Shown here: piece after piece, positions 1 through 61,963 of the stretch
How positions within the stretch are numbered: position 1 is the first letter of the stretch
Layout of the letters: each line of letters opens with the position of its first letter
Assembly: GCA_021813685.1 (NCBI GenBank)
Contig: JAKAJS010000205.1
Coordinates: 1 to 61,963 of the forward strand
Length of the DNA stretch: 61,963 nt
Reading direction: 5' to 3'
Origin: Deltaproteobacteria bacterium
GTDB lineage: Bacteria; Desulfobacterota; Syntrophobacteria; Syntrophobacterales; Syntrophobacteraceae
Program-made: the position numbers and the translations under genes
The notes under the pieces: generated by a model
The model's database searches: none
What the model was told of the DNA's origin: nothing
What the model saw: only the letters and a program-made list of their open reading frames with translations

Positions 1-516
1 CGTTCGGAGTCAATGCCAGGGCACCTGCGGCAAAATCTTTCAGTCGGTCGGGGTTGCAATCCCTCCCACGATCCGGGAAATTTAAGTTGTCAAAGAGCGA
101 GAATTGTAGTGCCAAAAAACGTGGACGCAGATCTATGTGCCTGAAATAGCTGGATTACGTTCCATGTGCTGTTAAACTTGAGCCAAGGACCGCTGTGAGC
201 CGGCAGGGTTGCAATGTGGGTTACAAAGACGCCGGGGCGAGTTTCCTGTGCCTCTAATATAAAAATCAAGACTATGGCCGCGATTCCGTGTGGAACAATT
301 TCCCCGTGATACAAGGGCTATGCGTTCCTCATGCCTGCGGGTGCGAGATTTTTGAACCAGATGGCCTCAGGATGGCTGGAATGGCAATCGACAAATGAGT
401 AGATTTCATGCATAATTGCATTTCCACTGTGGCGCACGGGCCAAGATCGGCATGAGCAAGGCGCCAGGCAACGCCCATTGTGAATGCATGCTCCTTAAAA
501 AGGAAGGTCATTCAAC
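1..516. other. Left edge region, no assignable gene
   Basis: No convincing complete gene is visible. Plus-strand positions 2-85 are open and end in TAA at 83-85, so the last 27 codons of a gene entering from the left are possible, but this stretch is too short to identify. Two minus-strand ORFs (90-314 and 329-511) have no recognisable motif and look like chance ORFs. The last 20 bases hold the ribosome binding site AAGGAAGG of the next gene. Confidence 0.4.
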
Positions 517-1407
517 ATGAAAGTCGGATTCATCGGACTCGGAAAAATGGGGTCGGGCATGGCGGCAAATCTTTTAAAGGCCGGCCATGAAGTCACCGTC
601 TATAACAGGACGGCCGCCAGGATGGCGCCTCTGGTGGATCAGGGAGCGAAGCGGGCCACCCGGCCGGCCGAGGCCTGCCGGGGTGAGGCGGTGATCACGA
701 TGCTTGCCGACGATAATGCGGTTTCCGCCATGGCTTTCGGGGCCGAAGGCATCATCGGAAATCTTGGAAAAGGCGCAGTCCACATTTCGATGAGCACCAT
801 AAGCGTCGCTCTTTCCGGAAGGCTTGCCGCAGCACACGCGGAAGCCGGGCAGCGCTTTCTTGCCGCCCCCGTATTCGGAAGACCGGACGCAGCGGCTGCG
901 GGAAAGCTCTTCATCGCCTCGGCCGGTTCACCGGACGGTGTTTCGGATTGCATGCCCCTCCTGGAGGCCATGGGGCAAAAGGTCTTCGTTTTTGGAAGCG
1001 AGCCCCCAAAAGCCAACCTGGTAAAACTCAGCGGAAATTTCCTGATCGCCTCGGTGATCGAATCTCTGGGGGAGGCCATGGCGCTTGTCGGAAAAGCCGG
1101 CGTCGATCTTTCCGCCTACGTGGATTTTCTCACCGCGACCCTTTTCGGCGCGCCCGTCTACAACACGTACGGAAAGCTCATTGCCGAGCGAAAATTCGAG
1201 CCCGCCGGTTTTGCCGCTCCCCTGGGCCTCAAGGACATCCGCCTCGCCATGGAAGCCGCCGATTCGCTGCGCGCGCCCATGCCGGTTGCAAGCCTCATTC
1301 ATGACCGTTTTCTGGCCCTGCTTGCCCAGGGAGGAGAAAGTCTCGACTGGTCCGCACTGGGTCAAATGGCGGCAAAAGAGGCCGGAATGGCCGCCCCGGA
1401 AAAATGA
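517..1407 (+). CDS. NAD(P)-dependent 3-hydroxyisobutyrate dehydrogenase-family oxidoreductase
   Basis: A 296-residue cytosolic beta-hydroxyacid dehydrogenase of the 3-hydroxyisobutyrate dehydrogenase/GLYR family. The N-terminal Rossmann motif GLGKMGSGMAANL (residues 7-19) binds the dinucleotide. Arg31 in the YNRT sequence, just after the second beta strand, suggests NADP preference. Lys170 and Asn174 in NLVKLSGN match the family's catalytic Lys and Asn. Length is normal for the family. An AAGGAAGG ribosome site lies 9 bases before the ATG. The substrate cannot be told from sequence: 3-hydroxyisobutyrate, tartronate semialdehyde, glyoxylate or succinic semialdehyde are all possible. It stands alone, 228 bp before the glutamate synthase genes. 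Confidence 0.85.
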   Translation: MKVGFIGLGKMGSGMAANLLKAGHEVTVYNRTAARMAPLVDQGAKRATRPAEACRGEAVITMLADDNAVSAMAFGAEGIIGNLGKGAVHISMSTISVALSGRLAAAHAEAGQRFLAAPVFGRPDAAAAGKLFIASAGSPDGVSDCMPLLEAMGQKVFVFGSEPPKANLVKLSGNFLIASVIESLGEAMALVGKAGVDLSAYVDFLTATLFGAPVYNTYGKLIAERKFEPAGFAAPLGLKDIRLAMEAADSLRAPMPVASLIHDRFLALLAQGGESLDWSALGQMAAKEAGMAAPEK

Positions 1408-1635
1408 GCCGGGGCACGGGGCGAATCGCCTTCGCGCCGAACAAAATATTTCTCTTGGGCTTTTTCGGCAAAAGTCGTTCTGTACTTTTGCCAGGTATAT
1501 GTTATCTATCGTCATTGTCGAATAATCGTATCCCCGGGCGAACAAGCTTTTGAATTTTCCGCTTCGGTCGCGATCGTCTGCCGATTGGCTGCCGGGGTGG
1601 GGGTGTGGATAAAAACAGCAGGAGAATAGAGCCTA

Positions 1636-2769
1636 ATGTGTCGTTTGATCGCGATAACGAGTAGCGAACCTCTGTCGCCCATCGTGGCGATGAGGGCACT
1701 GGATGTTATGCGGGAGGGTCATGACGGCTCGGGGGTCGGCCTCTTTATGAGTGACCTGGGCCGGCCGTTCGAGGAGCTGAAGGGGCTGCCGATTCTTTCG
1801 GGCATCTTTACCAGCGAGGGCATCAAGCGCCTCGATCAGTTCATGATGAATCTCGGGTTTTTGACCAAACACAAGGTCTCGGTGCGCAAATCGAAAAAAG
1901 CGCCCCCTGCGGGCACCCCCAGGCGCGATGCGTATGTCATCCGCGCCTACGAGTATCCGGATTCCTGGGAAAACCTCGATCGGCGGGAAATCGAGTTCCG
2001 CCTCATGATGACGCGGTTGCAGCTGCGGCAGATGGGCGAGGAAAAACAGGACATGATCATCTACAGCTTCTGGCCCGACGTGATCATGATAAAGGAAATC
2101 GGAGATCCTCTCCAGGTGGCCGAATACCTTCAGTTGGACAACGAAGAGCTGCGGGCCAGGGTCATTCTCGCCCAGGGCAGGCAGAACACCAATTATGCGA
2201 TAAACCTCTACGCCTGCCACCCCTTTTTCATCCAGGGCATAGCTTCGATGACCAACGGGGAAAACACGGCCTTTGTGCCCAACCGCGAATACCTCATGTC
2301 GCGAGGGTTCCCGGGCTACATCGGCTATCAGTCCGACTCCGAGGTCTTCACGCATATAGCCCATTACATGGTCAACAGTCTGGGTTTGGGCATCGAGGCG
2401 TATAAGCACATCATCTCTCCGCTCCAGGATGAAGATTTGCAGTCTCACCCGGACGGAGGATTTCTAAAGCAGCTGAAGCAATCCTGCCGCAGGCTCATCA
2501 TCGACGGCCCCAACTGTGTCATCGGACGGCTGCCCGACAACTCCGTCTTTCTCGTCCAGGACCGCAAAAAGCTCCGCCCGGCCGTTGCCGGGGGCCGCAA
2601 GGGCCTGTACGCTATTTCCTCGGAGATGTGCGGCCTGGAGGCCGCCATTCCCAACCGCGACAAAAGCAAAGATTTTCAGCCGATGCATCTTGATACGGTC
2701 ATCATTCCTTCTGACCGCTCGGAGGTCCGGATATGCTCTCAAACGGAACCGTTGTCCCTTCTTCACTAA
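1636..2769 (+). CDS. Glutamate synthase, class II glutamine amidotransferase subunit
   Basis: A 377-residue protein starting MCRLIAI, so Cys2 becomes the N-terminal nucleophile of a class II (Ntn) glutamine amidotransferase. It would hydrolyse glutamine and pass ammonia to the synthase subunit encoded next. It corresponds to the N-terminal domain of bacterial GltB, here a separate gene as in archaeal-type and many deltaproteobacterial glutamate synthases. A run with MREGHDGSGVGLF follows the nucleophile as in this family. Its end overlaps the next gene by 37 bp, which indicates co-transcription and probably coupled translation. The operon context (FMN synthase, then GXGXG/GltD fusion) supports the assignment. 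Confidence 0.88.
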   Translation: MCRLIAITSSEPLSPIVAMRALDVMREGHDGSGVGLFMSDLGRPFEELKGLPILSGIFTSEGIKRLDQFMMNLGFLTKHKVSVRKSKKAPPAGTPRRDAYVIRAYEYPDSWENLDRREIEFRLMMTRLQLRQMGEEKQDMIIYSFWPDVIMIKEIGDPLQVAEYLQLDNEELRARVILAQGRQNTNYAINLYACHPFFIQGIASMTNGENTAFVPNREYLMSRGFPGYIGYQSDSEVFTHIAHYMVNSLGLGIEAYKHIISPLQDEDLQSHPDGGFLKQLKQSCRRLIIDGPNCVIGRLPDNSVFLVQDRKKLRPAVAGGRKGLYAISSEMCGLEAAIPNRDKSKDFQPMHLDTVIIPSDRSEVRICSQTEPLSLLH

Positions 2770-4391
2770 GTGTGAGCGACCTGCAGTGGCAGGTCCGGTG
2801 GGATAAGGAAAAATGCACGTTGTGCGGCCGCTGCTGCGCCGTCTGCCCTGTTCAGGCGATCGAACTCGGCGTGCATAGAAAAAGAATCGTTCAAATCCCC
2901 TCGCTGGCTGAAGTAGGCCCATCGACTCCCTCGTCCAATGTCTACCAGGTCTACCACGGGATCCGGCAAAAGACCGACCCGGCCTACGGGTGCACAGGGT
3001 GCGAGATGTGCAACCTGGTGTGTCCCAACGGCGCCATAGAATCGGTACACGCCGAGGAAATCGACAAGCAGCGCTTCCATATCAACCGGGGCGGCCAGCC
3101 CAGGAGGCGTGGAGGCAGGAGAAACGCACCCGATTCCCGCAACCTGGGGGTGCTCGACCGCATAAAGTTCACGCGCATCTCGATGCTGACCGACCCGGCG
3201 CTCGACGCGGGCCGCCACGAATTCGAGCTGCGCACGCTCCTGGGGCGAGTGCTGCCCCCGGAAGAAAACCTCAGGCTCTACCGTGAAAACGGCTGGATTC
3301 CTCCGGTGCGCGAAATATACCCGCTCATCATCGGCAGCATGTCCTTCGGGGCACTTTCCCCAAACATGTGGGAAGGGCTCCAGATGGGGGTGGCCTATCT
3401 CAATGAAGAACTCGGAATGCCCGTACGGATGGCCACGGGCGAAGGGGGCTGCCCGCCCCGGCTTCTTCGCTCGCGCTTCCTGAAATACACGATCCTGCAG
3501 ATAGCCAGCGGCTATTTCGGCTGGGACGAAATCATTCACGCTCTTCCCGAGATGAAGGAAGACCCCTGCGCGATCGAGATCAAGTACGGCCAGGGCGCAA
3601 AGCCGGGCGACGGCGGCCTGTTGATGTGGTACAAGGTCAACAAGCTCATTGCGGCCATTCGCGGCGTGCCCCCCGGGGTGAGTCTCCCCAGCCCTCCGAC
3701 CCACCAGACGCAGTATTCGATCGAAGAGTCGGTGGCCAAAATGATCCAGTCGATGTACATGGCCTGGGGGTTCCGAGTGCCGGTCTATCCCAAGATTTCC
3801 GGGACCTCGACGGCCCTTGCGGTCTTGAATAACCTCACGCGCAACGCCTACGCCGGAGGACTTGCCATCGACGGGGAAGACGGCGGAACGGGAGCGGCCT
3901 ACACGGTTTCCATGGACCACATGGGCCACCCGATTGCGAGCAACATCCGCGACTGCTACCTCAACCTGGTGAAGCTCGGCAGGCAAAACGAGGTGCCGAT
4001 TTTTGCGGGCGGGGGGATCGGGAAAAACGGCAAGCTCGCGGCCAACGCCGCCTCGCTCATCATGCTCGGGGCAAGCGGCGTGCAGGTCGGAAAATACATG
4101 ATGCAGGCGGCGGCGGGATGCGTCGGCTCGGAGTCCGACCGGTGCAATATCTGCAACATCGGGCTGTGTCCCAAAGGGATCACTTCCCAGGACCCGCGCC
4201 TCTACCGGCGGCTCGATCCCGAGAAGGTGGCCGAACGCGTAGTCGACGTATTTTTGTCCTTCGATACCGAGCTCAAGAAGATCGTCGCCCCCCTGGGACG
4301 TTCGACCTCTCTTCCGATCGGCATGTCCGACGCTCTGGCCATTGACGATAAGGCCGCAGCCGATCGGCTTCAGATAAAATACGTTGTGTGA
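2733..4391 (+). CDS. Glutamate synthase FMN-binding subunit with N-terminal ferredoxin domain
   Basis: A 552-residue protein. The N-terminus carries two [4Fe-4S] motifs, CTLCGRCCAVCP (about residues 28-39) and CTGCEMCNLVCP (about 88-99). The rest is the glutamate synthase FMN/TIM-barrel domain, including the glycine-rich IDGEDGGTGAA segment and a cysteine cluster CNICNIGLCPKG near the C-terminus that holds the 3Fe-4S centre. It makes glutamate from 2-oxoglutarate and the ammonia released by the upstream amidotransferase, with electrons entering through the clusters. The ATG at 2733 is preferred over the in-frame GTG at 2772 because GGAGG lies 7 bases before it. The stop codon TGA (4389-4391) is also the first unit of a 7-bp repeat array. 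Confidence 0.92.
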   Translation: MLSNGTVVPSSLSVSDLQWQVRWDKEKCTLCGRCCAVCPVQAIELGVHRKRIVQIPSLAEVGPSTPSSNVYQVYHGIRQKTDPAYGCTGCEMCNLVCPNGAIESVHAEEIDKQRFHINRGGQPRRRGGRRNAPDSRNLGVLDRIKFTRISMLTDPALDAGRHEFELRTLLGRVLPPEENLRLYRENGWIPPVREIYPLIIGSMSFGALSPNMWEGLQMGVAYLNEELGMPVRMATGEGGCPPRLLRSRFLKYTILQIASGYFGWDEIIHALPEMKEDPCAIEIKYGQGAKPGDGGLLMWYKVNKLIAAIRGVPPGVSLPSPPTHQTQYSIEESVAKMIQSMYMAWGFRVPVYPKISGTSTALAVLNNLTRNAYAGGLAIDGEDGGTGAAYTVSMDHMGHPIASNIRDCYLNLVKLGRQNEVPIFAGGGIGKNGKLAANAASLIMLGASGVQVGKYMMQAAAGCVGSESDRCNICNIGLCPKGITSQDPRLYRRLDPEKVAERVVDVFLSFDTELKKIVAPLGRSTSLPIGMSDALAIDDKAAADRLQIKYVV

Positions 4392-4551
4392 GAGCAGAAG
4401 CGGGCAGCGGGGAGCGGGAAGCAGGAAGAAAAGCCTGGTTTGCTCTCCGCCCCCCTCATCAGATAGAGGAGCATGAAGCATGAAGCAAGGAGCAGGAGGA
4501 AAAGAGCTTTTTTTCATTCCCGCTTCCCGCTTCCTGCTTCCCGCTTCCTCT
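4389..4551 (+). repeat. Stop-anchored 7-bp repeat palindrome (GCGGGAA family)
   Basis: The left arm starts in the stop codon of the FMN subunit and reads in 7-base units: TGAGAGC, AGAAGCG, GGCAGCG, GGGAGCG, GGAAGCA, GGAAGAA. The right arm at about 4515-4551 is built of the complementary units (CCCGCTT, CCCGCTT, CCTGCTT, CCCGCTT), so the transcript could fold into a long stem. A related degenerate block (GCATGAA units) lies between the arms. The right arm ends 9 bases before the GGAG of the next gene, so the structure could affect expression of the downstream glutamate synthase fusion. The same design with other unit sequences occurs after fabG, etfA, gltX and the liv binding protein. Confidence 0.8.
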
Positions 4552-4567
4552 CTTTTGGAGTTTGCAT

Positions 4568-6907
4568 ATGGAACAGCATCAGGGGTCAGTGGTTCGCCTT
4601 TCCGGATTTGAAAACGGCCATCGCATCGAATCGCGCATTCTCGAAGAGAGGGTTCAACAGGCTGTCGAGAAGGGCTCTCGCGTACTGGAAATCGATGCTT
4701 TCGGCCAGCACGGCATCGGAGGAAGGCTGTGGAAGGGCGGAAACCAAAAGCTTCATGTAAAGATTTCCGGGGCTCCCGGACAGCGCGTGGGCTCGATGGG
4801 TTTTCCCAATACCCTGGTCGAAGTCTTTGGCCCGGCTTCCGATGATGTGGGGTGGCTCAACGCCGGGGCCGACATTGTGATCCACGGACATGCCACCAAC
4901 GGCGTGGCCAACGCAATGGCCCAGGGCAGAGTCTATGTGGCCGGAAGCATCGGCGCGCGCGGCATGACCATGACGAAGCACAACCCGCGCTTTTCGCCCC
5001 CCGAACTGTGGGTGCTGGGCTCGGCGGGCGACTATTTCGCCGAATTCATGGCGGGCGGCATTGCGGTAGTTTGCGGACACGAACCGCAGGACCGCGAGAG
5101 CGTGCTGGGATTTCGCCCATGCGTAGGAATGGTTGGCGGAAAGATCTTTTTCCGGGGGCCGCACAAGGGCTACAGCAAAACCGACGCCAGACTTCTTCCG
5201 ATCACCGACGGCGACTGGCAGTGGCTTGCCGAAAATCTCAAGACCTTTCTCGAAGCGATTGATAAATCCGACCTCTACCCAACACTTTGCGACCGGGAGG
5301 AATGGCAGATTCTAAAAGCCCGCGGACCGGCTGAAAAATACTCCAAACCCAGGCGCTCCATCGGGGCTTTCCACCAGGAAGTCTGGGACTCGGAGCTCGG
5401 AAAGGGCGGCCTCATCGGTGACCTCGTCGATTTCGAAAGAACTCCGATCCCCCTTATCACAACCGGATTTCTCCGGCGCTGGCTGCCGGTCTGGGAAAAC
5501 AGGAAGTTCGCCGCACCCTGCGAGGCCAGCTGCCCCACGGGCATACCGGTCCACGAGAGGTGGCGGCTCATTCGGGAAGGGAGGGTCGATGAGGCCGTGG
5601 ACCTGGCTCTTTCCTACACTCCCTTCCCCGCTTCGGTCTGCGGCTATCTGTGCCCCAACCTGTGCATGCAGAACTGTACGAGACAGACCTCCAGAATGAC
5701 TCTGCTCGATATCTCCATGCTCGGGAAAGCCAGCGTCGCCGCAAAGCTTCCGGAATTTCCCCCGCTTAGCGGCAAAAGAATCGCGATCCTGGGAGGCGGT
5801 CCGGCAGGTTTATCGGTTGCCTGGCAGCTGCGCAAGCAGGGGCATGAGGCGGTCGTCTACGATATGCGCCAGGAACTGGGCGGAAAAATCTCAGCGATGA
5901 TCCCGCGCTCCCGCATCCCCGACGAGGTGCTCCAGGCGGAGCTGGCGCGTATCAAGGAAGCCATTCCCCACGTGAGCCTTCGCCAGAGACTGGGGAAGGA
6001 CGACGTCGTGGAATTAAGAGAAGACTTCGACGCCATAGTCATCGCATCGGGGACGCAAAAACCCAGGGTGCTGCCCATTCCGGGGAAGGAAAAACTGATC
6101 CCGGCCCTCGAGTTTCTACAGAAAAGCAAGGCGGGGGAAGCCACGGTCGGAAAGCGGGTTCTGATCATCGGGGCAGGAAACGTCGGCTGCGATGCGGCAA
6201 CCGAAGCCCACCGGCTCGGGGCCGAGGAAATCCTTCTGGTAGATATCCAGGAACCGCTCTCCTTCGGGAAGGAACGAAAGGAAGCCGAGGCCGCGGGCGC
6301 CAAGTTCCGGTGGCCGTGCTTCAGCAAGTCGGTAACCGATAAGGGACTGGAGCTTACCACCGGGGAAGTGATCCCCGCCGATACGATCATCATCTCGGTC
6401 GGCGACCTGCCCGAACTCGACTTTCTGCCCGAAAGCGTCGGGACCGAGCGGGGATTCATCCAGGTAAACGAACATTTTCAGACAAGCGATCCGAAGATTT
6501 TCGCCATAGGCGACACGGTGAAGCTCGGGCTTCTCACCGATGCGATCGGAGCCGGGAGAAAAGCGGCCAAAAAAATCGACGCCATTTTGTCCGGCAGGGA
6601 TTTCGAGGCTTCATCGCGTCCCAGAATCGATTACGGGCGCATAAAGCTCGAGTACTTCGACCCGCGCCTTGCGGGTTTTAGCGGCATCGAGTCGTGCGCC
6701 TCCCAGTGTTCTTCATGCGGGACCTGCCGGGACTGCGGGATATGCGCAACCATCTGCCCCGAATCGGCCATATCGCGGCAAAGCGGCTCGAACGGCGCCG
6801 AGTTCGAAATGGTCGTAGACCCGGAAAAGTGCATCGGCTGCGGCTTTTGCGCCGGCGCCTGCCCCTGCGGCATCTGGAATCTCATCGAAAACGAGCCCAT
6901 CGGCTAG
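4568..6907 (+). CDS. Glutamate synthase GXGXG domain - GltD-like oxidoreductase - ferredoxin fusion
   Basis: A 779-residue multidomain subunit. Residues about 1-250 form the GXGXG beta-helix domain (GADIVIHGHATNGVANAM, then AQGRVYVAGSIGARG), which in ordinary GltB lies at the C-terminus. The middle is a GltD-like NAD(P)H-dependent flavoprotein: an Fe-S entry domain (CEASCPTGIP, CGYLCPNLCMQNC), the FAD motif ILGGGPAGLSVAW and an NAD(P) motif IIGAGNVGCDAA. The C-terminus has two more [4Fe-4S] motifs (CGTCRDCGICATICP, CIGCGFCAGACP). It would carry electrons from NAD(P)H or ferredoxin to the FMN subunit. The ATG at 4568 has GGAG 7 bases upstream; an alternative TTG lies two codons earlier. Confidence 0.9.
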   Translation: MEQHQGSVVRLSGFENGHRIESRILEERVQQAVEKGSRVLEIDAFGQHGIGGRLWKGGNQKLHVKISGAPGQRVGSMGFPNTLVEVFGPASDDVGWLNAGADIVIHGHATNGVANAMAQGRVYVAGSIGARGMTMTKHNPRFSPPELWVLGSAGDYFAEFMAGGIAVVCGHEPQDRESVLGFRPCVGMVGGKIFFRGPHKGYSKTDARLLPITDGDWQWLAENLKTFLEAIDKSDLYPTLCDREEWQILKARGPAEKYSKPRRSIGAFHQEVWDSELGKGGLIGDLVDFERTPIPLITTGFLRRWLPVWENRKFAAPCEASCPTGIPVHERWRLIREGRVDEAVDLALSYTPFPASVCGYLCPNLCMQNCTRQTSRMTLLDISMLGKASVAAKLPEFPPLSGKRIAILGGGPAGLSVAWQLRKQGHEAVVYDMRQELGGKISAMIPRSRIPDEVLQAELARIKEAIPHVSLRQRLGKDDVVELREDFDAIVIASGTQKPRVLPIPGKEKLIPALEFLQKSKAGEATVGKRVLIIGAGNVGCDAATEAHRLGAEEILLVDIQEPLSFGKERKEAEAAGAKFRWPCFSKSVTDKGLELTTGEVIPADTIIISVGDLPELDFLPESVGTERGFIQVNEHFQTSDPKIFAIGDTVKLGLLTDAIGAGRKAAKKIDAILSGRDFEASSRPRIDYGRIKLEYFDPRLAGFSGIESCASQCSSCGTCRDCGICATICPESAISRQSGSNGAEFEMVVDPEKCIGCGFCAGACPCGIWNLIENEPIG

Positions 6908-6982
6908 CGGCGAGCCGCCGCTGCCGGATGGCCTAGCCTGCTGGCGCTGCCATTCGCGGCGGCTGGCGGGCGATGCCGGGTT

Positions 6983-7005
6983 GCCCGTCTGCTTCGCGGG
7001 CGGGC
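6983..7005. repeat. Dispersed 23-bp hairpin, copy 1
   Basis: A short inverted repeat: GCCCGTCTGCTT followed by CGCGGGCGGGC. A second copy with two C/T differences lies at 53340-53362, downstream of rpmF in another intergenic region. It sits in the spacer after the glutamate synthase operon and may be a REP-like hairpin; no open reading frame spans it. Confidence 0.5.
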
Positions 7006-7098
7006 AAATCGAGCTCCGATGAGGCGCGGGGAAAACATTCCACCGCTCTTTTGCCTTTCGCTTCTTCAACGGCTTATCTCCTTTACGTCAACCTCACC

Positions 7099-7140
7099 GC
7101 GCGGGGGCCCCCGGCCCCCGCGCTCTTAAAGTTCTTCTGT
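7099..7140 (+). terminator. GC-rich hairpin, probable terminator
   Basis: A perfect 11-bp stem (7099-7109 with 7113-7123, loop CCC) is followed by the weakly T-rich TCTTAAAGTTCTTCTGTTT. It lies about 190 bp after the glutamate synthase operon with no gene between, so it may end that transcript. The T-tract is poor, so it could instead be another REP-like hairpin; the GCCCCCGCGC half also occurs in the 54-bp repeats at 11174 and 23631. Confidence 0.45.
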
Positions 7141-7234
7141 TTCACCAAACCTTCGAATGGAGGCTACGTTAGTAGCACTTCGCCCCCTCGATCAGCCTGG
7201 GCTCATCGTTCGCCTTCATGTGCCGTTTTCTGTC

Positions 7235-7435
7235 TAATTAGTGTCCATCCGGAAACCCGACCCAAGGCACAGGCTGGATCGGATCTCCCCCCCTTTTGCA
7301 AAGGGGGGCAAGGGGGATTAAAAGAAGTATGCACTCGATTTATTCGGGAAATCCCCCTAAGTCCCCTTTTTCAAAGGGGGACTTGGGGTTCGAATCACCC
7401 GACGTGTTTCAGGGTTTCCGCATGGACACTAATTA
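7235..7435. mobile_element. MITE-like 201-bp element with 24-bp terminal inverted repeats
   Basis: The ends are inverted repeats of 24 bases that differ at one position: left 7235-7258 beginning TAATTAGTGTCCATCC, right 7412-7435 ending GCATGGACACTAATTA. Inside are two more hairpin blocks of the CCCCCCTTTTGCAAAGGGGGG type (about 7287-7320 and 7352-7386). The element has no transposase gene. The TA-rich ends would suit a TA target site, but no clear longer target duplication is visible. It interrupts a non-coding stretch directly in front of a gene remnant. It is most likely a non-autonomous element mobilised in trans; the parent transposon is not in this window. Confidence 0.65.
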
Positions 7436-7656
7436 TGGTGGAACTGCCAGATTCCGAGTCTGGCACGCCATTAACGAATCTGAAGGCGAGTGGGGCGACT
7501 TGTCGACTTCGGTGGCATACGGTGGATGGACGGGGTTACCGATAGAATTGACCAATACCGCATACCAATACTATATAGACGGAAATCTGGTTCACACCGA
7601 TAATAACCGGCAGGTCAGCATTTCAAAGGTTATCATGCAAGCGTACAGCGGGGCCT
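7434..7656 (+). pseudogene. Fragment of a surface/secreted beta-sandwich-like protein
   Basis: About 74 codons in one open frame encode a protein-like stretch rich in W, Y, T and N (for example WHAINESEGEWGDLSTSVAY and IDGNLVHTDNNRQ), resembling lectin- or LamG-like extracellular domains. The family assignment is a guess from composition. There is no start codon or ribosome site of its own: the MITE-like element abuts its 5' side and a minus-strand comM fragment abuts its 3' side. It is therefore called a gene fragment. Confidence 0.4.
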
Positions 7657-7778
7657 TACGACACGGGGGCTGCTGCCCAGAAGCCCCGCGACGCTGTATA
7701 TCTTCGAGGTTTCGAGCGCCTCTTCAAAGCTCAATGGGGGAAGTATTCCGCAGACCCGCTGGACGAGCTTTGGAAAAC
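7652..7778 (-). pseudogene. comM: comM/yifB (Mg-chelatase-like AAA ATPase) fragment
   Basis: Minus-strand translation contains ILPPLSFEEALETSKIYSVA, a signature segment of the YifB/ComM family of MgsA-like AAA+ helicases involved in natural transformation. Only about 40 residues are left; the RPFRSPHH segment that normally follows is lost at the junction with the surface-protein fragment. Upstream it is joined in frame to a vapC-like remnant, so the locus has been assembled by deletions. Confidence 0.65.
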
Positions 7779-7779
7779 C

Positions 7780-7884
7780 GGGGGCATTGGTAATGCTCTT
7801 CCTGTTGGACACAAAGGTGTGTATCAGCAGGTCCATCGCCCCGACGGGATTGCCGAGGCTCTCCAGATGAGCCCTGATGTCGCC
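7780..7884 (-). pseudogene. vapC: vapC (PIN-domain toxin) C-terminal fragment
   Basis: Minus-strand codons give [20 protein letters not shown] followed by a short degenerate tail. This matches the C-terminal PIN-domain region of VapC RNases, where an acidic residue in the GxxDLLI context binds Mg2+. The N-terminal half is deleted and the remnant lies directly behind the truncated vapB. It cannot encode an active toxin. Confidence 0.6.
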
Positions 7885-8000
7885 ATGATGGGAGGCTGGG
7901 TGACTTTTTTGATGTAGACTTCGTCCCCGCTAAACCTGAATTCCTTGGGCAAACGCACCGCCTGGCTACTTCCGTTTCTGAAAGTTTTGGCAGTTTTCAT
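7824..8000 (-). pseudogene. vapB: vapB antitoxin, truncated
   Basis: Starts at ATG 8000 on the minus strand with [20 protein letters not shown], the AbrB/SpoVT DNA-binding fold of VapB antitoxins, intact up to DEVYIKK (about 32 residues). After that the reading frame runs into the vapC remnant in a different frame and stops at 7824. The toxin-binding C-terminus is missing. The vapB-vapC order is kept, with an internal deletion joining the two genes. Confidence 0.65.
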
Positions 8001-8149
8001 CGCTTCGCTAAGCAATATAGATTGTTGCTTTCCATCAAGCCTGATTTATGGGAATCCGGTTGAAGCGCCCTGGATTGCCAAAACCTTGAAACTCATTACC
8101 TTTTTATTTAAGTGGGGTGGAATTTCAAAGACAATAGGGGGGTAGCGCG

Positions 8150-8290
8150 ATGTTTAATTGCTCGAGATGCAGTGAAGAAGATATCGAAAGCGGCATATCG
8201 TCCCAGTGCTCGGCGTGCCGGCTGAGTGAATGTCAGCAATGCCTGGACGATGACGGGACTTGTGTTCCGTGCGGCCGCTCCGACACTTGA
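8150..8290 (+). CDS. 46-residue four-CxxC small protein
   Basis: An intact small ORF starting ATG at 8150 with a GGGGGG run 6 bases upstream and ending TGA at 8288-8290. The product has four CxxC pairs in 46 residues (CSRC, CSAC, CQQC, CVPC), spaced 12, 4 and 6 residues apart, and an acidic linker. The eight cysteines could bind two zinc ions or Fe-S clusters, like a miniature double zinc ribbon. A terminator-like hairpin follows at 8323-8362, which fits a monocistronic unit. I do not recognise the family. The regular cysteine spacing, ribosome site and terminator argue that it is a real gene. Confidence 0.6.
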   Translation: MFNCSRCSEEDIESGISSQCSACRLSECQQCLDDDGTCVPCGRSDT

Positions 8291-8322
8291 TGTAACGCCC
8301 GGGGTGGCAGGGATATAACGGG

Positions 8323-8362
8323 GGCCGGTTGTGGCGGGACCGCGACCGGCCTTTGCTGCTTT
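8323..8362 (+). terminator. Probable rho-independent terminator
   Basis: GGCCGGT at 8323-8329 pairs with ACCGGCC at 8345-8351, with further pairing inside, followed by TTTGCTGCTTT. It lies 33 bp after the stop codon of the four-CxxC small protein and before the acyl-CoA synthetase gene. Confidence 0.5.
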
Positions 8363-8473
8363 GATCCTTCCGGGAAATGTGCGGCTGATTCCAGTTAATC
8401 GCACCGGTCTTCCGTGATAGAATAGAAAGCTTATCGTACGACACGGCATCGACTTGCTACGGGGAGAACACTC

Positions 8474-11179
8474 ATGCTGCAGAAACCGGTCCTTGACTAC
8501 TTTTTCAAACCCGGCGCCATCGCGGTGGTCGGGGCGAGTTCACGGGAAGGCTCCATTGGCTTTACACTGCTCGACAATTTGAAAAACGACGGTTTTTCGG
8601 GACCGATCTACCCCATCAACCCCAAACACGACGAGATAATGGGTTACAAGGCCTACGGCTCGGTCACCGCTGTCGGCTCACCGATCGATCTGGCGATCAT
8701 CGCCGTTCCGATCCAGGAGGTTCCGGCGGTCATGCGGGAATGCGGCGAGGCGCAGGTAAAGGGGGCCATCATCATTTCGGCGGGCGGTGAGGAGGTGGGA
8801 GAAGAAGGGGCGCGAATCGAGGAGGAGATCCGAACCGAGGCCAATCGCTTCGGCATTCGGTATCTGGGGCCGAACTGCATGGGGATTCTTTCGCCGGTAA
8901 ATCATCTCAATGCCAGCTTTGCGGCCCACTCGGCAGAGCCGGGTAGCCTTGCGCTCCTCTCCCAGAGCGGGGCCATTTGCAGCGCCATCCTGGACCGGGC
9001 GGCGGTCGAAAAGATAGGGTTTTCCCATTTTGTTAGTGTGGGCTCCATGGCCGATCTGGATTTCGCCGACATGATCGACTACCTGGGAGATGACCGAAGC
9101 GCTCGAAGCATCATAATCTACATGGAGAATATGACCCGGCATCGCAAGTTCATGAGCGCGGCCCGATCGGTTTCACGCATCAAGCCGATCATCGTGGTCA
9201 AATCGGGTCGAAGCGAGGCCGCGGCCAAGGCCGCGGCCTCGCACACGGGAGCGCTCGCCGGGATGGACGATGCCTACAACGCGGCGTTTCGCCGCGCGGG
9301 TATCATCCGCGTGGACACCATCAGCCAGCTCTTCAGTTGCGCCCAGGCGCTGGGGAAGATGCAGCGGCCCATCGGCCCCAACCTCGCATTCATAACCAAC
9401 GCGGGCGGCCCCGGGGTGATGGCGGTGGACGCCTTGAGCAACTGGGGCTACGAACCCGCGCAGCTTAGCCCGGAGACCTTCGGCAAGCTAAACGAATTTC
9501 TCCCCCCCTTCTGGAGCAGGGGAAACCCCATAGACATTCTGGGGGACGCAGCACCCGAGCGCTACGTGCAGGCCGTCCGCGTCTGCCTGGAAGCCCGCGA
9601 ACTCTCGGGGCTGATCGTCATCTTGACCCCTCAAGCCATGACCGATCCCACGGGGGTGGCCAAGGCCATCGCCAATGAGATCAGCAACCGCTCCAAACCG
9701 TTCATGGCCGTATGGATGGGAGCCCGCGACGTCGCGGAGGGCATCAAGGTGCTAAACGAGGCGGGCATCCCCACCCTGCGCACCCCCGAAGAGGCGGTGG
9801 ACACCTTCATGCACATGTACTCCTACACCCGCAATCTCGAACTTCTGCAGGAGACCCCGCCGAGCTTTTCTCATGAAATCGAGGTGAATACCCGCCAGGC
9901 CCGCATTTTTATAAACGAGTGCATCCGCCGCGGAGAAAGGGTTCTTACCGAAATAGAGTCCAAAGCCATTTTGTCCGCCTACGGCATCCCGGTAAACGGC
10001 ACCGTAGCGGCCTCCACTGCGGAGGCTGCGGCAGAAGCGGCAAAAAATATGGGTTTCCCGGTTGTGGTGAAAATCTTTTCCCCCGACATCACCCATAAAT
10101 CCGACGTGGACGGCGTTCGGCTAAACCTCAAGAGCGAAGAAGAGGTGGCGGCAGCCTTTGCGGAAATCACCTCCCGGGCGGCGGCCCTAAAGCCCGGGGC
10201 AAGGATCACGGGCGTTACGGTGCAAAGCCAGGTGAAAAAGTCCGAAATCGAACTGATCGTGGGGAGCAAACGAGACCCGCAGTTCGGACCCCTTCTGCTT
10301 TTCGGCATGGGAGGCATCCTGACAGAGGTGCTGAAGGATTCAGCGGTGACCCTGCCGCCCCTGAACCTTCTGCTGGCCCGGCGCCTCATGGAAAGGACCC
10401 GCGTTTACCGGCTGCTGCAGGGCTATCGCAATATTCAGGGCGCAAACGTGGAACTTGTGGCCGAATTTCTCGTTCGCATCTCCCAACTGGTGAGCGATTT
10501 TCCCGAAATCGTGGAACTGGACCTCAACCCGGTCGTGATCAGCAACGGGCGCCCTGTGGCCATCGACGCCCGCATCGTAGTCGAACCCTCCGATATCGCC
10601 GCACCACGCCACCTGATCATCAGCCCCTACCCGAACCAGTATGAAAGCGAATGGCTGCTCGAAGACGGAACGCCTGTGCTCATCCGTCCCATGAAGCCCG
10701 AAGACGAGTTCCTGGTTAAGGACTTGCTCGACAATTGCTCGGAGCAGACGATCTATTTTCGGTACTTTTCGGTGGTCAAAAGCTGGCCGCACGAGTCTTT
10801 GGTCCGCTTCACCCAGTACGATTACGATCGGGAAATCGGGATAGCCGCCATAGGGCTGCCGCCCGGCCCCGCCACGATGATGGGAGTCGGGCGCCTGGTC
10901 ATGCCCCCCGACCAGCCGGCCGCAGAATTCGCCGTGATAGTCGCCGACCCCTGGCAGGGCAAAGGACTTGGCGAAAAGCTGATCGAGCGGGTAATCGAAA
11001 TCGCCAGAGAAAACGGAGTGCGGACGCTGTCGGGAGATGTGCTGCCGGAAAACCAGAGGATGCTGTCTCTCGTGCGCAAACTCGGCTTTACCCTGCACCG
11101 GCTGGAAGAGGGCACATGCAAGGTGGAGCTGGACATTGCCGATTGGCGTCCGGCGAACAATGAGGGTCCCGCTAACTGA
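8474..11179 (+). CDS. ADP-forming acyl-CoA synthetase - GNAT acetyltransferase fusion (Pat-like)
   Basis: A 901-residue fusion. The order is an N-terminal CoA-binding Rossmann domain (GASSREGSIGF), a succinyl-CoA-ligase-like domain carrying SHTGALAG (His257, the site phosphorylated in active ADP-forming acetyl-CoA synthetases), an ATP-grasp domain (VVVKIFSPDITHKSD), and a C-terminal GNAT acetyltransferase domain with the acetyl-CoA motif WQGKGLGEKL. This is the architecture of bacterial Pat/Pka protein acetyltransferases, which acetylate and switch off acyl-CoA synthetases. Because His257 is kept, acyl-CoA synthetase activity is also possible. RBS GGGGAG before the ATG. Its stop codon lies inside a 54-bp dispersed repeat. 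Confidence 0.85.
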   Translation: MLQKPVLDYFFKPGAIAVVGASSREGSIGFTLLDNLKNDGFSGPIYPINPKHDEIMGYKAYGSVTAVGSPIDLAIIAVPIQEVPAVMRECGEAQVKGAIIISAGGEEVGEEGARIEEEIRTEANRFGIRYLGPNCMGILSPVNHLNASFAAHSAEPGSLALLSQSGAICSAILDRAAVEKIGFSHFVSVGSMADLDFADMIDYLGDDRSARSIIIYMENMTRHRKFMSAARSVSRIKPIIVVKSGRSEAAAKAAASHTGALAGMDDAYNAAFRRAGIIRVDTISQLFSCAQALGKMQRPIGPNLAFITNAGGPGVMAVDALSNWGYEPAQLSPETFGKLNEFLPPFWSRGNPIDILGDAAPERYVQAVRVCLEARELSGLIVILTPQAMTDPTGVAKAIANEISNRSKPFMAVWMGARDVAEGIKVLNEAGIPTLRTPEEAVDTFMHMYSYTRNLELLQETPPSFSHEIEVNTRQARIFINECIRRGERVLTEIESKAILSAYGIPVNGTVAASTAEAAAEAAKNMGFPVVVKIFSPDITHKSDVDGVRLNLKSEEEVAAAFAEITSRAAALKPGARITGVTVQSQVKKSEIELIVGSKRDPQFGPLLLFGMGGILTEVLKDSAVTLPPLNLLLARRLMERTRVYRLLQGYRNIQGANVELVAEFLVRISQLVSDFPEIVELDLNPVVISNGRPVAIDARIVVEPSDIAAPRHLIISPYPNQYESEWLLEDGTPVLIRPMKPEDEFLVKDLLDNCSEQTIYFRYFSVVKSWPHESLVRFTQYDYDREIGIAAIGLPPGPATMMGVGRLVMPPDQPAAEFAVIVADPWQGKGLGEKLIERVIEIARENGVRTLSGDVLPENQRMLSLVRKLGFTLHRLEEGTCKVELDIADWRPANNEGPAN

Positions 11180-11227
11180 GCCGCGTAGCGGCGTGGGGGT
11201 GCAGGGGGCGAAAGCCCCCGCGCTTTT
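11174..11227 (+). repeat. 54-bp dispersed repeat, copy 1 (overlaps a stop codon)
   Basis: Identical over 54 bases to 23631-23684. It contains the palindrome GCCGCGTAGCGGC and the hairpin GGGGGC-GAAA-GCCCCC followed by GCGCTTTT, which resembles a terminator with a GNRA loop. The first bases AACTGA include the TGA stop (11177-11179) of the acyl-CoA synthetase fusion, so the repeat defines that gene's end. Copy 2 lies between the DHS-like and DUF1848 genes. Confidence 0.75.
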
Positions 11228-11266
11228 TGCCATAAGGCTGCCAACAGAACTGATCGAGGGGAAACC

Positions 11267-12046
11267 ATGCAATGGATCAAAGAAGAAATACAAAACGCCA
11301 TAGCTTCCTGGAAGCGGGAAAACGGTGGGGAAGACTACTGGCGCGAGCCGCTTACGGCCATTGCTTCAGCCGTCGATCCCCTGTTCGATCGACTGAAATC
11401 GTTGGTGGATCCGGAGCATTGTGTGCCGGCCGATCTGGTTCCAGGGGCAAAATCGGTGATCGTCTTCTTTCTTCCTTTCGAGCATTGGGTGGGCCGGGAA
11501 AACGACCGCTCCGGCCACTACGCCGCCCGCAGCTGGGCGCAGGCCTATGTCACCACCAATAAGCTCATAGCGGCTGTAAATCTTCACCTTCAGGACTGCA
11601 TCCGGAAGGAGGGGTACGAGGCGGCCACCACCCCCGCAACGCACAACTTCGATGAAAAGAAACTGATAAGCCGCTGGTCGCACAAACACACCGCCTATAT
11701 AGCAGGCCTTGGCACTTTCGGAGCAAACCACCTGTTCATTACCCGGGCCGGCTGCTGCGGTCGCCTCGGAAGCGTCGCCACAACCATGGAGCTGCCGCCC
11801 TCAAAACGTCCCGCAGGAGAGTATTGTCTTCACAAAAATGGACAGCACTGTCTCAAATGCATCTCGAAATGCGTGTACGGAGCGCTGCGGGAAGACTCCT
11901 ACGACCGTCAACTCTGCTACCGGCAGTGCCTGGAAAACGATGCTCACTACAGCGATATGCCGCTTGTGGATGTGTGCGGCAAGTGCGGCGCCAATGTTCC
12001 CTGCAGCTATAGCATTCCTGTGAGAGAAGCCCGGAGGCCTTCCTGA
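11267..12046 (+). CDS. QueG-like (epoxyqueuosine reductase family) Fe-S protein
   Basis: A 259-residue protein with an N-terminal globular domain and a C-terminal cysteine-rich part: CLHKNGQHCLKCISKC and CGKCGANVPC give eight cysteines suited to two [4Fe-4S] clusters. The GTFGANHLFIT segment is like the GxxGxxxLLIT region of QueG-type reductases. Family members reduce epoxyqueuosine in tRNA with cobalamin, but shorter relatives of unknown function are common, so this is called QueG-like only. It is unlinked to tgt-queA (6 kb away). A GAGGGG ribosome site lies just before the ATG. Confidence 0.7.
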   Translation: MQWIKEEIQNAIASWKRENGGEDYWREPLTAIASAVDPLFDRLKSLVDPEHCVPADLVPGAKSVIVFFLPFEHWVGRENDRSGHYAARSWAQAYVTTNKLIAAVNLHLQDCIRKEGYEAATTPATHNFDEKKLISRWSHKHTAYIAGLGTFGANHLFITRAGCCGRLGSVATTMELPPSKRPAGEYCLHKNGQHCLKCISKCVYGALREDSYDRQLCYRQCLENDAHYSDMPLVDVCGKCGANVPCSYSIPVREARRPS

Positions 12047-12075
12047 CAGAGTATGGCACTTCCGGGAGGATCGTC

Positions 12076-12531
12076 ATGCGAAGCATCGGCAATTTTATCT
12101 GGTTCATTCTGGGCGGAGTGTGGATGGGGCTTGCCTGGTGGATTATCGGAGTCCTCGCCTACCTTTCGATACTGGGCATCCCCTGGGGCAAGGCATGTTT
12201 TGTGATCGGTCAATTCTCCTTCTTTCCGTTCGGCAGGGAAGCCATAAGCCGCAGGGAACTCAAAGAGCGCGATGATATAGGGACGGGGGCGTTTGGGGTA
12301 TTGGGCAACGTTATATGGTTTGTCTTTGCCGGCCTATGGTTGGCATTGGGCCATTTGTTTTGCGCCCTGGCCAACTTTTTGACCATCGTGGGCATACCGT
12401 TTGGAATTCAGCACCTAAAGCTTGCCGGAATAGCTCTTGCCCCGATCGGCAAAACGATTGTCCCCAGGGAAGTGGCGCAGGCGGCACGGAGGGCGAACGC
12501 GGAAACACAACTGACCATGTTGAGAAGATAA
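12076..12531 (+). CDS. YccF domain inner-membrane protein
   Basis: A 151-residue membrane protein with two similar halves, each having a hydrophobic hairpin followed by a GIPWG or GIPFG motif (ILGIPWGKACF; IVGIPFGIQHLK). This duplicated pattern defines the YccF family. About four membrane segments are predicted by eye. RBS GGGAGG lies before ATG 12076, 29 bp after the QueG-like gene, so the two may be co-transcribed. The family's function is unknown. Confidence 0.8.
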   Translation: MRSIGNFIWFILGGVWMGLAWWIIGVLAYLSILGIPWGKACFVIGQFSFFPFGREAISRRELKERDDIGTGAFGVLGNVIWFVFAGLWLALGHLFCALANFLTIVGIPFGIQHLKLAGIALAPIGKTIVPREVAQAARRANAETQLTMLRR

Positions 12532-12618
12532 AAAGCCCACCGAAAAGCCTTCGGTCCGAAGCGGTCCTCCGGGACGGGAATCGCTCCCGCCCCGGACACG
12601 ATACCCGACGGTCGGATT

Positions 12619-13218
12619 TCAAGAAGCTGACCCGGAGCCTTTTTTTATCTCCATTCCGACGCTGAAGGCTTTCGCGATCTCCTCTCCGAGAGCGCAATAC
12701 CAGTTCTCTTTGTTGACACCGGGAGTATAGGCGAACGGCCGGATCTTGTGGACGTCGGGTTCGCCCGCGGTGAGGCAGTCCTCTGAGACATGGGTCTCGG
12801 TAATCTGTCCCACGACCAGCGCATGAGTGCCCAGATCCAGTACGTGAATCACCTTGCATTCCAGATTCACCGGGCATTCCCTGATGAGCGGAGCGGTCGC
12901 CGAATGACCGTAGAATACAGTGAAGCCGCACCTGGCGACCTTGTCTTCCCTGGCCCCGGAAAAAATGCCGCAATAGTCGGTTTCCTTCACCTGATCGACG
13001 GATGGCACGTTAACGGAAAACGTTCCATTCTCCCGTATGCCTTTCATCGTGTGGCGATTGTGTCGAACCGCGACCGTCAGCATGGGGGGATCGCTGTTTG
13101 CTATGCCGCCCCAGGCGACAGTCATGAAGTTCGGATTTCCATCGACAGTGGCGCCGACCAACAGGGCCGGCATGGGATAGAGAAGCGTCTGGGGGCCCAA
13201 AGTCACTTTTGGTGTCAT
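12619..13218 (-). CDS. Flavin reductase-like FMN-binding protein
   Basis: A 199-residue protein of the flavin reductase (FMN-binding split barrel) family. The start MTPKVTLG is chosen at 13218 because AAGGAG stands 7 bases before that ATG; the longer frame upstream runs through the tRNA-Pro gene. Characteristic features are LLVGATVDGNPNFMTVAWGG and SDPPMLTVAVRHNRHT, which line the flavin site, and NGTFSVNVPS. Such proteins transfer hydride from NAD(P)H to flavin or act as flavoredoxins in anaerobes. Convergent with yccF. Confidence 0.85.
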   Translation of the reverse strand: MTPKVTLGPQTLLYPMPALLVGATVDGNPNFMTVAWGGIANSDPPMLTVAVRHNRHTMKGIRENGTFSVNVPSVDQVKETDYCGIFSGAREDKVARCGFTVFYGHSATAPLIRECPVNLECKVIHVLDLGTHALVVGQITETHVSEDCLTAGEPDVHKIRPFAYTPGVNKENWYCALGEEIAKAFSVGMEIKKGSGSAS

Positions 13219-13357
13219 TTTACAACTCCTTTTCCCGAAGGCGTCATGAGCAAAGCACACCGGCCGGACCGAATTCGAGACTCTATAAAAAAAAAAGGAG
13301 ATACTCACCCGCATAGATGAGTTCCCCATATCCGCCGACAAAAGTATCCTGATGGAA

Positions 13358-13432
13358 TCGGGACGAGCCGATTTGAACGGCCGACCTCTTGCACCCCAAG
13401 CAAGCGCGCTAACCAGGCTGCGCCACGTCCCG
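13358..13432 (-). tRNA. tRNA-Pro (anticodon GGG)
   Basis: The minus strand folds into a standard cloverleaf: acceptor CGGGACG with CGTCCCG, D stem GCGC, anticodon stem CTTGC with GCAAG around loop TTGGGGT (anticodon GGG), variable loop AGGTC, T loop TTCAAAT. It is 75 bases including the discriminator A; CCA is not encoded. No integrase or attachment duplicate is visible beside it. Confidence 0.92.
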
Positions 13433-13541
13433 ATAACAAAACAGACTAGCATCATGAAGGCAGCTAGTCAAGCTCAATAACGGTCCAGCAGTCGCAGGCC
13501 GAATAACCGAGTCGAGGAAGGCTCCCGTTCCAGGGCAAAAG

Positions 13542-14030
13542 TCAGTTCGTAGCCCTGGCGCCTGAAATTGCCTGCTGTTCTATAGGGTGTGCGATAATCT
13601 CGACCGTACCCACCTCGTAGGCTACCTGCCCTGCCGCGACAGTCTGCCCGATAAAGCAGTTGTCGCGCGCCTCGACTGCTGCGGCCCGGTACTCCTCGAG
13701 CCGGGCACGCTCGCCCCCGTGGACCGTCGGGTTAACGATGATCCTGGCATAGCGGTCATTCTGAGGATGACCGGTCACGATCCCCTCGGTTTTGATGGCA
13801 AGCTCCGTTACAGCGAGACGTTTCCTTTGCAGGTAGTAAAGAAGTGTAAGGCTGTAACATGCAGTGACCGCGCCGAGTAAAAGGGTCTCCGGGCTCATGC
13901 CGACCCCCTTCCCCCCCATTGTCGCGGGGACGGAGTAGCGTATCGTTTCGCCGTTGGCGGTGATCGCCCCCTCACGGTCTTTTCCACTACCGTGAACGAG
14001 CGCATCTATCGTAAAGCTGAGATCTGCCAT
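13542..14030 (-). CDS. OsmC family peroxiredoxin-like protein
   Basis: A 162-residue OsmC/Ohr-type protein. The two redox cysteines of the family are present, in TACYSLTLLY and ARDNCFIG, and the GMSPETLLLGAVTACYS segment is typical of OsmC. These proteins reduce organic or fatty-acid hydroperoxides in the cytoplasm. RBS GGAGG lies 7 bases before the ATG. It is divergent from the selenocysteine flavoenzyme across a 359-bp spacer, so the two redox genes could share a control region. Confidence 0.85.
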   Translation of the reverse strand: MADLSFTIDALVHGSGKDREGAITANGETIRYSVPATMGGKGVGMSPETLLLGAVTACYSLTLLYYLQRKRLAVTELAIKTEGIVTGHPQNDRYARIIVNPTVHGGERARLEEYRAAAVEARDNCFIGQTVAAGQVAYEVGTVEIIAHPIEQQAISGARATN

Positions 14031-14389
14031 GGTTTGCCTCCGTTATTTCGTATTCACTGCTTCCGCCGCTCAAACTTATAAACGCAACAGGCTGTATTTA
14101 CTAATAATACTTTAATCATCGTTACACTGCCGAACAAAATATCCTTCACTACCAACTGCTTATTTTATTCTTCACCACGTTGCGGAACCTTGCCGGGGAT
14201 TGCTCGTCTATCCGGGGCGCTAACCGCAGGTTGTCCCTCAGGTGAGTATGAATGTGACGCCGAAGCGAGAGTTTTTAGGGAAACGCCCTATTGCATGTTG
14301 ACCGCCTTAGCATTAGAGAAGTCTGGATTTAGGCCGCTTTATGCTTTGCTGAGTCTGCCCGGCAGGACCCCCGGAGGGAGCGAATAACC
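14031..14389. other. Divergent spacer between osmC-like gene and selenoprotein gene
   Basis: 359 bases without a gene, noticeably more AT-rich than the flanks in its left half (about 14080-14180). It should hold the promoters of both divergent redox genes, but I see no clear -35/-10 pair or operator. GGAGGG at 14373-14378 serves the plus-strand gene. Confidence 0.4.
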
Positions 14390-15742
14390 ATGAGAGAACG
14401 GCTTGTTGTGATCGGAGGGGATGCAGCAGGGATGAGCGCCGCCTCTCAGGCGCGCAGGATACGATCCGATCTGGATATCCTTGTTTTGGAGCGCGGCTCT
14501 CAGACCTCCTATGCCGCTTGAGGAATCCCCTACTATGTCGGCAGGATTGTCGACAGGCCCGAGATGCTGGTAGAGCGCGCCCCCGAAACCTTCCGTCAAA
14601 AGCAAAATATCGATGTACGAATCCGTCATGAGGTCGTAGGCCTGGATCTCTCAAGACAAAGGGTACAGGTTGAACAGGCGGAAAACGGTAAATCTTCCTG
14701 GGAGTCTTTCGACCAACTACTCATCGCCACGGGAGCTTCTCCCCTATGCCCGGATGTTCCCGGCAGCCACGCCTCCGGAATCCACGGGGTCAACACTTTG
14801 GATAGCGGAATCAGGATCCGCCAGGTCATAGAGCAGAAGAAACCGAAAAGGGCCTTGATCGTCGGGGGAGGCTACATAGGCCTCGAGATGGCTGAGGCAT
14901 TGGTGCGACAGGGCCTTTCCGTTGCGTTGATTGAAAGGTCCTCGGAGGTGATGAATACACTGGACACGGATATGGGGGCGCTCGTCTCGGACGCATTGCG
15001 CCGAATCGGGGTAGAGCTCTTTGTAGAACAATCCCTGCAGGCGTTCGAGATCAGTGGAGGAGAAGTATCTGCAGTCGTAACGGATAAACAGAACATTCCA
15101 GCAGACATGGTGATATTGGGCATGGGTGCTCGCCCCAACTCAGACCTTGCGGCGAAGGCCGGCATCCCTTTGGGTGAAAAAGGTTCGATCAGGGTAAACG
15201 AGAAGATGCAAACCGATGTGGAGAAGATATGGGCAGCCGGGGACTGTGCCCAGACGTTTCATCTCGTGAGCCGCAGGCCTTTTTATATGCCGCTCGGCAC
15301 CGTGGCGAACAAACAGGGCCGGGTAGCCGGCATCAACCTTGGCGGGGGCAACGCCGCTTTCCCGGGGGTGGTTGGAACGGCCGCATCCAGGATCTGCGAT
15401 CTGGAGGTCGCCCGTACGGGTCTCATGGAAAAGGAAATAAAGCAGCTGGGGATAGAGTATGCGAGCGCAACCATCAAGAGCCGCACGCGAGCGGGGTATT
15501 ATCCGAATTCCGGCGGTATAACGGTTAAGCTGCTTGCGGAGAAAGCAAGCGGCAGACTGCTCGGGGGGCAGATCGTGGGGGCTGAAGGATCTGCCAAGCG
15601 GATAGACATAATTGCGATCTCCCTTCACGCAGGCTTTGGTGTAGACCAGATGATCAACCTGGACTTGAGCTATGCGCCTCCTTTTTCCATCCCCTGGGAC
15701 CCGGTAGTCATTGCAGCGCGAAATTTGGTTAAACTCCTATAG
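14390..15742 (+). CDS. CoA-disulfide reductase/NADH oxidase-like flavoenzyme with UGA-encoded selenocysteine
   Basis: Read from ATG 14390 through an in-frame TGA at 14519-14521, this is a 450-residue pyridine nucleotide-disulfide oxidoreductase. The FAD motif VIGGDAAGMSAAS begins at residue 8. The TGA is codon 44, in SYAA-Sec-GIPYYVG, where relatives have S-x-A-x-C-G-x-P-Y-Y; the single catalytic cysteine of CoA-disulfide reductase is at residue 43 or 44. The NAD motif IVGGGYIGLEMAEA and the C-terminal dimerisation domain with YYPN and YAPPF tyrosines are intact. A SECIS-like hairpin follows the UGA. Ordinary gene calling would start at 14564 and lose the FAD site and active site. A plain nonsense mutation is the alternative, but its exact position makes that unlikely. 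Confidence 0.88.
14530..14562 (+). promoter_or_regulatory. Bacterial SECIS-like hairpin
   Basis: Downstream of the UGA at 14519-14521, TGTCGGC (14536-14542) pairs with GTCGACA (14549-14555), one G-U pair included, closing a six-base loop AGGATT. The loop has G at its second and third positions and starts about 21 bases after the UGA, within the range of bacterial SECIS elements recognised by SelB. The hairpin lies inside the coding region, as expected in bacteria. Confidence 0.7.
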
Positions 15743-15816
15743 CCAATAACTTCCGAGTCAATTTTCACTGCCTTATTGGATTGATGATCCAGCTTTTCTC
15801 TGCAAGACCGGTCCGA

Positions 15817-16167
15817 TCAGGCAGCACGCGCCTCCAGGTACTCTTTGAGCGCTACCGCATTGTTGTGTTCGGTATCATGGGCGCTGTAGAGCAGGGTCAC
15901 CTTTCCCTTCCCGGCCGCCTCGACGATTGGTTGTAGAGCCTCTGACCGAGCATCCAGCTCGGCAAAGTAACGGCGCTCGAATTCCGTCCATTTGTCGGGA
16001 TCGTGCCCGAACCACCGGCGAAGATCATCGCTCGGCGCCACATCTTTTAGCCATGCTTGCATCTGGAGGGATTCCTTCTTCATTCCACGCGGCCAAAGTC
16101 GCTCGACCAAAAAGCGGGTCCCGTCACCAGACTCCGAGAGTTCATAAACACGCTTTGTTCTAATCAC
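15817..16167 (-). CDS. DUF488 family protein
   Basis: A 116-residue protein of the DUF488 (YeaO-like) family: LVERLWPRGMKKESL and WLKDVAPSDDLRRWFGHDP are typical. The start is taken as GTG 16167 because AAAGGA lies about 8 bases upstream and VIRTKRVYE matches the usual family N-terminus; the frame continues upstream without support. The family's function is unknown. It is convergent with the selenoprotein gene. Confidence 0.8.
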   Translation of the reverse strand: MIRTKRVYELSESGDGTRFLVERLWPRGMKKESLQMQAWLKDVAPSDDLRRWFGHDPDKWTEFERRYFAELDARSEALQPIVEAAGKGKVTLLYSAHDTEHNNAVALKEYLEARAA

Positions 16168-16185
16168 TATTTTTTTCCTTTCTAC

Positions 16186-16465
16186 TCTGGCATCTGCAAA
16201 CATCCACCCTCGGAAAGCCCTTTCAGCAACAGATGAAAGTGGACGAAACCGCCGTAGGCTTTCCAGGGGCAATGGAGCGCCTCACCAATTGATAATCTAA
16301 GGCGCCGGACAGGTCGAGCCAGTCCCTGAGACGATTTCGAGCCCCAACATCGTCCGAGGGAAAGATATTCAAACGTCCCAAGCCCCGCAGCAAAACTCGG
16401 CACTCCCGCAACACCCGATGAAACACAAAATCAAACGGGGCGATAACCTGATTGACATGGCCCCA
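16186..16465 (-). pseudogene. alkA: alkA-type DNA-3-methyladenine glycosylase remnant
   Basis: Minus-strand translation shows LLRGLGRLNIFPSDDVGARN, the C-terminal part of AlkA-type HhH-GPD glycosylases including the catalytic-aspartate region. The end of the protein (YGGFVHFHLLLKGL) continues in a different frame, so there is a frameshift at about 16260-16290. The N-terminal half is absent, replaced by the region upstream of the cytochrome c gene. It cannot be functional. Confidence 0.7.
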
Positions 16466-16567
16466 TAGGCCGCTTAGTGTTTGCGATATATTGGTTCCAG
16501 TCCGGAATCCCCGCGCGCTCCCGGCGCCCTCACAGTTGCAGTTCACGCCTTTGCGAAGGAGGTTTTC

Positions 16568-16984
16568 ATGCAAAAAAAATTTGTGGTATTCCTGACCGTG
16601 GCCCTGTGCCTGACCGTGACTGTTGCTTTTGCGTATACCGAGCAGCAGGCAAGCCGGGGGGAGAAGGTGTTTTCCCTTAAGTGTTCCGGCTGCCATGGAG
16701 ATAACGGCCAGGGCGGGACAGTGCCAAAAATGTTCAACGGCTATGCCGGCATGAAGGCTCCCCCGGTAGCCGGTCCGGGAGCCCTTCCCAACATGGAAAC
16801 CGCTGAAAACGTGTACACATTTATAAAACATCATATGCCCCTTCAGAAACCGGGCACTTTGAGCAACAAGGATGCCATGGACATCGTGGCCTTCGACCTC
16901 AAGGCCAACAAGATCCAGGAGCCGGGCAAGCATCCTCTTACACTCAAAGAACTTCCGACCATAAAGATCCATGGTGGGACCTAA
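16568..16984 (+). CDS. Monoheme c-type cytochrome, exported
   Basis: 138 residues with a signal peptide (MQKKFVVFLTVALCLTVTVA) and one heme-binding motif CSGCH, followed by GDNGQGG. A methionine in HHMPLQKPG is a candidate sixth heme ligand. Family: class I cytochrome c, periplasmic electron carrier. The start at 16568 is chosen from the signal peptide and the AAGGAGG ribosome site. It is convergent with a membrane protein that also has a heme motif, suggesting a shared electron-transfer role. Confidence 0.88.
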   Translation: MQKKFVVFLTVALCLTVTVAFAYTEQQASRGEKVFSLKCSGCHGDNGQGGTVPKMFNGYAGMKAPPVAGPGALPNMETAENVYTFIKHHMPLQKPGTLSNKDAMDIVAFDLKANKIQEPGKHPLTLKELPTIKIHGGT

Positions 16985-17002
16985 GAGTTTTGGAATCAAT
17001 CC

Positions 17003-17033
17003 GTTCAGCCCGGGAAATCGTGCCGGGCTGAAC
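17003..17033. terminator. Bidirectional hairpin between convergent cytochrome genes
   Basis: GTTCAGCCCGG (17003-17013) pairs perfectly with CCGGGCTGAAC (17023-17033) around a 9-base loop. It lies between the stop of the monoheme cytochrome and the stop of the convergent membrane cytochrome. There is no strong T-tract on either side, so termination efficiency is uncertain. Confidence 0.45.
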
Positions 17034-17079
17034 AAATGAAGATAGCTCGCCTCTTTTTTCCTTTTCCTGCATGCCGCCG

Positions 17080-17817
17080 CTACGGGGTTGCGGCGCTGTT
17101 CGTAAGGCTTGCCCCGACGCTCGGATCTTCCGGCTTCCAGATGAAATCGAAAAGATATTTGTAGAGGACGTGGGCTTGCCGCTCAGTCAGGCGCGAAGGC
17201 CCAAAGGCAGGCATGGGAGGCTTGGGGTGACGGACCCATTGGATAAAGCGGGGAAAGTTTTTCAATTTGCCCGACCAGCGCAACTGCAGGTCGGGGGCTA
17301 TGAGGTTTCCACCGTCCGGATGACAGCCATAGCAATCGTTTATGAAAAGAATCACCCCTGGATGAAATTGTTCCGGGAGAGCGTCGATTCTTGCGCTGTA
17401 CGTCAGTTTGTCGCCAAACCATCCAAGACCCGCAACGCAGAAAAAGCAAAGCGCGTAGACAACCAGGACGGCAGCATTCGGCAGTCTCCTCCCCTGCCCG
17501 AGGATTGCAGCCAGGAGTAGCAGGCCGACGAGAATGCCGGCCACTATGAGCTTCATTTTGATGGGATGGAGCCAACCGCCCGAATAATAGTGCTGCCAAT
17601 CCATGAAGCCAAAAAGCATGGTGAACAACGCGAAAATCAGTGCGAGAATGACGCAGGCGCGGGCAGTCCACGTCAGTTTCTCGGAATGAAAAAACCGGGC
17701 GACCAATCCGAAGATAAGAGCGCCCGTTACGAGGCCCATCGGGACATGCGTGAGAGGAGGATGTATCGGGCCGGGGTAGCCGAGGGAGGTAAGAAATTGA
17801 TAGAGAGTGCTCAGCAT
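17080..17817 (-). CDS. Membrane-anchored c-type cytochrome with DUF2231-like domain
   Basis: 245 residues. The N-terminal half has four hydrophobic helices (residues about 20-150) with paired histidines (PIHPPLTHVPMG), like the DUF2231 membrane domain. The C-terminal half is exported and carries one heme motif CYGCH and a candidate ligand methionine in PPMPAFG. It resembles membrane-bound cytochrome subunits that pass electrons between the quinone pool and periplasmic carriers. Convergent with the soluble monoheme cytochrome. Confidence 0.75.
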   Translation of the reverse strand: MLSTLYQFLTSLGYPGPIHPPLTHVPMGLVTGALIFGLVARFFHSEKLTWTARACVILALIFALFTMLFGFMDWQHYYSGGWLHPIKMKLIVAGILVGLLLLAAILGQGRRLPNAAVLVVYALCFFCVAGLGWFGDKLTYSARIDALPEQFHPGVILFINDCYGCHPDGGNLIAPDLQLRWSGKLKNFPRFIQWVRHPKPPMPAFGPSRLTERQAHVLYKYLFDFIWKPEDPSVGASLTNSAATP

Positions 17818-17852
17818 GCCGTCTCCCCCAATGTGGTTATCCAGGAAAGGCG

Positions 17853-19034
<1,182 letters not shown>

Positions 19035-20111
19035 TTAGAGGATCAGCATCGCATCGCCGTAGCTAAAGAAGCGGTAGCGTTCCCGGACGGCCTCCCGGTA
19101 GGCGGACAGAATCCGGTTTCGGCCGGCGAAGGCCGACACCAGCAGGACCAGGCTGGATTTGGGGATATGGAAGTTGGTGAGCAGGCAATCGACGACACCG
19201 AATCGGTAGCCCGGATAGATGAAGTGATCGCACAGACCGCAAAAAGGAACAACCTCGCCCTGTTTTTCAAAGACCCACTCGAGGGTGCGAACCACAGTCG
19301 TTCCGACCGCTACGACCCGTCTACGCTCCCGTTTTGCCCTGTTGACCGCGTTAGCCGTCTTTTCGCCTATTTCAATATACTCGGAGTGCATCCGATGCTC
19401 GCGAAAATCGGCGCATCGGATGGGGGAAAAAGTGCCGTAGCCCACGTGCAGGGTGAGCGGGGCGATCTCTATTCCGGAGGTCTCGAGGTCGCGTAGAAGC
19501 GATTTTGTGAAATGGAGCCCGGCGGTTGGGGCTGCGACCGCGCCGGGATGTTTCGCATACTCGGTCTGATAGCAGCGCATGTCGCCCCGGGAGGGCTCGC
19601 CCTCCTCTCTTTCGATATAGGGCGGCAAGGGGGTGCGGCCGATTCGTTCGAGAAGGTCCACCAGGGGAGAACCGTTTGAGAAACGCACCTGCACCTTCCC
19701 CTCTACGGGAGCACTCAGTATCGCGGCGCAGATGCCCTCGGAGAACTCGACTGTCTGTCCGGGGCGAACGGGTTTGGAGGCCTTCGTGAGGCAGCAGTAG
19801 CCTTCTGTTTCCCCGAGTTCGGGCGACTTATAGGGGTCGAGCACCAGAAGCTCGATCTTTCCGCCTGTGTTTTTACGCCCGATCATCCGCGCGGGAACAA
19901 CGCGCGTATCGTTTACGACCAACAGGTCCCCCGGCCTCAGGTACTCCACGATTTTATCGAATCGGGAATGGAGGGTCGAACCCGCGGAGCGCTCCAGCAC
20001 CAGCAGGCGGGACCTCTCCCGTGAAGAGGCCGGATGCTGAGCGATCAGCTCGGGCGGCAGCTCGTAGTCATAATCCTCGATCCTGAACGATGTTTCTTTT
20101 CCGTCGGTCAT
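19035..20111 (-). CDS. queA: S-adenosylmethionine:tRNA ribosyltransferase-isomerase
   Basis: 358 residues. RIEDYDYELPPELIAQHP is the typical QueA N-terminus, and VVNDTRVVPARM and TAGLHFT are conserved family segments. It converts preQ1 in tRNA to epoxyqueuosine, the step after tgt. The start is MTDGKETSF at 20111; the open frame continues for about 108 codons upstream but that part crosses an octamer palindrome and shows no QueA homology. AGGTGG lies very close to the ATG. Co-transcribed with tgt. Confidence 0.93.
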   Translation of the reverse strand: MTDGKETSFRIEDYDYELPPELIAQHPASSRERSRLLVLERSAGSTLHSRFDKIVEYLRPGDLLVVNDTRVVPARMIGRKNTGGKIELLVLDPYKSPELGETEGYCCLTKASKPVRPGQTVEFSEGICAAILSAPVEGKVQVRFSNGSPLVDLLERIGRTPLPPYIEREEGEPSRGDMRCYQTEYAKHPGAVAAPTAGLHFTKSLLRDLETSGIEIAPLTLHVGYGTFSPIRCADFREHRMHSEYIEIGEKTANAVNRAKRERRRVVAVGTTVVRTLEWVFEKQGEVVPFCGLCDHFIYPGYRFGVVDCLLTNFHIPKSSLVLLVSAFAGRNRILSAYREAVRERYRFFSYGDAMLIL

Positions 20112-20140
20112 ATCCACCTGATGCACTTTTGACCATGGGT

Positions 20141-20210
20141 TCACGCGAAGACGCGAAGGCGCGAAGGATTTCTTTTTTTCCTTCTTCGCGGCTTCGCGGC
20201 TTCGCGTGAG
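20141..20210. repeat. 8-bp repeat palindrome upstream of queA
   Basis: Left arm CGCGAAGA, CGCGAAGG, CGCGAAGG from about 20144; right arm CTTCGCGG, CTTCGCGG, CTTCGCGT ending about 20208; spacer T-rich. The arms are complementary and form a strong stem 30 bp before the queA start. The design matches the stop-anchored 7-bp arrays elsewhere in the window, except that the unit is 8 bases and no stop codon is at its edge. Another half-unit lies at about 20300-20315. Confidence 0.7.
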
Positions 20211-20328
20211 AAACCCCTCCCGCAAATCCTCCTGCGCCATGGCTCTCAAAACACCTTGGACAGGATTATAGGATTTACAGGCTCTCCTCTTTGCCTTTTT
20301 GCGGCTTCGCGTGACCAAAGAAATAAGT

Positions 20329-20982
20329 TTAGCTTTGGTAATCTTTTCTTGCAAGCTCGGCGTTGAAGAGCGCGTAGAAATTCCTGTGTTCCTTGAGGGA
20401 GCGGGCGAAAAGTACTTTTGCCTTCGCCAGATCATTTACGTTCAAGATGAGATTGACCCCGATTTTGAAGGCCAGTTTTGCATCCATCGTGGTTTTCTCT
20501 CTGCTGAGGAGACAGAGGAAGAATTGCCTTCTAAGGTGCATGGGGAGCAGTTTGATGTGGTGAAGCACCAGGTTATCCGACTCTTTTTCCGCATGAAAGA
20601 CCTCATCGAGTACAATGAGATGGTACCGGTTGTGATGCAGCTTTCCCAACGCAAAGGCCGGGCGCATGGCATGGACGACCCAGTAGTCGAGTTCCTGGAG
20701 CGCTTGCGTTATCTTTTCCCCGCGTTTAACATTAGTGTCGCAAAGAAGAGCGGTCTTGACGCCTTCATCGACCATATCGATTTCATTTTCGAAATCAAGA
20801 CCCGAATCCGGCTGCTCTTTTGCGGCGAGGCAGAAAGCCTCGCTCCCGGCGGATACCGATTTTGCGGCAATTTCCAGGGGAGAGCCGCACCGTGGGCAGG
20901 AAATGGTGAAGGACTTGCCTTCCGGTATTTTATCCTCCGGAATATTGAACTCTACCCGACACTCTTTGCATTGAATTTTCAC
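20329..20982 (-). CDS. Zinc-ribbon protein with receiver-like domain
   Basis: 217 residues from GTG 20982, chosen because GGAG lies 7 bases upstream. The N-terminus is an MJ0042-type zinc ribbon (CKEC and CPRC, residues about 5-30). After a linker, residues about 75-217 look like a degenerate response-regulator receiver: a beta strand TALLCDTN, a later strand HLIVLDEV, and alternating helices. The usual phosphorylation aspartate is not clear, so signalling by phosphorylation is doubtful. Proteins of this design are common in Desulfobacterota; the role is unknown. Confidence 0.65.
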   Translation of the reverse strand: MKIQCKECRVEFNIPEDKIPEGKSFTISCPRCGSPLEIAAKSVSAGSEAFCLAAKEQPDSGLDFENEIDMVDEGVKTALLCDTNVKRGEKITQALQELDYWVVHAMRPAFALGKLHHNRYHLIVLDEVFHAEKESDNLVLHHIKLLPMHLRRQFFLCLLSREKTTMDAKLAFKIGVNLILNVNDLAKAKVLFARSLKEHRNFYALFNAELARKDYQS

Positions 20983-21137
20983 TGTCGATCTCCAGTCATC
21001 CAGGTATCTATTCCCGACGCTACGCTTTTGGGCTATAAGTGAATCGGCAGAATACGGCAATCGGACCATTGAAATTTGCAATTTTCAGGCCTTAGAGGAC
21101 CAACTTTCGAGTCAGAGAAGAAAGCAAAGGAAGCGAT

Positions 21138-21941
21138 ATGGATTTCCTGGAACCCGATGCATTTTTCGAACTAGCTGCATTCGAACACCGCGATCTTTTC
21201 GCCGGCTGCAAATATGTGTGGGATGCTCTGAGCAAGATTTCCGGCCACCTGGAGGAGCACTTGGGGGCCAATGTGGCTGAGGTGGGCTGTTTCAAGCGGC
21301 CTTTGCCTGCAACGGTTGTGCTGTGGCATGGAAAAACCCTTACGCAGGGCTTTGAGATCCTCGGCGGAGACACGCGCAAGGGGCAGTTCAGTGTAATAAT
21401 CGAAGGTGAGGAAAGAACCGATGCGGCGGTGTTATGGGAAGGAAGCATTCTGTGGGACGATGCAATCCACATCGGTGCGGGGGCGGTTTTCGAACCCGGG
21501 GCCCTGGTGAAAGGGCCGACCATAATCGGGCCCAATACCGAAGTGCGCCAGGGCGCGTACGTGAGGGGAAAGTGTATTGTGGGCGCCCGCTGCATTGTGG
21601 GCCACACCACGGAAATCAAATCGAGCGTCATGCTGGACGGGGCCAAGGCGGGTCACTTTGCCTATATCGGGGACAGCGTCATCGGCAATGAAGCCAACCT
21701 GGGGGCGGGAACCAAACTTGCGAACCTCAAAATACGGGAGCAGACCATCCGCGTGATGGCCCACGGCACGCGGATCCTCACAAACCTGCGCAAGTTCGGG
21801 GCAATTTTTGGCGATCACGTGGAAACGGGGTGCAATTCGGTAACCAACCCGGGAACGGTTCTGGGCAAAAGCTGCCAGGTGTTCCCTTTGACCTCGGTTC
21901 GCGCCGGGTACTATGAACCAAATTCCGTCATCAGAGGATAG
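21138..21941 (+). CDS. Left-handed beta-helix (hexapeptide) nucleotidyl/acyltransferase-like protein
   Basis: 267 residues. The middle and C-terminal parts are hexapeptide-repeat left-handed beta helix (GAGAVFEPGALVKGPTIIGP, then VRQGAYVRGKCIVG), closest to the C-terminal helix of GlmU and glucose-1-phosphate thymidylyltransferase-like proteins. No nucleotidyltransferase domain precedes it. Likely a sugar-nucleotide or acyltransferase-like accessory protein; the substrate is unknown. Its last 29 bases overlap the start of the downstream methyltransferase-like gene. Confidence 0.7.
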   Translation: MDFLEPDAFFELAAFEHRDLFAGCKYVWDALSKISGHLEEHLGANVAEVGCFKRPLPATVVLWHGKTLTQGFEILGGDTRKGQFSVIIEGEERTDAAVLWEGSILWDDAIHIGAGAVFEPGALVKGPTIIGPNTEVRQGAYVRGKCIVGARCIVGHTTEIKSSVMLDGAKAGHFAYIGDSVIGNEANLGAGTKLANLKIREQTIRVMAHGTRILTNLRKFGAIFGDHVETGCNSVTNPGTVLGKSCQVFPLTSVRAGYYEPNSVIRG

Positions 21942-22473
21942 ACGCGGAGGGGACGCGGCAGCCGGGGTGATCGACTATTTCCGGAAGCGCGCGGAGGGCT
22001 GCGGCGAAGAGCGCCCCTATCGGCGTACCGCCTCCGGCGCCTGGGCGGCATCGCGGCCGGAATATCTTTTCGATTTCTTTAAAGAGGCGAACCTCTCCGG
22101 GTTTCGCCTCTTTGTGGATCTTGGGAGCGGCGACGGAGTCGCTGCCTGCGTTGCGGGCCTGTTTACCAGGGCGATCGGCATCGAATCCGATCGGTTGCTG
22201 GCCTCTCACGCGCAGCGCGCCGTACGCGCCCTGCAGCTTTCCGGGCGCGTTGAATTTCTTTGCGCCAACTTTCTCACCCAGAACATTCAAAAAGCAGACT
22301 GTCTCTACATCTATCCCGATAAACCGTTGGAAGGCCTGGAAACTGTCCTGGAGGGCTGGGGGGGAACTCTTCTGGTCTATGGACCCCACTTCCCGCCGAA
22401 GCGGTTTCTTTTGCAAAAAAAGCTCCGGCGGGACCTGGAAACGCTATCTCTTTATTCACGGGGCCTGGAATAA
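21913..22473 (+). CDS. Class I SAM-dependent methyltransferase-like protein
   Basis: 186 residues. FVDLGSGDGVAACVAG is motif I of Rossmann-fold methyltransferases, followed by an acidic strand end (IGIES) and VEFLCANFL. The fold looks complete but the substrate cannot be judged; similar short proteins methylate unknown small molecules or proteins. It overlaps the preceding beta-helix gene by 29 bp, implying translational coupling, and its 3' end overlaps the convergent DHS-like gene by 18 bp. Confidence 0.7.
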   Translation: MNQIPSSEDRRGGDAAAGVIDYFRKRAEGCGEERPYRRTASGAWAASRPEYLFDFFKEANLSGFRLFVDLGSGDGVAACVAGLFTRAIGIESDRLLASHAQRAVRALQLSGRVEFLCANFLTQNIQKADCLYIYPDKPLEGLETVLEGWGGTLLVYGPHFPPKRFLLQKKLRRDLETLSLYSRGLE

Positions 22474-23478
22474 ATCGGCCAGATTGCGTCGAGCCCTGTT
22501 CTTCCAGTTGCCGCGGTGGTAGGCATACCCTGCAAGAAGAGGGACCGCGATGGTGCCTTCGCAAAAGACCATCTGGTCGCTTCCCGATTCGACCTTGCCC
22601 CAGGACCTCGCCTCTTTCAGCGTGGAACTCGAACAGGCGCCGTCTCGCACATCGGCGACGGTGATCTGGACGGCGTACTTGTGCATGGGAACTTCTCTGC
22701 CCAGCACTTCGGCACAAATCACGACATCCTGAATGAAATTTTTGGGAACCCCGCCCCCGATGATCAGAAGACCGGTTTCGGAGGAGTTGATCTTGACGTG
22801 CGTAAGCTCCCGGAAATCCTTTACCGAATCGATCGAGACATGTTCGGTGGGCCTTTCCGTCTGGTGCTGAACAAGGCCAAAGCCCGCGCTCGAGTCGGAA
22901 AAGGCCGGACAGAAGATGGGGACCTTGTTTTCGTAGGCGCACTGGATGAGCGAATTTTTCTTTTTCGCGTTGGAAACCAAGTATTTGCCCATCTCGGCAA
23001 TGAACTGGCGGGAGGAATAGGCACCCGGCTGGAGCGTATCGGCAATCTTTTTGACCGTCGAATCGCATTCCTGCAGTTCGTTTTCATCGATGAAGGTATC
23101 GTAGATTCTATCCACGTACGCATTTCGCAGAACGGTGTCGTCGATGTGCGTACCGCCCTTGTAGTGCCTGAAGCCAAGTGCCTCGAAAAAGTCCATATCG
23201 ACGATGCTCGCCCCGGTCGACACCACGGCATCGACCATGTTGTACCGGATGAGATCGCTATAGACGGCCATGCAGCCTGCAGCGCTCGTGCTGCCGGCAA
23301 GGGAGAGCACGATGGTGCACCCCGGGTCGCTCACCATGCGGTCGAAAATCATCGCGGCCGAGGCCAGCTCGCGCGCGCTGAAAGACATCCTGCTCATCGA
23401 TTCGATGAGCCCGGTCGGGTCAAAACCTGTTATATCAATGTGTTCAATGGGTTCTCTCAGAAGGTCTTTTTTGAGCAT
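22456..23478 (-). CDS. Deoxyhypusine synthase-like protein
   Basis: 340 residues with the deoxyhypusine synthase fold: VLSLAGSTSAAGCMAVYSDL (NAD site), GGTHIDDTVLRN, and SWGKV near the C-terminus, which keeps the lysine that forms the enzyme-spermidine intermediate in eukaryotic DHS. Bacteria lack eIF5A, and DHS homologues with this site act as homospermidine synthases in some lineages, so polyamine synthesis is the most probable role. The start at 23478 is an ATG; the frame upstream begins with a TTG and is not supported. Convergent overlap with the methyltransferase gene. Confidence 0.82.
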   Translation of the reverse strand: MLKKDLLREPIEHIDITGFDPTGLIESMSRMSFSARELASAAMIFDRMVSDPGCTIVLSLAGSTSAAGCMAVYSDLIRYNMVDAVVSTGASIVDMDFFEALGFRHYKGGTHIDDTVLRNAYVDRIYDTFIDENELQECDSTVKKIADTLQPGAYSSRQFIAEMGKYLVSNAKKKNSLIQCAYENKVPIFCPAFSDSSAGFGLVQHQTERPTEHVSIDSVKDFRELTHVKINSSETGLLIIGGGVPKNFIQDVVICAEVLGREVPMHKYAVQITVADVRDGACSSSTLKEARSWGKVESGSDQMVFCEGTIAVPLLAGYAYHRGNWKNRARRNLADLFQAP

Positions 23479-23630
23479 CGATTTGCAACGCTCCTTTCGC
23501 CTTTTCAAATAGGGTAATCTCTGCGATCGAGATTTACGGATTTAGGTATCCGGGTTCGGGAACTTTTAGTGTAGATTTCCGGAAAGTCAAGTCGAATTTC
23601 GGGCGCACACGGGGGAAAGTTTCCCGCGCC

Positions 23631-23684
23631 AACTGAGCCGCGTAGCGGCGTGGGGGTGCAGGGGGCGAAAGCCCCCGCGCTTTT
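23631..23684 (+). repeat. 54-bp dispersed repeat, copy 2
   Basis: Identical over 54 bases to 11174-11227: AACTGAGCCGCGTAGCGGCG, then a GGGGGC-GAAA-GCCCCC hairpin and a short T run. Here it lies in the spacer between the divergent side of the DHS-like gene and the end of the DUF1848 gene, in plus orientation, so its hairpin points away from the DUF1848 gene. Confidence 0.75.
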
Positions 23685-23691
23685 GCGTTTC

Positions 23692-24603
23692 TTACTTCAA
23701 ATTCTCCTGCCCTATTTTACCGCCCGGCAGCAGGCTGGGCGAGTCGGGATCGTGGCGCGCATGGTTGGCCCTGGCACGCTCGTAGTTTGATGTCGCATAG
23801 CAGTAGCTGCAGCCGAAAAGGCAGGTGTCATACATGCCGATGTCTCTACTGGCGGCGCATCCGCACTCTTTTCTCTGGTAGGGGTCCTTTGCGGCCTTTG
23901 GCTCGATGCCGAAAAGCCTTGCGAGGAGTTCCGAATCGATGCAGCGGGAGGGGTGTATGTCGTAGGCGCTAAAATCGTGTTCCGAGGCGCACGAAAAGAG
24001 CTGAATCCGGTTTTCACGCGCAATTTGCGACATGTGGCCAAGAAGTGCGGAGATCTGTGGACTATTGCAATCGACCGGATCACCGCTTCCGGCTGCGGCC
24101 GCCTCCATGCGCAGACGAGCCTTTCGATACGGTCTAACGAAGCTGATGATACAGCGGGAGGCGGCCCCGCGGAGCTCGCTTGCCAGTTCGCGGAAATTTC
24201 TCTCATGAAACCCCACCCCGGTAAGCTCGCTCAGCACTATGGGGTCGTAGCGCCAAATGGTCCTTTCGGGGCCGAGGCGGGCCGAAAGCTTTTGAAAAGT
24301 CTCCATCGACCGCTCCCGCGGAGGGGTCCCGGGGTCTATTGCCCGGGGATAGCCAACGAGGGTGAAAAGAAAGTAGTAGCGCAAGCCGCAATCGTCGAGT
24401 TCCTGAAGGTATTCGAAGAGCGGAGCCGGGTTGCGGCTCCAGAAAACGAGGGCCTCGACCTCCGGGGGAGAAAGCGAAACCCGGGAAACCTGGTTCAGGT
24501 TGAAGGGGTTGGGAACCAGACACCACCCTGCACGCACCCGGTTCATGAACCATTTCGAATAAAAGGCGGCAATATCGGTCCGCCGGCTTGCACTCACTAT
24601 CAT
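23692..24603 (-). CDS. DUF1848 family protein
   Basis: 303 residues starting MIVSASRRTDIAAFYSKWF, the family signature. A C-terminal CxxxxxxxD...C pattern (CGCAASRDIGMYDTCLFGC) could bind an Fe-S cluster. Members are widespread in anaerobes and have no established function; a distant radical-SAM-like fold has been suggested from the cysteines, which is inference only. The gene stands alone, preceded on its downstream side by the 54-bp repeat. Confidence 0.8.
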   Translation of the reverse strand: MIVSASRRTDIAAFYSKWFMNRVRAGWCLVPNPFNLNQVSRVSLSPPEVEALVFWSRNPAPLFEYLQELDDCGLRYYFLFTLVGYPRAIDPGTPPRERSMETFQKLSARLGPERTIWRYDPIVLSELTGVGFHERNFRELASELRGAASRCIISFVRPYRKARLRMEAAAAGSGDPVDCNSPQISALLGHMSQIARENRIQLFSCASEHDFSAYDIHPSRCIDSELLARLFGIEPKAAKDPYQRKECGCAASRDIGMYDTCLFGCSYCYATSNYERARANHARHDPDSPSLLPGGKIGQENLK

Positions 24604-24852
24604 TTTAGGCTATCCGTACAGGGTGAAATTGGCGGCTTTTGACGTTGCTGCCGTTATTCCTATTATAGCCGGCGGATAGCAAAAAGAGAATTTTCCGTAA
24701 AGCTCTCACTCCGCAGGAATTGCGGCAATATTGACTTATATGTGCAAAAGATTACATCCAGATAAGGATCCAACGGGGGCAGCCGCAGGGCTGTAAGAGA
24801 CAATATTAAGAATACGGGAAGCCTTCAGGCTCCCGCATGCGGGGAGATATCG

Positions 24853-26049
24853 ATGGAAAGCGGCCAAAAAAAGACGTCCGAGCTTCGCAAAACCACCCGG
24901 GCCATCCATGCCGGGCTGGAACACTCCATTTACGGGGAGGTTTCGGTGCCCATATTTCAAAGCTCGACGTTCGCTTTTCCGAGCGCGGAAGACGGGGCGG
25001 CCCGATTTTCCGGAAAACAGGCCGGCTACGTCTACAGCAGGCTGGACAATCCAACAGTGAGGGCTCTCGAGGAAAGTGTTGCGAACCTCGAGGGAGGCTT
25101 TGCCGGAGTGGCTGCGGCAAGCGGCATGGCGGCCGTAAGCTCGGTCTATTTATCCTTTCTCAGCCGGGGAGACCACGTCGTTGCAACAAGCTGCCTCTAC
25201 GGCTCTTCCCGAACGGTTCTGGAAAGCGAACTCAGCCGCTATGGGGTGGAGGCGACCTTCGTGGACAGCTCGGAGCTATCGAACATCGAAGAGGCCATGC
25301 GCGCCGAAACGAAGATGCTTTTTGTCGAAACCCCCATGAACCCAAGCCTCCGACTGACCGATCTAGCGGGGGCGGCGGCGATAGCCAAAAAACACGGGGC
25401 TCTTCTGGCAGTAGACAATACGTTTTCCAGCCCCTACCTCCAGAGGCCGATCGAACTGGGTGCGCATATCGTTATCCACAGCCTGACCAAGTTTATAAAC
25501 GGCCATGCCGATGTGATCGGGGGAATGGTAGTAACGGCGGATAAAGAGCACTACGAGCGGGTAAAGAAGGTGGCGATCCTTTTCGGGACCACGATGGACC
25601 CGCACCAGGCATGGCTTATCCTTCGCGGGATGCGTACTCTGGGGCTAAGGATCGAAAGGGCGCAGGAAAACGCCATGAAGCTCGCACAGTTTCTCCAATC
25701 CCACCCCGAGGTAACCTGGGTGAGCTATCCGGGTCTGCCCGACCATCCGCAGCATGAACTGGCCAAACGCCAAATGGAGGGCTTCGGGGCCATGATTTCT
25801 TTCGGGGTAAAAGGCGGGTTGGAAGGCGGAATAAAGCTGATGAACAGCGTCCGGCTGATTACTCTTGCCGTATCGCTCGGGGGAGTCGAATCGCTCGTGG
25901 AACACCCCGCCTCGATGACGCATGCGGCCATCGCACCGGCAAAAAGGCTCGAGGCGGGAATTTCCGATGACCTGGTGCGGTTTTCGGTGGGATGCGAGGA
26001 CTTCGAAGACCTGAAAAACGATCTGGACCGGGCGCTGAGGGCGAAATAA
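24853..26049 (+). CDS. PLP-dependent trans-sulfuration enzyme (methionine or cystathionine gamma-lyase family)
   Basis: 398 residues, Cys/Met metabolism PLP-dependent fold type I. HSLTKFINGHADVIGG contains the PLP lysine (Lys213); YSRLDNPTVRALE (residues 61-73) and ASGMAAVSS are typical. Members cleave methionine, cystathionine or homocysteine, or act as O-acetylhomoserine sulfhydrylase; the sequence alone does not decide. The ATG at 24853 has GGGGAG upstream. A hairpin (CGGGAAGCC...GGCTCCCG, about 24817-24837) lies just before the ribosome site and could be a weak attenuator. It stands alone before proB. Confidence 0.85.
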   Translation: MESGQKKTSELRKTTRAIHAGLEHSIYGEVSVPIFQSSTFAFPSAEDGAARFSGKQAGYVYSRLDNPTVRALEESVANLEGGFAGVAAASGMAAVSSVYLSFLSRGDHVVATSCLYGSSRTVLESELSRYGVEATFVDSSELSNIEEAMRAETKMLFVETPMNPSLRLTDLAGAAAIAKKHGALLAVDNTFSSPYLQRPIELGAHIVIHSLTKFINGHADVIGGMVVTADKEHYERVKKVAILFGTTMDPHQAWLILRGMRTLGLRIERAQENAMKLAQFLQSHPEVTWVSYPGLPDHPQHELAKRQMEGFGAMISFGVKGGLEGGIKLMNSVRLITLAVSLGGVESLVEHPASMTHAAIAPAKRLEAGISDDLVRFSVGCEDFEDLKNDLDRALRAK

Positions 26050-26170
26050 GACCCAGTCCTTCGAACTCATTGTAAAAACCACACGTTCGTACTATCATTA
26101 TCAGCTTTGAAATTTTGCCGTAAAAGGTTCCAATTCTTCGGGGGATGGGATCGGGGAAACGTTCTGGCCT

Positions 26171-27331
26171 ATGCATGAATCTTTGGAGAGAACCGAACTG
26201 TTCAACCGTTGCAGGCGGGTGCTGGTAAAGGTTGGCAGCGCCACCGTAACGGGTCCCAAGGGACTCGACCGAGCCACGATTCACCGGTTGAGCGACCAGA
26301 TCGCCGAGCTTCGCGCGCGCACGCCGCGCATCGATGTGCTCGTGGTCTCCTCGGGGGCGGTGGCCTCGGGGATGCACAAAATGGGTCTTTCGGAACGTCC
26401 GCGCTCGATTCCGCACAAGCAGGCGGTTGCCGCGGTGGGCCAGAGCGCGCTTATGGACGCCTGGGAGGCCGCCTTCGACAAGTACGACCTGCATGTGGCG
26501 CAGGTGCTCCTGACCGGCGAGGACCTGGCCAACAGACGCCGCTATCTCAATGCGCGAAACACTCTCGAAACGCTTCTTTCCTGGGGCATCACCCCCATCA
26601 TAAATGAAAACGACACCGTTGCGGTCGAAGGGATAAAATTTGGAGACAACGACAATCTCTCCGCGCTGATCGCGGGACTTGTGGGGGCCGAACTCGTCAT
26701 AAACCTCTCCGACATCGACGGTCTCTACGACTCCAACCCCAAGCGCAACCCCTCGGCAACTCTTATTCCCCTGGTTCCCCGCGTGGATCAGAAGATCCTG
26801 TCCTGTGCGGCTCCCGAACCGGGGGCTGTGGGAACGGGCGGAATGCTGAGCAAGGTAAATGCCGCGCGCAAGTGTCTGGCTTTGGGCATCCCGATGATCA
26901 TCGCCCCCGGGAGGAAAAGAGATGTTCTCCTGCGTCTTTTTGAGGGCGAAGAGCTTGGCACGCTGTTTGTCTCCCGGGAGCGGAGCTGGTCGGGCAAGAA
27001 GGTCTGGCTGGCCAATCTGCCCAAGCCCGCCGGAGAGATCACCCTCGATGAGGGGGCTGCTTCCGCCCTGATCGAGCGGGGCCGCTCGCTTCTGCCCATC
27101 GGGATACAGGAGGTCCGGGGAGTTTTCGGCGTCGGCGCTCCCGTGCGGTGCATCGACAGGAACGGCAATCTGATCGGTATCGGGCTTACGAATTACAAAT
27201 CCACCGAAATCGAAACCATAAAGGGCCGCCATAGCGACGAGATCGAAGGGTTGATCGGCTACAAGCATTCCGACGAAGTGATCAACAGGGACAATTTCGT
27301 ATTGACCAGCGAAGCCGCCCGGGGTCTATAG
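26171..27331 (+). CDS. proB: Glutamate 5-kinase
   Basis: 386 residues: amino-acid kinase domain ([15 protein letters not shown] near the N-terminus, [18 protein letters not shown] in the middle, [14 protein letters not shown]) followed by a C-terminal PUA domain (about residues 290-370), the full-length bacterial form. It phosphorylates glutamate in the first step of proline synthesis. proA follows 20 bp later on the same strand, then nadD and rsfS, a common bacterial gene order. Confidence 0.95.
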
Positions 27332-27351
27332 AATCCGAAAGGGAGGGACTT

Positions 27352-28602
27352 ATGCGAGAGCAAATCTTGGAGATGGGCAAAAGGGCCCGCGAAGCTTCAC
27401 AGGCGATCGCAACGGCCGACTCCGGGCTGAAGCGCAAAGCGCTCGAACTGACGGCCTTAGCCCTGGGGCGCGAGCGCGCCTCCATTGAGGCCGAAAACCG
27501 CAGGGATGTCGAGGAGGCCGAGCGCAGGGGACTGGCGAAGCCCAAGATCGATCGATTGATTATCAGCCCGAAGGTTTTGGGGGAGATGATCGAAGGGCTC
27601 CAGGAGGTCGCGAGGCTGCCCGACCCGGTTGGCGAAGTGACTGGAATGTGGACGAGGCCAAACGGGCTGCAGGTCGGCAGGATGCGCATCCCGCTGGGAG
27701 TTATCGGCATCGTCTACGAATCGCGCCCAAACGTTACGGTGGATGCTGCGGCGCTTTGCATCAAGGCGGGTAATGCGGTGATTTTGCGCGGGGGTTCGGA
27801 GGCTTTTCACTCCAACAGCCGCCTTGCCGCAATTTTACGCGACTCGCTGCAGGAGGCCGGTCTTCCCCGAGACTGCGTCCAGTTCGTCGAGACCACCGAG
27901 CGCCAGGCGGTGCTCGATCTTCTTGGCCTTGAGGAATACGTCGACGTGATGATTCCCCGGGGGGGAGAAGAGCTCATTCGCTTCGTGGTCGAAAACGCCA
28001 GAATGCCCGTTTTGAAACACTACAAGGGCGTCTGCCACATCTACGTGGATGAGGGCGCAGACATCGAGATGGCACGCAGAATTTGTCTAAACGCCAAGAT
28101 CCAGAGGCCTGCGACCTGCAACGCCATGGAGACGCTTCTGGTGCACGGGGAGATCGCTTCGAGTTTTCTGCCCGCGATGGCCGAAGATTTCCGGCAAAAC
28201 GGCGTAGAACTGCGGGGCTGCGAGAAGACGAGAGCGATTGTACGCGACTGCGCAGCTGCGACCGAAGAGGACTGGCATGCGGAATATCTCGATCTGGTCC
28301 TTTCGGTGCGCGTTGTCGCCGACATGATTGAAGCCGTGCGCCACATTACCCGGTACGGCTCCCAGCATACCGAGGCGATCGTTACGCAAAATTTCGAACG
28401 GGCGCACCGGTTCGTTCGGCAGGTGCAATCTTCGCTTGTGCTGGTAAATGCTTCTACGCGCTTCAACGACGGCTTTCAGCTTGGCCTGGGGGCCGAGATC
28501 GGCATCTCCACCTCGAAACTGCATGCTTTTGGCCCTATGGGAGTGGAAGAACTCACGACGACCAAGTTTATCGCCTTCGGCAACGGCCAGTTGCGCGGCT
28601 GA
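27352..28602 (+). CDS. proA: Gamma-glutamyl phosphate reductase
   Basis: 416 residues, aldehyde-dehydrogenase fold. [20 protein letters not shown] and [10 protein letters not shown] are typical, and [15 protein letters not shown] contains the catalytic cysteine. It reduces glutamyl-5-phosphate to glutamate semialdehyde for proline. A ribosome site GGGAGG stands before the ATG, and the gene is separated from proB by 20 bp, in the same operon as nadD. Confidence 0.96.
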
Positions 28603-28632
28603 GGGCGCAGAAGGCAAAAACGGAGCAACCTT

Positions 28633-29328
28633 ATGCCGCGACGGCTGGGCATACTGGGAGGGACCTTCGATCCGGTCCACATAGGTCATTTGCGAATAGC
28701 CGAAGAGGCCATGGAAACCCTGGGCTTCGATGAGGTGGTGTTTGTCCCCGTGGCCCTTCCGCCCCACAAACCGGAACGAAACGTTCTCTCCTTTGAAAAC
28801 CGATGGCGCATGCTGCAGCTGGCCATTGCGGACAACCCGCGCTTTCGGCTCTCCGACATCGAGTTGCGGATGCCCGGAAAATCGTATACGGTGAATACGC
28901 TCAAGCGGTTGCACAAGGAAAACCCGGGGGCCGAGCTTTTCTTTTTGGTCGGCTGTGATGCGTTCTTCGAGATGGGCAGCTGGCATGAATTCCGGGATAT
29001 CTTCGGGCTGGCGTGCATCGTGGTGCTGTACAGGCCCGAATGCGATCAGGCGGAGATATTGGCATTTTTAACCGAGAAGGTTTCCGGGGCCTACGAACCG
29101 GTTCCCGGAACGTGCCAGATCCGCCACCCCCGGTTATGTTCGGTGTTTCAACTGCTAAATACCCGGCTGGACATCTCTTCGACCATGATCCGGGAGATGA
29201 TCGGTGCGGGCCGTTCCATCAGGTACCTGGTTCCGGATACGGTATGGAGTTATATTGGGAAAAACGCGCTATACAGAAGGGATGCCGGCAGGCCTCCTTT
29301 CGAACTTGCAAGGGATGGAGATGCCTGA
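28633..29328 (+). CDS. nadD: Nicotinate-nucleotide adenylyltransferase
   Basis: 231 residues. GGTFDPVHIGHLRIAEEA carries the HxGH nucleotidyltransferase motif, and ISSTMIREMIGAGRSIRYLV the C-terminal ISSTxIR motif. It adenylates nicotinate mononucleotide in NAD synthesis. Length is slightly above typical because of a short C-terminal tail. Its end overlaps the start of rsfS. Confidence 0.95.
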   Translation: MPRRLGILGGTFDPVHIGHLRIAEEAMETLGFDEVVFVPVALPPHKPERNVLSFENRWRMLQLAIADNPRFRLSDIELRMPGKSYTVNTLKRLHKENPGAELFFLVGCDAFFEMGSWHEFRDIFGLACIVVLYRPECDQAEILAFLTEKVSGAYEPVPGTCQIRHPRLCSVFQLLNTRLDISSTMIREMIGAGRSIRYLVPDTVWSYIGKNALYRRDAGRPPFELARDGDA

Positions 29329-29734
29329 AGGAAGCATTCCGGCAGAGGCCGGACAAAAAGAAACCGATGTGGAAAAGCGGATGAGCAGCAGAGAAAAGGC
29401 AATCCTGTGCGCCAGGGAAGCGCTGTACCATAAAGCCCTCGATCTGGTCGTTCTGGAGGTAAGCCGCTTTTCTTCCTTTGCCGATTATTTTATCATTTGC
29501 AGCGGAACTTCGAGCAGGCAAGTCCAGGGAATCGCCGACAACGTGGAAAAAGGGCTCAGGGCGAGGGGAATCAAGCCGCTGGGAAGCGAGGGGAGGCAGG
29601 AAGGCCACTGGATTCTCATGGATTACGCCGATGTGATCATCCACATCTTTTACGAACCGGTGCGCCAGGTGTACGATCTGGAAAGCCTTTGGTCCGAGGC
29701 GCCCAGGGTCGAAGGAGTACACAGTGAAGGGTGA
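29315..29734 (+). CDS. rsfS: Ribosomal silencing factor RsfS
   Basis: 139 residues if started at ATG 29315; ATG 29321 or ATG 29381 are equally possible. The core ALDLVVLEVSRFSSFADYFI and GHWILMDYADVIIHIF is the RsfS/Iojap/DUF143 signature. It binds ribosomal protein L14 and blocks 30S-50S joining under starvation. It overlaps the end of nadD, and its stop overlaps the GTG upstream of the protease gene, so this is a tightly packed operon. Confidence 0.92.
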   Translation: MEMPEGSIPAEAGQKETDVEKRMSSREKAILCAREALYHKALDLVVLEVSRFSSFADYFIICSGTSSRQVQGIADNVEKGLRARGIKPLGSEGRQEGHWILMDYADVIIHIFYEPVRQVYDLESLWSEAPRVEGVHSEG

Positions 29735-29781
29735 ACGGAAAAAGCTCTGATGGTCGTTCGCCGATCATTGACAGGACTTTT

Positions 29782-31194
29782 ATGACGCTCGCGACAGGTT
29801 TTGGAAAGAAGATAAAAAAGGCGCGGGTCCTTGCGACCCTGCTGGTTTTCACCTTCACACTCCTTTTCCCGGGCGGGGCGTCCCCGATGAGCCTGAGCGA
29901 TGAAAACGCGCTGGGAAACAAGATCATCAAACTGATCCGGAAGTCCGCGCCCTTTATCGAAGACGGCGAAATTCTCACCTATGTCAATGAAGTCGGGCAG
30001 CGCATCGTAAGCCAAGTCGGCGTTACGCCCTACAAATTCCGATTTTTCGTAATCGATGAACCGGTCCCCAACGCCTTTTCCGTACCCGGCGCAGATGTCT
30101 TCATCTACCGGGGCATCATCGAGATGATGTCTTCTGAAGACGAACTGGCCGCCATACTCGGCCATGAATGCGGACATATCACCGCGCAGCATTTCCAGCG
30201 GTCGATAGATGAATCGAAGATCACGAGCATCGGAATGCTGGCGGGGCTGATCGCGGGGATTTTTCTCGGAGCGCCGGGGCTGGCGATGGGGAGCATGGCC
30301 GCGGGCCAGACGGCGGCCCTCAAATACAGCCGCGAGCATGAAATGGAAGCCGATCTTCGCGGGTTTGGCTATCTGTGCAAGGCGGGCTACAACCCCGAGG
30401 CCATGCCGGAGGTGATGAAAGCGCTCATGCAACGCACCTGGCTGCAGAGTGCGAACGTGCCCGATTACCTCCAGACCCACCCGGGCACCGAGGAGCGTGT
30501 ACTCTACCTGAACGAGTTGGTCAAAAAGGAACAGGCCTCGCACAAGTTTGTCAAGAAGCCTCCGACGGGGGATTTCAAGGTGATTCAGGCGGCCCTGATA
30601 GCCGGCTACTCGAACGAGGAAAAAGCTCTCGAGCGTTTCCGGGCGGGGATCAAAAAAGGCGACAGCACGGCGGTCTACGGACTGGGGCGTCTATACCTCA
30701 GGGAAGAAAAGTGGGGCAAGGCCGTCGTCGAACTCAAGAAAGCCGCGGGCCTCATGCCCTACGACCCGTTCGTGCTCAGTACTCTTGCGGAAGCCTGCCG
30801 CAAGGCCGGCAAGCTCAAGGAGGCGAAAACCATCCTGGAATCGGCCCTGACCATCGACCCGTCCTCGACGATCGCTCACTACAGGCTTGCCCTCGTGCTG
30901 ATGGATATGGGGAAAAAAGATGAGGCGATCGCAAACCTCACGCAGATCGAAGATTTTGCCCCCACTTTTCCCGATATAGATTATCAGCTGGGCGTGGCCC
31001 TGGGGCAGACGAACAGTCTGGGGCAGGCCCATTTTTATCTGGGATGCTATTACTATCATGAAGATAACAGTGCACTTGCAATTGTGCAGTTTAAAATGGC
31101 AAAAAAGCTCCTCACCGGTTCAAAATTAATACAGACAGACGAGTATTTGAAAGAACTTCTACCCAAGAAACATGGGTTCTCCCTGCACCTGTGA
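29782..31194 (+). CDS. M48 family metalloprotease with TPR repeats (BepA-like), exported
   Basis: 470 residues. Signal peptide at the N-terminus (KKARVLATLLVFTFTLLFPG), M48 zinc-protease domain with HECGH (His128, Glu129, His132) and a later Glu in EHEMEADL, then tetratricopeptide repeats in the C-terminal half (SALTIDPSSTIAHYRLALVL). This is the architecture of BepA/YfgC periplasmic proteases that degrade misassembled outer-membrane proteins. The ATG at 29782 is preferred because AGGA lies 6 bases upstream and the signal peptide starts there; an in-frame GTG at 29731 overlaps rsfS. Confidence 0.85.
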   Translation: MTLATGFGKKIKKARVLATLLVFTFTLLFPGGASPMSLSDENALGNKIIKLIRKSAPFIEDGEILTYVNEVGQRIVSQVGVTPYKFRFFVIDEPVPNAFSVPGADVFIYRGIIEMMSSEDELAAILGHECGHITAQHFQRSIDESKITSIGMLAGLIAGIFLGAPGLAMGSMAAGQTAALKYSREHEMEADLRGFGYLCKAGYNPEAMPEVMKALMQRTWLQSANVPDYLQTHPGTEERVLYLNELVKKEQASHKFVKKPPTGDFKVIQAALIAGYSNEEKALERFRAGIKKGDSTAVYGLGRLYLREEKWGKAVVELKKAAGLMPYDPFVLSTLAEACRKAGKLKEAKTILESALTIDPSSTIAHYRLALVLMDMGKKDEAIANLTQIEDFAPTFPDIDYQLGVALGQTNSLGQAHFYLGCYYYHEDNSALAIVQFKMAKKLLTGSKLIQTDEYLKELLPKKHGFSLHL

Positions 31195-31213
31195 TCCAAT
31201 GGAGAAGCGTATT

Positions 31214-32728
31214 ATGTCCCATCGTAATAATAAAGACTTACAAAACAAACAGCCGGCATCGGAAATTTCTCCATTCGCTGACTCATCCGGCAAAAACATC
31301 CCCCTTCTGGTCATTTCCCTGCTGGGGCTGTTGGTTTCCCTGCTGAGCGGTTTGCATGAATCCATTCCGTTTGCAGCCTCGATCTGCACCAATGCGTGCG
31401 CGGATACGACCCGGATGCATTTTCTCCACGTTCCCTTCTGGGTGTGGGGCATCGTTTTTTACCTCCTGGCTGCAGCCCTGGCCATTTTCAGGCAGGAGGC
31501 GCTCGCGTGGATCGTTTTTTGCGCTGCGGGAGTGGAAGCCGTTCTCGTAGTGATCATGGTCCGCATGCACCTTCCCTGCATCTTCTGCATTGCGAATGCG
31601 GCAGTCGTTGCCGTGCTGCTTGCGGTTGCGTTCAGAAAAGAGCTTGTGTGGCAGCAGGCGACCTTGGGGCTTTTTTTCTTTGTGGTCTTCCTTTTCCTGG
31701 TTCCTTTCGAAAACAGCCTGCCCTTTTTCGCCGAGGCAAACGCGGGAGCCGGCCGCCAGGAATACGCAGCGGCGGCAAAGGTGGGAAATGAAGTCATAAC
31801 CAACCAGCGGCTCGACGTGCTTCTCGGCTCAAACCTTCTCCAGTTGCGCACGCAGATCTACCAGATGAAAATGCAGAGACTGAGCCAGCTGATAGAAGAT
31901 GGCATTCTTGCCCGGGAGGCAAAAAAAGAGGGCAAGACGGTCGATCAGCTCGTCAAGAGGGTAACCGCTTCGGTAAACGTTTCCGATGCCGAGGTAGCCC
32001 AATACATGCAGGAGCATCAACAGCAGCTCCAGGTCTATGAGAAAACCGTTCCCAACCTCAAACAGCGTATCCAGCAGGGACTCCTGGAGCAGAAAAAACA
32101 GATCGCTGTAAGAAACTATGCCCAGTCGCTCGAAGCCCGTTACGGGGTGAAAATCTTTTTGCCCGTGCCCAAGCCGCCGACGGTAACGGTCGATACGAAA
32201 GGCGCCCCGGCTCTCGGGCCGAAAAATGCTCCGGTAACCGTGATCGAATTCTCCGACTACCAGTGCCCGGCATGCCGTGCCAACCACCCGGTGGTAAAGC
32301 AAATCAGGAAGGAATTTGCGGGCAAGCTGCGGTGGATCTATATGGAGTACCCCCTGCACATACACCAGTATGCTTTCGAGGCGGCGGAGGCCGGGCTCTG
32401 TGCCGAAGATCAGGGAAAATTCTGGCAATATCAGGACGATCTCTACACCACGCCCGACCTCACGGTCCCCAATTTGATCGCCATGGCCAAAAAGATGGGA
32501 ATGTCGGGCAAAAAGTTTTCGCAGTGCCTCAGTAGTTCGAAATATAAGGCTCAAGTGAAAAAGAGCATGGCGCAGGCGACCCAGATAGGTATAGACAGGA
32601 CCCCTACATACGTTATAAACGGTATGGTGTTCATCGGGGGGCCGTCACTCGACAGATTCAAAGATGTGATCGAGGAGGCGTTACAGGCAGCGGGGATTCG
32701 GAAGCAGATTGCCCGAAAGGCCAAGTGA
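31214..32728 (+). CDS. VKOR domain - PpiC/SurA-like linker - DsbA-like thioredoxin fusion
   Basis: 504 residues. Residues about 25-170 hold four or five membrane helices with VKOR-type cysteines: a loop pair C58/C62 and the active CxxC PCIFC (C122, C125). Residues about 185-310 are a SurA-N-like helical linker. Residues about 320-504 are a DsbA-like domain with CPAC (C351, C354) and the cis-proline region RTPTYVINGM. VKOR would reoxidise the DsbA part using quinone, making a self-contained periplasmic disulfide-forming machine. The ATG at 31214 has GGAGA upstream. Follows the M48 protease by 19 bp. Confidence 0.85.
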   Translation: MSHRNNKDLQNKQPASEISPFADSSGKNIPLLVISLLGLLVSLLSGLHESIPFAASICTNACADTTRMHFLHVPFWVWGIVFYLLAAALAIFRQEALAWIVFCAAGVEAVLVVIMVRMHLPCIFCIANAAVVAVLLAVAFRKELVWQQATLGLFFFVVFLFLVPFENSLPFFAEANAGAGRQEYAAAAKVGNEVITNQRLDVLLGSNLLQLRTQIYQMKMQRLSQLIEDGILAREAKKEGKTVDQLVKRVTASVNVSDAEVAQYMQEHQQQLQVYEKTVPNLKQRIQQGLLEQKKQIAVRNYAQSLEARYGVKIFLPVPKPPTVTVDTKGAPALGPKNAPVTVIEFSDYQCPACRANHPVVKQIRKEFAGKLRWIYMEYPLHIHQYAFEAAEAGLCAEDQGKFWQYQDDLYTTPDLTVPNLIAMAKKMGMSGKKFSQCLSSSKYKAQVKKSMAQATQIGIDRTPTYVINGMVFIGGPSLDRFKDVIEEALQAAGIRKQIARKAK

Positions 32729-32802
32729 ATCGCTGTTCATCCCTTTCCCTTTGGTGTGGTCTTTGAGGCGCACGTTGTGACAAACATGAGATGGAGGGTT
32801 TC

Positions 32803-34386
32803 ATGAAGATTCTTGTAAGCGACAATCTGTCCGAATCCGGGATCGAAATACTTACCAAAGTTCCGGGCTTCGAAGTGGATGTAAACACTTCGCTCACTCC
32901 GGAAGAACTGAAGCGGGTAATTCGGGACTACGATGCGTTGATAATCCGAAGCGCCACCAAGGTGACGGCGGAAGTGATCGAAAATGCCGATAACCTCAAG
33001 GTGGTGGGCCGCGCCGGCATAGGGCTGGACAACGTCGATATAGAAGCCGCGAGCAAACGGGGCATCGTGGTGATGAACACGCCGGAGGGCAACGTCATCA
33101 CGACCGCCGAGCATACCATCGCGATGATGCTTTCCCTCACCCGCAACATTCCGCAGGCTTCGAGTTCTTTAAAGAACAACGCCTGGGAAAAGAAGCGTTT
33201 CAAGGGAAAGGAAGTCTACAACAAGGTGCTGGGCATCATCGGAATCGGCCGAATCGGACGCGTGGTGGCCGACCGCGCCCAGGGGCTGAAGATGCAGGTA
33301 ATCGCCTACGACCCCTTCATCAATCCCGAGGTTATCGAGAGCCTGGGTCTGCGGAGCGCTACGTTTGACGAAATGCTTGCGCAGGCCGACTACATCACGG
33401 TGCATACCCCGATGACCCCGGAAACCCGCGGCATGCTCAACAAAGCGGCCTTCGCGAAGATGAAAAAGGGGGTCTTCATCCTCAATTGCGCCCGTGGGGG
33501 GATCGTTGACGAGCAGGACCTCTACGATGCCATAAAAGAGGGAAAAGTTGCGGGGGCTGCTCTGGACGTCTTTACAAAGGAGCCGCCAACCGATCATCCG
33601 CTGCTCACCCTCGACCAGGTGATCGCCACCCCGCACCTCGGGGCGTCAACGGCCGAGGCGCAGGAAAACGTCGCCCTGGCGGTTGCCGACCAGATTACCG
33701 ATTACCTGACCCGGGGCACCATCCGCAATGCCGTAAACGCACCCAATATCGACGGGGCGGTTCTGGTAAAGCTGCGCCCCTACCTGACCCTGGCCGAACA
33801 GCTCGGATGCGTACTCTCCCAGATTACCAAAGGCGCCATCCAGAAGGTCTCGGTGGAATTCGTAGGAGATGCGGCCGCGATGGAGACCCAGACGCTCACC
33901 ACGGCGGTCATCAAGGGCATGCTCACCCCGATCCTGGGAGACATGGTCAACTTTGTAAACGCCCCCGTCCACGCCAAGGAGCGCGACATCCGGGTGAGCA
34001 CCTCGATTCGCAGCGAGGCCGAAGACTTCACCAACCTGATCAGCATCCATGTGAAGACGTCGCAGGGGGAAAACCTGGTGGCCGGAACAATCGTCGGGAA
34101 AAAAGAGCCGCGGATGATCCGGATCAACGACTTCCGTCTGGAAGCACCTCTGGAAGGGCACCTGGTTCTCATCTACAACATCGACACTCCCGGCACCATC
34201 GGCGCGATCGGGACCTGCCTGGGTCGCCACCATATAAATATATCCCTGATGAACGTCGGGCAGGTGCTCGCACGCGGACAAAACATTATATTCTTACGCA
34301 CGGATATGCCGGTTCCCGCAAATGTCGTCCAGGAACTGCTTGCGCTCGAAAACGTGGACCTTGTCCAGGCGATTACACTCTGTTAA
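32803..34386 (+). CDS. serA: D-3-phosphoglycerate dehydrogenase
   Basis: 527 residues: NAD-binding 2-hydroxyacid dehydrogenase (GIIGIGRIGRVVADRA, catalytic His in HLGASTAEAQ), an intervening ASB domain, and a C-terminal ACT domain (HLVLIYNIDTPGTIGAIG) that in homologues senses serine. It makes phosphohydroxypyruvate for serine synthesis. The ATG at 32803 follows GGAGG. This is the long three-domain form common in bacteria. Confidence 0.95.
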   Translation: MKILVSDNLSESGIEILTKVPGFEVDVNTSLTPEELKRVIRDYDALIIRSATKVTAEVIENADNLKVVGRAGIGLDNVDIEAASKRGIVVMNTPEGNVITTAEHTIAMMLSLTRNIPQASSSLKNNAWEKKRFKGKEVYNKVLGIIGIGRIGRVVADRAQGLKMQVIAYDPFINPEVIESLGLRSATFDEMLAQADYITVHTPMTPETRGMLNKAAFAKMKKGVFILNCARGGIVDEQDLYDAIKEGKVAGAALDVFTKEPPTDHPLLTLDQVIATPHLGASTAEAQENVALAVADQITDYLTRGTIRNAVNAPNIDGAVLVKLRPYLTLAEQLGCVLSQITKGAIQKVSVEFVGDAAAMETQTLTTAVIKGMLTPILGDMVNFVNAPVHAKERDIRVSTSIRSEAEDFTNLISIHVKTSQGENLVAGTIVGKKEPRMIRINDFRLEAPLEGHLVLIYNIDTPGTIGAIGTCLGRHHINISLMNVGQVLARGQNIIFLRTDMPVPANVVQELLALENVDLVQAITLC

Positions 34387-34410
34387 TGCAACGGGGGAGG
34401 AAATCATTCC

Positions 34411-34833
34411 ATGGCAGAACATGAAGAAGAAAAGGGATTTGTGATCAAGGATCGCCGTCGGTTCGCCGAAGGAGCGGAACCCGAAGAAGAAAGCAAGGGG
34501 CCGCAGACGGAGAGCGAGCGGCCCGAGGCCGAACCGCAGAGCGCAGGACCCGAAACCGCTTCCCGCGAAGAGGAACGGGGACCGTTGCCCGAAGTGTCGA
34601 TGGCCACCTTTGTTTTTTCGCTCAGCTCCTCGGCTCTGGTGCACCTGGGGGAGATCCCCGAACCGGAAACCAACCAAACGAGGGTCGATCTGGGGATCGC
34701 AAAGCAGATCATCGACACCCTGGGCATGCTCCAGGAAAAAACGAAGGGAAACCTCGATCCCGACGAGGAAACTCTGCTCCGCTCGGTGCTCTACGACCTG
34801 CGGATGCGCTACGTCCAAAAATCGGGCAAATAG
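34411..34833 (+). CDS. DUF1844 domain protein
   Basis: 140 residues: an acidic, low-complexity N-terminal half (many E and P, about residues 5-60) and a conserved C-terminal segment VSMATFVFSLSSSALVHLGE followed by TRVDLGIAKQIIDTL, the DUF1844 signature. The function is unknown. It lies between serA and ispE in an operon-like row, and its stop is only 25 bp before the chosen ispE start. Confidence 0.85.
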   Translation: MAEHEEEKGFVIKDRRRFAEGAEPEEESKGPQTESERPEAEPQSAGPETASREEERGPLPEVSMATFVFSLSSSALVHLGEIPEPETNQTRVDLGIAKQIIDTLGMLQEKTKGNLDPDEETLLRSVLYDLRMRYVQKSGK

Positions 34834-34858
34834 CGTGGGCACCCTGGAAGGCGACGTA

Positions 34859-35725
34859 TTGGAAAAGGTGAGGAAAAGGCCGGGATCGGTTTTGGAGGTC
34901 CCGGCCAAAATAAACCTGTGGCTCGAGGTGATCGGAAAACGAGAAGACGGCTACCACGATCTATCGAGCCTGATGCTTCCCGTTTCCGTTTTCGACCGCA
35001 TCGGGGTGGCAGTTACGCCGGGAGAGGGGGGGATATCGCTTTGGTGCAACACGCCGGAGATCCCTTCCGACGAGAGAAACCTCGCCTGGCGGGCGGCCGA
35101 GCTTTTTCTCAAGGCAAGCGGCAAGGCGGCCCGGGTGGAGATAGAAATCGAGAAACGCATCCCCTGGGGCGCGGGTCTTGGCGGGGGCAGTTCGGACGCT
35201 GCCGGCGTTCTTAACGCCCTCAACGCCTTTTTCCAAGAGGCCCTTCCCCCGGAGAGGCTCCAAACAGCGGCACTGAAGCTAGGGGCCGATGTGCCCTTTT
35301 TCCTCACCCCCCGCCCCGCCCTGGCCACGGGAGTAGGCGAAAGGCTCGAATTTGCCCGAAGCGCACCCGACTATCCGCTGCTTCTCATAAAACCCCCGGT
35401 TTGTGTGCCGACGGCCTGGGTGTATCAAAATTTGAAATTGACAAAATCCGCGGCTCAAATTAAATTAGCTAGTTTCGAAGAGGATCCGTGGCAATTTACG
35501 GCCCTCATCGAAAATGATCTGGAATCGGTCACCGTTCCCCGCTACTCGATCATCGCGGAAATCAAGCGATGGCTGCTCGGGCAGGGAGCGCTCGCGGCCT
35601 CCATGAGCGGAAGCGGGCCGACGGTGTTTGGAATCTTCCGGAACGCTGGTGCGGCGCAGGACGCCGCAGCAGTGGCGGCAAAACAGTGGTCGGATTGTTG
35701 GGTTCACTGCGCGCAGGTACTTTAA
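34859..35725 (+). CDS. ispE: 4-diphosphocytidyl-2-C-methyl-D-erythritol kinase
   Basis: 288 residues. VPAKINLWLEVIGKREDGYH is the IspE N-terminus, and PWGAGLGGGSSDAAGVL the GHMP-kinase ATP loop. It phosphorylates CDP-ME in the non-mevalonate isoprenoid pathway. The TTG at 34859 is favoured because GGAAGG lies 8 bases upstream; GTG 34835 and GTG 34868 are alternatives. Followed by tRNA-Gln and prs, a usual order. Confidence 0.93.
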   Translation: MEKVRKRPGSVLEVPAKINLWLEVIGKREDGYHDLSSLMLPVSVFDRIGVAVTPGEGGISLWCNTPEIPSDERNLAWRAAELFLKASGKAARVEIEIEKRIPWGAGLGGGSSDAAGVLNALNAFFQEALPPERLQTAALKLGADVPFFLTPRPALATGVGERLEFARSAPDYPLLLIKPPVCVPTAWVYQNLKLTKSAAQIKLASFEEDPWQFTALIENDLESVTVPRYSIIAEIKRWLLGQGALAASMSGSGPTVFGIFRNAGAAQDAAAVAAKQWSDCWVHCAQVL

Positions 35726-35732
35726 CTTTTTT

Positions 35733-35807
35733 TGGGGCGTCGCCAAGCGGTAAGGCACGGGTCTTTGGAATCCGCATTCGGAGGTTCGAATCCTCCCGCC
35801 CCAGCCA
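35733..35807 (+). tRNA. tRNA-Gln (anticodon TTG)
   Basis: Cloverleaf from TGGGGCG at 35733 to the encoded CCA at 35805-35807. Anticodon stem CGGGT with ATCCG around loop CTTTGGA gives anticodon TTG (UUG). D arm GCCAAGCGGTAAGGC and T arm GGAGG-TTCGAAT-CCTCC are standard. 75 bases in all. It lies between ispE and prs. Confidence 0.95.
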
Positions 35808-35852
35808 TTTTTTCCCTGCCTGTCCGATGGGCAAGCGGGGCAGAGTGAGACT

Positions 35853-36791
35853 ATGTGGAGCCGCTTAACCCTTTTTGCCGGAAATTCAAATACCGCTCTT
35901 ACCCAGAAGGTCTGCTCGCAATTGCAGATAGGCACCGGCAAAGCCCTCATAGGCCGCTTCAGCGACGGGGAAATTCGCGTTGAGATCGCTGAAAACGTAA
36001 GGGGCAAAGACACCTACGTTCTTCAATCGACCTGCCCTCCCGTCAACGAAAATCTCATGGAACTGCTGGTCATCATCGACGCTCTCAAAAGAGCTTCGGC
36101 GCGGCGGATAAACGCCATAATCCCCTATTACGGCTACGGGCGGCAGGACCAGAAGGATAAGCCCAGGGTTCCCATCGCCGCCAAGGTGGTTGCCGATCTT
36201 TTGACCGTCGCGGGCGCCGACCGCGTGATTACAATCGATCTGCACTCGGACCAGATCCAGGGGTTTTTCCACATTCCCGTGGAGCATTTGTTTGGCACAA
36301 CGGCCCTGCTCGAAGCGATACGAGGCGACTTGGAGGGAGACGAAATCATTGTGGCCCCGGATGCAGGAGGCACGGAGCGCTCGCGCATCTTCGCCGCGCG
36401 TTTGAAGCTCGATCTGGCTCTCATGGACTACCGGGGGGAAACCGATACACATCCGGAAATCGTTGGCAGGGTCAAGGGCAGAAAGGTCATCATCCTGGAC
36501 GATCTGATCGATTCGGGCCAGACGGTTTTGCGCACAGCCAACGCGGCCTTCGAGGCAGGGGCCGGAAGCGTCGAGGTCTGTGTGGTCCACCCCGTGCTTT
36601 CCGGGGCGTCGGTAGAGGGAATCGCCGAATCGGCTATCGCAAGGCTGCTGGTAACCGATACCATTCCGCTCTCCGAGAAGGCGAAGGCGTGCGAGAAGAT
36701 CCATGAGGTAAGCATTGCGCCCATGCTTGCCGAGGTCATAAAGAGGGTGCATTTTGAGGAATCCATCAGTTCGATATTCAAGGAATACTAA
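35853..36791 (+). CDS. prs: Ribose-phosphate pyrophosphokinase
   Basis: 312 residues, the standard length. FAGNSNTALTQKV at the N-terminus, YYGYGRQDQKDKPR (flexible ATP loop) and the PRPP motif VIILDDLIDSGQT near residue 215 are present. It makes PRPP from ribose 5-phosphate and ATP for nucleotide, histidine and NAD synthesis. Followed by rplY and pth. Confidence 0.97.
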   Translation: MWSRLTLFAGNSNTALTQKVCSQLQIGTGKALIGRFSDGEIRVEIAENVRGKDTYVLQSTCPPVNENLMELLVIIDALKRASARRINAIIPYYGYGRQDQKDKPRVPIAAKVVADLLTVAGADRVITIDLHSDQIQGFFHIPVEHLFGTTALLEAIRGDLEGDEIIVAPDAGGTERSRIFAARLKLDLALMDYRGETDTHPEIVGRVKGRKVIILDDLIDSGQTVLRTANAAFEAGAGSVEVCVVHPVLSGASVEGIAESAIARLLVTDTIPLSEKAKACEKIHEVSIAPMLAEVIKRVHFEESISSIFKEY

Positions 36792-36869
36792 ATTACGGCG
36801 CACCGCGGCCGGCCCCTGCGCCGCAGCGGACTCCACAAATGAGCGCCGGTTGAATCGGAGGCACACGCA

Positions 36870-37457
36870 ATGAGTCTGGAACTCGAAGCAGTACAGAGGC
36901 AGAGGACGGGGAAAGGCGGCGCACGCAGCGTACGCAGAGACCAGATGGTCCCGGCGGTCCTCTACGGCCCCAAGACCCCATCGACCCACCTTTCGGTTTC
37001 TTCCGCGGTCCTGGAGAAGTTTCTTCGCGAGACCCGCAGTGAAAGCAAGCTCATCAACCTCAAGGTCGAGGGCGGTGAACCCCGGCAGGTGTTGATTCGC
37101 GAAATTCAGACCCACCCCTTCCGCAGGCGCTTTCTCCACGTCGATTTCTATGAAGTGCCGCTCGACCAGGAGATCACCGTGGAGGTGACCGTCGAACTCG
37201 TTGGCGATTCGATCGGGGTGCAGAAAGGCGGAGAACTGAACCTCATCCAGAGAACGCTCGCCGTTCGCTGCCTGCCCAACCAGATCCCGGAAAGCATTCG
37301 CATAGACATCAGCAAACTCGACCTGGGAGATGTGCTCCATGTCGAGGAACTGGTCGCCGAATCCTCCTATGTGTTCGACGATGCCCCCTCGACCGGCGTT
37401 GTCAGTATAGAGAGCCCGGAGAGTGCGGCGCCCGCGCAGGAAGGTTCGGGAAAATAG
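36870..37457 (+). CDS. rplY: 50S ribosomal protein L25, CTC form
   Basis: 195 residues: an N-terminal L25 domain (RTGKGGARSVRRDQMVPAVL) and a C-terminal TL5/CTC beta domain, the long form found in many non-enteric bacteria. It binds 5S rRNA. The acidic tail (ESPESAAPAQEGSGK) is normal. The gap to pth is 6 bp, indicating co-transcription; an aGGAGGc ribosome site lies before the ATG. Confidence 0.95.
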   Translation: MSLELEAVQRQRTGKGGARSVRRDQMVPAVLYGPKTPSTHLSVSSAVLEKFLRETRSESKLINLKVEGGEPRQVLIREIQTHPFRRRFLHVDFYEVPLDQEITVEVTVELVGDSIGVQKGGELNLIQRTLAVRCLPNQIPESIRIDISKLDLGDVLHVEELVAESSYVFDDAPSTGVVSIESPESAAPAQEGSGK

Positions 37458-37463
37458 CATTGC

Positions 37464-38060
37464 ATGGCTGACGTGTGCCGCACCGACGTGCCGATCCTTG
37501 CCGTTATCGGCCTGGGAAATCCCGGCAAAGAATACGCGAACACGCGCCACAATGCCGGGTTCCAGGTTGTCGACAGGCTGATAGCGCGCTATCTGCCATC
37601 GATGATGGAGCGCAAATTTCGCGCCTCCTGGGGATTCGGGATGGCCGAGGGCCGCAAGGTGCTCTTCGCCAAGCCCCTCACCTACATGAACAGGAGCGGC
37701 GAAGCGGTCGGCGAGATGCTCAAGTACTTCGGAATCCCTGCCGGGAAGATGCTGGTCGTCCACGACGATCTCGATCTCGGCTTCGGGCGCATCCGCATTG
37801 CCCAAAGAGGCGGTTCGGGCGGGCACAAGGGCATTCAGTCCATCATCGAACAGGTAGGCAGCTCCGATTTTGCACGGCTGAAACTCGGGGTCGGTCGCCC
37901 GAAACACGGGGAGCCGGTCGAAAATTTCGTCCTGCTCCCCCCCTACTCCGAAGACCGAGAAGACTACGACAAAATGCTCTCCCAGGCCGAAGAAGCCGCC
38001 CGCAGCATCCTCGCCGGATGTCTCACAGATGCCATGAATACCTTCAACCGGCGTGTTTGA
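37464..38060 (+). CDS. pth: Peptidyl-tRNA hydrolase
   Basis: 198 residues. VIGLGNPGKEYANTRHNAG carries the catalytic His and Asn, KPLTYMNRSGEAV and VHDDLDLGFG the substrate groove. It frees tRNA from dropped-off peptidyl-tRNA. Its end marks the boundary between the housekeeping operon and the accessory island that begins just downstream. Confidence 0.96.
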   Translation: MADVCRTDVPILAVIGLGNPGKEYANTRHNAGFQVVDRLIARYLPSMMERKFRASWGFGMAEGRKVLFAKPLTYMNRSGEAVGEMLKYFGIPAGKMLVVHDDLDLGFGRIRIAQRGGSGGHKGIQSIIEQVGSSDFARLKLGVGRPKHGEPVENFVLLPPYSEDREDYDKMLSQAEEAARSILAGCLTDAMNTFNRRV

Positions 38061-38179
38061 CACGATTTACAGAACGGAGAAAAGAACCGGCCGGAAGGCT
38101 GTAGCGGTTTTTCACCGGTAGGTGACCTGCTGCTGATTTTGCCCCGATACTTTTTAGGTCCGGATGGTATAGAACCCGG

Positions 38180-38366
38180 CCGCTCCAGTTTTTTATCCCT
38201 GGTCGGACCTGGCATGAACGCAACCAGGCGTAATATCCTGTCCTTTATGAAAACGGACCGTCGTTTGCCCCCCCCCCGTCAGAGTGGCGATACTACCGGT
38301 GGGACTCTCTCCGGCTTCTCAAGAATGGATACGACCTCTCGGCTTTAGGACAGGCAGCCTTCCCAT
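38180..38366 (-). pseudogene. hicA: hicA toxin remnant, frameshifted
   Basis: Minus strand. ATG at 38366 overlaps the hicB stop (TAATG) and begins MGRLPVLKP; the next conserved part REVVSILEK is in a different frame. The SH-RQYRHSDG region has an in-frame TAG in place of a Gln codon, and the QTTVRFHKGQDITPG segment is displaced by a ten-base G run (10 C on the plus strand, about 38268-38277). At least two frameshifts and one stop are present, so the mRNA-interferase toxin is inactive. The G10 tract could change length, but the other lesions make phase variation unlikely. Confidence 0.75.
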
Positions 38367-38575
38367 TACGCGACCATTACCACCCTGGTACCCACGAATT
38401 CAGTTTCAAATCGAGGCTCGCCATCTTCGAAAAGCATACTTAATACTGCAAGTTCCGATTGAGTTCGTCCAGGGTCTCACCCTGGCTGTACGCTCCTGGG
38501 AAACCGGGGACATAGCCGACATACAAGCCGGTTTCAGCGCATTTTCCAATGATGGCAGTGAATTTGTTTGGCTGT
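38366..38575 (-). pseudogene. hicB: hicB antitoxin remnant, frameshifted
   Basis: Minus strand. The first part FTAIIGKCAETGLYVGYVPG and GETLDELNRNLQ is a HicB (UPF0150) partial RNase H-fold domain. Then the frame breaks (TATTAA), and VLSMLFEDGEPRFETEFVG continues in another frame to the TAA at 38366-38368. No start codon precedes the first segment in frame. It lies directly before the hicA remnant, so the original order was hicB-hicA. Confidence 0.78.
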
Positions 38576-38649
38576 AGGTGTCGGACAAAGCAGGCAAAGG
38601 CCTGTTAAAATTCGCTTGCGTTGTCGTTAACTAAACGTTAATTTATGAT

Positions 38650-38904
38650 ATGTACGCGATTCAATTCACCAGACAGGCCATTAAAGCACTGCGGAAAATG
38701 CCTGCCAATGAGGCGGCGTCCATCCGTTTAAAAATTAAGGAACTTGCCTCTAACCCCTTCACCGTTCCCAATGTGAAGAGCCTTGCTGGAAGACCGGGTT
38801 ATCGGCTGAGGGTAGGTGATTGGCGCGTCATCTTTGAAGTTGCCCAAAATGAACAAGCTATTTCCATTTTGACAATTGCCCAGCGCGGAGGTGTTTACCG
38901 GTGA
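38650..38904 (+). CDS. RelE/ParE-family toxin
   Basis: 84 residues: FTRQAIKALRKMP, VKSLAGRPGYRLRVGDWRVIFEV and a short C-terminus, typical of RelE-type ribosome-dependent mRNA endonucleases. The basic residues around RLRVGDWRV form the usual RNA-binding face. It precedes its antitoxin gene and overlaps it by 4 bp (GTGA). No strong ribosome site is seen before the ATG. Likely autoregulated by the toxin-antitoxin complex. Confidence 0.85.
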   Translation: MYAIQFTRQAIKALRKMPANEAASIRLKIKELASNPFTVPNVKSLAGRPGYRLRVGDWRVIFEVAQNEQAISILTIAQRGGVYR

Positions 38905-39272
38905 AAGCGCAGATCATCGAAAAAGACGGTCGTCCGGAGTGGGCTGTGATTCCATATTCGGAATACGAACGACTCTTGGAGGCAGCAGAAAGCCTGGATG
39001 ATGTTCGCGACTACGATGCAGTTAACAAAGCCCTCTCAAGCGGCGGTGAGGAGTTGGTGCCGGCCGACATAGCGGATCAACTCATTAACGGAGAAAATCC
39101 TGTCAGGGTATGGCGGAAGCACCGCGGTCTCAGTCTTTCGGAACTGGCCGCTGTATGCAAACTCACACCGGCGGCCGTCTCGCAGATCGAAACCGGGAAG
39201 AGAAGCCCTTCGATTGAGAAGATCAAAGCAATCGCCGCAGCACTGAGCGTAGATGTTGACGACATCATTTAG
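38901..39272 (+). CDS. Xre-family antitoxin with Phd-like N-terminus
   Basis: 123 residues. The N-terminus (WAVIPYSEYERLLEAAESLDD) resembles Phd/YefM antitoxins, and the C-terminal half is a helix-turn-helix (LSLSELAAVCKLTPAAVSQIETGKR). The GTG start overlaps the relE stop by 4 bp. It should bind the RelE-type toxin and repress the operon. The hybrid domain order is known in toxin-first modules. Confidence 0.85.
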   Translation: MKAQIIEKDGRPEWAVIPYSEYERLLEAAESLDDVRDYDAVNKALSSGGEELVPADIADQLINGENPVRVWRKHRGLSLSELAAVCKLTPAAVSQIETGKRSPSIEKIKAIAAALSVDVDDII

Positions 39273-40068
39273 GAAATTCTCCGAGTCCACGTTATCCGAG
39301 GGATACTCCATGGTTGAAACCACCCAGGATGCCTCACGCCCCCCCGTTTCCACACTGCGAGCCCCTGGATACTTCATGATCCGGGAGCATGGAGGAGAGG
39401 CGGGCGGATGAGCGGGACGCGATAATGCAAGACCTCGGACCCAGGAACGGAGGTCGGCAACGATCTCAACTTGACTCAGTCCGTCGTCAGAAGGGGAGAG
39501 ATTATGAAAGAACTCGGCTTTACATTGGTTGACGAAGGACGCATAATTTCATGGGCGTCCCCTATCCTCTCTACTCAGGCATGATGTGGATAAGGTAGGT
39601 CGTTGGGCTTGAGGCCACTGGGTGGCTCCGCGGTATGACATCCACATTTATTGAGCCTCAACGGCAAAGCCTCGTTTTCACCCCGAAAACATCATTTTAA
39701 GACCGAAAAAAGGCCTTCTTTTCGACCTAAATGATCTTCGAAGAAGGAATTATGGCGATAGGTATCTGACCAGCCCAAGCGGCGGATCTGTTTTATGAGT
39801 GTCGGTTGCCAATGTCGATGAGTAATCCGCAATCCTTGGGAGCGCATCTCCATTTTACCGCTTCTTTCGTCCCGCCGCCCAGGCAACTCCATTGGTTGGA
39901 GGGCCGGCAGGTTTGTTTGATCGGCGATTGATCCGCATAAACAATCGAGGATGGTGGAGGGTAATCCTGCCATACGGGAGCTTGACGGGGAGTCAGACGC
40001 GTGGTACTCGGTGTGCATGAGCAACGAACCGAAAGGCACTGGACTCTGCCATAGATGCCGGGTGAAAA
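39273..40068. other. Non-coding stretch in the accessory island
   Basis: 796 bases without a recognisable gene. A short ORF from ATG 39504 (26 codons) and minus-strand ORFs 39692-40039 and 39793-40101 have no motif or ribosome site. The region may hold older gene debris that I could not identify. The last bases carry GGTGA, the ribosome site of the DUF4258 gene. Confidence 0.4.
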
Positions 40069-40353
40069 ATGGATTGCAGCAATGTCGTATTCAGAGGCCA
40101 TGCTGTACAGCGGATGTTTGAACGGGGTATAAGCAAGACCCAGGTCATTGAGGTCATCAACCTTGGCGAACAGATCGATGACTACCGAGATGACAAACCG
40201 TATCCCAGTGTTTTACTATTAGGTTGCGTCGATGGCATCGCCATACATGTGGTTCTTGGCATCGACCCGGAGAGTAAAACATGTTATGTGATCACCGTAT
40301 ATCAGCCTGACCCGGGTATCTGGCGATCGGATTTCAGGAGGAGACTGAAATGA
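40069..40353 (+). CDS. DUF4258 protein, probable toxin
   Basis: 94 residues: FRGHAVQRMFERGISKTQVI and VLLLGCVDGIAIHVVLGID match DUF4258, small proteins often paired with YgiT-type zinc-finger antitoxins. The next gene is such a partner and overlaps it by 4 bp (ATGA). A truncated second copy of both genes lies at 43681-43925. Function as a toxin is inferred from the pairing. Confidence 0.8.
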   Translation: MDCSNVVFRGHAVQRMFERGISKTQVIEVINLGEQIDDYRDDKPYPSVLLLGCVDGIAIHVVLGIDPESKTCYVITVYQPDPGIWRSDFRRRLK

Positions 40354-40571
40354 AGTGCATCCTGTGCGGCGGGGAAACTCGTCTCGGAGAGGCTATCGTC
40401 ACTCTGAACCGTGGGGAGACTGTTGTGATTATCAAAGGCGTACCCGCCCAAATCTGCGAGAATTGCGGGGAGTATTTTCTGTCCGAAGAGGTGACCGCGA
40501 TTGTGCTTGACAGGGCAGAGCAGGCCGTGGTAAAGGGCGCCGAGGTAGAAATACTGAGGTTCGCCGCCTGA
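40350..40571 (+). CDS. YgiT-type zinc-finger antitoxin
   Basis: 73 residues with CxxC pairs CILCGG and CENCGE, the MqsA/YgiT N-terminal zinc-binding domain; the DNA-binding helix-turn-helix domain of full MqsA is missing, as usual for this short type. It overlaps the DUF4258 gene by ATGA and is its probable antitoxin. Confidence 0.82.
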   Translation: MKCILCGGETRLGEAIVTLNRGETVVIIKGVPAQICENCGEYFLSEEVTAIVLDRAEQAVVKGAEVEILRFAA

Positions 40572-41490
40572 AACCTTTCTTACAGAACACTCATGGTGCA
40601 TACCGGTCAGTCTCTTCACGAACAGAGGCGTCAACTCTACGCTCTTGATATTTCGAGCTTGCTCCAGCCCAGCGAAAGTCTAATCTCGCTTTGCAAGTGA
40701 AGGCGAGGTCACCCATTAAAAGGCCGGGGTCAAGAGCAAAAACTACCCCCTGTGCAGGAGAATGACTTTTTCTGAGACGCCCTTGACTGTCAAGGCCGCC
40801 TCGCCTCGCCCGAGTATTCAATCGTCGGCAACGAGCGCCTGTTTCCCGCTATCAAACAGTCGGTAACATTTTTACCGCACCTGCAGTTTCTTTGGTTTTG
40901 ATGTCAGTTCTTCACTGCACCAGTCACCCATCAGGATTTAGGTCTTTTTGGCAAATTTCTGTCAAAGGACCCTTCCCGCCCGCCGGCGGGCCAGAAAATC
41001 TTCAGTTCCATACCATGTCCAAATGGACTTAACAGCTCTCATGGTTATTAGCCACCCCTTGAACGGCTCATGGCATGGGCAGTAAAGATGTTTACCTCTT
41101 TATAATTTGTGCTGGGTGGAACGGCTTTCCAATCAGCCCTGGTGGTTTTTCCAACCCCACTGTCAGGTTCACCGTCCCAGCCAGTTCGTTATTACGGCAT
41201 GATTCATGCCCCATCCTCCCGGTCAATAAGGCTTCACGCATACGCGGGTCTTTCCCTTTTTTTAAACTCGCACCAAGCGGCAGACCCGGCGGAGTTTCGG
41301 AGGGCCGCCGGAACGGGGTCCACCACAACCCCTGGAGGCGGCCCGTAGCGGCTCCGCCGGCCCGTAGCGGAGAGCCCGGCCATCCATCGTTCTGGTTTTT
41401 TCGAGCCAGGAGGTCTCATACTCGAACAGCCTCGTCGCCCTCAGTTGGGTCCCGCAAATAATTTCTCGGGCGTAAACGCTGCTTCTGTTT
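40572..41490. other. Non-coding stretch between antitoxin and hypothetical gene
   Basis: 919 bases with no convincing gene. Several short ORFs on both strands (for example 41075-41461 plus, 41262-41555 minus) lack ribosome sites and recognisable motifs. Around 41330-41380 a GC-rich stretch repeats CCCGTAGCGG twice, related to the core of the 54-bp repeats. Nothing else could be identified. Confidence 0.4.
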
Positions 41491-41961
41491 TCATGATGCA
41501 ATAAGCCGCCCTTGCCAGTCCTCATCGCTGTAGCAGGTGGCATGAGCAAGATCATAAAGTGGGTCGTCGAGACCGGCGTTACCGCTTTTGATAAACGGGA
41601 TCACTTGCTCGAGCAACTCGCGGCGAGTCTCTTCGTCTACCTTTTTGCCCGCAAGCTTTTTCCGGATATCATCAATGAGGCCGACCACGTGATACTCAGT
41701 GTCCTCGTCACCGCCGCCATAGGTATCCATGTCTTCGAGGTCAGGATACAACTCCCACCACAGCGCCATGACTATCTCGCCTTCGGAGCTGATTTCCTGT
41801 TCGGCGGTGAGCTTGACATACTGCTTCAGGTAATCGAAGCACTCACGGCGCATCTCCGGGCTAAAAAGCGAAAGGTGGACGACCAAGTTCTTCAATATCT
41901 CCGGCTTGGCCGCCCCCAACAAATCGTTCAGCGGATCAGCTGTTTTCTTTCCCTTGGCCAT
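41491..41961 (-). CDS. Conserved hypothetical protein
   Basis: 156 residues from ATG 41961 (TGAGGA ribosome site about 6 bases upstream); a GTG four codons earlier is possible. It is acidic and mostly helical, with DEEDTEYHVV-like acidic clusters and a C-terminal LAHATCYSDEDW. I do not recognise the family. It starts just after the stop of the SEC-C gene, so the two are translationally linked and may act together. Confidence 0.65.
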   Translation of the reverse strand: MAKGKKTADPLNDLLGAAKPEILKNLVVHLSLFSPEMRRECFDYLKQYVKLTAEQEISSEGEIVMALWWELYPDLEDMDTYGGGDEDTEYHVVGLIDDIRKKLAGKKVDEETRRELLEQVIPFIKSGNAGLDDPLYDLAHATCYSDEDWQGRLIAS

Positions 41962-41969
41962 CTTTTTCC

Positions 41970-42977
41970 TCACATATGAAAGCAGACCACATGATCGAGA
42001 AGCGGGAGCCTCTTCAGATGAAAATCGCCATATCGTTTGTCGGAGTCGCGTTGAATCTCCACCAATCCGAGAAAGCCGGCAAAGCTATCGAGGCAACGAA
42101 GAGAATAGCAGCTACGGAGAATCTTTTCGGGCGAAAAGTACTCCCCAACAGGCGAAACCTCTTGCAGCACCGCCGGGAAGGCGCGAAGGAACCAGTCCTC
42201 ATAGTACCGGTTCGATTGCCATTCCGTCCCAAGTCTTTTGAGCAGATAAAGGCTAAACAGAAAGGATTGCTGGATCAACGGGACCGGCTGCCAATGGTCC
42301 CTGAAAGCCCAGTTGTACCTGGTAGCAAAATCCCGGAAAAGCTTTGGGTAAATGCCGGCAAGCCCATGTTTGTTCATAAGTTTCCGACATTCACCGCTTA
42401 CGATAAACTTTCCCTTGTACTTCCTGATAAATCCACTCAATCCGGAGACCAGGCGGGTAACGTGCAGGTCGAAAAATTCGGGTTCAGAGCGCAGTTCCCC
42501 AAAACGGTAGATTTCCCTGTATTTCTCCTCTCCCATATACGCCATGGCTATGTCTCTGCACAAATTACGCGGGAGATTGCCAGTGGAGGTCGACTTTACC
42601 CCCTGATCGCCAAGCGCTTCAACCAACAGGCTAAAGAGTTTAAGGATCGGGGCCTCGGGGGTAATATCAAGACGGGACGGGAAACTTGCAAGATCAGGTG
42701 TGTCGAAGGGGAAATGCAGAAAACGATGCATCTGTTCCGAGGAGAGGCCATCGAAGTTATCCCTGGGCGCCCTGTTACGTTCTTGCGTATACGCACTCAA
42801 GAATGCGTTGGCTTCTTCCAGTGAGGAAAAGCTCCGCCCCTCGAGCAGTTCCCTGATTTCGCCCATTGCATCGTCAAGCTTTGCCCGATGGACATCGGCA
42901 CTCAGCTTATTTGCGCAGCAATGTTGAAATTCCTTTCCACTGCCGCACGGACAGAGATCGTTTGGTCCGATTATCAT
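41970..42977 (-). CDS. SEC-C motif protein
   Basis: 335 residues from ATG 42977, where GGAG lies 7 bases upstream. The N-terminus has the SEC-C zinc motif NDLCPCGSGKEFQHCC (residues about 6-21), as at the end of SecA and in many uncharacterised proteins. The remainder is a large helical domain with no recognised motif. It sits in the accessory island directly before a hypothetical gene and after the DUF4160-DUF2442 pair; SEC-C proteins often occur in defence or toxin-antitoxin contexts, which is inference here. Confidence 0.75.
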   Translation of the reverse strand: MIIGPNDLCPCGSGKEFQHCCANKLSADVHRAKLDDAMGEIRELLEGRSFSSLEEANAFLSAYTQERNRAPRDNFDGLSSEQMHRFLHFPFDTPDLASFPSRLDITPEAPILKLFSLLVEALGDQGVKSTSTGNLPRNLCRDIAMAYMGEEKYREIYRFGELRSEPEFFDLHVTRLVSGLSGFIRKYKGKFIVSGECRKLMNKHGLAGIYPKLFRDFATRYNWAFRDHWQPVPLIQQSFLFSLYLLKRLGTEWQSNRYYEDWFLRAFPAVLQEVSPVGEYFSPEKILRSCYSLRCLDSFAGFLGLVEIQRDSDKRYGDFHLKRLPLLDHVVCFHM

Positions 42978-43042
42978 GGACTGCTCCATTAGATCCAACG
43001 ACACAAAGTGATTGACCGCGCATCTCAATTCGGCCGCGGTTT

Positions 43043-43333
43043 TCACGCATGTTCGACGGACATGTTCGGCATCAGTTTTGATATGAGAGGATACTTCTCC
43101 GGATGCTTTATCGATTCGACCGTCAGATCTATATCGAGATCAGGCCAATAGAGGTGCTGTGGTCCCTGCAACATGACATTGAGTATGGCGGATACCGAGG
43201 CCGCTTCGAACCAGGGGAAATCCTGAAACGGAAGGAAAAGTTCCTCTTCGCCGACTAGTACCCAAAAGCCGTGTTTCGAGATATTGGTGACTTCAACTTC
43301 CGAAATGAGAGTCCCAAGCTGTTTTGATTTCAT
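43043..43333 (-). CDS. DUF2442 domain protein
   Basis: 96 residues starting MKSKQLGTLISEVEVTNISK, the DUF2442 signature, with ELFLPFQDFPWFEAA. It overlaps the upstream DUF4160 gene by 41 bp on the same strand. DUF4160-DUF2442 pairs are frequent in toxin-antitoxin-like loci; roles of the two partners are not settled. Confidence 0.8.
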   Translation of the reverse strand: MKSKQLGTLISEVEVTNISKHGFWVLVGEEELFLPFQDFPWFEAASVSAILNVMLQGPQHLYWPDLDIDLTVESIKHPEKYPLISKLMPNMSVEHA

Positions 43334-43532
43334 CAATATGCTCCTCGATAACCTGGTGCAAAAGCCGCAGCTCCGGTTCAGTAAAACCAAAACTCCTCGC
43401 AAGCGCGATTTCGGGTTCTACCCAGAATTTCGCTTCGCCTCGACCACTGCTGACATGAACGTGAAGACGCGTCTCTTCCCGGGAAAAGAAATGGAATCGA
43501 AAGTCTTTGTATCTGAAAACGGTGGGGCTCAT
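43293..43532 (-). CDS. DUF4160 domain protein
   Basis: 79 residues: FRYKDFRFHFFSREETRLHV and GRGEAKFWVEPEIAL are typical of DUF4160. It is the first gene of an overlapping pair with DUF2442 (41 bp overlap), a conserved arrangement suggesting a two-component, toxin-antitoxin-like module. Confidence 0.8.
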   Translation of the reverse strand: MSPTVFRYKDFRFHFFSREETRLHVHVSSGRGEAKFWVEPEIALARSFGFTEPELRLLHQVIEEHIDEIKTAWDSHFGS

Positions 43533-43680
43533 ATTTCAAGACCTAAGTCGCCGGAGGAGAGTACCCGGACCGGACTTGCCTGTCAGGATCGCAACCTCAT
43601 CTAATTGCTTCCAAGCTGGATTATAAGCCGCTCCGCAGAGCTTTGCAAAAAAAAGGAGTTGAGCATTCAGGATGTGAAGG

Positions 43681-43925
43681 AAGCGAGTCCAGGTCATTGA
43701 GGTCATCAACCTTGGCGACCGAGAAAAACATGTTATGTGATCACCGTATATCAGCCTGACCCGGGCATCTGGGAACCGGATTTCAGGAAGAGACTGAAAT
43801 GAAGTGCATCCTGTGCGGCGGGAAAACCTTTTCTGTCCGAAGAGGTGACTGCGATTGTGCTTGGCAGGGCGGAGCAGGCCGTGGCAAAGGGCGCTGAGGG
43901 GGAAATACCGAGGTTCGCCGCCTGA
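43681..43925 (+). pseudogene. Decayed copy of the DUF4258-YgiT pair
   Basis: Closely similar to 40135-40571 but with two internal deletions: about 95 bp in the DUF4258 part (after CTTGGCGA) and about 120 bp in the YgiT part (joining GGCGGGAAAA to CCTTTTCTGTCC). The deletion ends carry short matching sequences (GA-rich and CGGGGA), which suits slippage between small direct repeats. Both reading frames are destroyed. Same orientation as the intact pair, 3 kb away. Confidence 0.85.
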
Positions 43926-43940
43926 AATCATTCCTACCGA

Positions 43941-44966
43941 TCATTTGCTTCCCTCACGAACCGGTTTTGTGGAGTACCCTGTAAACCGCTGCTGATATTC
44001 TTTCGGTCGCAAGCCGGTCAGTCGGGTAAAGACTTTCCTGAAGAAGGGAACATCCTCGTATCCAACCTTGTAGGTGATTTCATTGAAAGTCCAGCCGCCC
44101 TCCTCCAGCAGGCGCTTGGCGGCCTCGACCCGTAAATGCTGCAGGTAATTGAGCGGAGTCACGCCCGTGCATTGTTTAAACCGGCGCTCAAAGGAGCGGC
44201 GGCTCATCCGGAAGCTCTCGGCCAATCGCTCGTAGTCAATATTGTCCGTGCAATGGTCCTCGATCCACTTCTGAATCCTTTGCACAACCGCATCCCCATG
44301 ATCCTCGAAAAAGAAACGAGAGATGTAGGGGGTCTGCATCTCGCGGCCAAGGTCGAGGACCATCGTCTTGGCGGACTGTACCGCAGTTTGCCGACCGCAG
44401 AACTTTTCCACCAGGTAAAGCGACAGATCCAATCCGGCATTTGCCCCCGCCGAACAGTAGAGGCGGCCCTGGTCGATAAACATCCGGTCTTGATTCAAAT
44501 TCACCCGGGGATACCTTCGCCGAAACACTTCTGTAAAACCCCAGTGCAGAGTCGCCGATTTCCCGTCCAGCAAACCGGTTTCCGCCAATAGAAACACTCC
44601 CGTACAGATACTGGCCACATGGGCGCCCTGCTCGTACTGCCGGCGGATCCAGAAAACCAGTTCGGGGTTTTTCTCTAGAATCTCCTCTATGTAAGTGGCC
44701 GATGCAATCACGAGCAGGTCGGTCCCGTCGATGGACTCGATACTGCAATGGGGTTGAATTTGGACTTTGTTCAGGCACTGGATCGATTGTCCGTCGGCCG
44801 AAGCAATCGCAACGTCAAAAAAGGGAGTCGGGGCGGATTTGCTCACCCGGTTCCAAAGCCTTCCCGCCTGGTTGAATATATCCATAGGCCCGAAAATCGT
44901 GGTGGCCATGGAATTATACACTCCCAGAATGGTGACCTTCCGAACAGGTTCACATTGTTGGATCAT
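43941..44966 (-). CDS. GlxA-type transcriptional regulator (DJ-1/PfpI plus AraC)
   Basis: 341 residues from ATG 44966. The N-terminal half is a DJ-1/PfpI amidotransferase-like domain (VTILGVYNSMATTIFGPMDI; SICTGVFLLAETGLL with the nucleophile-elbow Cys), the C-terminal half an AraC-type double helix-turn-helix (MSRRSFERRFKQCTG; YKVGYEDVPFFRKVFTR). Such regulators activate catabolic or stress genes. It is divergent from the DUF3795 gene across 135 bp, which probably holds the shared control region. Confidence 0.85.
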   Translation of the reverse strand: MIQQCEPVRKVTILGVYNSMATTIFGPMDIFNQAGRLWNRVSKSAPTPFFDVAIASADGQSIQCLNKVQIQPHCSIESIDGTDLLVIASATYIEEILEKNPELVFWIRRQYEQGAHVASICTGVFLLAETGLLDGKSATLHWGFTEVFRRRYPRVNLNQDRMFIDQGRLYCSAGANAGLDLSLYLVEKFCGRQTAVQSAKTMVLDLGREMQTPYISRFFFEDHGDAVVQRIQKWIEDHCTDNIDYERLAESFRMSRRSFERRFKQCTGVTPLNYLQHLRVEAAKRLLEEGGWTFNEITYKVGYEDVPFFRKVFTRLTGLRPKEYQQRFTGYSTKPVREGSK

Positions 44967-45101
44967 CTCTTTTTCACCTTGATCGCGAGAAGTGGCGGTC
45001 GATATCACCCCTTACGATGGCGTTTATGCCACTTTCACATCCTGAATTCAACCGCTATAGTCCGGTCCAACACTTCCTCATTCAAAGAAAGGAGACAATT
45101 T

Positions 45102-45557
45102 ATGGAATACGAAAAAATCAAAGATGGACTCGCTCCCTGCGGACTGAGCTGTGAGAAATGTTTTGCCCATGTGGACGGAGACATCCGCAGGTACAGCCTT
45201 AAGCTCAAAGAAAAATTGGGAAACTTCGACCCTTATGCCATAAGGTTTGAGGCGATGATGGGCAATCCCGTTTTTAAAAAGTATCCCGATTTCAAGGAAA
45301 TGCTCGACTTCTTCGCTTCAGAAAACTGCAGGGGATGCCGCAACGAGCAGTGCAAGCTCTTTAAGGAATGCGGGATTCGCAGATGCCATCAGGAAAAACG
45401 AATGGAGTATTGTTTCCAATGCGGGGAATTCCCCTGCACCAAAACCAATTTTGACGAACCGCTCCATAAAGTTTGGGTCACGATCAACGAGAAAATACGA
45501 AAAATCGGCGTCGGGCAATTCTATGAAAAAACCAGGGACCGCCCACGGTATGTTTGA
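45102..45557 (+). CDS. DUF3795 cysteine-rich protein
   Basis: 151 residues with an N-terminal APCGLSCEKCFA motif, central CRGCRNEQC and C-terminal CFQCGEFPC: eight or more cysteines in the DUF3795 pattern, probably binding zinc or an Fe-S cluster. AAAGGAGA stands before the ATG. Family function is unknown. Divergent from the GlxA-type regulator, which may control it. Confidence 0.82.
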   Translation: MEYEKIKDGLAPCGLSCEKCFAHVDGDIRRYSLKLKEKLGNFDPYAIRFEAMMGNPVFKKYPDFKEMLDFFASENCRGCRNEQCKLFKECGIRRCHQEKRMEYCFQCGEFPCTKTNFDEPLHKVWVTINEKIRKIGVGQFYEKTRDRPRYV

Positions 45558-45756
45558 TACCGCGCTTCCCGGTCCGTTTTCTTCCACGGTTTTGTCACCT
45601 TTGCCAGGGAAAGAATGGCAAGCGGATGCCGCCAAAAACGGTGACGCCTGGTTGACCGGGAACTTTTTTCCCGCAAATGTTCCCTATCGGCGTACAATTC
45701 GCCCGCTAAAGTGAAAAGCAGGCGTTTGATTCCTGTTTCGGAAGAATTGGAGGGCG

Positions 45757-46716
45757 ATGTCCCGTAATGCCATAGGATATAGTACAGCAATCGCAGCCGT
45801 GGCTTTCTGGTCGACCACCGGTGTCTTTCTTTCCTATTTGAGCACGCATTTCAAGGTGGAACCGCTTGCCCTTGCGTTTTGGCGCAATCTTTTGATTTCC
45901 GCCACCCTGGTGCCGGTTTTTTTGCTGACAAACAGGCGTCTTCTGCGCATTGCCCCCGGGGAGATCGGGTTTTACGCTCTTTTCGGGTTCGTTCTGGCTT
46001 TGCTCAACTATATTTGGACCCTTGCGGTAGTCAAGGACGGGGCTGCGGTCGCAACAGTACTCATCTATAGCTCGACAGGTTTTACGGCCGTTTTCGCCCG
46101 CTTTCTCTTCAGAGAAAAACTCGGCCCGGCCAAAATAGCGGCCATTCTTTTCAGTCTGGTCGGCTGTGTCATGGTTTCCAACGCCTACCGGGCCGAAATG
46201 TGGAGGCTCAACGTAGTGGGGGTATCCGCGGGTCTGCTTTCAGGGATTGCTTTTTCGGGGTTTAGCCTGTTTTCCAAGGAGGCATCGAGACGAAAGGTCA
46301 ACTCGTGGACGTCCCTGATCTATTCCTTTATCTTCGGTGCGGTGTTTACCTTCGCCTTCAGTCTCGTTCCAAGGCTTCCGGGCTCGGCCGGGGTCGCGAG
46401 ACTGCTTTCCCCGAACCTGCCCGCAACGGGATGGCTCGTGCTCGTCGTACTCGCTCTCGTGCCAACACTTTTCGGCTTCTGGTTCTACAACATGTCGATG
46501 AACTACCTGCCTGCAAGTACTGCGAACCTGCTCGCGACCCTGGAGCCGCCCATGACGGCGCTGGAGGCCTACGTTCTTCTCGATGAGCGCATGACGATCA
46601 TCCAGATTGCCGGCGGTCTGGCAATTCTCGCGGCAGTGGCGATGGTGCAGTTTGAAAAAGCGGAACCGCGGACATCGGCGGCACCACTGGATATCCCTTC
46701 AAGCGATCGAACGTAA
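45757..46716 (+). CDS. EamA-family (DMT) transporter
   Basis: 319 residues with about ten hydrophobic helices in two EamA repeats; AVAFWSTTGVFLSYL in the first and a second repeat starting near residue 150 (SAGLLSGIAFSGFSLFSKEA). The inner-membrane exporter class for amino acids, nucleotides or metabolites; the substrate is unknown. A GGAGGG ribosome site precedes the ATG. Its end is only 4 bp from the convergent fabF stop. Confidence 0.88.
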   Translation: MSRNAIGYSTAIAAVAFWSTTGVFLSYLSTHFKVEPLALAFWRNLLISATLVPVFLLTNRRLLRIAPGEIGFYALFGFVLALLNYIWTLAVVKDGAAVATVLIYSSTGFTAVFARFLFREKLGPAKIAAILFSLVGCVMVSNAYRAEMWRLNVVGVSAGLLSGIAFSGFSLFSKEASRRKVNSWTSLIYSFIFGAVFTFAFSLVPRLPGSAGVARLLSPNLPATGWLVLVVLALVPTLFGFWFYNMSMNYLPASTANLLATLEPPMTALEAYVLLDERMTIIQIAGGLAILAAVAMVQFEKAEPRTSAAPLDIPSSDRT

Positions 46717-46720
46717 CGTT

Positions 46721-47977
46721 TTATTCTTTCCACCTCTTGAAGACGAGCGTCCCGTTGGTACCCCCGAAACCAAACGAATTGGAGAGCGCCACCTCGATGT
46801 CCGCCTTGCGGGCGGTGTTGGGGACGTAGTCCAGATCGCAGTCCGGATCGGGGAATTCATAATTGACCGTCGGGGGCATGGTCTGATGGTGCAGGGTAAG
46901 AGCGGTGAAGGCGGCCTCGATCCCGCCGGCCGCACCCAGCAGGTGCCCGGTCATCGATTTGGTGGAACTTACGGCCATCTTGTAGGCGTGATCGCCGAAG
47001 ACGGTCTTTATCGCCTGTGTTTCGTATTTGTCGTTGAGATCCGTCGAGGTGCCGTGAGCATTGATATACTGGACGTCCAGGGGGGAAATCCCGGCATCGT
47101 CGAGGGCTGCCTGCATACACCGCGCGGCCCCTTCGCCTTCGGGAGCGGGAGCGGCCATGTGGAAGGCATCCCCGGAGGCCCCGAAACCGATAACTTCGGC
47201 GTAGATTTTGGCGCCTCGCGCACGGGCGCACTCGAGCTCTTCGAGGATCAAAAGCCCGGAGCCTTCGCCCATGACAAAGCCGTCGCGCTCCTTGTCGAAA
47301 GGCCTGGAGGCGTGCAGCGGATCGTCATTTCGGGTCGAAAGGGCGCGCATAGCCGTAAACCCCGCTATTGCGAGCCGGGTTACGGTCGATTCCACCCCTC
47401 CCGTAATCATCGCTTCGGCAAAGCCGTTTCGAATGAGATGATAGGCTTGCCCGACTGCGTGGGTCCCGGCAGCGCAGGCGGTCTGCAAAGAAAGATTGGG
47501 ACCTTTTGCGCCGTGATAGATCGAGATGAGCCCCGGTGCCATATTGCTGATGATCATCGGGATGAAAAAGGGGCTGACCTTTTTGGGACCCGATTCGAGC
47601 ATCTGTTTGTGGGATTCTTCGATGGTAAGCAGGCCGCCCAGGCCGCACCCGACTACCACGCCGACCCGCGGAGCGAACTCGGGGGGAATCTTCAGCCCGG
47701 AGTCTTCCATGGCGTAGCGGGCAGCACCCAGGGCGAACTGGAGAAACGGGTCCATCTTTCGCAGCTCTTTTTTGTTTATGAACTCCTCGGGATGGAAATT
47801 CTTGACCTCTCCGGCTATTCGGCTCGCGTATCCGGTGGAATCAAAGCGCGTAATGGGACCAATGCCCGATTTGCCCGCAACCAGGTTAGACCAGTTTTCC
47901 TCGATCCCGATGCCAACCGGAGAGACCAGCCCGATCCCGGTAATAACCACACGCCGCCTGTTGTTTTCTGGATTCAT
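46721..47977 (-). CDS. fabF: 3-oxoacyl-ACP synthase II
   Basis: 418 residues. [11 protein letters not shown] contains the active-site cysteine (Cys168), [11 protein letters not shown] and [11 protein letters not shown] the two catalytic histidines, the C-H-H triad of FabF. It condenses malonyl-ACP with growing acyl-ACP. It is the last gene of the lipid operon; fabG lies 58 bp upstream with a 7-bp repeat array in the gap and no acpP between them, unlike the usual fabG-acpP-fabF order. Confidence 0.95.
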
Positions 47978-48000
47978 CCTGCCGTTTCCTCAGTTCTGGT

Positions 48001-48038
48001 CTAGTTTCCAGTTTTTAGTTGCTAGTTGCTGGTTTCTA
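48001..48038 (-). repeat. Stop-anchored 7-bp repeat array after fabG (one arm)
   Basis: Minus strand, starting in the fabG stop codon: TAGAAAC, CAGCAAC, TAGCAAC, TAAAAAC, TGGAAAC, TAGACCA. Five of the six units match NNNNAAC and four begin with a stop triplet. No complementary arm is found before fabF. The same NNNNAAC words recur at the liv locus (61053-61161). Confidence 0.75.
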
Positions 48039-48776
48039 CATATACATGCCGCCGTTTACATGGATCACCTGGCCGGTTATATAGGCGGCCGCATCGGAGG
48101 CGAGAAAAGAAACGGCCGCCGCAACCTCTTCGGGAGCCCCCGCCCGACCGGCCGGAATCTGCGAAAGCAGGACCTCGCGGGCTTTCTGCGGAATGGCCGC
48201 CGTCATGTCGGTTTCGATATATCCGGGAGCTACGGCGTTTACCGTGATCTTTCTGGAGACGATTTCCCGGGCAAGAGATTTGGTCAGACCGATGATGCCC
48301 GCTTTTGCCGCCGAATAGTTGCACTGACCGGGATTGCCCGTAAGAGCCACGACCGAGGTGACGTTTATAATGCGGCCGAACCGTCGCCGCATCATGGGCC
48401 GCACAACCGCCTGCGAGCAAAGAAAAGCGCCTTTGAGGTTGGTCGACATGACATCGTCCCACTCTGCGGGCTTCATGATCGCCAAAAGGTTGTCTCTGGC
48501 AATTCCGGCGTTATTTACGAGCACATCGATCCGGCCATGCGCATCGACTATCTGATCGAAGGCGGCTTTTACCTCACCGGGGTCCGCCACGTCGAAGCGC
48601 ATGGCGCTCGCCGCCGCGCCCCTTTTCTCGATCAGGGAGACGGTTTCCTCTGCAGCCCCGGGACTCGAGTTGTAATTGACGATCACCCGGGTGTCGGGTG
48701 CAGACAACTCCACGGCGATGGCCCGGCCGATACCGCGGCTTGCCCCCGTTACCACCACAACGCGCTGGTCGCTCAA
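48036..48776 (-). CDS. fabG: 3-oxoacyl-ACP reductase
   Basis: 246 residues, short-chain dehydrogenase. TGASRGIGRAIA binds NADP; the catalytic Ser-Tyr-Lys set is in TSVVALTGNPGQCNYSAAKAG. It reduces 3-oxoacyl-ACP in fatty acid elongation. Its stop TAG is the first unit of a repeat array. Between it and the upstream etfA lies another, palindromic, array. Confidence 0.93.
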   Translation of the reverse strand: MSDQRVVVVTGASRGIGRAIAVELSAPDTRVIVNYNSSPGAAEETVSLIEKRGAAASAMRFDVADPGEVKAAFDQIVDAHGRIDVLVNNAGIARDNLLAIMKPAEWDDVMSTNLKGAFLCSQAVVRPMMRRRFGRIINVTSVVALTGNPGQCNYSAAKAGIIGLTKSLAREIVSRKITVNAVAPGYIETDMTAAIPQKAREVLLSQIPAGRAGAPEEVAAAVSFLASDAAAYITGQVIHVNGGMYM

Positions 48777-48795
48777 TTCGGCTCCTTTATTACAT

Positions 48796-48882
48796 GCGGA
48801 AGCGGGAAGCAGGGAGCGGGAAGCGTGAAGATTTTATTCCTGCTTCACGCTTCCCGCTTCTCGCTCCCGATTTCATGCCTCA
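48796..48882 (-). repeat. Stop-anchored 7-bp repeat palindrome after etfA (GCGGGAA family)
   Basis: On the minus strand the array runs through the etfA end: TGAGGCA, TGAAATC (etfA stop), GGGAGCG, AGAAGCG, GGAAGCG, TGAAGCA, GGAATAA. After a short spacer the complementary arm (plus 48796-48830) completes a stem. The units are nearly the same as those after the glutamate synthase FMN subunit (4389-4551). The far arm ends about 20 bp before the fabG start. Confidence 0.8.
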
Positions 48883-50066
48883 CGCTCGCGTTTAATACGC
48901 TTGATGAACTCAGGGAGAAATTCGAACAGATCGGCCACCACCCCGTAGGTGGCCACATCGAAGATGGGCGCCTCCGGGTCACGGTTTACGGCCACGATGA
49001 CCTGTGAGCCCTGCATTCCCACGAGATGCTGCACCGCACCCGATATGCCTGCCGCCATGTAGAGCGTTGGCGCAACGGTCCTGCCCGTCTGGCCGACCTG
49101 GTGAGAAGGCGCCATCCAGCCCTCCTCCACCGCGCCGCGCGAGGCTCCGACAGCCCCGTTCAACATCCCGGCCAGTTCCTCGATCAAGTGGAAATTCTCC
49201 GCACTTCGCATACCCCGCCCACCGGAGACGATCACGTCGGCCTCGGTCAACTTGGCCGTCTGATCCTGTTCGGCGATCACCTCGAGCACTTCCACCCGCG
49301 CCGTAAAGCACTCCTCGGGCAATTCCACTCTCTCGATGCGCCCCTTTCGCCCCTCAAGCCGTACGGGCTTCATGACCTTGGGACGCACCGTGGCCATCTG
49401 CGGCCGCCGGTTGGGACAGATGATGGTCGCCATCACGTTTCCGCCGAAGGCCGGCCGGGTCTGGAGCAAATGGCCCTCGTCTGCGATGTCGAGTTCCGTG
49501 CAGTCGGCGGTGAGTCCGGTCTTGAAGCCTGCGGCCACACGCGGAATGAAAGAGCGGCCCATGCTCGTCGCGCCGGCAAGAAAAATTTCGGGACGATGGC
49601 GCCCTATCAGTTCGACGATGCATTTCGCATAACGCTCATCGGTAAAATGGGCCAACTCGGGCCGATCGACCACGTAGACCACCTCGGCGCCATACGCGAT
49701 GAGCTCTTCGGCCACTTCGTCGCCCAGGCCCGAGCCTAGCAGCACCGCCCCGAGTTCCACGCCTCTTTTGTCCGCCAGGATGCGCCCGGCGCTCAAAAGC
49801 TCATGGCTCACCCGGTGCACCGTGCCTTCGCGCCATTCGGCGAACACCCACACTCCCCGATAGCTCCCGAGGTCCTCCGCAGGCCCCTGGCCCACTTCGG
49901 GAAGAGACAGGGCGCCGAACTCGCACGTATCGACGCAAATGCCGCAAAGCGAACACTCCTCCGAGATCTCCACCCGGTTTTCGCGCATAGAGATCGCGCC
50001 CATCGGACAGGCGTCCGAACAGACCCCGCAAACCGTGCATTTCTGCCTATCGACAATGGCTTTCAT
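48873..50066 (-). CDS. etfA: Electron transfer flavoprotein alpha subunit with N-terminal 2[4Fe-4S] ferredoxin domain
   Basis: 397 residues from ATG 50066, overlapping the etfB stop by 4 bp. Residues 1-60 are a ferredoxin domain (CTVCGVCSDACP and CSLCGICVDTC); the rest is EtfA with FAD-binding VSGGRGMRSAENF and GRTVAPTLYMAAGISGA. The fused ferredoxin form is known in anaerobes and could link the ETF to low-potential electron carriers. It forms a unit with etfB and an acyl-CoA dehydrogenase inside the lipid operon. Its stop lies in a 7-bp repeat array. Confidence 0.92.
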   Translation of the reverse strand: MKAIVDRQKCTVCGVCSDACPMGAISMRENRVEISEECSLCGICVDTCEFGALSLPEVGQGPAEDLGSYRGVWVFAEWREGTVHRVSHELLSAGRILADKRGVELGAVLLGSGLGDEVAEELIAYGAEVVYVVDRPELAHFTDERYAKCIVELIGRHRPEIFLAGATSMGRSFIPRVAAGFKTGLTADCTELDIADEGHLLQTRPAFGGNVMATIICPNRRPQMATVRPKVMKPVRLEGRKGRIERVELPEECFTARVEVLEVIAEQDQTAKLTEADVIVSGGRGMRSAENFHLIEELAGMLNGAVGASRGAVEEGWMAPSHQVGQTGRTVAPTLYMAAGISGAVQHLVGMQGSQVIVAVNRDPEAPIFDVATYGVVADLFEFLPEFIKRIKREREA

Positions 50067-50854
50067 AGACCTGGCACCCTGGCCTTCTTTAAATATTGGA
50101 AAAGCTGCTCGGCCTGATGTTCGACCGGGCCTTCGAGCTGAACGCGGTTTCCGCGCCTCTGGGGGCTGAAAACCCGTACGACCTGGGTAAAGGAGCCGCA
50201 AAGGCCGGTGGAGTTCGGATCAAGCCCCAGTTCCGCATTTCCCCAGACGGGAATTTCCGCCTTCTTGGCCCGCATCTTGTGGCGAAGAGAGGGAACCCGC
50301 GGCTCGCCCAACTCCTTTATCACCGTCATGAGAGCCGGAAGCTGAATCCTCCAGATCTCGACGCCTTCATCGGTCTGGCGCGCAACCTTGAGAAACCCCT
50401 GCTCTTCGAGCTCGATCTTTTTGACAAAGGTCGCATAGGGAAAATCGAGAAGCGCGGCCATCTCCGGCCCCACCTGCGCCGTATCGCCGTCGACGGCCTG
50501 CTTGCCGCAAAGAATGAGATCGACATCGCCCATTTTGCGGATGGCCGCAGCAAGCGTGGTGGAGGTGGCCCACGTGTCGGACCCCGCAAAGGCGCGGTCG
50601 CTCAAAAGCACCGCATCGTCTGCCCCCAGGCCCAGCGTTTCCCGCAACGCCTCGGCGGCCTGCGGCGGCCCCATCGTGATCACCGTCACCCGTGCTCCGT
50701 TTTGGTCCTTGATTTTGAGCGCCCCTTCGACGGCAAACATGTCGAAGGGATTGATGATGCTCTCGACCCCCTGGCGCACCAGGGTGTGGGTGTCGGGGTC
50801 GATCCGAACGTTTTTGGTGTCAGGCACCTGCTTGATGCATACGACTATGTGCAT
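50063..50854 (-). CDS. etfB: Electron transfer flavoprotein beta subunit
   Basis: 263 residues: VCIKQVPDTKNVRIDPDTHT at the N-terminus and LCGKQAVDGDTAQVGPEMAA, the EtfB signature. It pairs with EtfA to carry electrons from the acyl-CoA dehydrogenase encoded directly upstream (1-bp gap). Stop overlaps the etfA start (ATGA). In anaerobes such sets may also take part in electron bifurcation; no bifurcation marker is seen here. Confidence 0.93.
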   Translation of the reverse strand: MHIVVCIKQVPDTKNVRIDPDTHTLVRQGVESIINPFDMFAVEGALKIKDQNGARVTVITMGPPQAAEALRETLGLGADDAVLLSDRAFAGSDTWATSTTLAAAIRKMGDVDLILCGKQAVDGDTAQVGPEMAALLDFPYATFVKKIELEEQGFLKVARQTDEGVEIWRIQLPALMTVIKELGEPRVPSLRHKMRAKKAEIPVWGNAELGLDPNSTGLCGSFTQVVRVFSPQRRGNRVQLEGPVEHQAEQLFQYLKKARVPGL

Positions 50855-50855
50855 A

Positions 50856-52025
50856 TCAGAAGAAGCTCTCCTTAAGCCTGCCGTATTCCTTGTTCAGTTC
50901 CTGGCCGATGATGTTGCGCTGAATTTCGTTTGTCCCCTCGTAGATTTGCAGGATCTTCGCATCGCGCATCATTTTTTCGACCGGGTAATCCTTCATGTAC
51001 CCATAACCGCCAAGCACCTGCACGGCGTTTGTGGAGACCTCCATGGCCACATCCCCGGCGAACACCTTGGCCATTGCGGCCACTTTGCTCACCTCGCGAG
51101 GCTCCGAATCCATATAGCGCGCAACGCTGTAGATCAGGGCGCGCGCCGCCTCGGTCTTTGTGGCCATATCGGCAAGCTTGTGCTGAATCGCCTGGAAGCT
51201 GATGATCGGCTTTTCGAACTGGACTCTTTTACGCGCATATTCGACGGCCACATCGAGCGCCCCCTGGGCCAGACCGACTCCCAGAGCCCCGATGCCGGGT
51301 CGCGATTTATCGAACGTCTTCATGGCGATGATAAAGCCCATCCCCTCTCTTCCGATCAATCTGTCGGCAGGAATGCGGCAATCCTGGAAAATGAGCTCGC
51401 GGGTCGCAGAAGCTCGGATGCCGAGCTTTTTTTCCTTTTTTCCAAAGAAAAAGCCCGGGTCTCCCTTTTCGACCACAAAAAAGCTCGCACCGCGCGGCCC
51501 CTTGCTCCGGTCGGTTATCGCCAGCACCGAATAGATCTCCGACTCGCCCCCGTTGGTGATCCACTGCTTGGAGCCGTTGAGCACATAATAATCGCCGTCT
51601 TTCACCGCGGTCGTGCGAATCCCCGAGACATCGCTTCCCGCCCCCGGCTCGGTCAGCCCGAAGGCCGCCAGTCTCTTCCCCGAGGCGATCTGGGGCAGAT
51701 ATTTCTGCTTTAATTCCTCGCTTCCGAAAAGAAGGATCGGATAGGCCCCCAGACCGCTTGCCGCAAAGCTTGTCGCTATGCCTATGCAAGCCTCCCCCAG
51801 CTTTTCGACCGCAAGGCAGTTTTCGAATACCCCTCCGCCCGTTCCGCCGTACTGCTCGGGAATGTAGAGGCCAAATAGATCGGCCTGGGCCAGGTTGTGC
51901 ATGATCTCCCAGGGGAACTGCTCGGATTCGTCCAGTTCCGCCCGGATCGGGCGAATCTTTTCCCTGGCGATCTGCTCGGTCAATTCCTGGATCATTTTCT
52001 GTTCTTCAGTCAAGAAATAGTCCAA
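50856..52025 (-). CDS. Acyl-CoA dehydrogenase
   Basis: 389 residues, standard acyl-CoA dehydrogenase: FGLTEPGAGSDVSGIRTTA and YVLNGSKQWITNG in the beta domain, and QIYEGTNEIQRNII near the end with the catalytic Glu. FAD enzyme, soluble, likely short- or medium-chain specific. It is followed by etfB-etfA, its electron acceptor, and preceded by plsX after a 222-bp gap. Confidence 0.93.
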   Translation of the reverse strand: MDYFLTEEQKMIQELTEQIAREKIRPIRAELDESEQFPWEIMHNLAQADLFGLYIPEQYGGTGGGVFENCLAVEKLGEACIGIATSFAASGLGAYPILLFGSEELKQKYLPQIASGKRLAAFGLTEPGAGSDVSGIRTTAVKDGDYYVLNGSKQWITNGGESEIYSVLAITDRSKGPRGASFFVVEKGDPGFFFGKKEKKLGIRASATRELIFQDCRIPADRLIGREGMGFIIAMKTFDKSRPGIGALGVGLAQGALDVAVEYARKRVQFEKPIISFQAIQHKLADMATKTEAARALIYSVARYMDSEPREVSKVAAMAKVFAGDVAMEVSTNAVQVLGGYGYMKDYPVEKMMRDAKILQIYEGTNEIQRNIIGQELNKEYGRLKESFF

Positions 52026-52247
52026 CGTATTTCCTCCGGTCGAAAAAACTTTCCGTCAGCTTCATCGTCCGCGTAACGAAGCGGCAACAAAGATATTTTG
52101 CTTATCATAAAAGCGGGTAAAAATCCACCGCAGTCCCTCATGTTACCCCGGAACACCCCAAATCAATGAAACGTTCGCGGGGGGCGCATTTATTCCTGCT
52201 TCCGGAGTTACTCTGCGCTCTTTGCGTCTCTTTGGCGGATTCGATTC

Positions 52248-53291
52248 TTATTTTGGCGCAGAAGACCATCTGGTTTTAAAATTTTCAAAAAAGACCATGG
52301 CACTAAACTGCTTGAAATCCACAGCCGAAGCGCCCTGTTCGATATCCGCCATTTTTTCGCAGATCCGATCCCGCGTGATCCGGCAGGCAAGCCCGATGGC
52401 GCTGCTTACCGCCGAGCGCCCGGAACGGCCGTGGGCCACGATGACCGGACTTTTTACCCCCAAAAGAGGAGCTCCGCCAACGTGCTGATACGCCAAACCC
52501 TGTTTGAGATCCTCCAGGGCAGTCCCCAGCCCGGTGCTCCGCGGTGCGACCCGGCTCCCGAGTTCCCCCATCATCCACTCGGAAAACCCCTCGCACATTT
52601 TCATGACGATATTGCCGACAAACCCGTCGCAGACGACCGCATCGGCCTTGCCTGCGAAAAGTTCGTGGGGTTCCATATTGCCGAGAAAGTTCAGGCTCGA
52701 GCGGTGCAAAAGAGCGTAGGCCCGCTGCACGGCCCTCGTGCCCTTGGTCGCTTCGCTTCCGATATTGAGCAGGGCGACCGCCGGGCGCTCTATCCCCCGA
52801 CTCACCCTGAGGTACATATGGGCAAGGAGTGCAGACTGGGCGAGATGCAGCGCCCCCGATTCGGGATGAGCCCCGGCGTCAAGCAGGATCGGTCTTGCGT
52901 CCGTGGTTGGCAGGGAAACGGCAAGGGCAGGCCTTTTAAGCCCGGGCAAAAGCCCCACGAAGTGCTTGGCGGCCGCTACCACCGCCGAACTGTTCCCGGC
53001 GCTCACTACGCAATCGACCTCGCCTTCGGCCAGCATGCGCATTGCAACGTTAATCGACGCCTCGCGCTTTTTTCGAATGGCTGTCGGACCGAATTCCTCC
53101 ATCGAGACGACAAGAGGAGCGTGTACGACCCGCACACCCGATGAGATCCCGTCAGGCAAAAGAGCTCGAAGGGCCTCTTCGTCTCCCACCAGCACGAGTT
53201 CCGCCGGGCAAAACACCCCGGCCTGAAGCGCTCCCTCCACTACAGACAGCGGCGCATGGTCTCCGCCCATGGCGTCTATAGCAATTTTCAT
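52248..53291 (-). CDS. plsX: Phosphate acyltransferase
   Basis: 347 residues. MKIAIDAMGGDHAP is the family N-terminus; SAGNSSAVVAAAKHFVG and CDGFVGNIVMKMCEG are conserved. It converts acyl-ACP to acyl phosphate for phospholipid synthesis. It normally precedes fabH and fabD; here acyl-CoA dehydrogenase and ETF genes come next instead. Confidence 0.95.
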   Translation of the reverse strand: MKIAIDAMGGDHAPLSVVEGALQAGVFCPAELVLVGDEEALRALLPDGISSGVRVVHAPLVVSMEEFGPTAIRKKREASINVAMRMLAEGEVDCVVSAGNSSAVVAAAKHFVGLLPGLKRPALAVSLPTTDARPILLDAGAHPESGALHLAQSALLAHMYLRVSRGIERPAVALLNIGSEATKGTRAVQRAYALLHRSSLNFLGNMEPHELFAGKADAVVCDGFVGNIVMKMCEGFSEWMMGELGSRVAPRSTGLGTALEDLKQGLAYQHVGGAPLLGVKSPVIVAHGRSGRSAVSSAIGLACRITRDRICEKMADIEQGASAVDFKQFSAMVFFENFKTRWSSAPK

Positions 53292-53339
53292 CCAGCAGAC
53301 TCACTTCAGGGACGGGGTGGTAGCACCGTCGGCCGAGTC

Positions 53340-53362
53340 GCCCGCCTGCTTTGCGGGCGGGC
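53340..53362. repeat. Dispersed 23-bp hairpin, copy 2
   Basis: GCCCGCCTGCTT followed by TGCGGGCGGGC, an inverted repeat. It matches copy 1 at 6983-7005 except for two C/T changes. It lies between rpmF and plsX and may lower or stop transcription between them. Confidence 0.5.
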
Positions 53363-53434
53363 CAAGGGGGGCAGTATAACCCATCGGACGGATTGCCATG
53401 CCCAACCCACGCGCTCTTCACGTACCGCGGCGCG

Positions 53435-53617
53435 CTATTCTTCCTCGAGTTCCAGGACCAGGCGACCGTTGTAGTAGCCGCAGTTCGGGCAGGCGCGGTG
53501 CGCCAGGCGCAGCTCGCTGCACTGGGGACAACGGGCCAGAGCCGGCGTAGCAATGGCATGGTTCGCCCGGCGCTTATCCCGCCTGGCTTTGGACGTTTTT
53601 CTCTTCGGTACACCCAT
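53435..53617 (-). CDS. rpmF: 50S ribosomal protein L32
   Basis: 60 residues: GVPKRKTSKARRDKRRANHA at the N-terminus and a four-cysteine zinc form (CPQC, CPNC). Standard neighbour of the DUF177 gene upstream and plsX downstream, as in many bacteria. Confidence 0.97.
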   Translation of the reverse strand: MGVPKRKTSKARRDKRRANHAIATPALARCPQCSELRLAHRACPNCGYYNGRLVLELEEE

Positions 53618-53680
53618 CTTTTCTCGCTCCTAGTTCGAATAAGCCCGATGAAACGGGCGATTTAAACCGTATCGAGCCCC

Positions 53681-54229
53681 TTATTCCTCGGGCTGTTTTT
53701 TCTTGAGCACCTCGAGCTTGGCGAAGGGAGACCGCGAGGTGTGGTTTACCTTGCACCGGCAGGCCTCTTCATTGAGGTTGGCGCCACACCCGGGACATAT
53801 CCCCCGGCAATCTTCGCTGCAAAGCACCTTCACCGGAAGCCCCAGGAAAATCTGTTCGGCAACCAGCTCGTCGACCTCAATCACTTCCCCGTCAAAGAAC
53901 TCATAGAGCAGCTCATCGGCTTCGAGCTCTTTTTCGTCCTCCCGCTCCCCCCGCTCCTCGGTGACCAGGTAGATATCCACCTTTTCGTCGACGGGAAGCA
54001 AAAAGGGCCGCAAACACCGATGACAGCCGACCTCGAGAGCCCCCTGTATCGTTCCCGTGATCGTGAGGTGATCCGTGCGCTTGTCCAGGAAAAGCTCCAC
54101 CTGTAGCGGCTCGGGAAGTTTGAGGTGAAAGGGGTCGTCCGGAGGCACAAACCGGTCCAGCATTTCCTGGTCCCAGCGAAGGCTCAGGGTGCGGCCTGAA
54201 TCCGGTATTTCGTCAACGCGAACGCGCAT
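53681..54229 (-). CDS. DUF177 (YceD) family protein
   Basis: 182 residues starting MRVRVDEIPDSGRTL at 54229 (GAG ribosome site 7 bases upstream); the longer open frame is not supported. C-terminal CPGCGANLNEEACRC zinc-like cysteines and CSEDCRGICPGCG are typical. The family is linked to 23S rRNA maturation and always found before rpmF. Confidence 0.9.
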   Translation of the reverse strand: MRVRVDEIPDSGRTLSLRWDQEMLDRFVPPDDPFHLKLPEPLQVELFLDKRTDHLTITGTIQGALEVGCHRCLRPFLLPVDEKVDIYLVTEERGEREDEKELEADELLYEFFDGEVIEVDELVAEQIFLGLPVKVLCSEDCRGICPGCGANLNEEACRCKVNHTSRSPFAKLEVLKKKQPEE

Positions 54230-54371
54230 GGCAACTCTTTCATAAACACAAAACAAGCAGTATAAATCAATCTTTACTTCTGTCAACGGTTTTTGCGCGC
54301 TGCCCCGCACCGAGGTGGATAGACGCAACAGATCTCACCCGGCGGCCTTTTCCCCTCCCCCCCGAATTTGC

Positions 54372-54899
54372 TCAGTGGGCCGGGAGTTTCTCCACAGCCT
54401 TTGCCACAATGTCCTTTGACACTTCGGCGAAAATCTTTCTCCAGGCGTAAAAGGTCCACATGCCTTTGCCGTAGCCGATGGTTTTACTCGTTTCGATGGT
54501 CGTAACCGGTTGGCCGCCCCGCGTTATATCGACCCGCACCTTGAGCACCGTGCGGCCCACATAGGGCAGCACGCGCGTAGCCAGATGCGCCTCCCGGAAA
54601 TAGACGATGTGGGCTTTCATAACGTAGGGCTCTCCGGTGCTGTGGGGAGTCCAGAGCATCCCCTTTTCCTGCAGCGACTTTTCGATCCCGTTCCACAGCA
54701 TGCCGATCACATCGACGTCAAAGACCTTTGAGGTATCGTTTGACACATCGGCCACCCGGACCTGAACGGGAGACTGGGGAACCGCGGCCTCCGCGGGCGG
54801 GTTTGCGGGGACGCTAGCGCCTTTAGATCCCCAGAGGCCGCATCCGACCAGACATAATGGAAGGAGAACCAGGGCAAGAAACCGTATCTTTTTGACCAT
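54372..54899 (-). CDS. Lipoprotein of unknown function
   Basis: 175 residues from ATG 54899. The N-terminus is a lipoprotein signal peptide (RFLALVLLPLCLVGC, lipobox LVGC). The mature part has repeats of beta-strand segments (VRVADVSNDTSKVFDVDVIG; VLKVRVDITRGGQPVTT), like DUF4410/DUF799-type outer-membrane-associated lipoproteins. The function is not known. A weak AAAGGC ribosome site precedes the start. Confidence 0.75.
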   Translation of the reverse strand: MVKKIRFLALVLLPLCLVGCGLWGSKGASVPANPPAEAAVPQSPVQVRVADVSNDTSKVFDVDVIGMLWNGIEKSLQEKGMLWTPHSTGEPYVMKAHIVYFREAHLATRVLPYVGRTVLKVRVDITRGGQPVTTIETSKTIGYGKGMWTFYAWRKIFAEVSKDIVAKAVEKLPAH

Positions 54900-55168
54900 A
54901 TAAGTGCCTTTCTGCCGAGATTTGGGCGAATGTATACGAAAACTTGGCAAGAATCAAATGATTAGGGAGAAGGTAATGTGTCTTTTCGTGCGCCCCGCAG
55001 CGGATAGTGCCAGAGGAACATCAAATGGGCAAGAACTAATCGAGAGCGACTTCGTGTTGGATTGAGTTTACAAGAGTAGTATGCTAGTTTTTCGCACTGC
55101 AGCGATTGAGCAACCGCAGGCACAAAAATAACAGGAGGGCAAAAACCCTCCACAGGAGAGTTTTCACT

Positions 55169-56566
55169 ATGGAACCGGTCATCACCCGATTTCCCCCCAG
55201 CCCAACGGGCGCCCTTCACATCGGAGGGGCGCGCACGGCGCTTTTCAACTGGCTCTTTGCGCGCAGTCGGGGCGGAAAGTTCGTACTGCGCATTGAAGAC
55301 ACCGATATCGAGCGTTCCACCGAAGAATCGGTCAAGGCCATTCTCGATGCGATGGAATGGCTCGATTTGAACTGGGACGAAGGCCCCTATTACCAGACGC
55401 ACCGGCTCGAGGTCTATCGCGAATACGCCAAAAAGCTCGTCGACTCCGGCCATGCCTACTGGTGCGAATGCCGCCCGGAGGATCTGGAGGAGCGCCGTAA
55501 GGCCGCACTTGCCGAAGGCAGAAAGCCCAAATACGACGGCGCCTGCCGCGACAAGGGGCTGTCGGAGGGGCCCAACCGCGTGCTGCGATTTCGCACCCCG
55601 CAGGCGGGAACGACCCTTTTGCAGGACATCATCAAGGGACCCATCGAATTCGAAAACGAAGAACTCGACGACCTGGTCATTCTCAAAAGCGACGGGATAG
55701 CCACCTATAATTTCGCCGTGGTTATCGACGACATCACCATGGGGATCACCCACGTCATCCGGGGAGACGATCACGTAAACAACACGCCGCGGCAGATCCT
55801 GATCTACAGGGCGCTCGGGGCGAAACTCCCCCGGTTCGGCCACATGCCCATGATTCATGGCGAGGACCGCTCGCCTCTCTCCAAGCGCCACGGCGCGACC
55901 TCGGTCATGGAATACAAAAAAATGGGGGTTTTGCCCGAGGCACTTCTCAACTGCCTGGTGCGCCTCGGCTGGTCGCATGGCGACGAGGAGATTTTCTCGC
56001 GCGACGAGTTGATCGAGAAGTTCTCGCTCGAAAACGTGGGGAAATCTCCGAGCATTTTCACCATGGAAAAACTGCTGTGGCTAAACGCGCACTACATCAA
56101 GGAAAAGCGCCCCGAGGATCTCACCGGGCTTCTCAGGCCCTTTCTTACCGAGCGAAACTACCCAGGAAAACCCGACGCATTTTTGGCCGGAGCGATCCGG
56201 ACGCTTCAGCCCCGCGCCCACACGCTCGTCGAGATGGCCGATGCGATGCGCTTCTACATGGTCGAGCAGATAGAATTCGAACCCGAAGCGGCGAAGAAGT
56301 TTCTCACCGCTGACATGGCAGGGGTGTTCTCCCGGCTGATCGGGGAGCTTTCGGCCCTTTCCGACTTTGGGGAAGCGAGTCTCGAGCCCGTCTTTCGCAA
56401 TACGGCGGAAGATCTCAAAGTAAAGCTTGGGAAAATCGCCCAACCGGTCCGGGTGGCCCTTACGGGCGGCACGAAAAGCCCGGGCCTTTTTGAAATCATG
56501 GAAGTGCTGGGCAAGCAAAGCGTGATCGCGCGCCTCCAAAAGGCGCTGAGATATATGGAACAGTGA
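55169..56566 (+). CDS. gltX: Glutamyl-tRNA synthetase
   Basis: 465 residues. RFPPSPTGALHIGGART contains the HIGH motif (residues 17-20), and SPLSKRHG the KLSKR motif. Class I synthetase of the normal bacterial length. Start ATG 55169 follows CAGGAGAG. The last codons, stop included (GAACAGTGA), are the first units of a 7-bp repeat array. Confidence 0.96.
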   Translation: MEPVITRFPPSPTGALHIGGARTALFNWLFARSRGGKFVLRIEDTDIERSTEESVKAILDAMEWLDLNWDEGPYYQTHRLEVYREYAKKLVDSGHAYWCECRPEDLEERRKAALAEGRKPKYDGACRDKGLSEGPNRVLRFRTPQAGTTLLQDIIKGPIEFENEELDDLVILKSDGIATYNFAVVIDDITMGITHVIRGDDHVNNTPRQILIYRALGAKLPRFGHMPMIHGEDRSPLSKRHGATSVMEYKKMGVLPEALLNCLVRLGWSHGDEEIFSRDELIEKFSLENVGKSPSIFTMEKLLWLNAHYIKEKRPEDLTGLLRPFLTERNYPGKPDAFLAGAIRTLQPRAHTLVEMADAMRFYMVEQIEFEPEAAKKFLTADMAGVFSRLIGELSALSDFGEASLEPVFRNTAEDLKVKLGKIAQPVRVALTGGTKSPGLFEIMEVLGKQSVIARLQKALRYMEQ

Positions 56567-56663
56567 ACAGTGAGCGGTGAGCAGTGAACAGTGGGGGAAC
56601 GGAAAATTTTTCAGTTCACCGCTCACCGTTCACTGTTCACTGCACTTTTCACCGCACGTTTCA
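56558..56663. repeat. Stop-to-stop 7-bp repeat palindrome between gltX and the convergent lipoprotein gene
   Basis: Plus strand from the gltX end: GGAACAG, TGAACAG (contains the gltX stop), TGAGCGG, TGAGCAG, TGAACAG, TGGGGGA. The right arm read on the minus strand from the lipoprotein stop (56663-56661) is made of 7- and 5-base units: TGAAACG, TGCGG, TGAAAAG, TGCAG, TGAACAG, TGAACGG, TGAGCGG. The arms are complementary, so the palindrome spans exactly from one stop codon to the other. Stop triplets repeated every seven bases fall in different frames on each strand. It may also act as a bidirectional terminator. Confidence 0.82.
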
Positions 56664-57317
56664 CTTCGATTCGATCGAATCGTGGCTGTAGAGCCCGAGC
56701 CGGTTTAAATGAATCGCCTCAAGCCGGGCGGCCGGCTTATCGAGCGAGCCTACGATCGTATAGATCCGGCTCGCATCCTTTTTGTCGCCTTTCCCCGCAT
56801 CCATCATCACCACAGCCATGTAGGCCGCCTGGACCGAAATCACCCTTTGCCGAGCGGCTACTCGTTTCATATCGAGCAAGGCACAGGAATTGACCAGCCG
56901 CGTGTAATCCCGCATCATCGTCTGCCAGGGCATCCCCGCCCGGCGACTCCACTGCACCAGGCGAGCGCGTATGGCCGGAGTGATCTTCGGCTCCTTTTCC
57001 TGGTCTCGAAGCGTCGGGTATTCGACCAGGATGCGTTCAAACTCGTTCCAGTGCGGCCGGCCGTAGAGTCCGTCAATTTTTGCCCCTACCGAAGCGAGTT
57101 CGGTGTAAAAGGCCGCCAGCCGGTGCCTGAGCGCCGCATGCTTTTTTTCGGCCGCGGCAAGTTTCGCCTGCGCCCCGGAAGGCGGGGCGACAACGGCCGG
57201 CCCTCCCTGCACGCCCGCGCACCCTGCGCTCATAGCGATCAACAGAATGACACCCGTAAGATGGAGAAGACATTTCCTGTTCAGTACCCGATGTCTCATC
57301 TTCTTTTCACGATTCAT
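56661..57317 (-). CDS. Lipoprotein of unknown function, helical
   Basis: 218 residues from ATG 57317 (ATG 57299 also possible; neither has a strong ribosome site). Lipobox in AMSAGCAG. The mature part is helical with alanine-rich coiled-coil-like stretches (AKLAAAEKKHAALRHRLAAF), suggesting an elongated periplasmic or outer-membrane-tethered protein. Convergent with gltX; its stop begins the right arm of the repeat palindrome. Confidence 0.7.
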   Translation of the reverse strand: MNREKKMRHRVLNRKCLLHLTGVILLIAMSAGCAGVQGGPAVVAPPSGAQAKLAAAEKKHAALRHRLAAFYTELASVGAKIDGLYGRPHWNEFERILVEYPTLRDQEKEPKITPAIRARLVQWSRRAGMPWQTMMRDYTRLVNSCALLDMKRVAARQRVISVQAAYMAVVMMDAGKGDKKDASRIYTIVGSLDKPAARLEAIHLNRLGLYSHDSIESK

Positions 57318-57619
57318 GTGGAAATCCATACCGCGCAACCCCGTGTACTCCTTTTACGATGAAAGTAGTATGAAAAATACAGTGAACGTCCGATTTCACA
57401 AATGGGAAAACCTGGTAGTATGCTTCCCCATAGTGCACTCCCCGATTTACATCAGTCCCTAGCACTTGCGGTATCATCGCCCCGGAGAAAAGCCAGGACT
57501 TCCCCGCCCCCTGGCTTTCTCCTTTTCCGGGCTCTCCAAACTTACCGAAAAATAGCGGTTTCGCATGCGCCTGCCGACAGAAATGTTTATGTTATTTGTA
57601 AACCGACAGGAGGAACATT
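57318..57619 (+). other. Spacer with strong hairpin; possible sRNA or leader
   Basis: 302 bases with no gene. GGAGAAAAGCCAGG (57484-57497) pairs with CCTGGCTTTCTCC (57510-57522), one bulge, followed by TTTTCC: a good plus-strand terminator. No plus-strand gene ends before it, since gltX is over 900 bp away and an opposite gene lies between. It may end a small RNA transcribed from about 57330-57480, or attenuate the 56-codon gene behind it. Confidence 0.4.
57484..57526 (+). terminator. Rho-independent terminator-like hairpin
   Basis: A 13-bp stem with one bulge and a 12-base loop, then four T residues. Orientation is plus. It has no annotated upstream gene, see the spacer entry at 57318-57619. 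Confidence 0.5.
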
Positions 57620-57790
57620 ATGCAGGAAATCTTCGAATATTTGCAGGAAAAACTGGAGAGAGCCCTGGAGTTTCTAGCCGGTGTAAAAAACTACGAGGTC
57701 GAGGAAGTCAAAGAACGGATTCCGCATAAAGTACCGTACCCTGTGATTCAACCGGTTTCGCGCCCCGACGCTCCCTGTGACAGGTACTAG
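57620..57790 (+). CDS. 56-residue small protein
   Basis: ATG 57620 is preceded by AGGAGG with a 7-base spacing, the best ribosome site in this region, and the frame ends at TAG 57788-57790. The first 30 residues form an amphipathic acidic helix (EIFEYLQEKLERALEFL), then a proline-rich tail (VPYPVIQPVSRP). I do not recognise a family. Support comes from the ribosome site and sensible codon use only. Confidence 0.5.
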   Translation: MQEIFEYLQEKLERALEFLAGVKNYEVEEVKERIPHKVPYPVIQPVSRPDAPCDRY

Positions 57791-57825
57791 GGAAGTTTCG
57801 GCCTTTCAGACACCCCCTCGGGGGC

Positions 57826-58539
57826 TCAGTGGGCTATCCCGAAATAGGTTTCACGTATGGTGTCGTTTTGCTTTAGTTCCTCGACATCGCCGTCGAAAGT
57901 CACACGCCCTTTGTCGAGGATATAAATTTTTTGGGCAAAATCGATGAAGGAGACATTTTGTTCAGCGATGAGCATGGAGACCTTCTCCTGTTCGTGCAAG
58001 AGCTTCAAGACCTCTACGACTTTTTTTACGAACTTGGGGGACAGGCCGCTCGAGGGTTCATCCATGATGACGAGCTTGGGATGGGCCATGAGGGTTTTGG
58101 CGACCCCCAGCATCTTTCTTTGGCCTCCGCTCAAAGAGCCGCCCATCTTTTTCCTGTACTCGCGCAGATCGGGAAAATAGTCATACATCTGGTCGGCTCT
58201 AATTCGATTCTCTTTTTCGGACCGAAAATAGCCGCCCAACTGAAGATTTTCTTCAATCGTGAGGTTGGGAAAAATCCCGAGTTCGGACATGTACCCGATG
58301 CCCGAGGCAATGCGAACGTTGGGTTTTGCCCGCGTGATGTCGTTTCCATCGAAGGTGATCGTGCCTTTTCTGGCATCGAGCAGCCCGGCGATGGTTTTGA
58401 GCAGCGTGGTTTTGCCCGCGCCGTTTACCCCGAGCAGGACCACGCTTTGATTGCAGGCAACCGAGAGGCTGCTTCCCCACAGCACCTGAATCAGGCCATA
58501 GCCGGACTCAAGGGCTTCCACATCGAGCAAATCCCCCAT
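57826..58539 (-). CDS. livF: Branched-chain amino acid ABC transporter ATP-binding protein LivF
   Basis: 237 residues: Walker A GVNGAGKTT, ABC signature LSGGQRKML, Walker B LVIMDEPSSGLS, and ending ETYFGI as usual for LivF. Start ATG 58539 follows GGGAG; the open frame upstream overlaps livG. Last gene of the liv operon. Confidence 0.93.
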   Translation of the reverse strand: MGDLLDVEALESGYGLIQVLWGSSLSVACNQSVVLLGVNGAGKTTLLKTIAGLLDARKGTITFDGNDITRAKPNVRIASGIGYMSELGIFPNLTIEENLQLGGYFRSEKENRIRADQMYDYFPDLREYRKKMGGSLSGGQRKMLGVAKTLMAHPKLVIMDEPSSGLSPKFVKKVVEVLKLLHEQEKVSMLIAEQNVSFIDFAQKIYILDKGRVTFDGDVEELKQNDTIRETYFGIAH

Positions 58540-58543
58540 CACT

Positions 58544-59266
58544 CTATCTCCCCAGAAAAACCTCGACGACCTCATCATTTCGGGCCGCCTCCTGGATGGA
58601 ACCCCGAAACAGATTGGCCCCCGCATTCATCACGACCACATCGGAGGTGAGCGTATCGACAAAGCCCAGGTGGTGTTCGACAACGATCATCGCGACTCCG
58701 GTTTTGCGGATGCGCAAAAGCATCTCGGCAATCCAGGCCAGCTCCTTTTGGCTGAGGCCTGCGGCGATTTCATCGACCAGGAGCAATTTGGGTTTTGTCG
58801 CAAGGGCGGTAGCCAGCCCTAAAAGCTTTTGCTGCGCGAAGGTAAGACCTGCGGAAACCGCATTTTTGACGTTGTCGAGTTCGACGACGGCCAGCGCCTC
58901 CCGGATAATCTGCTGCCTGTCGCCGTTTCGCGCTCCGTAGACTGCGGCAAGCTTGACATTTTCCCACACGGTAAGCCCCGCCAGGGGTTTGGGCACCTGG
59001 AAGGTGCGGTTTATGCCCCGGTGGACGATCTTGTGCGAGGGAAGCTTGTAGATAGACTCTCCGTCGAAGACGATCGATCCCCCATCGGGCCTGTAGACCC
59101 CGGAGATGACATTTATCAGGGTCGTCTTCCCCGATCCGTTGGGTCCGGCAAGGCCTACGATCTGCTCCTCGCCCACATCGATATTGACGCCGTTAAGAGC
59201 CCGGAAGCCTCCGAATTTTTTTACCAACCCCTCGACTTTCAGAAGCGGCTTACCGTTAGGGGACAT
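58544..59266 (-). CDS. livG: Branched-chain amino acid ABC transporter ATP-binding protein LivG
   Basis: 240 residues: Walker A GPNGSGKTTLIN, the family insertion segment HRGINRTFQVPKPL, Walker B LLLVDEIAAGLS and MIVVEHHLG. The usual signature LSxGQ is replaced by LTFAQQKLLGLA, an acceptable variant in this branch. Overlaps the livM end by 11 bp. Confidence 0.92.
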   Translation of the reverse strand: MSPNGKPLLKVEGLVKKFGGFRALNGVNIDVGEEQIVGLAGPNGSGKTTLINVISGVYRPDGGSIVFDGESIYKLPSHKIVHRGINRTFQVPKPLAGLTVWENVKLAAVYGARNGDRQQIIREALAVVELDNVKNAVSAGLTFAQQKLLGLATALATKPKLLLVDEIAAGLSQKELAWIAEMLLRIRKTGVAMIVVEHHLGFVDTLTSDVVVMNAGANLFRGSIQEAARNDEVVEVFLGR

Positions 59267-60194
59267 AAATCTTGCCCTTTTGTAAAAGAGAGGCGATTCC
59301 GTCAGGCAGAAACAAGACCAGCACCACGATCAGAAGGCCGTAGAAGAGCTGGAAATATTGCGGAGTGGAGATGCCTATGAAGTTATACATGCTGTAGAGG
59401 ATGAGCGCGCCGATCAAGGGGCCGGCGACGGTGCCGATGCCTCCGAACAAAACGAACACGATGGTAAAGACGCTCACATCGAGGCTAAAGACCGTACCGG
59501 GATAGAAGACCGCGGTAAACCAGCCGAAGGCCGCCCCGGCAAGCCCGGCGACAAAGGCGCTCAGCATCCAGGCAATGCTTCTTGCCCGCACCACATTGAC
59601 CCCGGCAAGCGAAGCGGTCACCTGATCTTCCTTGATGGCCAGAAGCGAGAGGCCGAAGTCCGAATTTTTCATGTAGGCCACCAGCAGCATGGCGAACACC
59701 AGAACGACGAGCATCGTGTAGTAGCCGGCATTGGCATTGTAGATCGAAGATAAATCGATGCCGTAGGGCCCCTGGGTGATATTTTGCAGCGAAGGATTCG
59801 CCACCACCAGATAGAGCGCCTGAGAGGCCGCCAGATTGGCGATGGCGAAATAGGCGCCCGAAAGCCGCAGAAGAGGAATGAGAATGATGCCCGTTACAAC
59901 CGCCGCCACCCCGCCGATCAGCACGCCTGCATACGGAGATATATGGAGAAGCGTAATGGCGATCGCCGATCCGTAGGCGCCTGCCCCGAAAAAGCCCACA
60001 TAGCCGAAGGGCAGGTAGCCGGTAAAGCCGTAGATGATGTTCAGCCCTTCGGCGAGCGCCAGGTAGAGCATCATATTGAACAAAAACGACTGGTTGTTGT
60101 AGACGCGAGGCAAAAAAACGAAAAGCGCCGCAATGACAAGAATAACGGCCACGCTCGACAAATATTTTCTACGCACTGCGCGCCGCCTTTCCAA
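59256..60194 (-). CDS. livM: Branched-chain amino acid ABC transporter permease LivM
   Basis: 312 residues with about nine membrane helices; GFTGYLPFGYVGFFGAGAYG and the EAA-like loop GLSLLAIKEDQVTASLAGVN are characteristic of LivM. Forms the membrane channel with LivH. Overlaps the livH end by 26 bp. Confidence 0.92.
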   Translation of the reverse strand: MERRRAVRRKYLSSVAVILVIAALFVFLPRVYNNQSFLFNMMLYLALAEGLNIIYGFTGYLPFGYVGFFGAGAYGSAIAITLLHISPYAGVLIGGVAAVVTGIILIPLLRLSGAYFAIANLAASQALYLVVANPSLQNITQGPYGIDLSSIYNANAGYYTMLVVLVFAMLLVAYMKNSDFGLSLLAIKEDQVTASLAGVNVVRARSIAWMLSAFVAGLAGAAFGWFTAVFYPGTVFSLDVSVFTIVFVLFGGIGTVAGPLIGALILYSMYNFIGISTPQYFQLFYGLLIVVLVLFLPDGIASLLQKGKIYVP

Positions 60195-61050
60195 CCAGCC
60201 CCTCGGGTTTGAAGAGCATTACGGCTATCAGCAAGACATAGGGCAAAATATCGGCCCAGGAGGAAAAATAGCTTTGCATGAACATGATGGCGATTCCGTA
60301 GATCAAGCCGCCGAGGATCGTCCCGAGCGGATTTCCAAGCGAGCCGAGGACGATTATGGCAAACGAGACGGTTGTGAGCTCCGGCCCCATCGAAGGATAG
60401 GAAGCGCCTATTATGAAAAAGCTGAATATGCCGGCAATGCCTGCGAGCGCGAGCCCCGCGCAAAAGACCACGGCCGAGATGCGGTTGACGTCGATGCCGC
60501 TTACCAGCGCCTCCTCCCGGTTGGCCATGATCGCCCGGGTGGCATAGCCCATGCGCGTATGCTGCAGGTACCAGTAGACCAGGCCGAAGGAGCCCAGGGC
60601 AACCAGGGTGGTGACCAGCCATGCGAGCGGGAAACGCTGCCCGAAGATATCGAACCCGCCTCCCCCGAACACATTGGTCGGAATGGAGCGCTGGTTGTTT
60701 CCGAAAAAGAAAACGACCAGGGCCTCGATCACCTGGGAAACCCCGAAAAAGAGAATGAAAGAGAGCATCTCCGGGTCCTTGGACCTCATGAGCCGGGGAA
60801 CGAACGCATAATAGAGCGGGAAGCCCACCAGGAAAAACACCACGAGGGCGACAGGGATGACGAACAGCGGGTTTACCCCCAGCATCTGGTAGAGCCAGAA
60901 GGCCAGAAACGAACCCAGCATGATGAAATCCCCGTGGGCGAGATTGATCATCTTCAGGACGCCGAAGATGATGTTCAGCCCCAGCCCCACGAGCCCGAAA
61001 AATATGCCGTACATGATCCCGGCGGTGATTGTGTATGCAAAGAGGTTCAT
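60169..61050 (-). CDS. livH: Branched-chain amino acid ABC transporter permease LivH
   Basis: 293 residues with about eight membrane helices; GLNIIFGVLKMINLAHGDFI and TRAIMANREEALVSGIDVNR are LivH hallmarks. Second permease of the transporter. A heptamer palindrome lies in the 108-bp gap between it and the binding-protein gene. Confidence 0.93.
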   Translation of the reverse strand: MNLFAYTITAGIMYGIFFGLVGLGLNIIFGVLKMINLAHGDFIMLGSFLAFWLYQMLGVNPLFVIPVALVVFFLVGFPLYYAFVPRLMRSKDPEMLSFILFFGVSQVIEALVVFFFGNNQRSIPTNVFGGGGFDIFGQRFPLAWLVTTLVALGSFGLVYWYLQHTRMGYATRAIMANREEALVSGIDVNRISAVVFCAGLALAGIAGIFSFFIIGASYPSMGPELTTVSFAIIVLGSLGNPLGTILGGLIYGIAIMFMQSYFSSWADILPYVLLIAVMLFKPEGLVGKAARSA

Positions 61051-61052
61051 AG

Positions 61053-61161
61053 TTGCCAGTTTTTAGTTGCTGGTTGTTGGTTGCTGGTTTTTAGCTGCTG
61101 GTTGCCGGTTGCAGTTTTTTCACTAACAACTAACAACCAGCAACCAGAAACTCATCCGTTA
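61053..61161 (-). repeat. Stop-anchored 7-bp repeat palindrome between liv binding protein and livH
   Basis: Read on the minus strand from the binding-protein stop: TAACGGA, TGAGTTT, CTGGTTG, CTGGTTG, TTAGTTG, TTAGTGA, so the stop codon is in phase with the units. The complementary arm covers plus 61053-61106 with GTTGCTG, GTTGTTG, GTTGCTG, GCTGCTG and variants. The stem could reduce read-through from the binding-protein gene into the permeases, a common way to make more binding protein than permease. Confidence 0.78.
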
Positions 61162-61963
61162 CTTCGCTCCGGGCGCCGGATAGATCGGCTCCCCGGTCTT
61201 GAGATCGGGCGGGTAGACAATGGTCATGTCGATCCCGGTTGCGCCCTTGGGCACAAATTGGGCCACGGGCAGCATTTCTCCCACCTGCGCTCCGGCGGCA
61301 TCGATTTCGAACTGGCCGTCCAGGGTCTTGAGCTTGCCGGAAAAATCGGCCACGGCTTTTCTAAGCGCGCTTTGATCGAAACTGGGGGCGGACTCGAGGG
61401 TTTTCTGCATGATGAGCCCGGTATTGTACCCGGCGACCACGAGGAAATCCACCTTCTTGCCGGTTGCCTTGTAGGCCTGGTCGAACTTGTCCATGGTAGG
61501 ACCGTAGTTGACGTCGTTGTATTTCAAAAGCGGGGGCGTCGGATAGGTGTAGGTGTAATAGAGGCCCTTTACGCCGACGTTTTTCTTGAGCAGATCGAAC
61601 TGTTGGCCGGGGAAGATGGTGAAGACCATTTTAAATTTCAGAGCGCTCGCCTGCAGTCCTTGAAGGAAAGCGATGTCGTTTGGGGGGAATCCGAATTCGA
61701 TGACCGCGTCGGGATTGGTGGCCGCGATGCTGTGGAGAAGCACCGAGTAATTGCTGGTGTTGGTGGGCACGGCCTGGTAGTAGACCGGGTTGATGCCCGC
61801 TTTTACCAGCTTGTCATGAAGGGTAACGGCCTGAGACTGGTTGAAATCGTTTGAAGAATAGATGACGGCCACCTTGGGGATCTTCCTGGCTATAAGAAAA
61901 TCGGCCAGTGCATAGGGCCATTTGCCCGAGGTGGGCAGACTGCAGAGCACGACGAACTGGTTG
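61159..61963 (-). CDS. Branched-chain amino acid ABC transporter substrate-binding protein (5' end cut by window)
   Basis: 268 residues visible; the N-terminus, including the signal peptide, lies beyond the right edge. PKVAVIYSSNDFNQSQAV and PDAVIEFGFPPNDIAF are typical of LivK-type periplasmic type I binding proteins. The ligand may be a branched-chain amino acid, amide or aromatic compound. First gene seen of the liv operon. Confidence 0.88.
   Translation of the reverse strand, partial: NQFVVLCSLPTSGKWPYALADFLIARKIPKVAVIYSSNDFNQSQAVTLHDKLVKAGINPVYYQAVPTNTSNYSVLLHSIAATNPDAVIEFGFPPNDIAFLQGLQASALKFKMVFTIFPGQQFDLLKKNVGVKGLYYTYTYPTPPLLKYNDVNYGPTMDKFDQAYKATGKKVDFLVVAGYNTGLIMQKTLESAPSFDQSALRKAVADFSGKLKTLDGQFEIDAAGAQVGEMLPVAQFVPKGATGIDMTIVYPPDLKTGEPIYPAPGAK

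Follow-up and report, generated by a model that had tools for sequence, protein, structure and literature searches.

An in-frame UGA at the catalytic position of a CoA-disulfide-reductase-like flavoenzyme gene and its probable reading as selenocysteine

In the 61,963-nucleotide stretch of DNA that was analyzed here as a whole (the window), the gene for a predicted flavoenzyme is crossed by a TGA at the codon where homologues carry their catalytic cysteine. This raises the question of whether the TGA marks a damaged gene, is read as an ordinary amino acid, or specifies selenocysteine (Sec). We consider it very probable that the locus holds one intact gene, with SECIS-directed Sec at residue 44 of an oxidoreductase of the CoA-disulfide reductase (CoADR) group.

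The UGA codon and its reading frame

The read-through translation shows the TGA to be the sole in-frame stop on the forward strand between the ATG and the TAG that closes the frame (Table 1). The residues around it read S40-Y-A-A-U44-G-I-P-Y-Y, and both the read-through and the alignment bear out the preliminary description, which had placed the TGA at exactly codon 44, the position of the homologues' catalytic Cys, in a coding frame that is intact on either side. Automatic annotation had been expected to truncate the gene to 14564-15742, at the cost of its FAD-binding and redox sites, and this is indeed the only frame in the conventional ORF list, without the FAD-binding N terminus and the redox residue. 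By eye, nothing resembling the GGAGGGAG that precedes the ATG was seen upstream of 14564, and GGAG occurs within 20 bases upstream of the start in 19 of the 21 copies of the lineage that includes the window gene, here called clade A (counted by eye). Since ordinary ORF calling cuts the gene and strips it of its active site, a redox selenoenzyme that occurs here in at least seven families is easily overlooked.

Table 1. Features of the locus in window coordinates
Feature	Position	Strand	Basis
CDS of predicted Sec-containing CoA-disulfide-reductase-like flavoenzyme, ATG to TAG, 450 residues	14390..15742	+	Read-through, Pfam, NCBIfam, AlphaFold model
UGA codon 44, redox-active Cys position, almost certainly read as Sec	14519..14521	+	TGA at aligned codon in clade-A copies; TGC/TGT in Cys homologues
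Predicted bacterial SECIS hairpin, 7 bp, loop AGGAUU	14536..14555	+	Pair counts, Cys-homologue columns, synonymous constraint, recoding control
Shine-Dalgarno-like GGAGGGAG, 9 bases before ATG 14390	14373..14380	+	Read directly
Tyr370 codon, first of putative active-site Tyr pair	15497..15499	+	Orthologue counts; faces Tyr of 3cgb
Tyr428 codon, second of putative Tyr pair	15671..15673	+	Orthologue counts; faces Tyr of 3cgb

The UGA at the catalytic position is conserved. A TGA at the aligned codon is found in 21 clade-A copies from seven families of the phylum, the window gene included (checked locus by locus), and the other 20 show 55-85% identity. Of 55 genomes of the class, 10 (its own included) gave a match at E ≤ 1e-125, each with TGA. 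Of 395 genomes of the phylum, 25 gave a match; TGA stands in 17 of these, and the other 8 have no stop there and carry TGC or TGT. As at most four candidates were scored per genome in the phylum searches, these counts hold only for matches at the stated E-values. Within the genus the gene is patchily distributed, occurring in 2 of 11 genomes. A scan of named genomes yielded 10 loci (L009-L018). One of these, L009, belongs to the MAG 'Deltaproteobacteria bacterium isolate DX1.bin82'; it carries TGA, is 85% identical, and apparently lies on the same contig as the congeneric copy L020 discussed below. In L010-L013 (53-60% identity; entries titled Chloroflexota, Bacteroidales, Flavobacterium, and Spirochaetes), the codon is TGC or TGT, and so it is in the more distant L014. 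Thus, instead of the codons scattered over close homologues without a hairpin that had been envisaged as counterevidence, we find TGA and a conserved hairpin in the close relatives, whereas the distant or scattered ones carry Cys and lack the hairpin.

Conceivably, the TGA is a nonsense mutation or a sequencing error in a decaying gene. The truncation in the ordinary ORF list would fit this, as would the closest relative, a congeneric copy (L020/L082 in genome G001, 85% identical) that keeps the UGA and the hairpin and stops at codon 417, losing its last 34 residues, including Tyr428; no convincing continuation was found in the 14 kb of sequence covered. Decay is difficult to reconcile, however, with a TGA at the identical codon in the 20 further copies, with a conserved hairpin, and with purifying selection that is similar on both sides of the TGA. 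The full frame is under selection, with a dN/dS between the two congeneric copies of 0.191 for codons 1-43 and 0.180 for codons 45-416. We regard a nonsense mutation or error as exceedingly improbable.

The hairpin downstream of the UGA

A 7-bp hairpin had been proposed 14 nt after the UGA, and it was located there as UGUCGGC-AGGAUU-GUCGACA. Its stability in the single sequence is ordinary (z, -0.85; 34 of 200 shuffles fold equally well), and the minimum-energy folds of two other copies, L022 and L104, differ from the hairpin. Single-sequence folding energy, for which an additional run had used plain shuffles, was discarded as uninformative for proving a SECIS. What raises the hairpin above chance is comparative evidence.

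Across 19 distinct Sec sequences, 99.2% of the stem cells are paired, and in 12 cells both sides of the pair have changed. None of 500 shuffles was as high on pairing, doubly changed cells, or covariation score, but two of the five measures, namely, pairs with a double change and further pair types, were not above the shuffles (361 and 470 of 500). Five of the seven stem pairs are invariant, and the covariation therefore rests on the two basal pairs. With the structure slid by +3 columns, pairing was 73.7% and the covariation score 0.214, compared to 0.260 in place. In the same columns, 12 Cys homologues have 50.0% of cells paired (86 of 500 shuffles as high), and their pair types and covariation score are also high (15 and 13 of 500 shuffles as high).

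Synonymous codon use points in the same direction. In 20 Sec copies, synonymous-codon identity at codons 48-54 is 0.80 versus 0.426 gene-wide, the top of 443 seven-codon windows, and hairpin codons 49-56 show zero synonymous change in four of the six pairs compared. Eight Cys orthologues show no peak there; 329 of their 440 windows rank above the one that begins at codon 49, and 234 above the one that begins at codon 50. Because the protein is also conserved at the hairpin, the genes were randomly recoded with synonymous codons while the protein was kept fixed. The 20 Sec genes form 6.95 of 7 pairs versus 5.14 expected, and the 12 Cys genes form 3.50 versus 3.47 expected (Cys rows L010-L013 were given even codon weights). 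The fractions for single sequences range from 0.009 to 0.20 and, since the sequences are related, are not to be multiplied. The hairpin 3' of the UGA is conserved, and on this comparative evidence it qualifies as a predicted SECIS.

Selenocysteine machinery and genomic context

Genes of the Sec machinery are present in the genome. It contains a tRNA-Sec (74 bits; reported by ARAGORN as tRNA-SeC with anticodon tca), SelB (366 bits), and SelA (621 bits), the window and the sel genes lying on different contigs of an assembly that is 97% complete with 6% contamination. Among the four genes that the preliminary description had suggested looking for, selA, selB, and selC (tRNA-Sec) were thus recovered, including selC and selB, whose absence had been named as an argument against Sec, but selD was not found above the cut-off in this assembly (best match, 80 of 125 bits). 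SelD exceeds the cut-off in 38 of the 40 genomes searched, among them all 10 other genomes of the genus, so that an assembly gap is the likely cause. The selD copies listed for these congeners have a TGA of their own. Tests of 30 genomes detected tRNA-Sec in 29, the sole miss being a Sec-form genome (G110); since all eight Cys carriers of the phylum have this tRNA, finding it does not tell Sec forms from Cys forms. In one clade-A genome, a second tRNA-Sec-like match of 57 bits, over the family cut-off, lies at G026:C26:182762-182851.

A scan of the window for read-through frames with one TGA listed several candidates, that at 14519 among them. The open frame alone would also allow the UGA to be read as another residue (Trp, Cys, or similar) through global recoding or a suppressor. 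Such a reading is highly improbable, given that the Pfam-supported neighboring ORFs end in ordinary TGA stops (12619-21, 13542-44, and 15817-19), that the TGA sits in a Cys column, and that tRNA-Sec and SelA/SelB are present together with a conserved hairpin. Pseudogene, sequencing error, and global recoding were all rejected on the conserved TGA, the two-sided selection, and the TGA stops nearby.

Sec is the reading of codon 44 that we hold to be almost certain. By inference from sequence, SelB and tRNA-Sec would decode the UGA under the direction of the SECIS hairpin 14 nt downstream.

The neighboring osmC-like gene had been taken to fit a peroxide or disulfide stress role, a suggestion that did not stand up. 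The gene (13542-14030; Pfam OsmC, 49.8 bits) is divergent, on the opposite strand, and no osmC homologue was found among the ORFs near 10 other TGA loci, nine of clade A and one of clade C (ORFs of ≥90 aa, TGA not read through, blastp E ≤ 1e-10). It therefore provides no evidence for a peroxide role, which was rejected in this form. The neighbors that do recur, DnaG-like, sigma-70-like, zinc-ribbon protein, and NIF3-like genes, do so inside family f2 only, and the window and L082 share two downstream ORFs; none of the recurrent neighbors points to a function. Consensus promoter and terminator scans gave chance level only. At its 5' end, a flavin-reductase-like ORF on the reverse strand (12619-13455) overlaps a tRNA-Pro gene on the same strand (13357-13433), and translation thus probably begins downstream of the listed start.

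Predicted activity and possible repeated exchange of Sec and Cys

The product would be a pyridine-nucleotide-disulfide oxidoreductase of the CoADR group, its putative fold being assigned from Pfam (Pyr_redox_2, 220.6 bits; Pyr_redox_dim, the dimerization domain, 61.4 bits) and phmmer matches of the read-through protein. The top NCBIfam model is TIGR03385 (CoA-disulfide reductase), with 470.1 bits, below its curated cut-off of 578.8; two further CoADR models, PRK09564 (434 of 458 bits) and PRK13512 (278.4 of 394 bits), and the model for H2O-forming NADH oxidase, NF046103 (247.2 of 600 bits), likewise stay below theirs. There is no rhodanese domain among the Pfam matches, and the protein ends at residue 450. 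By sequence, the nearest solved relatives are the NADH oxidase 6ruz (top match; E, 1.2e-111), presumably a Thermus enzyme, the Bacillus class I pyridine nucleotide-disulfide oxidoreductase 3cgb, presumably the CoA-disulfide reductase of Bacillus anthracis, and the CoADR 5l1n; NoxA-3 (6pfz) is also among the solved-structure matches.

The alignment to 3cgb spans residues 5-445. Residue 44 faces a Cys, and Tyr370 and Tyr428 each face a Tyr, at chain positions 78, 403, and 461 (hand count), which, with a 36-residue offset based on the natural length of the protein, would be its catalytic residues Cys42, Tyr367, and Tyr425. The role of the active-site Tyr pair is known in characterized CoADR. All 20 Sec orthologues have Tyr370, as do 4 of the 8 Cys orthologues; Tyr428 is present in all 8 of the latter and in 19 of the 20 Sec orthologues, L020 ending upstream of that position. 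With a single redox Cys/Sec, the putative active-site Tyr pair, and no rhodanese domain, the protein has the features of the CoADR type. Like 3cgb, it has one redox residue and a Tyr pair, located in Y-Y-P and S-Y-A-P-P; unlike 3cgb, and unlike 6ruz, the highest-scoring solved relative, it has Sec in place of Cys. The CoADR family assignment made at the outset holds, with TIGR03385 as the best model, though below its cut-off. An AlphaFold model with Cys at position 44 reached a mean pLDDT of 89.5 and a pTM of 0.86 as the best of five (70.8 to 89.5), with residues 429-431, the loop after Tyr428, poorly defined.

Analogy with the CoADR group makes it most likely that the protein uses NADH and FAD to reduce CoA-disulfide or (per)sulfide, Sec44 being the redox residue. 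NADH would reduce FAD, which in turn would reduce Sec44 to the selenolate. The latter might then attack the S-S bond of CoA-disulfide, CoA-persulfide, or polysulfide, giving a Sec44-S intermediate (a selenenylsulfide) that would be reduced again through FAD, while Tyr370 and Tyr428 of the partner subunit in a presumed dimer may protonate the leaving thiolate. We lean slightly toward CoA-disulfide or persulfide as the substrate class. According to PMC7969121, enzymes of this group reduce small molecules with a catalytic Cys located at the si face of FAD, and the substrates of CoADR/Npsr are CoA-linked disulfide or persulfide and polysulfide. Npsr of Archaeoglobus fulgidus, as presented there, belongs to the same FAD-domain family and uses CoA, a catalytic Cys, and persulfide/polysulfide substrates, but it has a C-terminal rhodanese domain that is absent from the window protein (PMC7969121). 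From the deltaproteobacterial label of the one named close relative, we assume that the carriers live anaerobically in the presence of sulfur compounds.

A less likely but serious rival is that the enzyme acts mainly as an NADH peroxidase or oxidase, in which Sec44 would remove H2O2 or O2 via a selenenic acid. The H2O-forming NADH oxidase model scores 247 of 600 bits versus 470 for the CoADR model, the CoADR Tyr pair is present, and no oxidative-stress neighbor recurs in the compared loci. In Npx, the N-terminal loop carries a His, which the corresponding loop here, G-G-D-A-A-G, does not. Chemically such an activity would make sense, as selenolates react fast with peroxides and Npx and Nox cycle through a cysteine sulfenic acid. 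The top solved relative, 6ruz, was also deposited as an NADH oxidase, and the Sec form goes by 'NADH oxidase' in older tables (PMC1794560, PMC2398784).

Sec-containing NADH-oxidase-like proteins had indeed been reported before, as the preliminary description noted. Selenoprotein tables list an FAD-dependent oxidoreductase (CoA-disulfide reductase, NADH oxidase) with WP_011365774.1 as reference (PMC9312934), and the same Sec family is tabulated with TIGR03385 and the motif UGxP (PMC13188914). An 'NADH oxidase' with one Sec copy is among the tabulated selenoproteins of Geobacter metallireducens (PMC1794560), and the GOS set lists a Sec 'NADH oxidase' once (PMC2398784). The Sec flavoenzyme of PMC12013277 is a different one (COG1252, Ndh). 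The window gene is very probably a member of this already known selenoprotein family: the enzyme family is that given for WP_011365774.1, Sec would take the place of the catalytic Cys, and UGIP fits UGxP. Where the tables, as far as they go, hold single reference or count entries, we find 21 genomes, a conserved hairpin, and Cys orthologues mixed in. The predicted Sec form is here conserved among related bacteria along with its RNA signal. Some clade-A members depart from strict UGxP, with USIP in L099, UAMP in L104, and UAVP in L106 and L108.

On a 33-row tree, four Sec/Cys changes are needed. The same query brought up further paralogues in the genome of the window; those examined include L049-L052, which are Cys forms, and L053, which has TGA. 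The latter (L053/L115; G000:C144:23220-24575; motif VRUALPHVV) represents a second Sec lineage, clade B; it is 28-30% identical to the window gene, has its TGA at the same catalytic column, and carries the hairpin AGUGGCC-GGUCU-GGCCGCU. Clade B has matches at E ≤ 1e-100 in 9 of 395 genomes, five Sec and four Cys forms. A third Sec lineage, clade C (L029 and L124-L132, from family f5 genomes; motif UPTPYYIGDVI), gave 10 matches in 54 genomes of the class, every one with TGA, and shows the hairpin UUACAUC-GG(U/C)-GAUGUAA shortly after the UGA. The Sec stems of clade B form 6.4 of 7 pairs versus 5.0 expected and its four Cys forms 4.0 versus 3.59, and those of clade C form 8.0 of 8 versus 6.49; clade B covariation was no better than shuffled.

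A 72-row tree resolves clades B (98/93) and C (100/100) as one group each and mixes clade A with Cys forms, with four changes. Only three Cys/Sec changes are forced by the starred branches, and the tree came with a long-branch warning, so that it leaves room for other numbers and directions of change. L028 was kept in the 33-row tree and left out of A2, the synonymous-identity analysis, and the paralogue and 72-row trees; L013, with a TAG in frame at query residue 127, was kept in A3 and left out of all trees; and L014 and L050 were left out of the 72-row tree.

We see an even chance that, within one phylum, the CoADR superfamily swapped its redox Cys and Sec repeatedly, giving rise to at least two and perhaps three Sec lineages, A (mostly UGIP), B (UALP), and C (UPTP), each with its own post-UGA hairpin and with A and B together in the genome of the window. 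If so, clades B and C would each represent a selenoprotein subfamily that has yet to be described, and selenium-dependent CoA or sulfane-sulfur chemistry would be a recurrent need of these bacteria. The motifs of clades B and C did not appear in the passages cited above, nor was a paper on these clades among those listed by searches of open-licence literature, in which look-up by motif covered PMC13188914. As tRNA-Sec is kept in all eight phylum genomes with Cys orthologues, the Sec and the Cys form occur side by side in bacteria able to use Sec, and such natural Sec/Cys pairs amount to a natural experiment on the benefit of selenium in a single-residue flavoenzyme.

One clade-B Cys orthologue, L120 (G339:C55), forms 6 of 7 stem pairs versus 4.43 expected (fraction, 0.1), and its stem may be left over from a recent Sec-to-Cys change.
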